IMG/VR virus record: IMGVR_UViG_3300037827_000293
Location: 1-39,255 of that record
From: a virus
Reading direction: 5' to 3' (one strand)
Length of the DNA stretch: 39,255 nucleotides
Under the pieces are notes generated by a model. That model made no database searches. It was not told where the DNA came from and saw nothing but the letters and a program-made list of their open reading frames with translations. Below, piece after piece: positions 1 through 39,255 of this stretch. Every line of letters starts with the position of its first letter. The first letter of the stretch is position 1. A program made the position numbers and the translations under genes.

Positions 1-127
1 CATATCGACATTATTAGTGACGGCCTCGAAATCCTCATACTTCTCTTTCCCAGGCGCAATTTTCTCTTTGTAGCTATTCACAATACGTTGAGCTATTTCT
101 GCGTCCGCTTTCTCTTGAGCTTCACGA
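1..127. repeat. Terminal direct repeat, left copy (contig circularisation overlap)
   Basis: These 127 bases are identical to the last 127 bases of the window (39129-39255). A repeat of exactly 127 nt at contig ends is the usual mark of a circular assembly closed at k=127. It lies inside a coding sequence that reads through the junction in frame, so it is probably not a biological terminal repeat. P22-like phages package circularly permuted headfuls, which assemble as circles. Confidence 0.9.
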
Positions 128-408
128 ACCCACTGATCGCGTTGGCGTGCCAACTCTTCGCTTGTCAATCGCTTAACATCATCTTCCGATAATGACTTAG
201 AGCTTTGAGCTTGACTTGATTGCGGTGCTTGTTGCGCATATTGCGTTTGTTGTTGCCGTTTAAAGCTCTCAACCGCATCATGTTTGGCTCGCCCTACAAT
301 CTCATTTAACTCTGATTGCTTAAATAATCGCTCTTGTGCTTGCTGAGCGGTTTCTTGTACCTGAGCCTGATTAGTATCAGACACGTTATCCATAACACTA
401 TTATCCAT
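1..408 (-). CDS. Scaffold-like protein, N-terminal part (continues at 39128)
   Basis: The reading frame starts at ATG 408-406 behind an AAGGA Shine-Dalgarno, runs off the left edge and resumes at 39128, ending at 38829. The joined gene is 235 aa. The N-terminal half is rich in Gln, Ala, Ser and charged residues with no hydrophobic core, as expected of an extended helical scaffold. It contains an SKSLSEDDVKRLTSEEL segment and a long charged helix. It sits directly upstream of the coat gene, which is where P22 gene 8 (scaffold) lies between portal and coat. The role is inferred from position and composition; I see no diagnostic motif. Its 5' leader carries an unusual tandem structured element (422-575). 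Confidence 0.75.
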   Translation of the reverse strand, partial: MDNSVMDNVSDTNQAQVQETAQQAQERLFKQSELNEIVGRAKHDAVESFKRQQQTQYAQQAPQSSQAQSSKSLSEDDVKRLTSEELARQRDQWVREAQEKADAEIAQRIVNSYKEKIAPGKEKYEDFEAVTNNVDM

Positions 409-421
409 AACAGTTCCTTCT

Positions 422-575
422 AGCTATTTCCCCGCCACGGTAATTCCTCTGCGTATCGAACAGGTCTCGAGCTATTACGCCGCCACGCTAAATAAAATCA
501 TCCCCGCATTACGCACGGGTCTCGTGTGAAAGTTACAGTCCATTGCACCATTTGCGAAATTCACACCCTAAGGGT
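422..575 (-). promoter_or_regulatory. Tandem structured 5' leader of the scaffold/coat operon
   Basis: On the minus strand this non-coding stretch holds two tandem copies of one motif, 523-470 and 468-422. Each begins GAGACC, has a small hairpin (CCCG/CGGG in copy 1, CCTG/CAG(A)GG in copy 2), and ends CGTGGCGG followed by AATAGCT after a short variable spacer. A third stem, GTGTGAA with TTCACAC (560-566 with 524-530), abuts copy 1. A short ACCC-TTA-GGGT hairpin overlaps its far side. The second copy ends a few bases from the scaffold Shine-Dalgarno, so control of translation is plausible. I match it to no named RNA family. The rest of 409-747 holds the repeat at 625-669 and a plus-strand promoter candidate. 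Confidence 0.5.
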
Positions 576-624
576 AGTCAAGTAAGGGATAGCCAACAAT
601 GAAGCGTATAGAGCGGTATGAATG

Positions 625-669
625 AATATTAGGTTTGCTGAATTAATATTAGGTTTGCTGAATTAATAT
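625..669. repeat. 20-bp tandem direct repeat upstream of the HTH gene
   Basis: The unit AATATTAGGTTTGCTGAATT occurs twice in perfect tandem (625-644, 645-664), followed by a partial third copy (AATAT). It lies between the divergent scaffold leader and the plus-strand HTH gene. A spacing of two helical turns suits a binding site for a small DNA-binding protein, possibly the neighbouring HTH protein. Confidence 0.7.
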
Positions 670-682
670 GACGTAAACAAGG

Positions 683-711
683 TTAACTAATGAAATAAAA
701 TGAAATATGAT
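683..711 (+). promoter_or_regulatory. Candidate sigma70 promoter for the HTH gene
   Basis: TTAACT (683-688) and TATGAT (706-711) are separated by 17 bp. The -10 is close to consensus and the -35 is weak. It points at the HTH gene starting at 748 and lies just downstream of the 20-bp tandem repeat. Confidence 0.4.
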
Positions 712-747
712 GTTTATATAGACTTTTGAACTTAATTAAGGATAATT

Positions 748-942
748 ATGTTATTATTAGATGGCGTTCAATATTTAGTAGAAAAAGAGGTTTCTGCTCG
801 GTATGGCCTATCCATTCATTGGTTTAGAAAAGCGCGTTATAATGGGAATAGCCCGAAATATCACACACTAAATGGGAAGGTTTATTATAAGGCAGAAAAT
901 GTGGATAAATGGTTCAAAGATAATTTGAAACCAGTTCATTGA
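748..942 (+). CDS. Small HTH_17/AlpA-type DNA-binding protein (excisionase-like)
   Basis: This is a 64-aa protein with a helix-turn-helix at about residues 13-35 (EKEVSARYGLSIHWFRKAR). It is followed by a small wing with NSPKYHTLNGKVYYKAENVDKWF. That layout (HTH, then SPKY-x-LNG-x-VYY, then a VDKWF helix) is typical of MerR-like AlpA/excisionase proteins, which bend DNA or regulate promoters. The SD AAGGA precedes the ATG. It is the only plus-strand gene in the structural half of the genome and has its own promoter candidate and hairpin. No integrase gene is visible, so a true excisionase role is doubtful. A local regulator is more likely. Confidence 0.75.
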   Translation: MLLLDGVQYLVEKEVSARYGLSIHWFRKARYNGNSPKYHTLNGKVYYKAENVDKWFKDNLKPVH

Positions 943-946
943 AAAT

Positions 947-988
947 GTTGGGCTTAATCAAAAAGGAAGGAAAAATATTAAGCCCAAC
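947..988. terminator. 12-bp perfect inverted repeat between convergent genes
   Basis: GTTGGGCTTAAT (947-958) pairs perfectly with ATTAAGCCCAAC (977-988) around an 18-nt loop that is nearly all purine on the plus strand. It fills the gap between the HTH gene end (942) and the convergent tail gene end (1004). On the minus strand only a short ATTTTC follows, and there is no T-run on the plus strand. A transcription barrier or mRNA 3'-end protector fits better than a textbook intrinsic terminator. Confidence 0.6.
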
Positions 989-1003
989 CAGGGAACAAAT
1001 ACT

Positions 1004-1831
1004 TTATAAAACAGAGTATCCAATTAAAATTGTACCATTTAAAGCAGTGGCAGCGGTATTGTTATAAATAGTTAATGTGGAAGTTCCACTACCCGCTGTA
1101 GCTTTTAAGGTTATATTTTCAGTGGTATTTGTACCGCCCATTATGGTTAACAATATTACAGATGTTGATGTAATTAATGTATTTGTCCAAGTAATGGCAT
1201 AACTAGAGCCACCTGCCGTAGTAAGAGCCGAAGTTGTAATTACCCCTGCGTTTCCGCTGGCAGTGACAGCATTAGCGGCCTCGGTACCATTGGCCTTGGC
1301 AAGGGTGATTTGACCCGCACCAGTCATAACATTGGCTGCGTTATTAAGCATTACCGCACTGGACGCGATTCCGGCATCTTGTACTGTTCCTGCAACATCG
1401 GAAAAACTTGCCAAATGACCAACAGTTGGCGCGGCAGAAAGCATGACCACGTTTGTTTTTGCGGCATTAGAGGGCAGATATCCCGCGTCTTTAATTTGTC
1501 CAGTTGTGCCATTAAATACAGCAAAATCACCAGATACCACAGGCAATAAAACGTCCCCTGGATTTGACCACTCAACTAAGGTAATTACACCGCTATTACT
1601 AATACTTACAGTAAATATACCGAATGAACCGGATTTAGTCACATTATTGTAACTATAAAGCACTTGAAGCACATCTGTTGCAGAGATTGGATTGCTTTCT
1701 AGATTAACTGAATTAAGATACCCTGCGGTTGTAATAGTGGCAAGGCTATCACCAAAAACAGCAAACTTCTGGTTAGGGAATACGCCCACCATCGCAGGCT
1801 GTTGAATTGGAAGCTGATATATAGTAGGCAT
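1004..1831 (-). CDS. Tail-fibre-like structural protein
   Basis: 275 aa, almost all small polar and beta-forming residues (Ser, Thr, Ala, Val, Asn) with no Cys. The middle carries a degenerate repeat of the type GQIKDAGYLPSNAAKTNVVM (about 110-130), echoed by TVQDAGIASSAVML. This repeat is familiar from tail-fibre and receptor-binding proteins of many phages. The C-terminus ends in a hydrophobic LIGYSVL strand. It follows the small-gene cluster behind the portal and is the last gene of the packaging operon, separated from the main tail array at 23-28 kb. It may be a fibre, spike or decoration; the exact virion position is unknown. Confidence 0.65.
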   Translation of the reverse strand: MPTIYQLPIQQPAMVGVFPNQKFAVFGDSLATITTAGYLNSVNLESNPISATDVLQVLYSYNNVTKSGSFGIFTVSISNSGVITLVEWSNPGDVLLPVVSGDFAVFNGTTGQIKDAGYLPSNAAKTNVVMLSAAPTVGHLASFSDVAGTVQDAGIASSAVMLNNAANVMTGAGQITLAKANGTEAANAVTASGNAGVITTSALTTAGGSSYAITWTNTLITSTSVILLTIMGGTNTTENITLKATAGSGTSTLTIYNNTAATALNGTILIGYSVL

Positions 1832-1844
1832 GATAGTCCTTATC

Positions 1845-2048
1845 CTATGCTTTTCTTGGGGTTAATACATCATTACGTTTCCAGTGCGATTCGCTGGGAA
1901 TATTCATGCCCATCTTGCCATTATGACCTTTAACGTCAGACATCATTTTATCGCCTTTACGTTGTTTAACACGCTCTATACCTTGCTGATGATTGTCTTT
2001 AACCATTCGGTTGTCTATCATCCCTTCTTTGCATTTATATTCGCTCAT
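1845..2048 (-). CDS. Small hydrophilic protein of unknown function
   Basis: 67 aa, highly charged (Lys, Arg, Asp, Glu, His) and rich in Met, with no membrane segment. It starts at an ATG behind AAGGACATTAAA. The C-terminal half (GHNGKMGMNIPSESHWKRNDVL) is less charged. It sits 14 nt upstream of the tail-fibre-like gene and in line with a run of similarly tiny basic genes behind the portal. I do not recognise a family. The coding call rests on the start signal, spacing and placement. Confidence 0.6.
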   Translation of the reverse strand: MSEYKCKEGMIDNRMVKDNHQQGIERVKQRKGDKMMSDVKGHNGKMGMNIPSESHWKRNDVLTPRKA

Positions 2049-2084
2049 TTTAATGTCCTTATTAAAGAGTCAATTATTGTATGT

Positions 2085-2267
2085 TTATTTTCTAAGTTTT
2101 TTCAATGTTTCTGCTAATCTTGCCCTTTTTCCTTCTTTTCCAGGTTTTTTAGCGGCTCTTTCTAGTTTCTTTTCAGGTATTTTTCTACCTTCTTTAACAT
2201 GAAGCTCCTTTCTTAAAGCCCCTGGTTTTTTTATAGCACCGGCAATCCAATTTTTCTTTTCAGCCAT
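2085..2267 (-). CDS. Small basic protein of the MAEKKNWIAGAIKKPGALRK type
   Basis: 60 aa starting at ATG 2267 behind AAGGAG. The start MAEKKNWIAGAIKKPGALRK, followed by GRKIPEKKLERAA and a C-terminal RARLAETLKKL, is a pattern I recognise from small conserved proteins near portal or head genes of many phages and prophages. Its function is not known to me. It is strongly cationic and could bind DNA or RNA. Longer upstream in-frame starts exist, but only this ATG has a good ribosome site and the conserved N-terminus. Confidence 0.75.
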   Translation of the reverse strand: MAEKKNWIAGAIKKPGALRKELHVKEGRKIPEKKLERAAKKPGKEGKRARLAETLKKLRK

Positions 2268-2277
2268 TTTAAGCTCC

Positions 2278-2541
2278 TTATAATGCCCTGGCAACGTCTT
2301 GAGCAACCGCGTTTCCCGCTGCCGCAACCGCATCGTTTGCCAAAGTTCCAACCAGGTTAATTGCAGGACTTAAAGCCGCTGCCGCAGCAGGTGACTTGGC
2401 TTGTAAAAGAGATTCAATTTTTGAAATCAGCAATTGAGCTTCTTTCTCCACCTGGGCTACAATAACAGGCTCTTCTTGAACCAATAAACTTTCAAGAATA
2501 GTAAGTAAATGACTACCAATAAATGTCAAAAGCATTTGCAT
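2278..2541 (-). CDS. Small amphipathic/hydrophobic protein, possibly membrane-active
   Basis: 87 aa from ATG 2541, which has AAGGAG seven bases upstream; an upstream GTG at 2568 is in frame but lacks an SD. Residues 1-30 are hydrophobic (MQMLLTFIGSHLLTILESLL) and the remainder is an Ala-rich stretch with charged Glu/Lys heptads. It could be an amphipathic helix pair or a weak membrane protein, and a holin-like role cannot be excluded. No family is recognised. It differs from its Lys-rich neighbours by being acidic and Ala/Leu-rich. Confidence 0.6.
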   Translation of the reverse strand: MQMLLTFIGSHLLTILESLLVQEEPVIVAQVEKEAQLLISKIESLLQAKSPAAAAALSPAINLVGTLANDAVAAAGNAVAQDVARAL

Positions 2542-2561
2542 GACACGCTCCTTGTGATGAA

Positions 2562-2810
2562 TTAACACTTATCTTTCATAGACTTTTTCATGTCTTTTTT
2601 AAGGTTCGATTTAGGTTTTACCGCTGGTACTGTGTCGCCTACAATTCGCGCTTTGGTTTCCTTTCTGCGAGTCTTGTTGGTGTCTTTGGCTACAGGTTTG
2701 ACCGATTTTTCGACCGATTTAAAAGCCTTTTTAGTGACCTTTTCTTCTCGTCTATCATACGGGTCTTTATCTAAGCCTGAGGCTCGTGTTTTTCTGCGCT
2801 CTCTATACAT
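2562..2810 (-). CDS. Small highly basic protein
   Basis: 82 aa with about a third Lys/Arg, starting MYRERRKTR and ending KKDMKKSMKDKC. There is no hydrophobic segment. Likely disordered, it could bind nucleic acid. Its first 40 nt overlap the end of the coiled-coil gene at 2771-2944, a tight overlap typical of this operon. No family is recognised. The Lys-rich tail resembles those of the neighbouring small basic proteins (2941-3057, 3054-3212), which suggests a shared or duplicated role. Confidence 0.6.
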   Translation of the reverse strand: MYRERRKTRASGLDKDPYDRREEKVTKKAFKSVEKSVKPVAKDTNKTRRKETKARIVGDTVPAVKPKSNLKKDMKKSMKDKC

Positions 2811-2944
2811 TTCTCTATCCGCTCCAATCGTTCATGAATGCCCTCTAAGGCTTCGATCAAACACTGCGTAGACTGATTGTACTCAGCGGCCGCAGATTCC
2901 ATTGACTCACATACCGCGTCTAATCTTTGTTCTAAATCACTCAT
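2771..2944 (-). CDS. Small acidic coiled-coil protein
   Basis: 57 aa starting at ATG 2944-2942, which overlaps the stop of the preceding 38-aa gene as ATGA. Heptad-like hydrophobics run through LEQRLDAVCESMES and LIEALEGIHERLERIEKCIE, predicting a parallel coiled coil. It contains three Cys residues. No family is recognised. It is the only acidic helical protein among cationic neighbours, so charge-based pairing with them is conceivable but not shown. Confidence 0.6.
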   Translation of the reverse strand: MSDLEQRLDAVCESMESAAAEYNQSTQCLIEALEGIHERLERIEKCIESAEKHEPQA

Positions 2945-3057
2945 TTCATGCAAGACTTCTTGACTATCTTTTTCACAAGCTTTTTATCCTGTGCCGCATC
3001 CATGTGCTTTGACATTTTCTTTTCGCGGGATTTAATGTCTTTTTTCTTCATTTTCAT
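2941..3057 (-). CDS. 38-aa Lys-rich peptide
   Basis: The product starts MKMKKKDIKSREKKMSKHMD and ends KKIVKKSCMK. It links its neighbours by ATGA overlaps at both ends: its ATG overlaps the stop of 3054-3212 and its stop overlaps the ATG of 2771-2944. About 40% of residues are Lys/Arg. Without it there would be an odd 100-nt hole in an otherwise gapless gene chain. Function unknown; nucleic-acid binding is plausible from charge alone. Confidence 0.6.
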   Translation of the reverse strand: MKMKKKDIKSREKKMSKHMDAAQDKKLVKKIVKKSCMK

Positions 3058-3212
3058 TTTTTCTTACTCCTTTTTTTGGGTATTTTAGCCCCAGATTTGC
3101 GAGCTTCATTGAGACTTGCAGCAATTGCTTGTTTTATTGGGTGGCCAGCTGCTTCCATTTCTGCAATATTTTCACCAATTACTTTTTTACTTTTTCCTTT
3201 TAAAAGAGGCAT
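3054..3212 (-). CDS. Small basic protein of the MPLLKGKSKKVIGENI type (DUF6496-like)
   Basis: 52 aa from ATG 3212-3210, behind AAAAGGATAAATA. The pattern MP-L-KGKSKK-I--NI--E--AGHP-KQAIA-ALNEA-K, with a Lys-rich end, is one I recognise in small phage proteins near head genes. I associate it with DUF6496, from memory and unverified. Function unknown. Upstream in-frame starts would add 22 unrelated residues and are rejected because the conserved motif begins at this ATG. Confidence 0.75.
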   Translation of the reverse strand: MPLLKGKSKKVIGENIAEMEAAGHPIKQAIAASLNEARKSGAKIPKKRSKKK

Positions 3213-3213
3213 A

Positions 3214-3387
3214 TTATTTATCCTTTTTAGCCCAAACAGTTTCGTACAATTGCCTGCGCTCAGCATGATTAGCGCCATCCATGTGTCTTCTTACTTGATT
3301 TTCTAATTGTGTATCATTAAGTTTATAAGTTTTTTTCAATTCTTTAAATGTGGCGGTGTGCAAATCATTCCAGGTTACTTTGCTCAT
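3214..3387 (-). CDS. 57-aa hypothetical protein
   Basis: A small gene from ATG 3387 to TAA 3216-3214, overlapping the end of 3365-3598 by 23 nt and ending 1 nt before the next start. The protein (MSKVTWNDLHTATFKELKKT at the start, HMDGANHAERRQLYETVWAK near the end) is helical and charged, with a balanced composition unlike random translation. Good stop/start coupling with both neighbours supports it. No family recognised. Confidence 0.6.
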   Translation of the reverse strand: MSKVTWNDLHTATFKELKKTYKLNDTQLENQVRRHMDGANHAERRQLYETVWAKKDK

Positions 3388-3598
3388 TTTCCTCTTCCTC
3401 TAAGGTTTGTTGTAAAAATCCTATCATCTCTTTTATTTCATCTGAATTTAGAATTTTACCTGGAAACGGAATAGTTTCATTAAAACCCTCTTCAAGATGA
3501 AATGAAAAGTTATGGGTGCTATTAACAAAGCTAACACCCCATTTATTACAGGCAAATTCCTTGCCCATACTCACAATTAATTCCCTTGGTTTACGCAT
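3365..3598 (-). CDS. Hypothetical protein overlapping the portal gene end
   Basis: 77 aa if started at the ATG (3598-3596) inside the portal stop region (CACC-ATG-CGTAA). Earlier in-frame ATGs at 3616 and 3625 are possible. The protein has MRKPRELIVSMGKEF, a mixed beta-like centre (WGVSFVNSTHNFSFHL) and a very acidic C-terminus (LEEEENEQSNLE). No family recognised. Overlap with the portal implies translational coupling to it. Confidence 0.6.
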   Translation of the reverse strand: MRKPRELIVSMGKEFACNKWGVSFVNSTHNFSFHLEEGFNETIPFPGKILNSDEIKEMIGFLQQTLEEEENEQSNLE

Positions 3599-5687
3599 GG
3601 TGCCGCTTGCCCTCATGTTTTTCATTCAACTTATGATGAAACTCTAAAGCTTCTTTAACATGGCGATGGCGCATGTCATGGCCTTTAATCTTCAAATCCA
3701 CCTGTTTTGCGAACCGCTCAGTTTGTGCTTTAACCAATTGGACGGTTGATGATTGCTCGCCAAGCTTGAGGCTTACTTCAAGCTTTTTCTCTTCTTGCTG
3801 GAGCTTTGCCATCTCAAGTTGCATTTTTTGCTGTGCTTGTTGATTTTGCATTTGCATTTTTTGCATATCGACTTGAGCTTTCATGGCAGCAGGATTTTGT
3901 TGTGCGGCCTGTTGTGCTGCTTGTTTCTCTTTCTGATATTCTTGCAACCACTCATCAGTTAACGCTTTAAGTTGTTCAACGCCCTTACCTTCAAGATTAT
4001 CCAGAACGAAATTCAAGCCTTTTTCTGCAATAAGCTGCGCAAACAATGGCGACATACCCATTATCTCTTTGACCATCATAATAGTTTTGGATTTCTGAAC
4101 TTGGAAGCTTGCGCCCGCTTTGAGGGTTACATTAAGTGAATTGGTGTCGAAATCCATCGGAAGCCCTTCTTCCTGATTGATTTTGACAAAGTGTCGCTTG
4201 CCATCATCATCAAGGATTGGAATGGTGCGTGGAGTAGTAAAGTATTTGGGCATTAAGTTCACATATATTTCAGCTACTCGTTGGAACCCTTGTAAGCAGC
4301 CCACAATATAAGGCATAGCAGTAGCATTTGACTGACTAGCAGCTTCAACGATGGCGATACCAGAAAGCTGGTTATTGTTAATCCCAAGGCTAGCATCGTA
4401 AGAGCCCAATACATTCTGAATGAGAGAATCAGCTCCTTTAAAAGCTTCGGCAATTTCTGGTGGTGCCGGAATACGGTTAACCTCGCGTATTGGATTACTA
4501 ATTGGCATGTCAGGATTGGATTCATGAACAGAATTATAAACCAGCACAGACTCTTTTTGAGTATCTTTGTAAGCCTGTAAAAATTCTTCCTCTTTTGGAA
4601 GGGCTTCTTTAGCCACCATGAACTTATGCTGTACCGTATTTTCGATCTCATTTGCCAATGAAATACCCGCGTAATTCTTAAGGCGTTGCGCACCTTTAGC
4701 ATGATAGACATAGGGTCTTGTTACCTGTCTGATGTTGCCGTTCTTTGGTGTCTTAATCATTAACGAATGGCCGTCAATAAATACCAATGGCAAATGAGAA
4801 AAGTCGGTCTCTTCGTACTCAAGCACCTGATTTTCGATTACTCGATAACGGCAAATAGTGTCAAGTAAGGTTTTCCTTGGTTTTCCAATGATAGTAGGTG
4901 GTACGGTAATGTCATTCCAAGTGTCCAGCATCTTACGATACTGCGGCATCGTCATTACTCGACCATCACGCACTTGAACGATAGTTTCTTCCTTGCGTTT
5001 TTTCTCATAGTAATCAGCAACGACAATAATTTGACTGTTGTCATTGAGATATGACCAATTAAATCCCGCGAAGTCTCGTCTAAAGCTTAGGTTTTTTAGC
5101 TCAATATCAGGATTTTCTTCAAGGAACTCTTCTTTATCTTTGGGGAACAACTGAAAGCAGAATTGGCCATCACCTTTATGTGAGAATCGTGCCAACTTAT
5201 CAAATCCTGTAAGTGTTGGCTCTTGTCGCTCAATCTTAATGACCTGATTCATTGACATGGGGTGTTCGTAGTCGGTAAATACTTTGATGGTGCTAAATCC
5301 ACCAGAAAGTAAGTCTTTATACACTTCATAACGAGTATGTTCGTTATTATCATCCATGAAGACATGCTTTAGGTGCTGCTCAACAACCTTAATGGTGATA
5401 GGGTCAGCTTTATCTTCATCAAACGCATTGACCTCAATATCAGGTTCCTGCTTTGAAAACTCACCCAGAAGTCTGCTAATATAGGCTTCGAGTACGTTGA
5501 ACTCTAGTTGCGGTCGGCCAATAGTTTGAAGCAACGTGATTTCATCTTCTTTCAATGAAGAGTCGAAAACAAAGCGTCTGAACTCATTATAGCGGTCGTA
5601 ATTATCTTTAAAATAATCGTGCGCATTGCGTACTTTTTTCTTAATACGCGCAAGATTATCTTGATAGCGTTTTGCTACGTCCTTCAT
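3591..5687 (-). CDS. Portal protein, P22 gp1-like
   Basis: 698 aa, close to the 725 aa of P22 gp1. Twelve copies form the ring at the packaging vertex, through which DNA enters and leaves. The N-terminal stretch (MKDVAKRYQDNLARIKKKVRNAHDY, then RRFVFDSSL, then the phrase TIGRPQLEFN) and the PISNPIREVNR/PEIAEAFKGADSLIQNVLGSYDASLGINN block match the P22-portal family. The C-terminal 130 residues are a Gln/Lys-rich helix (QQAAQQNPAAMKAQ, KMQMQNQQAQQKMQ), comparable to the P22 portal barrel. The ATG follows AAGGAGCTACAGCA. It lies downstream of TerL and is followed by small genes rather than directly by scaffold, an expanded version of the P22 order. Confidence 0.9.
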   Translation of the reverse strand: MKDVAKRYQDNLARIKKKVRNAHDYFKDNYDRYNEFRRFVFDSSLKEDEITLLQTIGRPQLEFNVLEAYISRLLGEFSKQEPDIEVNAFDEDKADPITIKVVEQHLKHVFMDDNNEHTRYEVYKDLLSGGFSTIKVFTDYEHPMSMNQVIKIERQEPTLTGFDKLARFSHKGDGQFCFQLFPKDKEEFLEENPDIELKNLSFRRDFAGFNWSYLNDNSQIIVVADYYEKKRKEETIVQVRDGRVMTMPQYRKMLDTWNDITVPPTIIGKPRKTLLDTICRYRVIENQVLEYEETDFSHLPLVFIDGHSLMIKTPKNGNIRQVTRPYVYHAKGAQRLKNYAGISLANEIENTVQHKFMVAKEALPKEEEFLQAYKDTQKESVLVYNSVHESNPDMPISNPIREVNRIPAPPEIAEAFKGADSLIQNVLGSYDASLGINNNQLSGIAIVEAASQSNATAMPYIVGCLQGFQRVAEIYVNLMPKYFTTPRTIPILDDDGKRHFVKINQEEGLPMDFDTNSLNVTLKAGASFQVQKSKTIMMVKEIMGMSPLFAQLIAEKGLNFVLDNLEGKGVEQLKALTDEWLQEYQKEKQAAQQAAQQNPAAMKAQVDMQKMQMQNQQAQQKMQLEMAKLQQEEKKLEVSLKLGEQSSTVQLVKAQTERFAKQVDLKIKGHDMRHRHVKEALEFHHKLNEKHEGKRHHA

Positions 5688-5746
5688 TGCTGTAGCTCCT
5701 TGTAGAGAAATCCTTTCCCTGCTTGAATTTATTGTATCTTAATTAT

Positions 5747-6001
5747 CTACTTTTCAAAATTATAAAATATTTTAAATACTCCATTATACTTTAACGTTAT
5801 AAAATTATTATCTCGAATTAACTGTCTAAATTGTTTATATAATATCCATTCCCTTTTTTTCATTTCTGGTTTTTTTTCTAAACAATATAAAAAAAATTTC
5901 TTATATAAATCTCTTAAAGGATAATTCAATACGCTACTATCGGAAGGAATAAATCCCATCTCCTTCAAAAATAGCTTTATTTCATCACCGTAAATAAGCA
6001 C
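5747..6001 (-). CDS. Hypothetical protein between TerL and portal
   Basis: 84 aa overlapping the TerL stop by 17 nt. It is basic and aromatic (Phe, Tyr, Trp), e.g. LRDLYKKFFLYCLEKKPE and WILYKQFRQLIRDNN. It is predicted helical with a beta end (FITLKYNGVFKIFYNFE). Its local AT content is higher than that of TerL or portal, which hints at separate acquisition. No family recognised; a small fold insert between packaging genes is typical moron placement. Confidence 0.6.
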   Translation of the reverse strand: MLIYGDEIKLFLKEMGFIPSDSSVLNYPLRDLYKKFFLYCLEKKPEMKKREWILYKQFRQLIRDNNFITLKYNGVFKIFYNFEK

Positions 6002-7529
6002 TTTGCCTCAATCTATTCACCTTATTCTGTTGTCCAGTCATTGATTTTGCCATTTGGGCATAATCTACCGCATTTACCTGTGATGATATAATTGTTTTAT
6101 CGATTAAAGCTATCCTTATCGCATCGGCTGCGGTATCTGCTATATCATCCCAGCGATGCGTTTCATTCGCCGTAATCTTGCTCATGTGGTCAATACAAAG
6201 TTTCACATGCTTACCAAACATGGGAAAGGAAACACGTCTTTCCGCAAGGTAAGGCTGAGCTTCCAAGAATCGTTTTGTTTTATTACCTTGCTCACGAGTC
6301 CTTGGAATATCCATCATTTTGACCGTTCTAATCTCATCCAATAAGCTTAGTAACGTACCACCTGTGGACTTTTTCTCAATAGCCACCATCTGCGGAGGCT
6401 TTGGATATCTCATACATTGCTGCCAAAAATCCAGGAACACAGGCCTTAAATCTTTAGGTTCAATGCGACATTCTAGCGTATCTATCCAGTGTAGCCCATA
6501 TTGACCAGTTTTTACACCATAGGACTCAATCTCATAGATGCCCCAGAATGAAAATACTGTTGCGTCATTGTAACTCTTGGAAGTTTCTGCGGTGTCCGCT
6601 GTAATGAAACTGTACAATACATTGGGCTCTTCTTCCATCATTACGAACCATTCGGGTTTGAATAGCGCACCACCTGCGGGTATTGGGTCTTGCTGGTATT
6701 GAGAGGCGAACACATAAGGGTCGCGCTCTTGCTTAATTTGTAACGATGCTAGCGTATTAACCTCTGGGTACAAAGCATTTCCAGCATCATCAATACTCTT
6801 GAGAATAACAGTTGTCCACTTATAGCCATCCTTTCCAGCTAGCAAATAGGCCGCGAGGTCATCTTCATGCAATCGTTGTCCGATGAAGATAAAAGGGACG
6901 TTGATTCCGCGGGCACGCTGTTGAATTGTTTCTCTATAATTGTCGATAACAGATTGTCTAATTGTATCACTATGGACCTCGTCTGGCTTATGTGCGTCAT
7001 CAATGATAACAGCCCCCGAGAATCGTTCAAGGCCGGGAAGTCCTGCATCTTGCCCTGTAATTGCTCCCCCAGAACCGAAAGCTGCAACAGCGCCGCCATT
7101 AGTGGTTTGGAAATACTCTCTAGCTTTTGAGTCATGTCTAATCCTCACGTCAAATAAGTAAACATAATGTGCTAATTGCATAATTCTTTTGATTGTTTCG
7201 GTGTGCTTAGCGGCTAATACTTTGGAATATGAAATATAGAGAAAGCGTGAGTCAGGCCATTTAGCCAAAGTCCACGCAACCCACATGGCGAGCAATGTTG
7301 ACTTGCCCGAGCCTGGACTGATGTTTACAAGCAAGCGATGGTCTGGTATTTCAAGGCGTGATGCTTCGCTTAATGCGCGACAAATAGTAATGTGATGCGA
7401 TTCACGACCAACGGGCTGCGAGACAATGAATTGCCTGCCCGTAAGCAAAGGATAGAAGAATTGCGTGAACTCTAATAAACTTGACCTTAATTGTGATGCG
7501 AGTTCGTCCTTGTCCTCACTTAGAATCAT
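5985..7529 (-). CDS. Terminase large subunit (packaging ATPase and headful nuclease)
   Basis: 514 aa. The N-terminal ATPase has Walker A SPGSGKST (71-78) and Walker B VIIDDAH (174-180), with the adjacent coupling motif region FIFIGQRLHEDD. The C-terminal RNase H-like nuclease begins at FITADTAE (Asp312) and continues through MVAIEKKSTGG to HRWDDIADTAADAIRIA, with the acidic residues expected for metal binding. This is the terminase_6C-type nuclease layout. It docks on the portal and pumps DNA into the prohead. Its ATG overlaps the stop of the upstream gene (ATGA at 7526-7529). Confidence 0.93.
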   Translation of the reverse strand: MILSEDKDELASQLRSSLLEFTQFFYPLLTGRQFIVSQPVGRESHHITICRALSEASRLEIPDHRLLVNISPGSGKSTLLAMWVAWTLAKWPDSRFLYISYSKVLAAKHTETIKRIMQLAHYVYLFDVRIRHDSKAREYFQTTNGGAVAAFGSGGAITGQDAGLPGLERFSGAVIIDDAHKPDEVHSDTIRQSVIDNYRETIQQRARGINVPFIFIGQRLHEDDLAAYLLAGKDGYKWTTVILKSIDDAGNALYPEVNTLASLQIKQERDPYVFASQYQQDPIPAGGALFKPEWFVMMEEEPNVLYSFITADTAETSKSYNDATVFSFWGIYEIESYGVKTGQYGLHWIDTLECRIEPKDLRPVFLDFWQQCMRYPKPPQMVAIEKKSTGGTLLSLLDEIRTVKMMDIPRTREQGNKTKRFLEAQPYLAERRVSFPMFGKHVKLCIDHMSKITANETHRWDDIADTAADAIRIALIDKTIISSQVNAVDYAQMAKSMTGQQNKVNRLRQSAYLR

Positions 7530-7837
7530 AGAGAGTCCATTCTCCTTAGTATATCAAGCATTCTTTGCTCTAAAAAATCCATTCTTAGGTTTAATTGCTT
7601 TTTCTCTTCTTGTAATTGAGCGGCATATTCATTAATTAATCTATTTAAATTGTTTTTTAATTCATTTATCCAAATTGTTTCATCTATTCTATTTTGGATT
7701 ATGTGAGTTATTTGACATTTAGCAATCTCAGAAACTTTTTGAGAAAACTTAACACTTAATAAGTTCAAAACTGATTGATTAATATTTTCCATAAATTCTT
7801 TTTCAAGAATATCAAGTTGACTGATGTGATTTTTCAT
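7526..7837 (-). CDS. Coiled-coil hypothetical protein upstream of TerL
   Basis: 103 aa from ATG 7837, which overlaps the previous stop as ATGA and follows AAGGGAAAT. It is helical, with KNNLNRLINEYAAQLQEEKKQLNLRMDFLEQRML forming a convincing C-terminal coiled coil. The AT-rich sequence resembles the gene at 5747-6001. It is translationally coupled to TerL by another ATGA. No family recognised. It could be a TerL partner, but only position suggests so. Confidence 0.65.
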   Translation of the reverse strand: MKNHISQLDILEKEFMENINQSVLNLLSVKFSQKVSEIAKCQITHIIQNRIDETIWINELKNNLNRLINEYAAQLQEEKKQLNLRMDFLEQRMLDILRRMDSL

Positions 7838-8211
7838 ATTTCCCTTATTTCCCTCATTATGAAGAAAGCCTCTTGTCTGGTAAGTTTTCGTTTCTTTGGT
7901 TGGCAGCCAAAAGGACACTCTAAACCTTCCGCTGAGCCGTACAAACGGCATATTGCGGGTCTTACGCTATGGATTGTACATCTATTATCTTTTAAAGCAC
8001 CACAACTTGGGATTTTTCCTGTGGTTTTAGCTAATTCCAAGTCTTTATTTGACACCCTAAATGGGTTACAACTCATCCGTTTTCTAGCTCTTTTAACCTC
8101 CAAGTCTTCCGCTGGCACAATAGAACAGCTGGGGTGACATAATCCCTTACAATCAATCTCAGGAATGCGCTTATATAATGCCTCAAGCTTTTCTATTGAT
8201 TTCTTCTTCAT
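7834..8211 (-). CDS. YkgJ-family cysteine cluster protein
   Basis: 125 aa with Cys residues in the order GLCHPSCSIVP, C48, SCGALKDNRCTIHSVRPAICRLYG and LECPFGCQP. The C-x-A-L-x4-C-x-I-H-x2-R-P-x2-C-R signature is that of the YkgJ/CxxCxxCC family, thought to bind zinc or iron. Its molecular role is not established, though phages and bacteria both carry it. Here it sits in the packaging operon two genes before TerL. It may be a metal-binding accessory of DNA metabolism; that is inference. Confidence 0.75.
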   Translation of the reverse strand: MKKKSIEKLEALYKRIPEIDCKGLCHPSCSIVPAEDLEVKRARKRMSCNPFRVSNKDLELAKTTGKIPSCGALKDNRCTIHSVRPAICRLYGSAEGLECPFGCQPKKRKLTRQEAFFIMREIREI

Positions 8212-8266
8212 TACTCACCTTCACCATAGCCCAATAATACCTTTTTTTGTGATGCCACGAATATGG

Positions 8267-8515
8267 TTAAACTGCCTCTTCCACATAAGGAATCAAAGCC
8301 CATCGGAAACAATGTTTCTCGCGTTCAATCACCAATTCCCAGCCGCATCTCTTTAACCAGGCGCGTAATGAGGGTTTCATGGTCTCGCTTTTATTGCTAA
8401 CCTCTGTGATTACTGCCAATTCATGCGACAATAAACCACGTGGATTGTCGAGCAACGCTTGTACAATACGTCTTTGATGCTCGCTCACATTGCTCAATAA
8501 AATATCTAAGCTCAT
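8267..8515 (-). CDS. Small winged-helix-like regulator
   Basis: 82 aa. Residues 12-50 (EHQRRIVQALLDNPRGLLSH, ELAVITEVS) read as an HTH, followed by MKPSLRAWLKRCGWEL as a recognition/wing region. The hydrophobic spacing suits a winged helix that may bind DNA. It follows an AAGGATATTAAA SD and a structured gap containing tRNA-Asn. A regulator of late transcription is possible; the family is not identified. Confidence 0.6.
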   Translation of the reverse strand: MSLDILLSNVSEHQRRIVQALLDNPRGLLSHELAVITEVSNKSETMKPSLRAWLKRCGWELVIEREKHCFRWALIPYVEEAV

Positions 8516-8687
8516 TTTAATATCCTTATTAAAATATGTAGTTCGGGGCTTTCACCCGACCCGATCCCTATTAATGCCGACCCTTGCATGCTGCGGATTC
8601 AGGATTTTAATATTTGAACCCAAATAACCTGAACTTTCTCTGGATTAGGCAGCAAATCCTCTCATCATTACCATGGCTGATGAGTTC

Positions 8688-8762
8688 TGGCTCTCCTTCT
8701 AGGAATCGAACCTAGGACATACAGATTAACAGTCTGCCGTTCTACCGCTGCACTAAAGGAGG
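8688..8762 (-). tRNA. tRNA-Asn (GTT)
   Basis: Cloverleaf: acceptor CCTCCTT pairs with AAGGAGA except at 1:72, where C faces A. The D-arm holds GCAGCGGTAGAAC. The anticodon stem GCAGA/TCTGT has a G-U at its base and the loop is CTGTTAA (anticodon GTT). The T-arm is CTAGG-TTCGATT-CCTAG. Discriminator G73 suits Asn, and CCA is encoded. It sits in the minus-strand packaging operon between small genes and can read both Asn codons, common in the Asn-rich tail proteins. Confidence 0.85.
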
Positions 8763-8767
8763 ATATT

Positions 8768-9010
8768 CTATTCTTTATCTAAGCCCATTCTCATGTGCTC
8801 GTCATGTAACAACGCTTGCTTCAACTCAATGCTGAGTGGGGTTAAATCACCCTCTCTCATGTGATAGGCTAGCGTACTGATATAAATATACGCAGGATAT
8901 ATTCTAGCGGGGTCACGGCTTTTAACGCCTTTCTCCATATCCTCAAAAAAACCTATTACTTTCTTAATCTCTTTCAGCAATCCCAGCCGCATTTTGGCTA
9001 CTTCTTTCAT
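8768..9010 (-). CDS. Hypothetical helical protein
   Basis: 80 aa, start ATG 9010 overlapping the stop of 9007-9237 (ATGA). Entirely helical and charged: MRLGLLKEIKKVIGFFEDMEKGV, then YPAYIYISTLAYHMREGD and SIELKQALLHDEHM. No Cys and no membrane segment. No family recognised. It ends five bases before the tRNA-Asn 5' end, so both are likely on one transcript. Confidence 0.65.
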   Translation of the reverse strand: MKEVAKMRLGLLKEIKKVIGFFEDMEKGVKSRDPARIYPAYIYISTLAYHMREGDLTPLSIELKQALLHDEHMRMGLDKE

Positions 9011-9237
9011 ACACCAAAATCATTAGGGTCATCAGCTCGGCTTAACTGCCAGTCATTCGGATTATGGACAGCCTTAAGTCTAGTCACTGGCTTTTCATCT
9101 TCACCGCAAAAATAGCCATAGCTCACATATTGAGCTTGAGAATAGGTTAATTGTTCTCTTTCCCTATCCGTCATGCGCCTACCGCAATCGTTTTTGCATT
9201 GTGGACTGGCGCAGAATGTTTTGTCTAGGTAACTCAC
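9007..9237 (-). CDS. Small Cys-containing protein (GTG start)
   Basis: 76 aa starting GTG at 9237, overlapping the previous stop as GTGA. It contains FCASPQCKNDCGRRMTD near the N-terminus and a single Cys at YFCGEDEK, a possible metal site. The phrase CASPQCKNDCGR-MT is familiar from small phage proteins near lysis or nin-type regions, but I cannot name it. Its ends interlock with both neighbours. Confidence 0.65.
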   Translation of the reverse strand: MSYLDKTFCASPQCKNDCGRRMTDREREQLTYSQAQYVSYGYFCGEDEKPVTRLKAVHNPNDWQLSRADDPNDFGV

Positions 9238-9452
9238 ATTGACACCTTACATACATGTTGCGCTAATCTATTAAGCATTACACCACAAGTCAAACAATGC
9301 GCTGCCATTCCTCGGTTAAATTGTTGTTGCGTTTTAGGGTCGTTCATTATTTTCTCTAACCATGAAGTATTGTCAGGATGACAAAAACATGCCGGATTGA
9401 ATGGCGCATTGATTCGCTTACATCGCGGGCATTCTCAAGCCTGATTTGTCAT
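9234..9452 (-). pseudogene. Zinc-ribbon gene with an in-frame UGA at codon 6
   Basis: Reading from ATG 9452 (overlapping the previous stop as ATGA) gives MTNQA, then TGA at 9437-9435, then ECPRCKRINAPFNPACFCHP onward with no further stop until TGA 9236-9234. That final stop overlaps the next start as GTGA. Cys pairs CPRC, CFC and CLTC look like a zinc ribbon. TGG (Trp) at codon 6 would restore a 72-codon gene exactly fitting the gene chain. UGA is a normal stop elsewhere here, so this is a nonsense mutation, a sequencing error or a readthrough site. Restart at an internal ATG (NDPKTQQQ) would lose the zinc pairs. Confidence 0.7.
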
Positions 9453-9634
9453 AGCTCATCCTCTGGCAAATTCAATAACAACTTATCTTCTAAAAACCTA
9501 TCTAAATCCAACATAGCTTGCTTATATCCTGTATTAAATCCACATGAAAAGCTTGCTGCGTCCGCATGAACCAGGGTCGGAAGCTTCTTTGCTATATCTG
9601 CAATCTTGGTATCTATCCAATCCTGGAGTGTCAT
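9449..9634 (-). CDS. Hypothetical small protein
   Basis: 61 aa from ATG 9634, with AAAAGGGATTTT upstream; a TTG at 9652 is in frame but poorly placed. Contains TLQDWIDTKIADIAKKLPTL, then HADAASFSCGFNTGYKQAML and a C-terminal FLEDKLLLNLPEDEL. Amphipathic helices and an even composition support coding. No family recognised. Its stop is coupled to the interrupted zinc-ribbon gene. Confidence 0.65.
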   Translation of the reverse strand: MTLQDWIDTKIADIAKKLPTLVHADAASFSCGFNTGYKQAMLDLDRFLEDKLLLNLPEDEL

Positions 9635-9644
9635 AAAATCCCTT

Positions 9645-9902
9645 TTATTCAAGCGGTATCATAATTCTCATTGCAAATTCTGGAGCGTGCTTAGTGCAAG
9701 AATTTGCCAATCCTGTTGCCTTCGCTAATTCGCAATCACCGCATTTCTTCACGCACTTAGCATATTGAAAGCACGATTCATCGCCGCAATCAGGGCAACA
9801 AGGCCAGGACATTGTAGGATAATGATTGCAAATGTGAGACTTAATATAATTCAAGTCTTCTCTAATCATTTGTAACTGTAATTCAATTGGCAAATAAATC
9901 AT
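9645..9902 (-). CDS. Cys-rich putative zinc protein
   Basis: 85 aa from ATG 9902. Nine Cys residues cluster in the middle: HICNHY, WPCCPDCGDESC, AKCVKKCGDCELA, NSCTKH. The CPxC/CGxC spacing suits one or two zinc sites, as in small phage Cys-cluster proteins. No enzymatic motif. It overlaps the next start region only slightly. Function unknown. Confidence 0.65.
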   Translation of the reverse strand: MIYLPIELQLQMIREDLNYIKSHICNHYPTMSWPCCPDCGDESCFQYAKCVKKCGDCELAKATGLANSCTKHAPEFAMRIMIPLE

Positions 9903-9931
9903 CACAAAGCCTTATTTATCTCACCGATTTG

Positions 9932-10111
9932 CTACGCTGGCTCGGTGCTGGCCTCTAGTGATTCCTTACCGCTAGGTAAGAAACTCTCTTGTAATTTGTG
10001 GAACAACTCCATGTGACCTTCTTCGGTGAAGTTATTTATTCCGATACATTCAATTCTGTCTAAACCCCAGAGCAATATAATTACAATCTCATCTTTTGTA
10101 AGTTCAATCAT
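9932..10111 (-). CDS. 59-aa hypothetical protein
   Basis: Starts at ATG 10111 within the last codons of 10104-10385 (8-nt overlap) and ends at TAG 9934-9932. The protein begins MIELTKDEIVIILLWGLDRI and continues to FTEEGHMELFHKLQESFLPS. It is helical and acidic with a realistic amino-acid mix. It fills what would otherwise be a 200-nt gap in the gene chain. Family not recognised. Confidence 0.65.
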   Translation of the reverse strand: MIELTKDEIVIILLWGLDRIECIGINNFTEEGHMELFHKLQESFLPSGKESLEASTEPA

Positions 10112-10385
10112 TAGCTGTTCTCAAAGCAAATACATGCCACACCAAACCATTGGGCATATGAACAGTCTTAAGAAAGTACATGCCCTCAACATCCTCTATT
10201 TTGTGGCCTGTACCAAACACCTTGAACTTGTTTGTGAACAATGGCGCATGAATATCCACCAAAGCCCATATAAACAAGCCGTCACCTTGATGATTGACAT
10301 CACAAATAGCGCAGTTGTCCGGCATTTCAATCTCTATTAACGCATCGGTTAATGGAATTTCGTATTTAAATACATGACCTATCAT
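10104..10385 (-). CDS. Hypothetical protein (DUF7352-like)
   Basis: 93 aa. MIGHVFKYEIPLTDALIEIEM opens a beta-rich protein, followed by WALVDIHAPLFTNKFKVFGTGHKI and HMPNGLVWHVFALR. The pattern K-Y-x-I-P, W-A-x-V-D, F-x-V-x-G-T-G-H, W-H-V-F resembles a small phage-only beta protein often found in Gram-negative phages (I recall DUF7352; unverified). SD AAGGATGATAA. It directly follows tRNA-Tyr. Confidence 0.65.
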   Translation of the reverse strand: MIGHVFKYEIPLTDALIEIEMPDNCAICDVNHQGDGLFIWALVDIHAPLFTNKFKVFGTGHKIEDVEGMYFLKTVHMPNGLVWHVFALRTAND

Positions 10386-10401
10386 TTATCATCCTTAAAA
10401 T

Positions 10402-10487
10402 TGGTGGAGCAAGTTGGAGTCGAACCAACACGGGCTAGCCGACCTCTGAGTTACAGTCAGGTGCTCTTCCTATTAAGCGTTTGCTCC
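10402..10487 (-). tRNA. tRNA-Tyr (GTA)
   Basis: Acceptor GGAGCAA/TTGCTCC is perfect, with A73 and encoded CCA. The anticodon loop is CTGTAAC (GTA) on a stem with a C-A at its base (27:43). A long variable arm is present (around TCGGCTAGCCCG), as required of class II bacterial tRNA-Tyr. The T-arm is GTTGG-TTCGACT-CCAAC. 86 nt including CCA. It lies between a secreted Gly/Ser protein gene and small genes and shares the minus-strand transcript. Like tRNA-Asn, it belongs to the queuosine-type GUN anticodon set. Confidence 0.88.
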
Positions 10488-10542
10488 GAGTGCGCGCATA
10501 GCGGTTACTCAACTTTTTCTACCATGGGTAGATAAGATACTT

Positions 10543-11133
10543 TTACCACCTGTTGTTATAACGTCTATCACTAAATAAAGACCTGAACACAAATGTAGCC
10601 ACAGAGACCAAGAGCAGCAATAAGAACATGACTGATATGCCACCGAGTATATTGGTAAAGATGTTTGATGATTGGGCTACATATCCACCGTTATCCATCA
10701 GCATCCCTTGGCCTTGTGGTATTACTTCCGTTCCTGCTGCCCCAGCAACAACAGTTGTGTGATGATTGGCAAGAGAACCGCCTAAGTAACCACCAAGCAT
10801 TCCACTGAAAAAACCACCACCAAAGCCGCCACCGCCCATACCCCAGCCGCCATGAGAATAGTGGTTGTTATGAATGGTTGTGTGACTTGGGGAGCTTGAA
10901 TAGCTGCGTGAATAGGATGAACTGCGACTAGCATAAGTTCTTGGAGCTACATAAGCCCGAGTTGTGTTGGTTGACCTGGAGTAACCACTACGCCCTACAG
11001 AAGAATAGCTGCGCGATGAGTTAAAACTACGGCTTCCGCCACTGAAACCTGAGCGGCCACCGCCTGAATAACCAGCGAATAGGCTTGCGGTAAAGGCTAA
11101 TAGAGTTAAGCCGATCAATAGTTTTTTTACCAT
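10543..11133 (-). CDS. Secreted Gly/Ser-rich protein with C-terminal membrane helix
   Basis: 196 aa. An N-terminal signal peptide (MVKKLLIGLTLLAFTASLFA, likely cleaved after FAG) is followed by a low-complexity Gly/Ser/Arg/Tyr region (about 22-90). A GGWGMGGGGFGGG stretch comes next (about 95-115). A transmembrane helix sits near 160-185 (IFTNILGGISVMFLLLLLVSVATFVF), ending in a basic RSLFSDRRYNNRW. It would be exported with its C-terminus held in the inner membrane. This is unusual for a phage; superinfection exclusion, envelope modification or lysis control are possible. It overlaps the preceding gene by 7 nt. Confidence 0.75.
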   Translation of the reverse strand: MVKKLLIGLTLLAFTASLFAGYSGGGRSGFSGGSRSFNSSRSYSSVGRSGYSRSTNTTRAYVAPRTYASRSSSYSRSYSSSPSHTTIHNNHYSHGGWGMGGGGFGGGFFSGMLGGYLGGSLANHHTTVVAGAAGTEVIPQGQGMLMDNGGYVAQSSNIFTNILGGISVMFLLLLLVSVATFVFRSLFSDRRYNNRW

Positions 11134-11333
11134 TTAGATGACTCCAGTTCTTCCAATAGCTGACGACTTGCGGCTTCTAGGCTTGAGTTGTAAGCATAGA
11201 AATGCGCATCATCATCAGGCTCAGGATAGAACTTCACTGCCCACTCTTCACCCACTTCGTCTGGGTCAAAGCGAATCAATAATCTACATGCCTTCGTAGC
11301 ACCTTTCATCATCAATCGTTTAAAACTTTCCAT
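11127..11333 (-). CDS. Hypothetical protein
   Basis: 68 aa, start ATG 11333. MESFKRLMMKGATKACRLLIRFDPDEVGEEW, then YPEPDDDAHFYAYNSSLEAASRQLL, reads as a compact soluble alpha/beta protein, acidic overall. No family recognised. It overlaps the secreted Gly/Ser gene by 7 nt, so the two are coupled. The 200 nt upstream (11334-11533) contain only tiny reading frames and possible weak stem-loops. Confidence 0.6.
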   Translation of the reverse strand: MESFKRLMMKGATKACRLLIRFDPDEVGEEWAVKFYPEPDDDAHFYAYNSSLEAASRQLLEELESSKW

Positions 11334-11533
11334 TCCTTTCTCTTCCTTATAGTTTGGTTGCCCATTTTACGCACTAGAGGGCTGCTAGCAATAAACGTGA
11401 TGGAAGCACGCAGCGTCCTTGCTGGGAATGCCGTAACAAACCCGAGTACTCCTTCTACGTCATGGTAGATGAGCTACATGGTGTCTTTAGATATCAATTT
11501 GGAGTTGATAGCTACAGACATCAATTCTGTAAT

Positions 11534-11743
11534 CTAATCCAGTCTTTGTATTTCCTGCGCTATTGGCTCATTAATGAGCAATTCAGTTACAATCAATTTC
11601 ATGGCATATTTACCAGGCTTACGAATTAAATCACGCGCCTGAAAGCCTAGCTCAAACATGCCAATATCAAAGAACTTATCTTTAATTTCAAAGTTCTTCA
11701 TATCAAAAGCAAAGTTAAATGAGCCTAATTCCTTTTTAATCAT
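11534..11743 (-). CDS. Hypothetical protein
   Basis: 69 aa, beginning MIKKELGSFNFAFDMKNFEI and ending LINEPIAQEIQRLD. Hydrophobic/aromatic in the first half, helical in the second. SD is AAGGATTACCG. No family recognised. It follows the small membrane protein 11753-11962 by 9 nt. Confidence 0.6.
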   Translation of the reverse strand: MIKKELGSFNFAFDMKNFEIKDKFFDIGMFELGFQARDLIRKPGKYAMKLIVTELLINEPIAQEIQRLD

Positions 11744-11752
11744 CGGTAATCC

Positions 11753-11962
11753 TTACCAAAACTTAATAACAAAATGAACGATTATATAAGCCATCGCAAA
11801 TATGTAAGTAACAGAAACTATTGCCATCAATAAACCAAAGAACTTTTCTACAGTTCTATTGAACCAAAGTCCACCTCTATGCTTTAAAACTCTATAAAAT
11901 GCTTCTTTGTTAATCTTCTTCTTATAATCTTCAAATGCTTTATCTGGATGGGGGTTCAGCAT
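11753..11962 (-). CDS. Small membrane protein with one C-terminal helix
   Basis: 69 aa from ATG 11962 (TGATG overlap with TerS, SD AAGGAA). The soluble N-terminus (MLNPHPDKAFEDYKKKINKE) leads to a single hydrophobic segment near the end, LLMAIVSVTYIFAMAYIIVHFVI. It is likely an inner-membrane anchor with the N-terminus in the cytoplasm. Holin is possible but single-helix holins are usually shorter. Context (beside TerS) gives no clear role. Confidence 0.6.
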   Translation of the reverse strand: MLNPHPDKAFEDYKKKINKEAFYRVLKHRGGLWFNRTVEKFFGLLMAIVSVTYIFAMAYIIVHFVIKFW

Positions 11963-12465
11963 CAAAATTCCTTTTTATTTTTCTCATCAAGCTCATGCTT
12001 GCGTTTAACCACATCTTCATGAATGGGGTTATGATTCTCTTGAATGAGCGCATCACCGTAAATCTTAGGAGCCAGTTTTGCGGCTAACCATTTACGGGTA
12101 TCGATTCTTACTCTTGAGCGTTGAATATGTTCACCATTCACGCGCCAGCTAATACATTCGTTGTTCTTGTCATAGTGTTCCATCCAATCATTCTGGCCAT
12201 TATCAGCGATTTCAAGAATATCTTCGGTAAGAAATTCTATCTGTTCGCACTTGGCCTGTGCGTACAAGGAGCGAAACGCTGGGTAACGTCTACGCCATAA
12301 ATTAATGTTCCGTTTGTCAGGCATATCATCATACATTTCACAAAGTGTATTTAAACCGCAATCATGAGTAGCAACACGCTCACAAATCAACTGAACCATT
12401 TCAGGCGTATATTTTGTTGGTCTCCCCGTTTTCAATTTATCTTTTGGGTCTTTTCTCTTAGTCAT
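11962..12465 (-). CDS. Terminase small subunit
   Basis: 167 aa from ATG 12465 (GAGGTCAAGG upstream; a TTG at 12477 overlapping the previous stop is an alternative). The start TGRPTKYTPEMVQLICERVA, followed by a conserved HTH and RRRYPAFRSLYAQAKCEQ, matches the TerS family that recognises phage DNA (pac) and delivers it to TerL. The C-terminal half carries RVRIDTRKWLAAKLAPKIYGD, typical of the oligomerisation region. Six or so small genes and two tRNAs separate it from TerL, an unusually wide gap. Confidence 0.88.
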   Translation of the reverse strand: MTKRKDPKDKLKTGRPTKYTPEMVQLICERVATHDCGLNTLCEMYDDMPDKRNINLWRRRYPAFRSLYAQAKCEQIEFLTEDILEIADNGQNDWMEHYDKNNECISWRVNGEHIQRSRVRIDTRKWLAAKLAPKIYGDALIQENHNPIHEDVVKRKHELDEKNKKEF

Positions 12466-12473
12466 CCTTGACC

Positions 12474-12704
12474 TCAAACTTTGTCGTAAGCCTTGTCAAA
12501 CATCTTAACAGCTTCGGCACGTGATATTGTAGGGTTAATAGCCATAATATCTTTTATAGCTTTCTGGTAGGAACTAGATTTACGGTCAATCTTAGGTTGT
12601 TCGGCTTTGATTGGCTTACCGTTTTCATCACATAAAGTGCAATTGGTCATCATCATCCCATTGCCTAAGTACTTACCTGTACCACCACATCTATGACACA
12701 ACAT
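12474..12704 (-). CDS. Small zinc protein with DnaJ-type CxxCxGxG
   Basis: 76 aa from ATG 12704, behind AAGGATAGCTATT; an earlier in-frame ATG adds residues without an SD. MLCHRCGGTGKYLGNGMMMTNCTLCDENGKP has a CxxC...CxxC zinc site of the DnaJ central-domain style. The C-terminal helix SRAEAVKMFDKAYDKV resembles a recurring phage tail. It is the first gene of the minus-strand packaging operon, diverging from the plus-strand early promoter at 12795. Confidence 0.7.
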   Translation of the reverse strand: MLCHRCGGTGKYLGNGMMMTNCTLCDENGKPIKAEQPKIDRKSSSYQKAIKDIMAINPTISRAEAVKMFDKAYDKV

Positions 12705-12794
12705 AATAGCTATCCTTAGCTCATTTAATAAATCAAATCTTACCATACTATATTAGTAACAGAAAGTAATAATTATTATTATTGTAAAATGTAT

Positions 12795-12823
12795 TTGACA
12801 TATGTTATTTAATTTTACATAAT
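12795..12823 (+). promoter_or_regulatory. Strong sigma70 promoter for the small early operon
   Basis: TTGACA (12795-12800) and CATAAT (12818-12823) are separated by exactly 17 bp: a consensus -35 and a 5/6 -10. It drives the plus-strand genes from 12875. The divergent packaging operon begins at 12704. AT-rich palindromic DNA (12750-12785) lies between them. Confidence 0.8.
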
Positions 12824-12830
12824 GGCTTCG

Positions 12831-12864
12831 TTAACCAGAGATAATTTAATTTTAACCAGAGATA
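12831..12864 (+). repeat. Two TTAACCAGAGATA leader repeats
   Basis: The 13-mer TTAACCAGAGATA occurs at 12831-12843 and 12852-12864, 21 bp apart. The second copy runs into the Shine-Dalgarno of the gene at 12875. The same 13-mer recurs in the leader of the recombination operon (19761), with a degenerate copy there at 19780. A continuous frame (ATG 12822 to TGA 12878) spans them but starts inside the -10, so is probably untranslated from this promoter. Confidence 0.7.
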
Positions 12865-12874
12865 GGAGTTTTTT

Positions 12875-13114
12875 ATGAATGAGCAAATCAATGAATTACG
12901 TGAGTTCACAAATTGGGTTCGCGTCAATGTCGGTAAATCTTCTAATATTGAAATAAGTATGTGGTGTCATACCTGTTCAGGTGATGAAAAAACGGAATAT
13001 CGTTTTTGGGTTGAAGGCCTCATTCATAAAAAAAGTGAGAGTTTGGAAGAATTAGTGAAGATGATTCCTAAGTTTAAACAGTACTGTGAACTAAACATGG
13101 AAGTTGCAGCATGA
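12875..13114 (+). CDS. Early hypothetical protein 1
   Basis: 79 aa. MNEQINELREFTNWVRVNVG opens a helix, followed by a mixed region with MWCHTCSGDEKTEYRFWVEGLIHK. A single CHTC pair and a C-terminal Cys could bind a metal, but only one canonical pair exists. SD is AGGAG. First gene of a short plus-strand early operon; coupled to the next by ATGA. Early phage genes of this size often target host functions. Confidence 0.7.
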   Translation: MNEQINELREFTNWVRVNVGKSSNIEISMWCHTCSGDEKTEYRFWVEGLIHKKSESLEELVKMIPKFKQYCELNMEVAA

Positions 13115-13257
13115 GTTATCGAGGAATGATGGATGGTTGGCATGGTGATGAGAATGAATGTCATGGCCATTGCGGACTATGTGATGATTGTGAGCGTGCT
13201 TCGGATGAACGCGCAGACTATGAATATGACTTGTGGAGTGATGAGGAAGCAGCATAA
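13111..13257 (+). CDS. 48-aa acidic CxH/CxxC protein
   Basis: Starts at ATG 13111 overlapping the previous stop (ATGA) and ends TAA 13255-13257, overlapping the next ATG by one base. A metal-binding patch NECHGHCGLCDDCER is followed by an acidic tail (ERADYEYDLWSDEEAA). Four Cys and two His in 15 residues suggest one zinc site. No family recognised. The interlocked ends make it a firm coding call despite its size. Confidence 0.75.
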   Translation: MSYRGMMDGWHGDENECHGHCGLCDDCERASDERADYEYDLWSDEEAA

Positions 13258-13457
13258 TGAGCAGAGAAAAATATAGTTGTTATGAGTACATCATTGAGTA
13301 TGACATTGATTTCGGTTGGTATTATATTATTTATGGCACAGGATGTCCGCCATATGACAATGGGGAAATTGAATCAGAGGATTTCTTTGATGCGGAACAA
13401 GAGGCGCGCTTTGCGGTAATAGGTCATATCGACTTATTAGAAAATGGAGAGAGATAA
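13257..13457 (+). CDS. Early hypothetical protein 3
   Basis: 66 aa, aromatic and acidic: SCYEYIIEYDIDFGWYYIIYGTGCPPYDNG, then DFFDAEQEARFAVIGHIDLL. Beta-strand rich N-terminus with a final helix. Two Cys. It could be a small regulator or host-takeover factor; no family recognised. Contiguous with its neighbours on both sides. Confidence 0.65.
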   Translation: MSREKYSCYEYIIEYDIDFGWYYIIYGTGCPPYDNGEIESEDFFDAEQEARFAVIGHIDLLENGER

Positions 13458-13646
13458 ATGGACTTACTACACAAGGTAATTGAATTGGCTTGGTCGATTC
13501 TTGATAAGAACAGAGAATGCGCGATTAACATTGCTACAATTGACAACAAATTAACGGTCAATATTTTACGAGGCCGTAGGCGCAAGACTTATTGTGACGC
13601 TGATGCCAATATCGTCATGATGAAAATGCGCCAACACGTTGCTTAA
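13458..13646 (+). CDS. Early hypothetical protein 4
   Basis: 62 aa starting immediately after the previous stop (TAA-ATG). LLHKVIELAWSILDKNRECAINIATIDNK, a beta hairpin with INILRGRRRKTYC, then NIVMMKMRQH. The basic GRRRK patch might touch nucleic acid. Last gene of the operon, followed by a terminator hairpin at 13651. No family recognised. Confidence 0.65.
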   Translation: MDLLHKVIELAWSILDKNRECAINIATIDNKLTVNILRGRRRKTYCDADANIVMMKMRQHVA

Positions 13647-13650
13647 TCTC

Positions 13651-13688
13651 ATACCTCTTAGGCTTCATGCTTGAGAGGTATTGTTTTT
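13651..13688 (+). terminator. Intrinsic terminator of the small early operon
   Basis: ATACCTCT (13651-13658) pairs with AGAGGTAT (13674-13681), followed at once by TGTTTTT. The stem lies between the convergent plus operon and the minus-strand gene 13658-13894, overlapping that gene's stop. Its T-run marks it as a plus-strand terminator. Confidence 0.8.
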
Positions 13689-13894
13689 CCATGAGCATAA
13701 TCAGGCATTCCGTTATCCATCCAAACTTTGATATGAACTTCCAACAATTTAACAGGTAAATTTCCTTCACGCATATCTTGCTTGTCATCTTCGCTCATCA
13801 ATCTTGTGGTAATTAACCGAGGCTCAACACCTAATCTCTTGCCGAGCCTAATAATTATATCTTTACATTCACGGTCAGTTAATTTTCTAGGCAT
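13658..13894 (-). CDS. Hypothetical protein after the primase-helicase
   Basis: 78 aa overlapping the end of the primase-helicase gene by 16 nt. MPRKLTDRECKDIIIRLGKRLGVEP, then ITTRLMSEDDKQDMREGNLPVKLLEVHIKVWMDNG. The phrase LIT-RL-S-EDK-DM--G reads like a small conserved protein found next to replication genes of phages, but I cannot name it. Soluble, helical. Last gene of the minus-strand replication operon; probably translated by coupling. Confidence 0.65.
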   Translation of the reverse strand: MPRKLTDRECKDIIIRLGKRLGVEPRLITTRLMSEDDKQDMREGNLPVKLLEVHIKVWMDNGMPDYAHGKTIPLKHEA

Positions 13895-15702
13895 GAAAAT
13901 GGCACAATCCTGTGTGGTTTTTGATTCTCATCGCTCAAATACTGAAAAGATGGTGCGTGATACCAGAATGAGAGTTTCCCTTCCCAATCGCCATCACGTT
14001 GTTTATCACAGCACCATAAGCAATCCGGCATCAATAACTTTTCTTGCTCTTTATCGGTTATGGGGTCATTGCGTGCTATTTTTTGCTGTACTGCTTCCTT
14101 TCCCTTATTTCGCCATACCGTAAAACAATTATCTCCTAAGTCTGTAATACATCCACTCCCTTTTATATCAAGTTTCCCAGGCATGCCCGACTCATCAGAG
14201 CCTTTTCTAGGGTGTACCACTAAGTGGACGTGACAATTATAATCATTCTTGAAGTCGCATAAGGCGTTCATCAAAATCTTTTGCCCTTTGTAATCGTCAT
14301 CAGCCATATCAAGCTTGGCAAATGAATCAATAACAAACGTATCAATCCCATACCGTTGACGGGCATAGATAAACACTTCAATCAACCTCTGTGCCTTCGC
14401 TGTTCCTGTTAGGTCAAATATCCAAAGCTTGTCGTAATACCACTGATTTACTTCTTTGACGTAATCCGGGCTTGGTAATGCCATACCTGTAGCTTGCTTG
14501 CTTAATCGAGTCAATAACAAACTTGGCTTTAACTCAAGACTGGCAATACATACGCGAGCACCTTGTTTCATTAATCCCAGCATCAAATGCCCTAGAAACT
14601 GAGTTTTGCCATGTCCATTAATTCCAGTCCATACGGATAATTCACTAGGTCTAAAGCGGATTTTGTTATTTGATTTATCCCATGCTGATTCATAGCCAGG
14701 TTGTTTGCCATCAGGCGGGTACAATCTATCCAGCACATCTTGCAGATATTCGCTAGCACGTCTTAACTCATGAGGGTCAATGCTTTTGGCTTCTTTGATA
14801 CATTGCTTTATGTCGTCGGAGTCATAACCATTTTGCAAGCAATCATTAGCGTCTTTCATGGGTAAAGTGACAATACGACACCGAACATTACCGAGCCTTT
14901 CAATAATGCTGTCACGTGCTTGGTGTCCTGCTTCGTCATCATCCATACAAATATTAATCACATCAAATACAGCAAGCCTATCAAAATCATTTTCTACCCA
15001 TTCATTTTTGCTACCACTACCCGCACCAAAAGGAACCGACAAAGCAGCAATCCCATATTGATACAAAGTCATGGCATCCATTTCGCCTTCACAAATCGTT
15101 ATCTCACGAGCATTTTTAGGCACATTCTGCCAGCCAAACAAACACGGCTCGCAATTTGATTCGGTGCGAATTTGTTTCTTTCCATTGGGTCGTTCAAGCT
15201 TTAAGTACTTTAAGTTCACAATCTTGCTATCACGCACGAACGGGAACACAATCTCATTGCCTTCATCGCCAATCTGATACGCCTTCAATGTTTCCATGGT
15301 TAAGCAACGTTCATTCGTGAGGTAATCCAATACCTTTGAGGTTTGCTTAGGAATATCAACCTTCTGTACTTTTGGCAATGTATAATTTGTCTTACGTTGT
15401 GGCTCAAACTTCACATCTTTAAGCCCTAAATAAGCCTTCACGCCCTTCATTGCCTCAAGTAATGTGATGCCTTCTTTATGCGCCCATAAATCCAATAAAT
15501 CACCACTTTGGCCAGTAGCAAAATCACACCACACCCCAGCTTTGGTGCCTTTGATGTTTATTTTTAATGAGCGTCCAGCCTCTCCTTGAAGATTGCCAAC
15601 ACACCATTCATTCCCTGATTTTTTCCCATGGGGAAATAGAAAGCGTGCGAAGTCATCGGCTCGTTGTGCCAATCGTTCTGATAGTTCTTTAGCTAATATC
15701 AT
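13879..15702 (-). CDS. Primase-helicase (TOPRIM plus DnaB-type ATPase)
   Basis: 607 aa, a T7 gp4-like fusion. N-terminal region (1-100) resembles the primase head, with GVWCDFATGQSGDLLDLW at 56-73, but the four-Cys zinc site is missing (only Cys34 and Cys59). TOPRIM domain: ICEGEMDA (203-210) and ICMDDDEAG (251-259). Helicase domain from about 330: Walker A GINGHGKT (360-367), FVIDS Walker B (456-460), then HVHLVVHPRK. It would unwind the fork and make RNA primers. The initiator gene is 3 nt upstream. Confidence 0.88.
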   Translation of the reverse strand: MILAKELSERLAQRADDFARFLFPHGKKSGNEWCVGNLQGEAGRSLKINIKGTKAGVWCDFATGQSGDLLDLWAHKEGITLLEAMKGVKAYLGLKDVKFEPQRKTNYTLPKVQKVDIPKQTSKVLDYLTNERCLTMETLKAYQIGDEGNEIVFPFVRDSKIVNLKYLKLERPNGKKQIRTESNCEPCLFGWQNVPKNAREITICEGEMDAMTLYQYGIAALSVPFGAGSGSKNEWVENDFDRLAVFDVINICMDDDEAGHQARDSIIERLGNVRCRIVTLPMKDANDCLQNGYDSDDIKQCIKEAKSIDPHELRRASEYLQDVLDRLYPPDGKQPGYESAWDKSNNKIRFRPSELSVWTGINGHGKTQFLGHLMLGLMKQGARVCIASLELKPSLLLTRLSKQATGMALPSPDYVKEVNQWYYDKLWIFDLTGTAKAQRLIEVFIYARQRYGIDTFVIDSFAKLDMADDDYKGQKILMNALCDFKNDYNCHVHLVVHPRKGSDESGMPGKLDIKGSGCITDLGDNCFTVWRNKGKEAVQQKIARNDPITDKEQEKLLMPDCLWCCDKQRDGDWEGKLSFWYHAPSFQYLSDENQKPHRIVPFSCLEN

Positions 15703-15705
15703 GTT

Positions 15706-16593
15706 TTATTCCCAGGTTATGTCATTGCCATAATAGTCTTTGATTCCCGTTCCCTGAGATATGCTACCAGTATTTCCTTTACTGGAAGTTTGAAAATATT
15801 TCATTTCTAGAGATTGCCACCCATTTGCCACCATTGTTTCAAAGGCATCATGGGGTGAAATACCTAAAGTGTGTTTAATTTCGATTAACACTTTGTTAAT
15901 TCTTCCCCATGCGGTCTGGGTGACTTTGTTTTTCTTAGCCTTACGAACCTCAAGCCAGTCATTAAGCATCAGTTCAGGTATTTCATGTGGATTATTAGCA
16001 ATTAATGCCTTGATATCAAAATTGGATGGGTTGATTTTTACTGGTTTTAAGGATGGCATTTCTTTTCCTTCCTCAGCTTCGTTAGAAGCGTCTTCTTTAT
16101 TATCTGGTTTTTCATCTGTGTTTATATCTGGTATAGGTCTCGGATTTTTCAGAAAAGCCTCTCGGAATTTTTCGAGCAGCATCTCGGAATTTTCCGAGAT
16201 GGCAGGAGGTAATAACCTCATATCGGTTTTTTCCGAGATGGTTTCCCACAAGGATTCGATAAAATTATCCTGCTGGATTTCTGGGAATAATTGATAAGCT
16301 TTTGCTGTTAATGCGTACCATCGGGTTCTGTCATATTTATGGCTGTTATAATTTCCTGATACGAGCAATCCGAGTTTCATTACTTTCTTAAGAAGATGTT
16401 CTATTTGATGTCTTGTCCAATAAGGGAATATTTCACAAAAAGCAGGAATGCTATTAAATGTCCAACATAAGCCATCATAAATATGACGTTTATTTGCAAG
16501 ATTTACCAATGTCCAGAATTTAAAATTGTTTAGAAGTATCGCAATATCTACATCATATTCTTTCGCAACGTTTGTATTGAATGCGTGTTCCAT
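15706..16593 (-). CDS. Replication initiator/organiser (winged-helix)
   Basis: 295 aa. The N-terminal 110 residues (HAFNTNVAKEYDVDIAILLNNFKFW, then GLCWTFNSIPAFCEIFPYWTRHQIEHLLKKV and GLLVSGNYNSHKYDRTRWYALT) match the winged-helix fold of phage replisome-organiser proteins. That fold binds origin DNA. A Pro/Glu-rich linker (150-190) leads to a C-terminal domain with NDWLEVRKAKKNKVTQTAWGRINKVL, typical of the loader-binding half. It sits directly upstream of the primase-helicase and likely brings it to the origin. The leader at 16646-16763 is structured. Confidence 0.82.
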   Translation of the reverse strand: MEHAFNTNVAKEYDVDIAILLNNFKFWTLVNLANKRHIYDGLCWTFNSIPAFCEIFPYWTRHQIEHLLKKVMKLGLLVSGNYNSHKYDRTRWYALTAKAYQLFPEIQQDNFIESLWETISEKTDMRLLPPAISENSEMLLEKFREAFLKNPRPIPDINTDEKPDNKEDASNEAEEGKEMPSLKPVKINPSNFDIKALIANNPHEIPELMLNDWLEVRKAKKNKVTQTAWGRINKVLIEIKHTLGISPHDAFETMVANGWQSLEMKYFQTSSKGNTGSISQGTGIKDYYGNDITWE

Positions 16594-16645
16594 AGTATAA
16601 TCGCTCCGTTACTCAGATTTTTATGGACGTAAAAAAACCTGATAA

Positions 16646-16763
16646 CCGTAAGTAAGCCAAAGCCTTACGAGTTTTATTGTTATTAGTTCAGTTTGAATAG
16701 CGACTTGGCGGTGGATATTCAAACCTTATTATTTGTCGAAGCTGTAAAGGCAGGAAGCCTTTA
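16646..16763 (-). promoter_or_regulatory. Structured leader upstream of the replication initiator
   Basis: In the 219-nt gene-free gap 16594-16812 there are three inverted repeats: AAAGGC/GCCTTT (16746-16762, 5-nt loop), the perfect 9-bp GTTTGAATA/TATTCAAAC (16691-16699 with 16716-16724) and CGTAAG/CTTACG (16647-16652 with 16664-16669). The last has an alternative stem, GTAAG/CTTAC. A T-run on the minus strand follows after 9 nt. It could be an attenuator-type leader or an origin region. No open frame fits it. Confidence 0.5.
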
Positions 16764-16812
16764 AAACTTCCTAACCATCATATCTGTAAAATTATGATAT
16801 TCATATCTGATA

Positions 16813-17028
16813 CTACAAATTTTCATCTGATTTGTTTATAAAATAATCAATAGATTCAATAATTTGTGCAGTTAGTTGCTCCATTAGCTCTTGAGTCAGA
16901 GTTTTGTTCATATGGCAAGAAATATTTGAACGCAATAAAGTCGTCAAACTTTCGGTATTTAGTGATATTTTTACTGCTTCCCTTTGTGGTAGATAAACTT
17001 CATTGTCGGTTCCAGTGATGCTTGCCAT
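16813..17028 (-). CDS. Hypothetical protein
   Basis: 71 aa: MASITGTDNEVYLPQREAVKISLN, then TTLLRSNISCHMNKTLTQELMEQLTAQIIESIDYFI. N-terminal beta-like residues and a long C-terminal helix. SD is AGAGGTAATT. Follows 17042-17383 with a 13-nt gap. No family recognised. Last gene before the structured leader. Confidence 0.6.
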   Translation of the reverse strand: MASITGTDNEVYLPQREAVKISLNTESLTTLLRSNISCHMNKTLTQELMEQLTAQIIESIDYFINKSDENL

Positions 17029-17041
17029 AATTACCTCTTAA

Positions 17042-17383
17042 TTAATGTTGGGTTTTAGTGTCAACCCTACATGCTTCCATAGCACGCCATAAATTCAATG
17101 TCATACCCTTAATCTCATCCAGGCTATCATTAACCATTTCTAAACGCCTACTCACATCACTAATAGCTATTGAATTAAAGAGTAGATTAACAAGGATATT
17201 GGTTATAACCATTGATATGAGTATTCTCGGATGAACACCAGCAAGCCCAATCGTGTCATTACTTAAAGCCTCAGCTAAACGGTCTTTAACTAGAAACACA
17301 ATATCTGATAAGGCTTTCTGAGGTTCAATTTCAGGCTCATCTTCCCCAACTACATAGTGGGATGTTGTATAGTCTTTATCCAT
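17042..17383 (-). CDS. Hypothetical helical protein
   Basis: 113 aa with two long helices: IVFLVKDRLAEALSNDTIGLAGVHPRILISMVITNILVNLLF and SRRLEMVNDSLDEIKGMTLNLWRAMEACR. The hydrophobic VHPRILISMVITNILVNLLF could be a buried helix or a weak membrane segment. SD AAGGATTAATT. No family recognised. It belongs to the small-gene run between the Cro-like gene and the replication genes. Confidence 0.65.
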   Translation of the reverse strand: MDKDYTTSHYVVGEDEPEIEPQKALSDIVFLVKDRLAEALSNDTIGLAGVHPRILISMVITNILVNLLFNSIAISDVSRRLEMVNDSLDEIKGMTLNLWRAMEACRVDTKTQH

Positions 17384-17385
17384 AA

Positions 17386-17610
17386 TTAATCCTTTTCACT
17401 CATGTTGTTAGCTCCTTCTAGGTGTAAGATATATTCACATAACTTTTCTACTTCCCGTATAGAACGCCACAGATTTGAATCTCTGTTGACTCTGTACTGT
17501 TGTAACACATGTGGCTCGTGCCAGAAACCACATTTAATTTCGTGCCGCCACGTGTAACGCTCATCCGTGAGCCCTGTATAAGGGGTATATAATCCATTAG
17601 TCAATTGCAA
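17386..17610 (-). CDS. Hypothetical protein (TTG start)
   Basis: 74 aa. No in-frame ATG precedes the C-terminal MSEKD; TTG 17610 behind AGGAATGGGGC is the best start. The protein is rich in Trp, Tyr and Arg (TPYTGLTDERYTWRHEIKCGFWHEP, then RVNRDSNLWRSIREVEKLCEYIL). Possible ligand- or DNA-binding surface, but no family recognised. The uncommon start makes its N-terminus uncertain. Confidence 0.55.
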   Translation of the reverse strand: MQLTNGLYTPYTGLTDERYTWRHEIKCGFWHEPHVLQQYRVNRDSNLWRSIREVEKLCEYILHLEGANNMSEKD

Positions 17611-17638
17611 GCCCCATTCCTATGCCCATCGCTAAAGC

Positions 17639-17878
17639 TTACCAAATATTAGATTTAATCCGAAAATGATAAAGAATGGTAAAATAAATAATAAGAAAAC
17701 CTGTAAACTTCCAGTATCGCCTACTCGCAATCAAAAAGTCTATCCAGAGAGCTTTCCATCCTCTTTTTATCACTTGGTGCGGCCATGCGCTTTGAGCTTG
17801 ATTAAAAAATTTAACATGATCGTTAGCTTGTTTTTTCTTCCTAAAATCTACCCCACAAATACATAAATATTTGCTCAT
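17639..17878 (-). CDS. Small Cys/His N-terminus with C-terminal membrane helix
   Basis: 79 aa starting ATG 17878, overlapping the preceding tiny gene by one base (TAATG). MSKYLCICGVDFRKKKQANDH resembles a half zinc-finger (CxC...H), followed by a basic middle and one C-terminal hydrophobic segment FTGFLIIYFTILYHF. An upstream in-frame extension is rejected because it overlaps 17878-17961 and lacks an SD. Membrane-anchored; role unknown. Confidence 0.6.
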   Translation of the reverse strand: MSKYLCICGVDFRKKKQANDHVKFFNQAQSAWPHQVIKRGWKALWIDFLIASRRYWKFTGFLIIYFTILYHFRIKSNIW

Positions 17879-17961
17879 TATTTCCCCCAAATTTGTACGG
17901 CTGCCATTGCGATAATGGCCACACAAACCATTAGCGCGAACCACTTAGAATCATCACCCAT
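17878..17961 (-). CDS. 27-aa single-pass membrane peptide
   Basis: ATG 17961 immediately follows the previous TAA, and its own TAA shares a base with the next ATG. The sequence is MGDDSKWFALMVCVAI then IAMAAVQIWGK: an acidic head, one membrane helix, short basic tail. Chance overlap of both boundaries is unlikely. Small membrane peptides like this occur among phage early genes; its job is unknown. Confidence 0.6.
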   Translation of the reverse strand: MGDDSKWFALMVCVAIIAMAAVQIWGK

Positions 17962-18303
17962 TTAGTCCCCGCAAATCATGGTTTTTAATTTCTCTTTTGC
18001 TATGCCCAATCTATGCTGATTTGGCTTTTCATCTACCCATATTTTGTCCTTCCATTCCACATACCATTCACCAATCATATAGCAAATATGGTCTATTTGT
18101 TGGGATGTAAATGATTGCTCTATAGCCTGTCTGTGTTCATATTGCTCTTTAATTCCTGGGCAAGTTGCTTCCATTGTTTCTAATGCTTCATTCCAATCAT
18201 TAAGTAGATGTTGTATTGGCTCGACATCTCCTTTGCAATCCGCTGTTACTTGCTTGACCATTTTTTTTGTGGCTCTATACCATTCCGCAATGACATCACT
18301 CAT
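17962..18303 (-). CDS. Hypothetical helical protein
   Basis: 113 aa: EWYRATKKMVKQVTADCKGD, LLNDWNEALETMEATCPGIKE, SFTSQQIDHICYMIGEWYVEWKDKIWVDE. Amphipathic helices with four Cys; no membrane segment. It may be coupled to the small frames 18296-18397 and 18354-18491, which overlap its start. No family recognised. Confidence 0.65.
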   Translation of the reverse strand: MSDVIAEWYRATKKMVKQVTADCKGDVEPIQHLLNDWNEALETMEATCPGIKEQYEHRQAIEQSFTSQQIDHICYMIGEWYVEWKDKIWVDEKPNQHRLGIAKEKLKTMICGD

Positions 18304-18397
18304 CGTCTTTAAACTCCTGAACCTCTGTTAAAAATTGCCCGTTAATGTAAGCATCAATTAGCATTAATCCATATGCTGCGCGCTTGGGTAAATCCAT
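18296..18397 (-). CDS. 33-aa possible small protein
   Basis: ATG 18397 to TGA 18298-18296, overlapping the next gene start by 8 nt. It reads MDLPKRAAYGLMLIDAYIN then QFLTEVQEFKDDE, a plausible amphipathic peptide. No good SD; an internal ATG at 18364 (MLIDAYIN) would reduce its overlap with 18354-18491 to a few bases. Whether either version is made is uncertain. Confidence 0.35.
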   Translation of the reverse strand: MDLPKRAAYGLMLIDAYINGQFLTEVQEFKDDE

Positions 18398-18491
18398 TCC
18401 CAATTTGGACGTGTTTTTTCAGTTGTTGCAAAAAATGCAACGACTTGTTAGCACACCCAACCGCTTTATATTTTTGGAATTTATCTAGCAT
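18354..18491 (-). CDS. 45-aa possible small protein
   Basis: ATG 18491 lies inside the last codons of 18481-18675 with AAAGGA upstream, and ends TGA 18356-18354. The product begins MLDKFQKYKAVGCANKSLHF and continues LQQLKKHVQIGNGF. A strong hairpin (18421-18445, 10-bp stem, AAAAA loop on plus) lies within it. Placement and SD support coding; no homologue recognised. Confidence 0.5.
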   Translation of the reverse strand: MLDKFQKYKAVGCANKSLHFLQQLKKHVQIGNGFTQARSIWINAN

Positions 18492-18675
18492 CTACATCCT
18501 TTATAATTCGTTTTAATATGTCTCGGCATTGTTTCACGGCCATTAAATAACCTTGACCAAATTGACCATGCTTTTCAATATCCTCTTCAATTGTCATGAC
18601 GCACGCATCACATTCGATTTGTGTGAGTTGAAAAAATAAACATAGAATGTCTTCTTTTTGAAGCGTACCATTCAT
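18481..18675 (-). CDS. Hypothetical protein
   Basis: 64 aa: MNGTLQKEDILCLFFQLTQIECDACVMTIEEDIEKHG, then GYLMAVKQCRDILKRIIKDVD. Helical with four Cys (CDAC pair). ATG overlaps the previous stop (ATGA at 18672-18675). No membrane helix and no family recognised. Composition is typical of small early phage proteins. Confidence 0.65.
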   Translation of the reverse strand: MNGTLQKEDILCLFFQLTQIECDACVMTIEEDIEKHGQFGQGYLMAVKQCRDILKRIIKDVDAR

Positions 18676-18869
18676 TTCAAATAGCCCTTCTCAAACATGT
18701 TAGCTAAAGCTGGTGGTGATTCGCCACTGCTTATTGCCTCAATCCAGTCTTTCATTTTCAAGGCATCTTCTAAATTAGTTAAGCGACCGCTTAATTTACT
18801 AATCCACCACGCCAAAAACATACTGTTGAGGGAAAGCAACATAATTGGGAAAGATTGCCAGAATGTCAT
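18672..18869 (-). CDS. Small membrane-anchored protein
   Basis: 65 aa with an N-terminal hydrophobic helix (FPIMLLSLNSMFLAWWIS, about 7-24) and a soluble C-terminal tail (LTNLEDALKMKDWIEAISSGESP). It is probably an inner-membrane protein. It overlaps both neighbours (ATGA at each side). Role unknown; exclusion or host-membrane modulation possible. Confidence 0.6.
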   Translation of the reverse strand: MTFWQSFPIMLLSLNSMFLAWWISKLSGRLTNLEDALKMKDWIEAISSGESPPALANMFEKGYLK

Positions 18870-19402
18870 GCTGCCACCTGTATCAACTGATCGATAACTG
18901 ACTCACATTCTTGTCGAACATAATCATAAACTTTGACTGTTTGACCTTCATACCCATGATTCATAGCTCTAAAAAATGATTCTTTTTCTTTATTTTCTTC
19001 GGTTCCAAAATAGCGTTCATGCGCATCAACATCGCACATATCGCCATGATGACCACAATCAAATCCAATCCACATATCGGTACATGGAATAGGCAATAAA
19101 TCTTTTAGACCATGGTCTGGCGACATAAAAGTGAGACCTCCGTGTACATCAATATTCAGGCTGTCATAATCCCAATGCTTGTATTTCCTGCCGCCCATAA
19201 AGCTGCGTTCTTCTTCCGGTGTCTGGCTGTATTTGTGTTCAGGTGGCAAAGCAACATAACCGCAGCGATGGCCGTTTGTATTTAATACAATAAGATATTC
19301 ATAGCCTTTATATGTACCACCTCCTTCAATAATATACTCGTCATGGATAGGTAATATTTCATTATCGCCTTTCATTTCCAATAATTTAGTAATACAACTC
19401 AT
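18866..19402 (-). CDS. Conserved phage hypothetical protein (IDVHGGLTF type)
   Basis: 178 aa. The blocks GYEYLIVLNTNGHRCGYVALPPEH, SLNIDVHGGLTFMS, WIGFDCGHHGDMCD and YVRQECESVIDQL are ones I recognise from a widespread small phage protein with conserved His, Asp and Cys. I know no confirmed activity; the H/D/C set could bind a metal. SD AAAAGGAGAAAAGGG. First sizeable gene after the Cro-like repressor in the minus-strand early run. Confidence 0.7.
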   Translation of the reverse strand: MSCITKLLEMKGDNEILPIHDEYIIEGGGTYKGYEYLIVLNTNGHRCGYVALPPEHKYSQTPEEERSFMGGRKYKHWDYDSLNIDVHGGLTFMSPDHGLKDLLPIPCTDMWIGFDCGHHGDMCDVDAHERYFGTEENKEKESFFRAMNHGYEGQTVKVYDYVRQECESVIDQLIQVAA

Positions 19403-19463
19403 TTCCCTTTTCTCCTTTTAATAAAAATATTTTCAATCAAGATGCTTAAGTGCGGAATTTTCT

Positions 19464-19643
19464 TCAATCATCTTTGCTCGCCTTTAATTTTCCATTAGTA
19501 ATAACCTGTAGCTCACACTGCTTGGGGTAAGGTATTTTATCTTCCTTCTTCCATAGCGATACATATTGCCTACTTGTATCAAGAACCTTAGCAATCTTAG
19601 ACATGTTATAATCGTAATAAATCATTACTTCACTAAATTTCAT
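19464..19643 (-). CDS. Cro-like HTH repressor, 59 aa
   Basis: ATG 19643, SD GAGG, stop TGA 19466. The protein has MKFSEVMIYYDYNMSKIAKV, then a recognition helix in LDTSRQYVSLWKKEDKIPYP and a basic C-terminus. The pattern (KIAKVLDTSRQYVSLWKK-DKIP) is the Cro/YdaS-type HTH. It diverges from the recombination operon; between them lie palindromes (19673-19723) suited as its operators. It likely represses its own gene and the plus-strand promoter. No CI partner is visible. Confidence 0.8.
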   Translation of the reverse strand: MKFSEVMIYYDYNMSKIAKVLDTSRQYVSLWKKEDKIPYPKQCELQVITNGKLKASKDD

Positions 19644-19672
19644 AAAAAACCTCTATAACAAACGTAATTAGT

Positions 19673-19723
19673 ATTGACAAATGATATTCTATTTGTCATA
19701 TTGTGTCAATGCCAATGATTGGC
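19673..19723 (+). promoter_or_regulatory. Early promoter with overlapping operator palindromes
   Basis: TTGACA (19674-19679) with CATATT (19697-19702) at 17 bp forms a plus-strand sigma70 promoter (TATTGT at 19699 is a 19-bp alternative). Over it lies TGACAAAT/ATTTGTCA (8+8 bp, 19675-19698). A wider ATTGACA/TGTCAAT pair spans 19673-19710, and a compact GCCAATgATTGGC palindrome sits at 19711-19723. Such nested dyads at a divergent control region are typical operators for a small HTH repressor. Confidence 0.7.
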
Positions 19724-19739
19724 GACTAAGGAAGGAATT

Positions 19740-19805
19740 ATGAACAAGGAACTTGTTTATTTAACCAGAGATAATAAATTTAACCATAGAGAGCAATTAT
19801 TATGA
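19740..19805 (+). CDS. 21-aa leader peptide coupled to the exonuclease gene
   Basis: ATG 19740 follows a strong SD (AAGGAAGG) and ends at TGA 19803-19805, overlapping the exonuclease ATG (ATGA). It reads MNKELVYLTRDN then KFNHREQLL and contains the LTRDN encoded by the shared TTAACCAGAGATA repeat. Its start and stop suggest translation, with the exonuclease reinitiating at its end. It may tune exonuclease synthesis; no attenuation hairpin is evident. Confidence 0.5.
   Translation: MNKELVYLTRDNKFNHREQLL
19761..19792 (+). repeat. TTAACCAGAGATA leader repeat pair, recombination operon
   Basis: A perfect copy at 19761-19773 and a degenerate one (TTAACCATAGAGA) at 19780-19792, 19 bp apart, end about 10 bp before the exonuclease ATG. 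They correspond to the two copies before the small early operon (12831, 12852), at a similar distance from the start codon. Confidence 0.65.
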
Positions 19806-20641
19806 TTACAGAACAACAACGCGAAGAACGTAAACTGGGTATTGGTGGTAGTGATATGCCAATAATCTTGGGTCTATCCAATTACAAAACCCCATATCAA
19901 TTATACCTTGAGAAGATTGGTGAAGTCGAAAATGATGGCGAAATGACTCCGTTTCAATATTGGGGTCATCAACTTGAAGGTGTTATCCGTGATGAATTCG
20001 CAAAACAAAATAATGTAGTCATTGAAACGCCCGATTCATTGGTTCACCCTTTCCACGATTTTTTACGCGGTAATGTTGATGGTTTCATTCCTGAATGGAA
20101 TGCCGTACTTGAAGTTAAATGCTCCGCCGGTTTCATGGCTCATGAATGGGGTGAAGATGGCTCTGATATTATCCCTATGCAATATTTGGTTCAAGTTGCG
20201 CATTATTGCGCGGTAATGAACGCAGATTGTGCCTACATTGCTGTATTGATTGGCGGCAACGATTACCGCGAGTTCAAATACACTCGTGATTTTGACCTAG
20301 AATCTAAGATTATTGATGCTGCTAAAAAGTTCTGGGAATGTGTTCAAACAAGAACACCACCTGAGCCAGTTAATCAAATTGATTTACGTTTGATGTACCC
20401 AAAACATGACCCTGAAAAGACCATAACAATTGAGCCGGACGTAGCCGAACAATTAACAACTTTGGTCGATACACGCTTTAAGATAAAGGCTTTAAGTGAG
20501 GTCGAGGAAAAGTACAAATTTAACATCATGCAATTTATGAAAGATGCGGAATGTCTCACAGACCAAACAGGACGACCCATAGTATCATGGAAAGCTAACA
20601 AACGCGGTACACGCACTTTTCTAATGAAGGGGCTCCAATGA
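19802..20641 (+). CDS. YqaJ/lambda-type exonuclease
   Basis: 279 aa. The YqaJ viral recombinase core is clear: GIGGSD (13-18), RGNVDG with Asp93, LEVKCS with Glu104 and Lys106, and QVAHYCAVM. This is the PD-(D/E)xK 5'-3' exonuclease that makes 3' single strands for annealing. It is the first main gene of a plus-strand recombination operon with a Bet/RecT protein and SSB, an arrangement like lambda red. Its ATG overlaps the leader peptide stop. Confidence 0.9.
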   Translation: MITEQQREERKLGIGGSDMPIILGLSNYKTPYQLYLEKIGEVENDGEMTPFQYWGHQLEGVIRDEFAKQNNVVIETPDSLVHPFHDFLRGNVDGFIPEWNAVLEVKCSAGFMAHEWGEDGSDIIPMQYLVQVAHYCAVMNADCAYIAVLIGGNDYREFKYTRDFDLESKIIDAAKKFWECVQTRTPPEPVNQIDLRLMYPKHDPEKTITIEPDVAEQLTTLVDTRFKIKALSEVEEKYKFNIMQFMKDAECLTDQTGRPIVSWKANKRGTRTFLMKGLQ

Positions 20642-20808
20642 TTAACTATCACTTAAAACCATGGGAAATACACGAAATTTGGCACGTTGATGTTTATGCC
20701 AATAGCGACTTTGTAACAACACTTGGTGAAATGGCTTCCGAAAAGGAAGCTGTTAAAGTAGGTCAAGCATTTATTGATGGTATTAAATTTGCAAGAGGTG
20801 AATCATGA
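20638..20808 (+). CDS. 56-aa hypothetical between exonuclease and annealing protein
   Basis: ATG 20638 overlaps the exonuclease stop (ATGA) and TGA 20806-20808 overlaps the next ATG (ATGA). MINYHLKPWEIHEIWHVDVY, then GEMASEKEAVKVGQAFIDG. Aromatic N-terminus and a helical end. Such small proteins between exo and bet genes are common; function unknown. The double overlap makes coding very likely. Confidence 0.75.
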   Translation: MINYHLKPWEIHEIWHVDVYANSDFVTTLGEMASEKEAVKVGQAFIDGIKFARGES

Positions 20809-21731
20809 GCACGGCATTAGCAGCGGTTAAAAATAGTCTTCCTTCTATGTGGGAAGACAATGCAAAATTACAAGAAATCAGAAAACTATTCGCTCCTAAA
20901 TTAACGGATATGGAGTTTCAATTTTTCGTTGGTATGGGTAAAGCAACCAATCTCAACCCATTCTTGCGTGAGATATGGGCTGTTAAATACAGTGATAAAG
21001 AGGCTGCTCAAATCTTTATTGGCCGTGATGGTTATCGGAAATCTGCCCAATCTCACAGAGATTATGACTATCACCAATGTGATGCGGTCTATGAGAATGA
21101 TGAATTTGAAATGAATGATGGCCTCATTAAGCATAAATACAATTTGAAGAGCCGCGGTGAATTGCTTGGGGCTTATTGTATTGCTAAACGCAAGAACTCG
21201 GAACGTCCTTCTTATGTGTTTGCTGAGCTCAGAGAGTACTCAACGGGTAAAAGTCTCTGGCGTGAACCTGGTCTTTACAAAAACGATAAAGGCTATATGA
21301 GTCAGGGTGGTAAACCAGCAACCATGATTAAAAAGGTCGCTGAGAGCCAATGCTTGCGCGCTGGGTTCCAGGAATTGTTCGCAGGTAGTTATGGCGAGGA
21401 AGAAATGGAAAGTGTGCGCCATGAAGAAAATAGACCCCTTGTGCTTCATGGAAATACCCAGACTGAGAAACTTAAGAATATTCTGGATGAAAATGTTATT
21501 GATGGTGAAACAGGTGAGGTGATTGAATCGCCTAAAAAATCGCGTGACATGGGAAGCGATCAGATTCCAATTAGCCAGGAACAAATGGATGAGATTAACG
21601 ATTTAATGATGTTGAAAGAGTTCAGTCAAGAACGAATCAAGAAAGCTTTGGCCTATCATAAAGTTGAAGTCCTTGAACAATTAACCGATGCGCAAGCTCG
21701 AATATTTTTATTACAACTGGAGAAAGCTTGA
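20805..21731 (+). CDS. Phage recombination protein Bet (RecT/Redbeta family)
   Basis: 308 aa. LFAPKLTDMEFQFFVGMGKATNLNPFLREIWAVKY and IFIGRDGYRKSAQ, then SRGELLGAYCIAKRKN and GGKPATMIKKVAESQCLRAGF are the conserved Bet/RecT core for single-strand annealing. The C-terminal 90 residues are variable and carry a charged linker and a helical end. It pairs with the exonuclease to repair and circularise DNA and with SSB (next gene). ATGA coupling to 20638. Confidence 0.92.
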   Translation: MSTALAAVKNSLPSMWEDNAKLQEIRKLFAPKLTDMEFQFFVGMGKATNLNPFLREIWAVKYSDKEAAQIFIGRDGYRKSAQSHRDYDYHQCDAVYENDEFEMNDGLIKHKYNLKSRGELLGAYCIAKRKNSERPSYVFAELREYSTGKSLWREPGLYKNDKGYMSQGGKPATMIKKVAESQCLRAGFQELFAGSYGEEEMESVRHEENRPLVLHGNTQTEKLKNILDENVIDGETGEVIESPKKSRDMGSDQIPISQEQMDEINDLMMLKEFSQERIKKALAYHKVEVLEQLTDAQARIFLLQLEKA

Positions 21732-22138
21732 TGATTAACGAAGCAATCCTCGTGGGTCACGTAGGAAATAAGGACACTAAAACATTAAAGAATGGCGGTG
21801 AAATCACCGTCATTTCTCTTGCTACATCCACGAAATACAAGGATTCTAGCGGTGAAAAGCAGGTGCGTACTACCTGGCACAATATCAATTGCTTTAGCAA
21901 GCTTGCTGAGATTGCAGCCAAATACGTTCATGTAGGCGATCAGATTTATGTGCGTGGTGAGATTAATAACAAGAAGGTTGAAACGGGTGAACGTGCTGGC
22001 CAATACATCTATTCGGTGACTGCGCAAGATATAAAATTCATGCAAAGTGCTAAGAAAAAAGATAGCGAATCAAAACCGAGTCAAGAAAAAAAGAGAGCCA
22101 CATACAATGACTTTGAAGATAGTGAGATACCATTTTGA
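21731..22138 (+). CDS. ssb: Single-stranded DNA-binding protein
   Basis: 135 aa from ATG 21731 (overlapping the Bet stop as TGATG; an upstream in-frame TTG is less likely). OB-fold: MINEAILVGHVGNKDTKTLKNG, ISLATST, TTWHNINCFSKLAEIAAKYVHVGDQIYVRGEI. The C-terminus ends DFEDSEIPF, the acidic protein-interaction tip. It coats ssDNA during replication and recombination. Last assured gene of the plus-strand operon. Confidence 0.92.
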   Translation: MINEAILVGHVGNKDTKTLKNGGEITVISLATSTKYKDSSGEKQVRTTWHNINCFSKLAEIAAKYVHVGDQIYVRGEINNKKVETGERAGQYIYSVTAQDIKFMQSAKKKDSESKPSQEKKRATYNDFEDSEIPF

Positions 22139-22218
22139 AGAGGCGAACTTTTAGACAAATTGGTTGTGATGTAGACCAAGTAATTCGGGATGTGTGGACG
22201 TATCATGATATTACCTGA
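22135..22218 (+). CDS. 27-aa possible peptide after SSB
   Basis: A TTG at 22135 overlapping the SSB stop (TTGA) opens MKRRTFRQIGCDVDQ then VIRDVWTYHDIT, ending TGA 22216-22218. Realistic composition and stop coupling favour coding; the TTG start and tiny size argue against. It would close the recombination operon. Confidence 0.35.
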   Translation: MKRRTFRQIGCDVDQVIRDVWTYHDIT

Positions 22219-22270
22219 AAGCGTACTTGGTATTTTTTCAAGGAGCTAATCAAGGTACTTGTGAAAAATC

Positions 22271-22618
22271 CTAGGAAAGATATTCAGTAATTTCTACGAT
22301 AATCTTGCCATCACGAGAAGAGTTTCTTTTGATGGCAAGTGAATCAATTTGGCTATCATCTTCATACACACCAACATATTGCAATGAGTCCAAAAGGCTT
22401 TTTAAGATGTTATCAAGGTCTCTTCGTCTTTTGTCTGGTGGAAACGCATCAATGACAACGGATAATCGCTGTGTGGGCTTAAATAATCCCTTATAAGCAT
22501 GACATCGATAAAAGAGCTCATTTCGATATGCTTTCCCCTTAGCACTCACAAAATACGTGTTTCCTTGCCTTCGCCAATAATGATTAACGCTTGGTGGCCA
22601 CGGTAGTTCTATGACCAT
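22271..22618 (-). CDS. rusA: RusA-type Holliday junction resolvase
   Basis: 115 aa from ATG 22618 (MVIELPWPPSVNHYWRR). The signature FPPDKRRRDLDNILKSLLDSL carries Asp62, Asp67, Asp69, and EDDSQI adds Asp87/88, the metal-binding acid cluster. It resolves branched DNA before packaging and complements the recombination genes on the opposite strand. Start overlaps the muramidase stop by 10 nt. Confidence 0.9.
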   Translation of the reverse strand: MVIELPWPPSVNHYWRRQGNTYFVSAKGKAYRNELFYRCHAYKGLFKPTQRLSVVIDAFPPDKRRRDLDNILKSLLDSLQYVGVYEDDSQIDSLAIKRNSSRDGKIIVEITEYLS

Positions 22619-23163
22619 GAAGCTCGCACCAACCACCCTTTTAAGAACTTATTAAGGATTGGCTTCTCTTCAACAAGGTGCTCATAGAACCATTTAGCCT
22701 CATTGATTATTTCATCCATCAAATCCGGTTCACGACCATGTAAACATACTTCGTTAATAGCTGCTAAGGTATGACCACCAAGAACCCCATCAACAACAAG
22801 ATTACTATAACCGCAATAGCCCAAAGCACGTTGAACTAACTCGTGCGCTTCGTGAGCACCCATGTTGACTGCCATATCAAATATTTTTGTGGCAATTGGC
22901 AAGGAATTAATGGCGTCATAATGAAATTTATCCCAATAAACAATTTTATAAAAATACTCAGCTTCAATTCGAGTAAGGTCTTTAACATCAGTAGGAAACG
23001 AAGTAAAGTCCTTCATGTGCTCTTTTAATTCGGCTTGCGTAATACCAAAATTAGTTTCACCGCCTGGGTCATCAGGGTCATTGGAATAGCCTCCTTCATG
23101 CTCTAAAACTATATTAACCGCATGATCGAAACGACCTTGCGGTGTTAATATATCAGATGTCAT
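22609..23163 (-). CDS. GH108 N-acetylmuramidase (endolysin)
   Basis: 184 aa from ATG 23163 (AAAGGAATGCG). The family hallmark EHEGGYSNDPDDPGGETNFGIT (catalytic Glu within EGGY, about residue 23) is intact, followed by VKDLTRIEAEYFYKIVYWDKF and a peptidoglycan-binding C-terminal region (RALGYCGYSNLVVDGVLGG). It cleaves the glycan strand at lysis. No signal peptide, so a holin or pinholin is needed; none lies beside it. RusA follows. Confidence 0.9.
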   Translation of the reverse strand: MTSDILTPQGRFDHAVNIVLEHEGGYSNDPDDPGGETNFGITQAELKEHMKDFTSFPTDVKDLTRIEAEYFYKIVYWDKFHYDAINSLPIATKIFDMAVNMGAHEAHELVQRALGYCGYSNLVVDGVLGGHTLAAINEVCLHGREPDLMDEIINEAKWFYEHLVEEKPILNKFLKGWLVRASWS

Positions 23164-23186
23164 CGCATTCCTTTGCTTATAAATTA

Positions 23187-23687
23187 TTATCCACCTGGAG
23201 TTATTGCAACGACCGGCCATACGATTGGAGCAATTCCTGCTATAAATTGCTGCGCGGTTGGAACAGTCATGGTACCTGCATTAACCTGAGTTATTATATT
23301 AATAGCATAGGAATAAATAGAATCACGCCAAGCTATAAATGTTTTAGCTTCGTTGGCATATTGCTGATTCGTTGAATTGTAATAACTGATACAGGACATA
23401 GCATCATAATACTGCAAATTATTCCCTTGTGATTGTGCGGTTCTATCCAATAATGGAAGAATTAAATCCGTTAATTGAGCTAAAGCTTGTTCATTATTAT
23501 ATTGCGTTTGATATTGGGGAAATAAAGCAACCAATGAAGCTACTGTAGGTTGTTGAACCCCTGAAATATTCCAGGATTCTATATTGATTCCCCCTGGAAC
23601 TGTGTTGTCATAAACAAACGAAACATTTCCTGCTACAAATTGACCTGGGTATTGAAAATTAATTATATCTACTATTGAAATAGGCAT
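23187..23687 (-). CDS. Tail fibre assembly-like protein
   Basis: 166 aa from ATG 23687 (AAGGAG upstream). The end YANEAKTFIAWRDSIYSYAINIITQVNAG is the helix found in tail-fibre assembly chaperones, and the N-terminal half is a small beta domain. Such chaperones help fold or trimerise fibres coded just upstream, here the Gly-rich protein 23700-24938. Family-level call, with moderate confidence. Confidence 0.6.
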   Translation of the reverse strand: MPISIVDIINFQYPGQFVAGNVSFVYDNTVPGGINIESWNISGVQQPTVASLVALFPQYQTQYNNEQALAQLTDLILPLLDRTAQSQGNNLQYYDAMSCISYYNSTNQQYANEAKTFIAWRDSIYSYAINIITQVNAGTMTVPTAQQFIAGIAPIVWPVVAITPGG

Positions 23688-23699
23688 TAAACTCACTCC

Positions 23700-24938
23700 T
23701 TAAACGAATTCCCACACAACGATTAATCCAGCACTTCCAGCTCCTCCGGCAGCACTTGCTGTAGTAGAATATGCACCGCCTCCTCCTGAACCGTAATTTC
23801 CTGCGGCAACACCTGCACCGACTGCATTAGTAATGCTTCCCCCTCCGTAATGGGAACTTCCACCAAAACTTGGGATTACTGCACCTAATGTGGTTGCACC
23901 ATAACTTCCTGGAGCGCCTTGAGCATTGAAGTTTCCGTTGGAACCTACGCCACCAGTCCCACCTATGGATTGGGAAGAAGAATTGGATGCAATTGCTGCC
24001 ATTCCATTTCCCCCAGACCCTCCTGTGGCTTGTAAAGAAGAGGCACTAAATGTGGTGGTACCACCCGTTCCACCACCACCACCACCAGATGTTCCAGCAC
24101 TTCCTGCGGCACCCACAGTATATGTATAAGTGGATGATGCAGAAGCCACATAGAGCCTAGCGTATCCTCCTGAAGCTCCTCCTGCTCCGGCGGAAGCTGT
24201 TAGTGACCCTCCTGTAGCGCCACCACCACCACCACCACCACCAATCACTTCAACTAATATTGATGTAACATTAGATGGTTTAGTATAAGTCTGAGCAGTT
24301 CCGGTAGTAAATATTTGGAAACTATGTAATCCACCGGCGCCGGCAATATAAGGATTGGTTAAGGTTAATGCGGCAAAAGTTGGGCTGCTTCCCGTTCCAA
24401 TTGATTGAGGCGTACTTAATGTCACCGCGCCTGTCGATGAGGAGGCAATCACCTGATTGGCGGTTCCAGTTATAGAGGCTACTCCTACGGTATTTAAACT
24501 GTAATCAGAATTCCAACTGGCAGCAGTTGTTCCGGTAGTTAAAATACAGGTAAATAATGCTTGAGTTCCAGCAGCCATTGCAGTAATAGTGTTGCCACCA
24601 GAAGATTGAACTGTGACGGTTCCAGTTGAATTATTAACCACTAACCAAGATTGGCCTAAAACTAAAGTAGAAGTTACCGGCATCACTAGGGTTTGCGTAG
24701 TACTTCCAGTGAAAAATTGTTGATAGGCACTTGCTACAGTTAAAGTGGTCGTCCCTGCCGCTGTTGCCGTAGTGGCATATCCTTCAATAGCATTATTAGC
24801 TGAAATATTTTTATTGGCGTCCCATCCAGCAAAAGCAGACGCGGTCGGTGTGGTAGTTACAGCTATGACCTGTGTGCCACCATCAACGATTGGCAATGGT
24901 GTTGTTGAATTAGCATTAATCGCGTTATTCGTGGCCAT
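23700..24938 (-). CDS. Gly-rich receptor-binding tail protein
   Basis: 412 aa. The first 200 residues are beta-rich with a Val/Ser/Thr coil. The remainder is a Gly-rich region with GGGGGGGG (about 233-240) and repeated GG-x-G motifs (GGTGGVGSNGNF, YGGGSITNAVGAG), ending VVWEFV. This resembles Gly-rich tip adhesins of T-even-like and other phages, which form polyglycine helices and loops that bind receptors. Upstream paralogues 24952 and 25453 lack this tip. The 24-bp CCA/ACC-rich coding repeats could mutate easily. Confidence 0.75.
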   Translation of the reverse strand: MATNNAINANSTTPLPIVDGGTQVIAVTTTPTASAFAGWDANKNISANNAIEGYATTATAAGTTTLTVASAYQQFFTGSTTQTLVMPVTSTLVLGQSWLVVNNSTGTVTVQSSGGNTITAMAAGTQALFTCILTTGTTAASWNSDYSLNTVGVASITGTANQVIASSSTGAVTLSTPQSIGTGSSPTFAALTLTNPYIAGAGGLHSFQIFTTGTAQTYTKPSNVTSILVEVIGGGGGGGGATGGSLTASAGAGGASGGYARLYVASASSTYTYTVGAAGSAGTSGGGGGGTGGTTTFSASSLQATGGSGGNGMAAIASNSSSQSIGGTGGVGSNGNFNAQGAPGSYGATTLGAVIPSFGGSSHYGGGSITNAVGAGVAAGNYGSGGGGAYSTTASAAGGAGSAGLIVVWEFV

Positions 24939-24951
24939 AATAATCCTTTAT

Positions 24952-25443
24952 TTAAACTATCGTAAAGTTTCCAATAGATGATACAACAACCCATATTGTA
25001 TTGGCTACGATACATCTTAATTTGATACAATCGTATTGCAGAGTCGAGGATACTGAACCGCCGGAGCCACTAGTTGAGGCAATATTACCGAAATGAATTT
25101 GTTGCCCTGATGCTTGAGCAATTGTATATAATCCGGCCCCTTTGCCATTAATTTCTACCTGGTCGCCGATGGATGAAGTAGTAGGAAGAGTAAAAGTAAC
25201 TAATGAGGCACCATCATCTGATGTATAACCGGTATTAGTGGTCATCGTTACAGTGCCCGTTGTTTGGTCAACCCATCCTGAACTACCAGACCCTGAAATG
25301 GTAATTGTGCCTGCACCGTTCGTGATGGATATACCCACACCCGCTGTTAATGTGGTCGCTACAGGGTTATTGCCTGTTGAGCCTATAAATGTTTGACCAT
25401 TCAGTGTTAATTCAGGTGTATTTGTACTATTATTTGTTGTCAT
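24952..25443 (-). CDS. Tail protein paralogue B
   Basis: 163 aa related to the next gene. GYTSDDGASLVTFTLPT, GQQIHFGNIASTSGSGGS and the end CIVANTIWVVVSSIGNFTIV mirror 25453-26085. Ser/Thr/Gly-rich, beta. A virion surface protein is likely, perhaps an alternative adhesin or an adaptor in the fibre. Coding starts at ATG 25443. Confidence 0.65.
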   Translation of the reverse strand: MTTNNSTNTPELTLNGQTFIGSTGNNPVATTLTAGVGISITNGAGTITISGSGSSGWVDQTTGTVTMTTNTGYTSDDGASLVTFTLPTTSSIGDQVEINGKGAGLYTIAQASGQQIHFGNIASTSGSGGSVSSTLQYDCIKLRCIVANTIWVVVSSIGNFTIV

Positions 25444-25452
25444 TTTATATCC

Positions 25453-26085
25453 CTATACAATGGTTATATTGCCAATTGACCCAATTACATTCCATGTTGT
25501 GTTTGCTATAGTACAAAGAAGCCGTACATAATCATTTTGATTTGAAGAGGATAAACTGCCACTGGTTCCAGTAGTAGTTGACAGATTGCCAAAATGAATC
25601 GTTTGCCCTGTGTTTTGAGCGATTGTCCAGCCACCAGAAGATTTGCCGGCCACTTGAATAATAGTTCCAAAAGCCGCTGTTGTAGGTAAAGTAAATGAAG
25701 TTAATGTAGCTCCAGTATCACTGACATAACTCATATTGGGTATTAAATTAATCGGCGTAGTGATTACATCAACCCAATTACTTTGAGGATTAATACATTC
25801 TGTCCAGACTGCCGTTAACGCGGTTCCTGATGTAGTGCAAACCCATAATATTAAATCAACAGTATCCCATAATAATTGATAAGTCGTTCCAGCTACCACA
25901 CCATTAGGATTGCCTGCATTATATAAAATAATATTCGACTGGAACAAATTGAATACTTGTTGCAAGGTTTCCTGAACTGAAAGCCCTAAGTTAGAGGGAC
26001 CAACATAACCTTGCACGGCATAAATAATATCACTCATATTAGCTGATGTTACGGATGGCAATGAGGTAATCATTTCATTAGACAT
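25453..26085 (-). CDS. Tail protein paralogue A
   Basis: 210 aa: SYVSDTGATLTSFTLPT, GQTIHFGNLSTTTGTSGS and the end CTIANTTWNVIGSIGNITIV match paralogue B residue by residue in the last 80. Its N-terminal 100 residues (SLPSVTSANMSDIIYAVQGY) are absent from B and resemble anchor or linker domains. A tail-fibre subunit is likely. Confidence 0.65.
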   Translation of the reverse strand: MSNEMITSLPSVTSANMSDIIYAVQGYVGPSNLGLSVQETLQQVFNLFQSNIILYNAGNPNGVVAGTTYQLLWDTVDLILWVCTTSGTALTAVWTECINPQSNWVDVITTPINLIPNMSYVSDTGATLTSFTLPTTAAFGTIIQVAGKSSGGWTIAQNTGQTIHFGNLSTTTGTSGSLSSSNQNDYVRLLCTIANTTWNVIGSIGNITIV

Positions 26086-26096
26086 GATAATTCCTT

Positions 26097-26459
26097 TTAT
26101 GGTGCTATAATAGCTTGGAATGCGACTTCAATATCGCATGTGGTATTGGGCGTTATAAAACTTATCACATCTGCCGCAAAAACAACTCTTCTAAATTCTA
26201 TGGTTCCAGCAATAAGTTCTGAGCCTGCACTGGCAAAGGACGCTCCTGCGGGACTAGCCGCGGTAGTCGTTCTTGAACACCAGCACCATCCAGCGGGTTC
26301 AATGCGAACGTACATAATCCATGATTTATAATTAGAAGGCACCGTGACGCTTTCGGCAGCTCCCGAAGATAAAGTCGCTGTAAAAATATCGGTTGGAAAT
26401 TGAGGGGCGCCCGCATTATATCCTTGGACATCCCTTCCAAAATGTAATTGTGTTGACAT
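26097..26459 (-). CDS. Tail-associated hypothetical protein
   Basis: 120 aa. MSTQLHFGRDVQGYNAGAPQFP, then a beta-sandwich-like body with VPSNYKSWIMYVRIEPAGWCWCS and FITPNTTCDIEVAFQAI. The phrase S-x4-Y-x-A-x-IEP...WV resembles small beta proteins of phage tails and capsid decorations. It lies between the long fibre gene and the paralogue pair. Function is inferred from neighbours only. Confidence 0.55.
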   Translation of the reverse strand: MSTQLHFGRDVQGYNAGAPQFPTDIFTATLSSGAAESVTVPSNYKSWIMYVRIEPAGWCWCSRTTTAASPAGASFASAGSELIAGTIEFRRVVFAADVISFITPNTTCDIEVAFQAIIAP

Positions 26460-26536
26460 AACATGTCCTTATGTTTATAAATTCCATTTTTATCGACACA
26501 TTATTACATCCTATTTATTGCGTCGACCTATTTATA

Positions 26537-28495
26537 TTAAAGCTTTATAAATATATTATAAAATGTTCCTGGTTGCGTCACATTAAATGGTGTTCCGGTT
26601 CCTGTATTACTGCCTGTAGTTAATTCTAATCCTTGATATATAGAGACGGTACCGCCCGTTGATGCAGTGGTAGAAGCGCTATTATTTACAAAGGATGACC
26701 CATTAGTTGTTGGATGAGTATGTGCCGCCAATTGAGAAGCTAGTAATGTATGAGCATATTCACCCGTTTGAGCTCCAGGTTCAGCAGAAAATACTTTACC
26801 TGAATCAGAAGCTACCGTCACATTCGGCGTTCCAGTAATTGCTTGAGCAAAAGTAGTCGATAAGGAGAATGCATTTGTACCATTAAACGCAGTAACATAA
26901 TATATAGTAGTCGTGCTCAGTATAGTTGTTCCTATGAAACATACTGGCATTCCATTGAAGTAATTTAAGGTTCCTGTAGTCGCTGTGACAATATTAGATG
27001 TTACGGTAACCGTTGCAGAGTATCCTGGGATGGAGGAAGTCGTAGAATTAACTGGCAAAAGAGCTGATAAGGGTACTGTTCCTAAAATAACTTGCCCCAT
27101 CATTTTGGTTAATTGTAATGAATAATTCGCATTAAAATCACCGAGTGCCGTACCAGTGGAAGAAACTGGAACTCCAGAACTATTAAATAATTGGGTAATT
27201 CCCACAGGAAATGAGTTAAAAAGATTCCATATTAAATTAAATAACTGCCAGGTATCAGCATTAGCCCTGGCATCAGCATTCGATAAGGCATTCCCAATAG
27301 TTCCATTATTCATGGGAACCCATCCATAAAAGAAAAATGAGTTTAAAGACGTTCTTATGTCGCCAGTTCTTGGGGTTCCTATGACGCTATCAATCTGGTC
27401 ATAAGTTTTAAAATCATTAATAGGAATAATATTGGACAAATAAATAGAAGGTAGCGCGAAATTCAATTCGAACACCTGATTCATAGGGACGGCAATTTGA
27501 AGATAATAGGCATCATCTCCTGTATTACTGGTAATTAATCCTTGGTCTCCAGGAAAAAATCCTTGAAGAGTAAATTTTTCCCAGGCAGTAGTTAAATTAA
27601 TAATGCCTGCACCTATAAAAGTTCCTTGAGAATTGGCGGCTCCAGCTCCTAAATATTGATATAAATAGACTACGATTTGCGCAGAACCCGTCACAGATTG
27701 AGCCTGAATAGTAAATGAGAATATTTGATTGCTTATTGAGTCTACATGCAGACTAATAGGAAACTGATAACATTTTAATGTTTCACCCGTAGCTGCTGCC
27801 GTACAATTATGATTTACATAAAATTCGGGAATGACATCATTAGACAATGAGTTGACAGTCGTAGCAGAAAATTTATTAAATGAAATAGTTTCAACCGCAT
27901 TAATATTATTTTTTATGTAAATAAAATCAGGCATACTAAGACCATCATGTTGAGATGGTGCCAGCGTGGCATAATAAAAAGAATTCCCACTATTATTATA
28001 TTGAGTTGTATAAGTATTTAAAGGCAAAGGGGTTTGAGCCGATCCCGTTAATGTAATGCCTTGATTTCTCCAAAAACGATTATTGATAATAATATTATCC
28101 GTTGAATTGGTAGTGGTTGTAGGTTCATTATTAATGCCTTCAAATGGGAAGTTTTCGCGCGTCCATTGCAATGTTCTGAACTGATCGAAAGCTTGAACAA
28201 AATAAAGTTGCGGTGTTGTATTATCGGTTTCTGAAACAGGATAATACATAGGCAATATATCATTACCATTGACATCAACCGGAGTCCCTGCCGCTGATAA
28301 GGTCATAGGATTGGGCAAAGGAATGTACGCATAAGGTGCTACAGTACCTGATTGATAATACCAATTTTTAAATGTAGTTCTACTATTATCCTGGAAAAGA
28401 AATAAGGTTCCATTAGTTAATGGATTACCTAATTTATCCACATAAGGGCATTGTAATGTAGGGCTAGTAATCAATAAATCCGGGTTAATTGGCAT
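26537..28495 (-). CDS. Long tail fibre/spike protein
   Basis: 652 aa. The N-terminus (MPINPDLLITSPTLQCPYVD, then KLGNPLTNGTLFLFQDNSRTTFKNWY) is a head-binding/anchor domain that I recognise from fibres of podo- and other phages. The middle is beta-rich; the end has AHTHPTTN, a fibre C-terminal motif seen in collar-type domains, with GTFYNIFIKL at the terminus. It would bind the host surface. The downstream small genes may be co-fibres or chaperones. Confidence 0.75.
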   Translation of the reverse strand: MPINPDLLITSPTLQCPYVDKLGNPLTNGTLFLFQDNSRTTFKNWYYQSGTVAPYAYIPLPNPMTLSAAGTPVDVNGNDILPMYYPVSETDNTTPQLYFVQAFDQFRTLQWTRENFPFEGINNEPTTTTNSTDNIIINNRFWRNQGITLTGSAQTPLPLNTYTTQYNNSGNSFYYATLAPSQHDGLSMPDFIYIKNNINAVETISFNKFSATTVNSLSNDVIPEFYVNHNCTAAATGETLKCYQFPISLHVDSISNQIFSFTIQAQSVTGSAQIVVYLYQYLGAGAANSQGTFIGAGIINLTTAWEKFTLQGFFPGDQGLITSNTGDDAYYLQIAVPMNQVFELNFALPSIYLSNIIPINDFKTYDQIDSVIGTPRTGDIRTSLNSFFFYGWVPMNNGTIGNALSNADARANADTWQLFNLIWNLFNSFPVGITQLFNSSGVPVSSTGTALGDFNANYSLQLTKMMGQVILGTVPLSALLPVNSTTSSIPGYSATVTVTSNIVTATTGTLNYFNGMPVCFIGTTILSTTTIYYVTAFNGTNAFSLSTTFAQAITGTPNVTVASDSGKVFSAEPGAQTGEYAHTLLASQLAAHTHPTTNGSSFVNNSASTTASTGGTVSIYQGLELTTGSNTGTGTPFNVTQPGTFYNIFIKL

Positions 28496-28536
28496 AATAA
28501 TCTCTTATAAATGTAATTCCCTTAATCCATCATGGA

Positions 28537-28599
28537 TTAACTTTCTAAAAAAGACAAAAAAGCATAAATAGAAAGCCATATGAGCGCAAAAAGCAACAT
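28537..28599 (-). CDS. 20-aa hydrophobic peptide (low confidence)
   Basis: ATG 28599 to TAA 28539 reads MLLFALIWLSIYAFLSFLES, a single short membrane helix in the 170-nt gap before the long fibre gene. AAGTGAG lies upstream but spacing is poor. It could be a small lysis or membrane peptide, or a chance frame in AT-rich DNA. The palindrome TTAATCCATCATGGATTAA (28522-28540) overlaps its end. Confidence 0.3.
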   Translation of the reverse strand: MLLFALIWLSIYAFLSFLES

Positions 28600-28665
28600 T
28601 GGTTTATCTCACTTAGGTCAATAAAAAAGCATAATACCTTAGGATGGATAAAAAATAAACATTTA

Positions 28666-30717
28666 TCATTCTCTTACTTTTTTAATACCGTAAGTGATGG
28701 CACTTGTGGCAATCGTGCTTGTAATGAGCTTATTTAATGTTGTCCTCAATTTTTTCTGTGCTTTTTCATATTCAATTTTTTTCTTCGCAACTTCGGCCTT
28801 AGTTAATCCGGTCACCTCTGATTCTTGCTTTAATCGCTTAGCCAGCATACGTTGTTCATGAATCTCTTTACCAAGCTTGGGTATATTTTCAATGTGCTTA
28901 TACATTTGTTCATTTTGTTTAGCCGATTCAAGCGCGGAAGCGGCAGCCTTTTGATGCCCCATAAGTTCTTCAATCTGAGGATTAGCACGTACAAAAGGCT
29001 CAATAGCCTTATTGGGCTTCATTAGTTTAGAAGGATTTTCAGCAAATGAATGGCCGACAACTAAGCGTGATAATTCAGGATTACTTTGAATTAAAGTGTT
29101 CAGTATTTTATTACCAGGTGTTGTTCCTGACAATGCGTCCGCCATGTCACCCGCGTAACGCCCGTGCTTGAGCATTTGCTGGTACATTGGATTTTCATGA
29201 AGAGGAGCCACTTTATTAGCGTACTCATGGTTAATTTCATGAAGCGTTTTAATGGTGTCTTTTGGAAAATGTTGTTCAATAATCTTTTCCATATTTTCAT
29301 AAGTTTTTTTAGTCTCATTGGCACGCTCAATCCATTCATCATGTTCTTTGGGTGATAAACCAAAAGCTTTGGAGCGTTGATTTCCTTCCATTCTTTTAAG
29401 AGAACGATATGCTCTAAAAAATTCTTTACCATTTATTTTTCTGCCTTTAGCCGAAGGGTGTGTGGCAGCCAATGCTTTTCTAAAAGAATCTTTTTGTTCT
29501 TCGGTTAGATTTGTCTTGTCACTGGTAAACTTCTTCAATTCTTTTTCAACGGCTTCCATATCGGGTGAGCCTGGTATTTCTATATCAGGCAAACTTTCTT
29601 CAAGTTTATCATATTTGCTACCGATTTCTTCGCGCAAGCCGCCCTTTCTGACTTCGCGAAGCAATCCAGTTTTAGGATGTGGTTCTAAAACGGGAACACC
29701 TTCAATCGCATTAACGACTTCTTTAGAAAGGTCTTGCGAGTGTGTGCCACCTTCGCCTAAAGTCTTCTTAAGCACCTCATTGACATTTTTAACGCCATGC
29801 TCTGCTTCGGGAAGCAATTGCTGGCCTGGTAACATTGTCTCATCAGGGAAATGTCTTCGCTTAAAGGCCTCGGCTTCTTCCAATTGCGCAGCTTTATCCT
29901 GAGCACTAAGCAATAAGGCTTCGGGATTGTTTTTACCAAATTTATGCGTGGCTTGATTTTTCAAAGACTCTAGGTCAGCCTTTTGCATTTCATGTTCCAT
30001 CATCGCTTTGTAAAGGTCTTTTTCTCGACCTGCTGTATTGCGTCCTTGGATGTAATTCTTTACGCCACCGACAGCAAAAGGCACTATTTCTGCGGCACCA
30101 CCCAAGGCTGCTCCTAGACCTCTATTGTCTGGACTAATCGCAGCACCAACACCACTACCAGCCAGCACATTACGAATCAGTTCAGGTATTTTCTTAACAA
30201 AGGGTAAGGCTTCAATGCCTTTTTTAGCGGCTTGATAACCTCTATACACAGGTAAGCCCATTCCCAAAGAGCCTATAGTCTCCATCCATTCGCCAACATA
30301 AGGGTTCACATTGAGCTCTTTATATTGCTGCTTGGGAATAGGATATACTTGGCCTAACCATGGAGCTTTTATAGGATTAACTTTGTGCCCTGTTGCTTCT
30401 AAAATGTCGGCTGGTATATTCCCTATGCCGCGAGCCATATCGATTCCAGTTCCGAAAAATCCTTTTGCAAGCGACGGCAAGCCAGTACCTTCGACAGCAT
30501 TATTAAAGTGACCCGCAATATTTCCGGCTTTTTCAAGCGCAGGTGAGCCTTGCAGATATTCTGCGAGCTTATACATTAAAGGATGTTGTTTTTTGAGTGT
30601 GTCAAGCTGTTCGTGCTCATTCATTTCTGGTTGAGCTTTTGGCTTTGCTTTATATTGCTCAAAATTAGCACCTGGAGCTTTAGGAACCGCTTTATACATA
30701 ACCCAATCATCGGCCAT
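28666..30717 (-). CDS. Internal virion/ejection protein
   Basis: 683 aa, among the largest here. The first 230 residues contain amphipathic, Gly/Ala segments (GNIPADILEATGHKV, LIRNVLAGSGVGAAIS, GLGAALGGAAEIVPFAVGG). The rest is long charged helices (EHEMQKADLESLKNQ, KTYENMEKIIEQH, MLAKRLKQESEV), ending near a short hydrophobic TIATSAITYGI. Size, composition and position fit P22 gp16/gp20-type proteins injected with DNA to form an envelope channel. No catalytic motif seen. Confidence 0.7.
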   Translation of the reverse strand: MADDWVMYKAVPKAPGANFEQYKAKPKAQPEMNEHEQLDTLKKQHPLMYKLAEYLQGSPALEKAGNIAGHFNNAVEGTGLPSLAKGFFGTGIDMARGIGNIPADILEATGHKVNPIKAPWLGQVYPIPKQQYKELNVNPYVGEWMETIGSLGMGLPVYRGYQAAKKGIEALPFVKKIPELIRNVLAGSGVGAAISPDNRGLGAALGGAAEIVPFAVGGVKNYIQGRNTAGREKDLYKAMMEHEMQKADLESLKNQATHKFGKNNPEALLLSAQDKAAQLEEAEAFKRRHFPDETMLPGQQLLPEAEHGVKNVNEVLKKTLGEGGTHSQDLSKEVVNAIEGVPVLEPHPKTGLLREVRKGGLREEIGSKYDKLEESLPDIEIPGSPDMEAVEKELKKFTSDKTNLTEEQKDSFRKALAATHPSAKGRKINGKEFFRAYRSLKRMEGNQRSKAFGLSPKEHDEWIERANETKKTYENMEKIIEQHFPKDTIKTLHEINHEYANKVAPLHENPMYQQMLKHGRYAGDMADALSGTTPGNKILNTLIQSNPELSRLVVGHSFAENPSKLMKPNKAIEPFVRANPQIEELMGHQKAAASALESAKQNEQMYKHIENIPKLGKEIHEQRMLAKRLKQESEVTGLTKAEVAKKKIEYEKAQKKLRTTLNKLITSTIATSAITYGIKKVRE

Positions 30718-31846
30718 AACTAAATCCCTCCTTTAATGCTTTTGGGATGTCCTTAGTTGGGATGTAATAAAGCTCACCGTCAAGATACATATCTGTTGTT
30801 CCTTGGGGTGCTTTATCGTAATTACTGCGGTCAAATTGCTGCGCCTCTGAACGCTCCTTTTCATCTCGTGCGATTTTCTGATCGATGCTCCGAGGAACTT
30901 CATTTTCACCAATGACATTTTGATTAGCATTAATCCCTTTGCTGAGATTTTTTTGATGTGTTTTTATTTTTCTCTCAATTACAGGCCACGTTTTTTCCAA
31001 TCGGTCTTCAATATTTTTCTCTGTCTCACCAGGGTAAAATCTTAGAAGTCCCTCAATCTCTGGATTTGTAAAGCCTATAGCTCTTAACGCAGGTGCCATT
31101 TGCGCTTTGTAAGTTTCCGCATTAGCCGCTTCATTGGACAAAGTAGAGCCGCCCAACACTTCGGATATTTTTTGAGAAAAAGGAAGATTAGTTTTTCCTA
31201 TACCACTGGCTACATTTGAAAGGTCTCTTTTAAATCCACCAGCACCGCCAACTTTAGGAGCTATTTTTGAATATTCATTGAATAGCTTTTTCAATCCTTT
31301 GGCTTCCGTAAGCACATCAAGACCTTTTTGAACCCCTCCACCAGTAGGCGCGTATATAGTTTCACCTTGGCTTCCTCGGTGGGCTGTACCGCCTGAGTAT
31401 GGCGATTCTGTAAATTTACCAGTAAAGTGCTCACCTGGATTTCCAGGCACAAGGGAATCTTCCCCTCCCATTCCAGGATTTTGGCCTTGATTGCCCATTT
31501 GTTGGGCGCCACTCATATCACCTTGACCGCCCATGCTGCCTTGCGCTGGCATTCCTGGCATTTGCCCCATACCACCTTGACCACCTATACCCTGCTTGGA
31601 AAGCATTTGACTTATATAACCAGCAATTTGTTGTTGCTGTTGCGGATGTAATGAAGAGAAATAGGGGCTACTTGCTAGCATCGCTAAAGGAGATATTTGT
31701 TTATGAAAAATATCGGCTTCAAGTCCAGGCTTTAAGTATTTGGATTTAGTGATTTCATTGTAACCGCCCAAAACTTTTCCTATGATATCATTTAAGGGGG
31801 AATGCCTTGGTTTAATTGCAGCATAGTTTGTAAATGTGAATGTCAT
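30707..31846 (-). CDS. Putative ejection protein, Gly/Gln/Met-rich
   Basis: 379 aa. Residues 70-160 are low complexity (QQQQQ, GMGQMPGMPAQGSMGGQGDMSG, NQGQNPGMGGED). The rest is a soluble helical body with LRAIGFTNPEIEGLLRFYP and a C-terminal LYYIPTKDIPKALKEGFSYG. It overlaps the next gene by 11 nt. Order (gp7-like, this, gp16-like) suggests a P22 gp20 analogue; sequence similarity is not evident. Confidence 0.6.
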   Translation of the reverse strand: MTFTFTNYAAIKPRHSPLNDIIGKVLGGYNEITKSKYLKPGLEADIFHKQISPLAMLASSPYFSSLHPQQQQQIAGYISQMLSKQGIGGQGGMGQMPGMPAQGSMGGQGDMSGAQQMGNQGQNPGMGGEDSLVPGNPGEHFTGKFTESPYSGGTAHRGSQGETIYAPTGGGVQKGLDVLTEAKGLKKLFNEYSKIAPKVGGAGGFKRDLSNVASGIGKTNLPFSQKISEVLGGSTLSNEAANAETYKAQMAPALRAIGFTNPEIEGLLRFYPGETEKNIEDRLEKTWPVIERKIKTHQKNLSKGINANQNVIGENEVPRSIDQKIARDEKERSEAQQFDRSNYDKAPQGTTDMYLDGELYYIPTKDIPKALKEGFSYGR

Positions 31847-31857
31847 GATTAATTCCT

Positions 31858-32463
31858 TTAAATATTACCGAGCATGCCCCACGGATTAAATGCACCCAAT
31901 GCCCCAGCGCCTTTGAAAATATTTCCCCATAAATCGTTTTGATTTTGATTTTGTTGAGACTGACCTTGAAATGCCAGGTTTCCTTGCTGAGCTAAAGTTT
32001 GAGCAATCATATCAGCCAAATTTTGACCGGCTTGTTGGCCTTGATTGGCCATTCCTTGTTGACCAGAAAGCCCTTGATTATAAAGACCTGTTGCCTGACC
32101 AAGCCAGTTATTATAATCTTGATTGGCATATCCTGTTGCGGTTAATAAATTTTGCTCTTCATGCTCTGGAGAGCCATACATGCCACCAGCATTTAATGCA
32201 CGACCATTGGCTCCTAAAGCCTTTTGAATCGCGAACTGCAAACCAGGTGATTCCTTATAATTAGAACCAATCTGATTTAATTTATTGCCAGGATTATCTA
32301 ATAAAGATTTATATTGTTCTTGTAGGCCTGGAATAGCCTCCTTTCCTGCCTCATAAAAGGGTTGCTGGTATTGCTTTGTTTGCCCTGGTATTTGATTAAG
32401 ATAGGGCATTGCCGCATTTGCGGGATTTTTTCCACCATTAAAAAAGTCATCAAACCAACTCAT
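31858..32463 (-). CDS. P22 gp7-like DNA transfer protein
   Basis: 201 aa: MSWFDDFFNGGKNPANAAMP, QTKQYQQPFYEAGKEAIPGL, SNYKESPGLQFAIQKALGANGRAL, then a Gln/Gly repeat-like region (GLSGQQGMANQGQQAGQNLAD). The pattern with S-P-G-x-x-F-x-x-x-x-A-x-x-A and GG-x-x-GS recurs in ejection and internal-virion proteins. A role in DNA transfer is inferred from order and family memory. Confidence 0.65.
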   Translation of the reverse strand: MSWFDDFFNGGKNPANAAMPYLNQIPGQTKQYQQPFYEAGKEAIPGLQEQYKSLLDNPGNKLNQIGSNYKESPGLQFAIQKALGANGRALNAGGMYGSPEHEEQNLLTATGYANQDYNNWLGQATGLYNQGLSGQQGMANQGQQAGQNLADMIAQTLAQQGNLAFQGQSQQNQNQNDLWGNIFKGAGALGAFNPWGMLGNI

Positions 32464-32510
32464 GATTCATCCTTAAATCATTGTTTATTTACTATACCAC
32501 ATTCTTGTTA

Positions 32511-32885
32511 TTAGATAATGGAGAATGTCCACCATCGAGCTGCTGTTACATTAGGTGGCGTACTTCCATCATAATTAATAACAAATATTTGGGGCTTTGT
32601 TGTTGTTGTATTGTATATCATTTGACCGCTAATATCCGGTATTCCTGGGGGAAGAGGAATAGGTGTTGGTGTATAATATTGTGTATATAAACCGGCAATT
32701 TCAGTGGCTTGCGCATCACTAATGGGTGGAATTAAAATCCCTTCATTTTTGTAATTTCTTTGCAATGCCTGAAATAAAGAACTAAAGCCTAATGCCCATA
32801 AATCAGTAAAATTACCCTCTTTGTCCACTGTGGGGGTTTCTCGCGGTAAATCAGGAAATAAAGATTGAAATATATTGGTCGTCAT
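32511..32885 (-). CDS. Hypothetical structural protein after gp10-like gene
   Basis: 124 aa. MTTNIFQSLFPDLPRETPTVDK, then FTDLWALGFSSLFQALQRNYKNEGI, a Pro/Tyr-rich linker (YYTPTPIPLPPGIPD) and a beta C-terminus (GQMIYNTTTTKPQIFVINYDG, WWTFSI). Position matches P22 gp26/gp14 (tail needle, injection assembly). It is too short for the 233-aa needle and lacks a trimeric coiled coil. TAATG overlap with the gp10-like gene. Confidence 0.55.
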   Translation of the reverse strand: MTTNIFQSLFPDLPRETPTVDKEGNFTDLWALGFSSLFQALQRNYKNEGILIPPISDAQATEIAGLYTQYYTPTPIPLPPGIPDISGQMIYNTTTTKPQIFVINYDGSTPPNVTAARWWTFSII

Positions 32886-34609
32886 TAATACCTCACATGA
32901 ACCATACCATCAGTACAAACCACACGACCTACCCCCCAAAATTTGAACATGGGAACCGCATCATTATTAATTCCTTGCTGCCACCACATTAAACGATTTC
33001 TCCTCTTTCCTATGGGATTTAATACATAAGGCTGCTCATTACCAAATGAGGCGCCTCCATCATAAGACATGGATAAATCGACTCTAGGTGTAATGTACAA
33101 AATAGCACTTTGTTGTGCAATGAGGTTATCAACAATAAATCCTGGTTGCTGTGAAACCAAATATTCACCATTTTGAGTGATGATAAAATTATTATCTTGA
33201 GTGACAAAAAATCCTACATCCCCTTGAGTTACAATTTGCCTGCTATCTTGAGTAATGAGATAAATAGGTCCTATTGATTGCTGCTGATAATCAGTTTCAC
33301 CAGTTTCAATAGTAAATCCTATATCATTAATAATTCCATAATCTTGGTCTGGAGTTCTAATGTGGCCACAAATTCGAAATCTTGGGATTTCATTAATCAC
33401 TACATTATTATTTGCATCAGTATCAGAATAGGTATAGTAAGTCGTATCAAAAGCATATAAATTTCCTGTATTTTTGCTTACGAAATAGTATTGATTGTTA
33501 AAATAAGCGACTTCGGCGGCAATAAAATAATTAAGGTTTTGGTCACAGGCATTATAGATTTTTTGTGTATTAAAATCATACATCAAAGAAAGGTTATCTG
33601 TATAAAAATTAATATGATAAAACACATGGCCGTCTTGCCTGTAAAGAAAGGCTTGAGAATCTTGGGGTGTCGTCAATAATGAAAATAAATAATCGATTCC
33701 ATCCGTTGAAATGGGCTTGGGCATTCCGCCATTGGAATACATAATGACCGCACCAGAGCGTTCATTTGCAGCAAGCCAAACTACCAGTTCATCCATGTAA
33801 GCAACTGTTGCAGGATTTAAACAGCCATAATCGATATTAAATTGATTGTTACGCTGATATGGAAATAATTGGGCGCCCGTGTCAAACCAAGCTTCAGTGA
33901 CATTTCTACCCATCACAAAAATCATATTTCCTTTCGACGGAAAACGGACGACTGCCTGAGTGTTATCGGGCTTTGTTTGTAATAATCCAATGGACGAACT
34001 GTCATTTGGGAACGTCGTAGCATCGTTTATGGCTGACAATCGCCACGTATTATTTGCCGGGGCATTCACTACGGCAATATCATTGGACGCTGCTACTAAG
34101 ATATAATTGTCATGAAAGGTAATATATCCAGGAATAAATGATAAAACCTGGCCTCCATTAAAATAATTATAGGGTTGTAGTGAAGAATTAATCGCGGGGT
34201 CATAAATATAGAGCATCGTGTTATCAGAAATGACCAATTGAGGCTTATTGTTTTCAACAATATAAACCACCCCAGTCGATGTATTTAATTGTCCTATTAA
34301 TACAGGTGGTGCATAAATATAGTTATTGGTTGCTGTGTCATAAGATATATTGACAAACCAAACATTACTATCTATTACCAATACTAAACGATTAAATTTA
34401 ATGCTATTATAAGCACCCCTACCCGATTTTCCACTATTAAAAACACTTTGATTGATAACTGGATAATAACCCGCATAAGGAATCATAAAACTATCGCTCA
34501 TAAACATATTATAAGTACGTTCAGCAGATATTTTATTGTAGCGTCCAAAATTAGAGCTACCCACAATATTGAGCGGATAGGGCTTCGTATTTTGTCCTCT
34601 AGTTATCAT
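32885..34609 (-). CDS. Packaged-DNA stabilisation protein, P22 gp10-like
   Basis: 574 aa (P22 gp10 is 472). YPLNIVGSSNFGRYNKISAERTYNMFMSD is the family opening. A beta-propeller-like body follows with many Tyr/Asn/Asp, LRLSA-type strands and a repeated ITQDSRQIVTQGDVGFFVTQDNNFIITQNGEYLVSQQPG ladder (about 450-490). This hexameric tail factor plugs the portal channel after packaging. The ITQ repeat is an unusual insertion. It precedes the 124-aa gene by TAATG overlap. Confidence 0.75.
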   Translation of the reverse strand: MITRGQNTKPYPLNIVGSSNFGRYNKISAERTYNMFMSDSFMIPYAGYYPVINQSVFNSGKSGRGAYNSIKFNRLVLVIDSNVWFVNISYDTATNNYIYAPPVLIGQLNTSTGVVYIVENNKPQLVISDNTMLYIYDPAINSSLQPYNYFNGGQVLSFIPGYITFHDNYILVAASNDIAVVNAPANNTWRLSAINDATTFPNDSSSIGLLQTKPDNTQAVVRFPSKGNMIFVMGRNVTEAWFDTGAQLFPYQRNNQFNIDYGCLNPATVAYMDELVVWLAANERSGAVIMYSNGGMPKPISTDGIDYLFSLLTTPQDSQAFLYRQDGHVFYHINFYTDNLSLMYDFNTQKIYNACDQNLNYFIAAEVAYFNNQYYFVSKNTGNLYAFDTTYYTYSDTDANNNVVINEIPRFRICGHIRTPDQDYGIINDIGFTIETGETDYQQQSIGPIYLITQDSRQIVTQGDVGFFVTQDNNFIITQNGEYLVSQQPGFIVDNLIAQQSAILYITPRVDLSMSYDGGASFGNEQPYVLNPIGKRRNRLMWWQQGINNDAVPMFKFWGVGRVVCTDGMVHVRY

Positions 34610-34617
34610 CCTTGTCC

Positions 34618-34803
34618 TTAAATTAGTTTAATGGCATGTAATATCAATCCGGCAATTGATGTCATTACTGTACCAATAATCCATGTAAATTGACCTTTTA
34701 ATGTATCTTGGTGTGATTTATCTTTCTTATCCAAATCATCAAGTCTTTTTTCTATTAGTCTTAATCTAACTTCATGATCGACTACATTGGGCTTGTCGCT
34801 CAT
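34618..34803 (-). CDS. XhlA-like small membrane protein A
   Basis: 61 aa from ATG 34803 (SD AAGGATGGTTAAC). The N-terminal charged coiled coil (HEVRLRLIEKRLDDLDKKDKS) leads to one C-terminal membrane helix (FTWIIGTVMTSIAGLILHAIKLI). This is the layout of XhlA/hemolysin-type holin partners. Paralogue B lies upstream. Placement away from the endolysin is unusual. Confidence 0.6.
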   Translation of the reverse strand: MSDKPNVVDHEVRLRLIEKRLDDLDKKDKSHQDTLKGQFTWIIGTVMTSIAGLILHAIKLI

Positions 34804-34850
34804 GTTAACCATCCTTGGTTAATAGGGTTAATCTATGTGTTTGTTAACTT

Positions 34851-35051
34851 CTATATTAGTCCAAAGGAATGTAAACTTACAGGTAAAGCGATACCCACAA
34901 TAATTGTACCTAGAATCCAATAGCCTACTTTTTTAATGTCATTAGTTGTCTTTTCAAGCAATTGTATCTTTATATCATGTACAAATGCCCTGTCTTTTTC
35001 TTCTAGCAATTTAATACGTACAGCATGGTCAATATATTCTTGCTGTGTCAT
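34851..35051 (-). CDS. XhlA-like small membrane protein B
   Basis: 66 aa. DHAVRIKLLEEKDRAFVHDIKIQLLEKTTNDIKKV is a charged coiled coil and YWILGTIIVGIALPVSLHSFGLI a C-terminal helix. It shares the coil-plus-helix design and the HxVRxxLxE start of protein A. Its ATG overlaps the endonuclease stop (ATGA), so both entered or persist as a unit. Possible holin pair. Confidence 0.6.
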   Translation of the reverse strand: MTQQEYIDHAVRIKLLEEKDRAFVHDIKIQLLEKTTNDIKKVGYWILGTIIVGIALPVSLHSFGLI

Positions 35052-35650
35052 TGGATGACTCCGGTTGAATCATCCATGATGTGCTTGTGTCTTTCTAAAT
35101 AGCTTATCATTGATTTTAATATATCAATATCATCATGTAACTTACCCATTGCTGAGTTGCAATTGTGGCATAATAAGCCACGAATTATATGCTTCCCTTT
35201 ATCTTTGCAAGTATGACAATGGTCTAAACAGAGAGGCATTTTGTCATTTCCAGAGCGACTTGTCCTGCTTTCTGGATTGCCACATATTTCACATAGGCCT
35301 TTTTGTTTTTCATGTAACTCATTATATTGCGCTATAGATATTCCATGAAGCCTAGCAACTTCTTTTTTTCTAACTTTTTCAATTCCATGTTTAATAATAT
35401 AATTAGCTTCATATTTTCTGTATTTTTCTGGATTTTCTTGCCTATCTTTTTTATTCCAAGCATTAACAATATCTCTGTTTTGTGCCTTATAAATCATATT
35501 TTTTTCTACTAATATTTCTCTGTTTTTTTCACGAAACTTAGCATTTGATGCTAATCTACATGCTTTGCATCTGAGTTTATCGCCATCTTTACGAGTTTGG
35601 TCGATTGTTAAATCACCATGAATTTTACATTTCTTTACTATTTTGCTCAC
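35048..35650 (-). CDS. Endonuclease VII-like HNH nuclease (homing-type)
   Basis: 200 aa from GTG 35650 (GGAG six bases upstream); GTG 35674 or ATG 35656 are alternatives. Core: GLCEICGNPESRTSRSGNDK, then LCLDHCHTCKDKGKHIIRGLLCHNCNSAMG, the recombination endonuclease VII zinc/His-Asn pattern with both CxxC pairs. The first half is Lys-rich DNA-binding helices plus one CxxC (RCKACR). It interrupts the head-completion genes with its own promoter-like sequence, behaving as a selfish free-standing nuclease. It could also resolve junctions. Confidence 0.85.
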   Translation of the reverse strand: MSKIVKKCKIHGDLTIDQTRKDGDKLRCKACRLASNAKFREKNREILVEKNMIYKAQNRDIVNAWNKKDRQENPEKYRKYEANYIIKHGIEKVRKKEVARLHGISIAQYNELHEKQKGLCEICGNPESRTSRSGNDKMPLCLDHCHTCKDKGKHIIRGLLCHNCNSAMGKLHDDIDILKSMISYLERHKHIMDDSTGVIQ

Positions 35651-35678
35651 TTCCATCTCCGTTATTAAAAACACAGAT

Positions 35679-35707
35679 AGAATATATTAAAATCATTATG
35701 GACGCAA
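35679..35707 (-). promoter_or_regulatory. Candidate promoter of the endonuclease unit
   Basis: Minus strand: TTGCGT (35707-35702), 17-bp spacer, TATTCT (35684-35679), about 30 bp before the endonuclease start. An AT-rich stretch with TATAAT (near 35740) lies upstream. Separate transcription would suit a mobile insertion in the late operon. Weak -35. Confidence 0.35.
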
Positions 35708-35760
35708 CCGTTTTATTTTGGTCTCCATCCATTATAGTATAATAATAATACAAATTGTAC

Positions 35761-36510
35761 TTAACTTGGACGCCACCCCTTACCCAGGTTGACGTCCCCA
35801 TAGTTTATTCCTTGACACTCAGTTAATATACTAGTTTTAATGCTAGATAAGTCAGGTGGTGACATATACATTAATTTTCGCTTATAACTCGTAAGAATCT
35901 TCGCTGATTCTGGATTGAACAGTATGCCATATTCTGAGCACATATATTGAGCCAAAGCGTAGCGCAAATATTCGATGTATGAAGTATCAAGTCCCTGATT
36001 GGAACTGTTGACGAAATTATAAGGAACTATTTCTGAAAGATTGGTTAAATCCATTTGCAGTGTAACATCTACCAGAAATATTTTTACCATCATTTTCATG
36101 GGGTAATTTGATTCAGGAAGGAAATACAAAGCCATGTTGCCGCCACCAAGTGAGCGGTTGTAGTTCCAACTAAAGGGTAATGTTGAAATATTATCGACTC
36201 GTGATGAGCCATAATAATTCCGCCGGCTCACATAGTCCATTGGATAACGTACCACATCAATATTAAAGGTCGCTGACTCAATAGCTGCTACATAAGGAAG
36301 AAAATAGAATTCTTGGCCAGCGACAAGGGGTAACTCGATGTAAGTCCAATATGGAATTAAATCGATTTCGATCTGCTTGAAATTAAGCAAATCATTAAGC
36401 ATTTGCAAGCCGTCATAAATCTGATCGCCTGTCGGCACCTGTAAGTTTCTCGCAACGATTCCAGAGAGGAACCAGGAGCGAGTAATTAAATCTTGCGCTG
36501 TATAAGGCAT
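35761..36510 (-). CDS. Tail accessory factor, P22 gp4-like
   Basis: 249 aa, longer than P22 gp4 (166 aa). MPYTAQDLITRSWFLSGIVARNLQVP, then DGLQMLNDLLNFKQIEIDLIPYW is the family opening (helical, contacts portal). The middle is a beta region (SWNYNRSLGGGNMALYFLPE) and the C-terminus is helical (YIEYLRYALAQYMCSEYGILFNPES). Twelve copies bridge portal and gp10. SD is AAGGAGCGGTAATT. The extra residues likely form an added beta domain. Confidence 0.78.
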   Translation of the reverse strand: MPYTAQDLITRSWFLSGIVARNLQVPTGDQIYDGLQMLNDLLNFKQIEIDLIPYWTYIELPLVAGQEFYFLPYVAAIESATFNIDVVRYPMDYVSRRNYYGSSRVDNISTLPFSWNYNRSLGGGNMALYFLPESNYPMKMMVKIFLVDVTLQMDLTNLSEIVPYNFVNSSNQGLDTSYIEYLRYALAQYMCSEYGILFNPESAKILTSYKRKLMYMSPPDLSSIKTSILTECQGINYGDVNLGKGWRPS

Positions 36511-36554
36511 AATTACCGCTCCTTGGTTTATTATGAGCCGCCCATCAACTTATA

Positions 36555-37403
36555 TTAAGTTGGGTAAGCGGTATGAGGCGCTCCAGTCCATCCAACAACT
36601 GACATTGAAACCGCATCACTTGAGCTCGTTAATTCATAGTCAATGGACGCATGGCTGGAGCCATTCACGCCAGCAATAACTTGGATATACTGAGATTGAG
36701 CGATGCCAGCTTGTAAGCCAGTAATTGTGACTAAGCCCGCAGTAGCCGTACTTCCTGTAGGTCTTATTTGTACAGTGTCACCAACAGCCACAGGTGTGAA
36801 CGTTACAAGCAATTCAACAATGACGTTGGGCAATGTTCCTGTTGGAACAGCACTGTTCAAATCTACTCCAGTGAAGGTGGTAGCAGTTCCGCCAGCAAGA
36901 ACAGACACAGGTGGTTGCAAGTAATAAGCTAATGCGCCAGACATACTTTGTGGCTCATGAGTCGCATAAACGAAATGGCTTGAACCATCAGTTTCAATGA
37001 AACCAATTAAGCGATAAGAGTCATAGCCTAAAGGAATTAATGGCAACACATTGCTGGTTAAAGTCAAAATACCTGCTACTTGGTTGTAACCACGAGAGTC
37101 ACCAATCAAGTAAACAGCATATTGTGTACTAGCAGCCAATGAACCTGCATCCAATCCGTTAGCACCATTTACAGCCGAGTTAATGAATAAAGGTGGCGCG
37201 TAATTTTGGAATTGAGGAACAGGATATGTATTACCTTGTAAGTTAGGAAAACTTACAGGCATATCGATGTTGTCATTGGAGTCACGAGCCTGACCAGGTG
37301 CGATTGCGAGCACGGTGATGGAGGCAACAGAAATATTCAAGCCACTAATATATAAATGCGGCAATGAATAGATTGGGTCATTTTGTACTTGAGCTGTAGG
37401 CAT
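36555..37403 (-). CDS. Putative capsid-associated protein next to coat
   Basis: 282 aa starting MPTAQVQNDPIYSLPHLYISGLNIS. Beta-rich and Cys-free: NVLPLIPLGYDSYRLIGFIETDGSSHFVYATHE, then TFTGVDLNSAVPTGTLPNVIVELLVTFTPVAVGDTVQIRPTG. Directly after the coat gene and separated by a small hairpin (37430-37449), it may be a decoration or head-tail adaptor. A family is not identified; similar beta proteins follow P22-type coats in other podophages. Confidence 0.6.
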   Translation of the reverse strand: MPTAQVQNDPIYSLPHLYISGLNISVASITVLAIAPGQARDSNDNIDMPVSFPNLQGNTYPVPQFQNYAPPLFINSAVNGANGLDAGSLAASTQYAVYLIGDSRGYNQVAGILTLTSNVLPLIPLGYDSYRLIGFIETDGSSHFVYATHEPQSMSGALAYYLQPPVSVLAGGTATTFTGVDLNSAVPTGTLPNVIVELLVTFTPVAVGDTVQIRPTGSTATAGLVTITGLQAGIAQSQYIQVIAGVNGSSHASIDYELTSSSDAVSMSVVGWTGAPHTAYPT

Positions 37404-37429
37404 TTTACTAATCCTCTAAAATGAGTTAA

Positions 37430-37449
37430 GTGAGGACTTTCGCCCTCAC
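37430..37449 (-). terminator. Intercistronic hairpin after the coat gene
   Basis: GTGAGG/CCTCAC (37430-37435 with 37444-37449) forms a 6-bp stem with an 8-nt loop, 7 nt past the coat stop (37456). No T-run follows, so it more likely stabilises the 3' end of the highly expressed coat message or partially attenuates the next gene. A related hairpin follows 36555 (36546-36562). Confidence 0.5.
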
Positions 37450-37455
37450 CGACAA

Positions 37456-38772
37456 TTAACCTTGAGACAATGGAATAACATAACGCATGGAGTATTCAGG
37501 AACGATTACTGAACCATGAGTTTCGTCATAAATCATGCCTGTCTCGTTTTGACCGAACAGAGAACCGTAGGTCAAACGCATAGACACACCAGTGTCATCG
37601 TCATACTCATTTGCAGTGTCGTAAGGACTTTGTTCTGGTAACTGAGGCATTGCCAAGTAGAACGCATCACCACCCAAAATACCGCCGCACCGGTGAGACT
37701 GAACGCCAAGGATTTGCATTCCAGCCGCGATTGGGTTGTTTAGATTTTGATTTTGTCCACCAGCCCAATTTAATGCTGGAGTAATGTTGATGGTTACAAC
37801 ACCAGAGGCATTGGCCGCAGCGTTAGCAGTCGCACGGAATTGAACCTGGTTAGCACTTGGGAAGTGGCCTATGAAGGTCAAGTAACGCATGTTTGGCTGA
37901 CCAGAAACACCGTCTTGGAAGCTGAACAAGTCACCAGAGAATACCGCACTGGCATCACTAGCAGTCGCACCGCTTACAGTAATTTGTGTTACGTTTTGGC
38001 CAGTGGGGTCGTTAACGCTAACCACAGTCAATGTTTGTTGATTAACACCAGTGTCACCAGATACGTGAATTGGCATTAAGTTTGACTGGTAGTAACTCAC
38101 TAATGGAGTACCGAAGTCCCCAATTTCCCAAGACATTGCGATTTCATCGTTACGATGAGGTACGAATTGGTTTAAACCATTACCCACTACGGCAGGAACT
38201 ACAGTATCAGGAAGGTAAACCTTAATACCCTCAGCAACAGAGCCGTAGTTCTTGAAGAACATGATGGCTTGAGCTAATTGTTGGTAAGAAGTCAAGGCTG
38301 TAGAGCCATTACCGAAGTAACGATATGGCCCTGAAAATGTATTTAAGGTGCCATCTAATTGACTTTGAACCGCAGATGCCCAGTTAAGAGCCACGTTTCC
38401 TTCGACTTGAGTTGACAATTCAGCAATAAAGGATTTTCCGAAAACTCGCATGTAGTCTTCTTCACCTTTCTCTAAGTTAAAGATACGTTGTTGAGAGGTA
38501 ACAGCGAATGAACTGTTGTTAGCCTGGTCACACACCAATTGTTGAACACGTTGAACGGCAGGTTGAAATGAAGCAACCAAACCAGCAACAGTGGTGGCAC
38601 GTGGAGGCAAATCGAAAGTGACAGTCGAGCCTAAGTTGGCCTGAATTTTGTCAAAATCTTTAAATTTTGTATTAGCTGTAGAAATATGACAACATAAGTT
38701 CTGCAACAGCGCTAGTCCTGACCTTTGATAGGTTTGGACGGTTTGTAAAATGTTATTTGGGAAAACAGCCAT
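37456..38772 (-). CDS. Major capsid protein, P22 gp5-like
   Basis: 438 aa (P22 gp5 is 430). MAVFPNNILQTVQTYQRSGLALLQNL, NLGSTVTFDLPPRATTVAGL and RVQQLVCDQANNSSFAVTSQQRIFNLEKGEEDY are the P22 coat family opening. Hydrophobic HK97-like core follows, with YRYFGNGSTALTSYQQLAQAI, then a central region SHRCGGILGGDAFYLAMPQLPEQSPYD and MRLTYGSLFGQNETG. Builds the T=7 shell on scaffold. SD AGGAG lies in a 9-bp stem-loop. Confidence 0.93.
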   Translation of the reverse strand: MAVFPNNILQTVQTYQRSGLALLQNLCCHISTANTKFKDFDKIQANLGSTVTFDLPPRATTVAGLVASFQPAVQRVQQLVCDQANNSSFAVTSQQRIFNLEKGEEDYMRVFGKSFIAELSTQVEGNVALNWASAVQSQLDGTLNTFSGPYRYFGNGSTALTSYQQLAQAIMFFKNYGSVAEGIKVYLPDTVVPAVVGNGLNQFVPHRNDEIAMSWEIGDFGTPLVSYYQSNLMPIHVSGDTGVNQQTLTVVSVNDPTGQNVTQITVSGATASDASAVFSGDLFSFQDGVSGQPNMRYLTFIGHFPSANQVQFRATANAAANASGVVTINITPALNWAGGQNQNLNNPIAAGMQILGVQSHRCGGILGGDAFYLAMPQLPEQSPYDTANEYDDDTGVSMRLTYGSLFGQNETGMIYDETHGSVIVPEYSMRYVIPLSQG

Positions 38773-38781
38773 GTTAGTAAC

Positions 38782-38808
38782 TCCTAACTTTCATCCATTA
38801 AGTTAGGA
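38782..38808 (-). promoter_or_regulatory. Stem-loop sequestering the coat Shine-Dalgarno
   Basis: TCCTAACTT (38808-38800 on the minus strand) pairs perfectly with AAGTTAGGA (38790-38782) around a 9-nt loop. The right arm contains the coat AGGAG (38785-38781), nine bases before ATG 38772. The folded message would hide the site, so scaffold-to-coat ribosome traffic or a protein could open it. Sits between scaffold stop (38829) and coat start. Confidence 0.65.
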
Positions 38809-38828
38809 CTCAGAGCGTAATTCCCTGC

Positions 38829-39255
38829 CTATGCCTTATACTTTCTCTTCAAATCCTTCATAGACAGAGTACTACCTGAATCCGTTCCGGTGTTAGAAGG
38901 TTTTTGTTGAGATAAAGGGCTATTGGCATGTTTCATTTGTGAGGTCGATTCGTTTGCTTTGATAGAATCTGACAAACGTTTAATCTCATAAATGGCATCT
39001 TGAGGGTTGTGCGCGCACGTTGACTCTAGCTGATACAGTTTTGTTCTGTTCTTTGCTAGTTCATAAATAACATCATGGGAATTATCCACGTACTCGGCTA
39101 AAAGCTGAACGACATTTGGATAATATCTCATATCGACATTATTAGTGACGGCCTCGAAATCCTCATACTTCTCTTTCCCAGGCGCAATTTTCTCTTTGTA
39201 GCTATTCACAATACGTTGAGCTATTTCTGCGTCCGCTTTCTCTTGAGCTTCACGA
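38829..39255 (-). CDS. Scaffold-like protein, C-terminal part (continues at 1-408)
   Basis: Reads on from the left-edge part. Within the unique circle its 5' end continues at 408. It contains YEDFEAVTNNVDMRYYPNVVQLLAEYVDNS, then CAHNPQDAIYEIKRLSDSIK, and a basic C-terminus (TLSMKDLKRKYKA). A short Lys/Arg-rich C-terminal helix is exactly what P22 scaffold uses to bind coat. The join is in frame across the 127-bp overlap. The coat gene follows by 56 nt. Confidence 0.75.
   Translation of the reverse strand, partial: REAQEKADAEIAQRIVNSYKEKIAPGKEKYEDFEAVTNNVDMRYYPNVVQLLAEYVDNSHDVIYELAKNRTKLYQLESTCAHNPQDAIYEIKRLSDSIKANESTSQMKHANSPLSQQKPSNTGTDSGSTLSMKDLKRKYKA
39129..39255. repeat. Terminal direct repeat, right copy
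   Basis: Identical to bases 1-127. Together they mean a circular 39,128-bp sequence; removing one copy restores the scaffold gene. It has no sign of a cos site. Confidence 0.9.

What the first reader, a model, noticed from the sequence alone, without database searches (positions are those of the whole stretch)
422..575. Tandem structured RNA motif in the scaffold/coat leader
Two adjacent, about 50-nt copies share GAGACC, a hairpin, CGTGGCGG and AATAGCT. The hairpin stems are CCCG/CGGG and CCTG/CAGG-like, one pair changed C-G to T-A on both sides, consistent with selection on structure. A 7-bp stem adjoins the first copy. Copy 2 ends beside the scaffold Shine-Dalgarno. I recognise no known RNA family. 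A tandem cis-regulatory RNA (ligand- or coat-sensing) in front of head assembly genes would be new.
Basis: partly seen in the sequence, partly recalled or inferred. Interest (0 to 1): 0.75.

Follow-up and report, generated by a model that had tools for sequence, protein, structure and literature searches.

The report
Tandem pseudoknot RNA before phage scaffold
Just ahead of the gene that starts building the head of a large group of P22-like phages, the messenger RNA carries two copies of a small, precisely conserved hairpin-plus-pseudoknot; it is absent from the RNA catalogue searched and probably sets how strongly the head genes are translated.

Summary
On the minus strand, window 470-523 and 422-468 are two ~50-nt modules directly before the scaffold Shine-Dalgarno. 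A 5' stem-loop (524-566) precedes them. IMG/VR holds over 100 distinct relatives. In 63 diverse modules 92.6% of helix cells pair (0/500 shuffles reach this). S1 (CG 34/GC 29) and S2 (GC 32/AU 31) swap whole pairs with no exceptions, and an all-against-all column scan ranks only these helices first. Nearly every phage has exactly two modules, nowhere else in 24 whole records searched. In 101/101 distinct leaders the Shine-Dalgarno starts 0-8 nt after module 2. About ten unpaired bases are almost invariant, although coat identity falls to 42%. Rfam, phage and plasmid searches find nothing. Best reading: a new cis-acting translational control RNA of the scaffold-coat operon, most likely occupied by a head-assembly protein in feedback (effector inferred, untested). 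Ribosome-recruiting element or tandem riboswitch are live rivals. Host unknown; no expression data.

The parts
524..566 (-). P0: 5' stem (GTGTGAA 560-566 / TTCACAC 524-530) enclosing hairpin TGCA-AUGGAC-TGTA (534-547) with an ANGGA loop; window clade only
   Evidence: outer stem varies with compensation (GTGTGAA/TTCACAC, ATGGATG/CATCCAT, CGGAAATA/TATTTCCG, GTGAGCA/TGCTCAC); GGA-loop hairpin of >=4 bp in 94% of 34 relatives against 13% of shuffles
470..523 (-). Module 1: P1 hairpin 516-519/503-506, linker, pseudoknot S1 487-488/479-480, S2 482-484/470-472
   Evidence: (62.4 bits, E 2e-15; the window copies are in the model's seed)
422..468 (-). Module 2: P1 hairpin 461-464/447-451 (A448 bulged), pseudoknot S1 439-440/431-432, S2 434-436/422-424; abuts the SD
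   Evidence: (53.8 bits, E 5.7e-13)
415..421 (-). Scaffold Shine-Dalgarno AGAAGGA, starting directly after S2 of module 2
   Evidence: in 101/101 distinct leaders the SD-like motif starts 0-8 nt after module 2 and the start codon follows 5-19 nt after it
1..408 (-). Scaffold gene, first 136 codons; continues across the contig joint to 38829 (235 aa in the circle)
   Evidence: conserved family in 80 relatives; best though weak fold matches include P22 scaffold
37456..38772 (-). P22-like major coat protein (438 aa), the next gene after scaffold
   Evidence: tblastn to annotated coat / major head proteins of Vibrio and Shewanella podoviruses, about 23% identity

Best explanation
It is the 5' leader RNA of the scaffold-coat operon. 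It contains a cis-acting translational control element made of two tandem hairpin-plus-pseudoknot modules. Shown: the fold, the two-copy rule, the unique position, and the fixed fit of module 2 against the scaffold Shine-Dalgarno. Inferred: when module 2 is held folded, the 30S subunit cannot use the adjacent SD, so an effector that binds the modules (both, perhaps cooperatively) lowers scaffold synthesis and sets the scaffold:coat ratio. The effector I think most likely is unassembled scaffolding protein (or coat), i.e. autogenous feedback, as reported for P22 scaffold (own knowledge, not retrieved here).
For: Covariation: 0/500 shuffles; slid controls 28-55% paired against 92.6%; top seven column pairs are P1, S1 and S2; S2 was not in the model; S2 fully paired in 81/82 distinct module-1 sequences with 16 different triplet pairs. 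Position: 24/24 whole records, only this locus; 22 with two matches; every non-chance hit of the pattern scans sits before scaffold/coat; fixed SD distance. Conserved unpaired core A, A, GU, G, G, A, A at >=96%. No conserved strand complementary to the SD, so occupancy rather than built-in sequestration. The following coat gene has its own SD in a conserved hairpin, so head-gene translation looks structurally controlled at both starts. Leader divergence tracks scaffold beyond coat (partial r 0.45 against 0.05), although linkage alone could give this.
Against: No effector, expression or binding data. The unpaired core is nearly invariant while scaffold identity falls to about 41%, which fits an invariant partner (ribosome, metabolite) as well or better. 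Direction (repression or activation) is not shown. P22 scaffold autoregulation was not retrievable in the held literature.
Confidence: 0.5

Rival explanations
1. Ribosome-recruiting or translation-enhancing leader: the stacked pseudoknots contact the 30S subunit directly (or protect the 5' end of the mRNA) and give the head genes high expression without any regulator.
For: Invariant unpaired core across deeply divergent phages, fixed spacing to SD and start codon, no anti-SD strand, stacking array P0/PK-module-module-SD, and near-consensus promoters 25-45 nt upstream of the element in several lineages, which would put it at the mRNA 5' end.
Against: No precedent for such a tandem pseudoknot in bacteria that I know; promoter signal is not enriched over shuffles in the whole set and absent in the window; does not explain why exactly two modules.
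Confidence: 0.22
2. Tandem riboswitch: each module is a metabolite- or ion-binding aptamer, two copies give a steeper response, and the folded state blocks the adjacent SD.
For: Size, pseudoknot and near-invariant unpaired core with freely swapping helices look like riboswitch aptamers; tandem aptamers are known (glycine, own knowledge).
Against: Found only before phage scaffold genes, never before a metabolic gene in the collections scanned; Rfam aptamer classes do not match; no conserved SD-sequestering strand.
Confidence: 0.15
3. Other RNA functions: self-cleaving ribozyme, put-like RNA antiterminator, nuclease-resistant element, or an RNA decoy of the ToxI type.
For: Tandem small pseudoknots also occur in type III antitoxin RNAs (PMC4627078 found); module 1 P1 is followed by a U-rich stretch in the window clade.
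Against: Fixed 0-8 nt contact with the scaffold SD is not needed for any of these; sequences of the two modules differ within one phage, unlike ToxI arrays; no match to Rfam ribozymes.
Confidence: 0.1
4. CsrA/Rsm-type control: a dimer bridges the ANGGA loop of P0 and the GGA of the scaffold SD.
For: A GGA-loop hairpin is present in P0 in 94% of 34 window-clade relatives and the coat-start hairpin also often carries an (A/U)GGA loop.
Against: P0 is missing or replaced by another pseudoknot in divergent relatives while the modules stay; it explains P0, not the modules.
Confidence: 0.1

Closest known systems
Autogenous control of P22 scaffolding protein synthesis
   Same: P22-like head genes in the same order (terminase, portal, scaffold, coat); control would act on scaffold translation
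   Different: The P22 operator is not defined as a tandem pseudoknot, as far as I know; annotated Vibrio/Shewanella relatives have scaffold directly after portal and no module
Small translation-controlling pseudoknot riboswitches (preQ1, SAM-II type)
   Same: About 45-50 nt hairpin/pseudoknot with an invariant unpaired core placed at the SD
   Different: SD is beside, not inside, the pseudoknot; two tandem copies; gene context is phage head assembly; no Rfam match
Pseudoknot operators of ribosomal proteins (S15, S4 leaders)
   Same: Pseudoknot directly upstream of a start site, proposed occupancy by a protein
   Different: No rRNA mimicry identified; tandem modules; phage gene
Type III antitoxin RNAs (ToxI/CptI)
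   Same: Tandem pseudoknot units of a few tens of nucleotides
   Different: Always two non-identical units, each with an extra hairpin, in a structural-gene 5' leader; no toxin gene found beside it

Membership tests
Any Rfam 15 family | Covariance-model score at or above the curated gathering threshold | tested here: not met
   Only tRNAs in the window; leader alone to E 10 gives only sub-threshold chance hits; 8 relatives give only an unrelated int-alpA hit elsewhere
Structured cis-regulatory RNA (general kind) | Helices kept by compensatory changes beyond chance | tested here: met
Structured cis-regulatory RNA (general kind) | Constant location next to the start of one downstream gene | tested here: met
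Riboswitch | Binds a small ligand that changes gene expression | not testable with these tools
   needs in-line probing and reporters
Riboswitch | Expression platform, e.g. conserved alternative strand that sequesters the SD | tested here: not met
   longest complement to the SD octamer in the modules averages 4.38 nt against 4.60 in shuffles
Protein autogenous operator (P22 scaffold type) | Scaffold gene directly downstream | tested here: met
   coat is P22-like
Protein autogenous operator (P22 scaffold type) | The gene product binds the leader and lowers its own synthesis | not testable with these tools
   needs binding assays and reporters
CsrA/Rsm target | ANGGA in a hairpin loop plus a second GGA at the SD | tested here: inconclusive
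   Present in the window clade, not general; CsrA binding untested
Small self-cleaving ribozymes | Match to a known ribozyme consensus | tested here: not met
Small self-cleaving ribozymes | Self-cleavage | not testable with these tools
   needs in-vitro transcription
Type III antitoxin RNA | Near-identical tandem units beside a ToxN-like gene | tested here: not met
   Units differ within each leader; PADLOC and Pfam scans of window proteins give no toxin, though not every ORF was scanned

The most novel reading that the evidence does not exclude
The leader is a bacteriophage analogue of a compact pseudoknot-based ribosome-recruiting element (or a tandem aptamer for an invariant ligand) dedicated to head-gene translation: a new RNA class with its own mechanism rather than an operator for the phage's own protein.
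Probability: 0.3. Interest if true: 0.9.

Novelty: new variant of a known kind. Interest (0 to 1): 0.74.

Why it matters
How phages tune the ratio and timing of scaffold and coat is an old question; P22 was long reported to regulate scaffold after transcription, but to my knowledge without a defined RNA target. This gives a concrete, sharply bounded RNA with mutable helices in hundreds of related phages, so the question becomes testable by point mutation and compensation. It would also be a new RNA family: a tandem hairpin-pseudoknot, nearly always two copies, always against the scaffold Shine-Dalgarno, kept while the coat proteins diverged to about 42% identity.

Tried and rejected
MFE folding of the window leader alone does not show the fold and is no better than shuffles, since pseudoknots are not modelled. 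blastn against phage and plasmid records: nothing. The single genome-contig scan used too loose a pattern: of 69 hits only one is real (L065, a MAG labelled Bacteroidetes), the rest look like chance. Coat tblastn in 369 Gammaproteobacteria genomes (class of a Pseudomonas) found no host; an empty result is not informative. Loop complementary to SD: none. sigma-70 promoter enrichment upstream: not above shuffles overall (17% against 13%), only a few strong cases. Coding explanation: no ORF >=60 aa in 409-747; an open frame through both modules in 65/101 leaders is about what 33 codons in six frames give by chance. Literature searches for P22 scaffold autoregulation and for phage leader pseudoknots returned nothing usable. 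Pattern hits L204, L245, L258, L260 checked and rejected as chance. Scaffold model (mean pLDDT 74) gave only weak matches, the best to P22 scaffold (E 0.19), so no RNA-binding fold can be claimed.

Full report
What is there. The window is an IMG/VR virus record, circular by a 127-bp terminal repeat. It carries P22-like head genes on the minus strand: a small terminase of Sf6 type, large terminase and portal, a head-closure protein, scaffold, and a 438-aa coat similar to annotated coats of Vibrio and Shewanella podoviruses. The finding sits in a 340-nt gap before the scaffold ATG (408). The motif GAGACC-N-CGTGGCGG-N-AATAGCT occurs twice, 470-523 and 422-468, and nowhere else in the window.

Homologues. 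Exact-pattern scans of IMG/VR returned 19, 30 and 7 contigs. To avoid selecting on the motif I then fetched relatives by the coat protein (372 stretches, 80 kept per query) and looked upstream. Of 121 leaders, 119 gave two module hits and two gave one. A looser pattern gave 56 stretches. Of the 55 new loci, 49 lie 770-985 nt before a coat gene, 4 are contig ends with the leader and a scaffold start, and 2 are chance. Coat identity in this set falls to 42%. A third pattern gave 13 stretches: 11 real, 2 chance. A negative control of 284 kb, including three annotated podoviruses with related coats, gave no match better than E 6.8.

Structure. MAFFT alignment A2 of 63 diverse modules, made without structure, was tested against P1 (4 bp), S1 (2 bp) and S2 (3 bp). 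92.6% of cells pair (shuffles 73.3 +/- 1.2, 0/500), with 143 cells changed on both sides (shuffles 52.7), and sliding the partner drops pairing to 28-55%. S1 is CG 34 / GC 29 at its outer pair with no exception. The middle S2 pair is GC 32 / AU 31 with no exception. On 131 distinct CM-aligned modules an all-column covariation scan with APC ranks three P1 pairs, the outer S1 pair and the three S2 pairs as the top seven. S2 was not part of the model, so this is not circular. In module 1, S2 is fully paired in 81 of 82 distinct parsed sequences with 16 different triplet combinations. In phages with coats below 60% identity, module 1 has a longer pseudoknot with S1 as CGG/CCG, GCC/GGC, CCC/GGG, CCG/CGG or CGC/GCG. 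Unpaired positions A4, A59, U63, G73 and A80 (A3 columns) are invariant in all 131 (A80: 130/130), and G62, G67, A76, C13 and G34 are 96-99%.

Arrangement. Modules are 0-5 nt apart in most leaders. In a minority a ~30-nt spacer (52-57 nt in three) separates them and looks, by eye, like a further pseudoknot, e.g. L194 UUCGCA-GUCA-UGCGAA-UUGGAUAAA-UGAC. Upstream of module 1 the window clade has a 5' stem with an ANGGA hairpin. Others have yet another pseudoknot by eye, e.g. L224 CCGA-UCUA-UCGG-GGAUAAA-UAGA. In 101/101 distinct leaders an SD-like motif starts 0-8 nt after module 2 (55 of 101 at 2 nt), and the start codon follows at 5-19 nt. In 24 whole records the module occurs only here, 22 with two matches and two with one.

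What it does. Location, fixed geometry and uniqueness point to translation of scaffold. No strand complementary to the SD is conserved, so a built-in switch is unlikely; occupancy of the modules by a partner, or direct interaction with the ribosome, is more likely. I commit to autogenous control by a head-assembly protein as the likeliest single mechanism, because scaffold is the regulated gene, the coat start is also under structural control, and P22 offers a precedent (own knowledge). The near-invariant core argues for a partner that does not change, and keeps ribosome recruitment and riboswitch readings alive. I put about 0.85 on 'cis-acting translational control or enhancer element' in general and about 0.35-0.5 on the autogenous version. 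None of this is tested by experiment.

Known or new. Rfam 15 has no match at gathering thresholds for this element in the window or in eight relatives, and none worth noting at E 10 on the leader. Literature searches found no description, but most subscription papers and preprints are not held. I rate it a new RNA family of a known general kind (structured cis-regulatory leader).

Limits. Alignment counts include related phages, so shuffles overstate significance; the swap of whole helices in many backgrounds, the slid controls and the all-column ranking do not rest on that alone. CM E-values are rough, and the window copies are in the seed. Host and transcription are unknown. The assignment of 'scaffold' rests on position, helical prediction and weak similarity to P22 scaffold structures.

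Noticed in passing
window 38782-38808 (-): The coat start has its own structured RNA: 9-bp hairpin TCCTAACTT-AATGGATGA-AAGTTAGGA that buries the coat SD and shows an AUGGA loop; conserved in most relatives, with one mismatch in divergent ones (stem >=6 bp over the SD in 65% against 27% of shuffles).
   Followed up: partly
L176, L178, L193, L194, L195, L189, L201 between the modules; L202, L208, L214, L224 upstream of module 1: Extra H-type pseudoknots occupy the spacer or replace the 5' stem, so some leaders seem to be arrays of three or more stacked pseudoknots. Read by eye, not counted.
   Followed up: partly
window 524-566 (-): ANGGA hairpin loop of CsrA/Rsm type in the 5' stem of the window clade.
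   Followed up: partly
window 1-127 and 39129-39255: 127-bp direct terminal repeat; the contig is a circle opened inside the scaffold gene.
   Followed up: yes
window 620-670: A tandem repeat of about 22 bp (AATATTAGGTTTGCTGAATT...) just upstream of the leader.
   Followed up: no
window 748-942 (+): A 64-aa ORF on the opposite strand between late genes, possibly an AlpA-like DNA-binding protein by eye; no Pfam or PHROG match.
   Followed up: no
L172 8307-8371 (+): Rfam int-alpA RNA above threshold in a relative.
   Followed up: no
window 8691-8762 and 10405-10487 (-): tRNA-Asn and tRNA-Tyr genes.
   Followed up: no
L185, L181, L172, L175, L226 upstream of module 1: Near-consensus sigma-70 promoters (TTGACA, 16-17 nt, TATGAT/TATATT/TAAAAT) whose start would lie about 33-44 nt before module 1.
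   Followed up: partly
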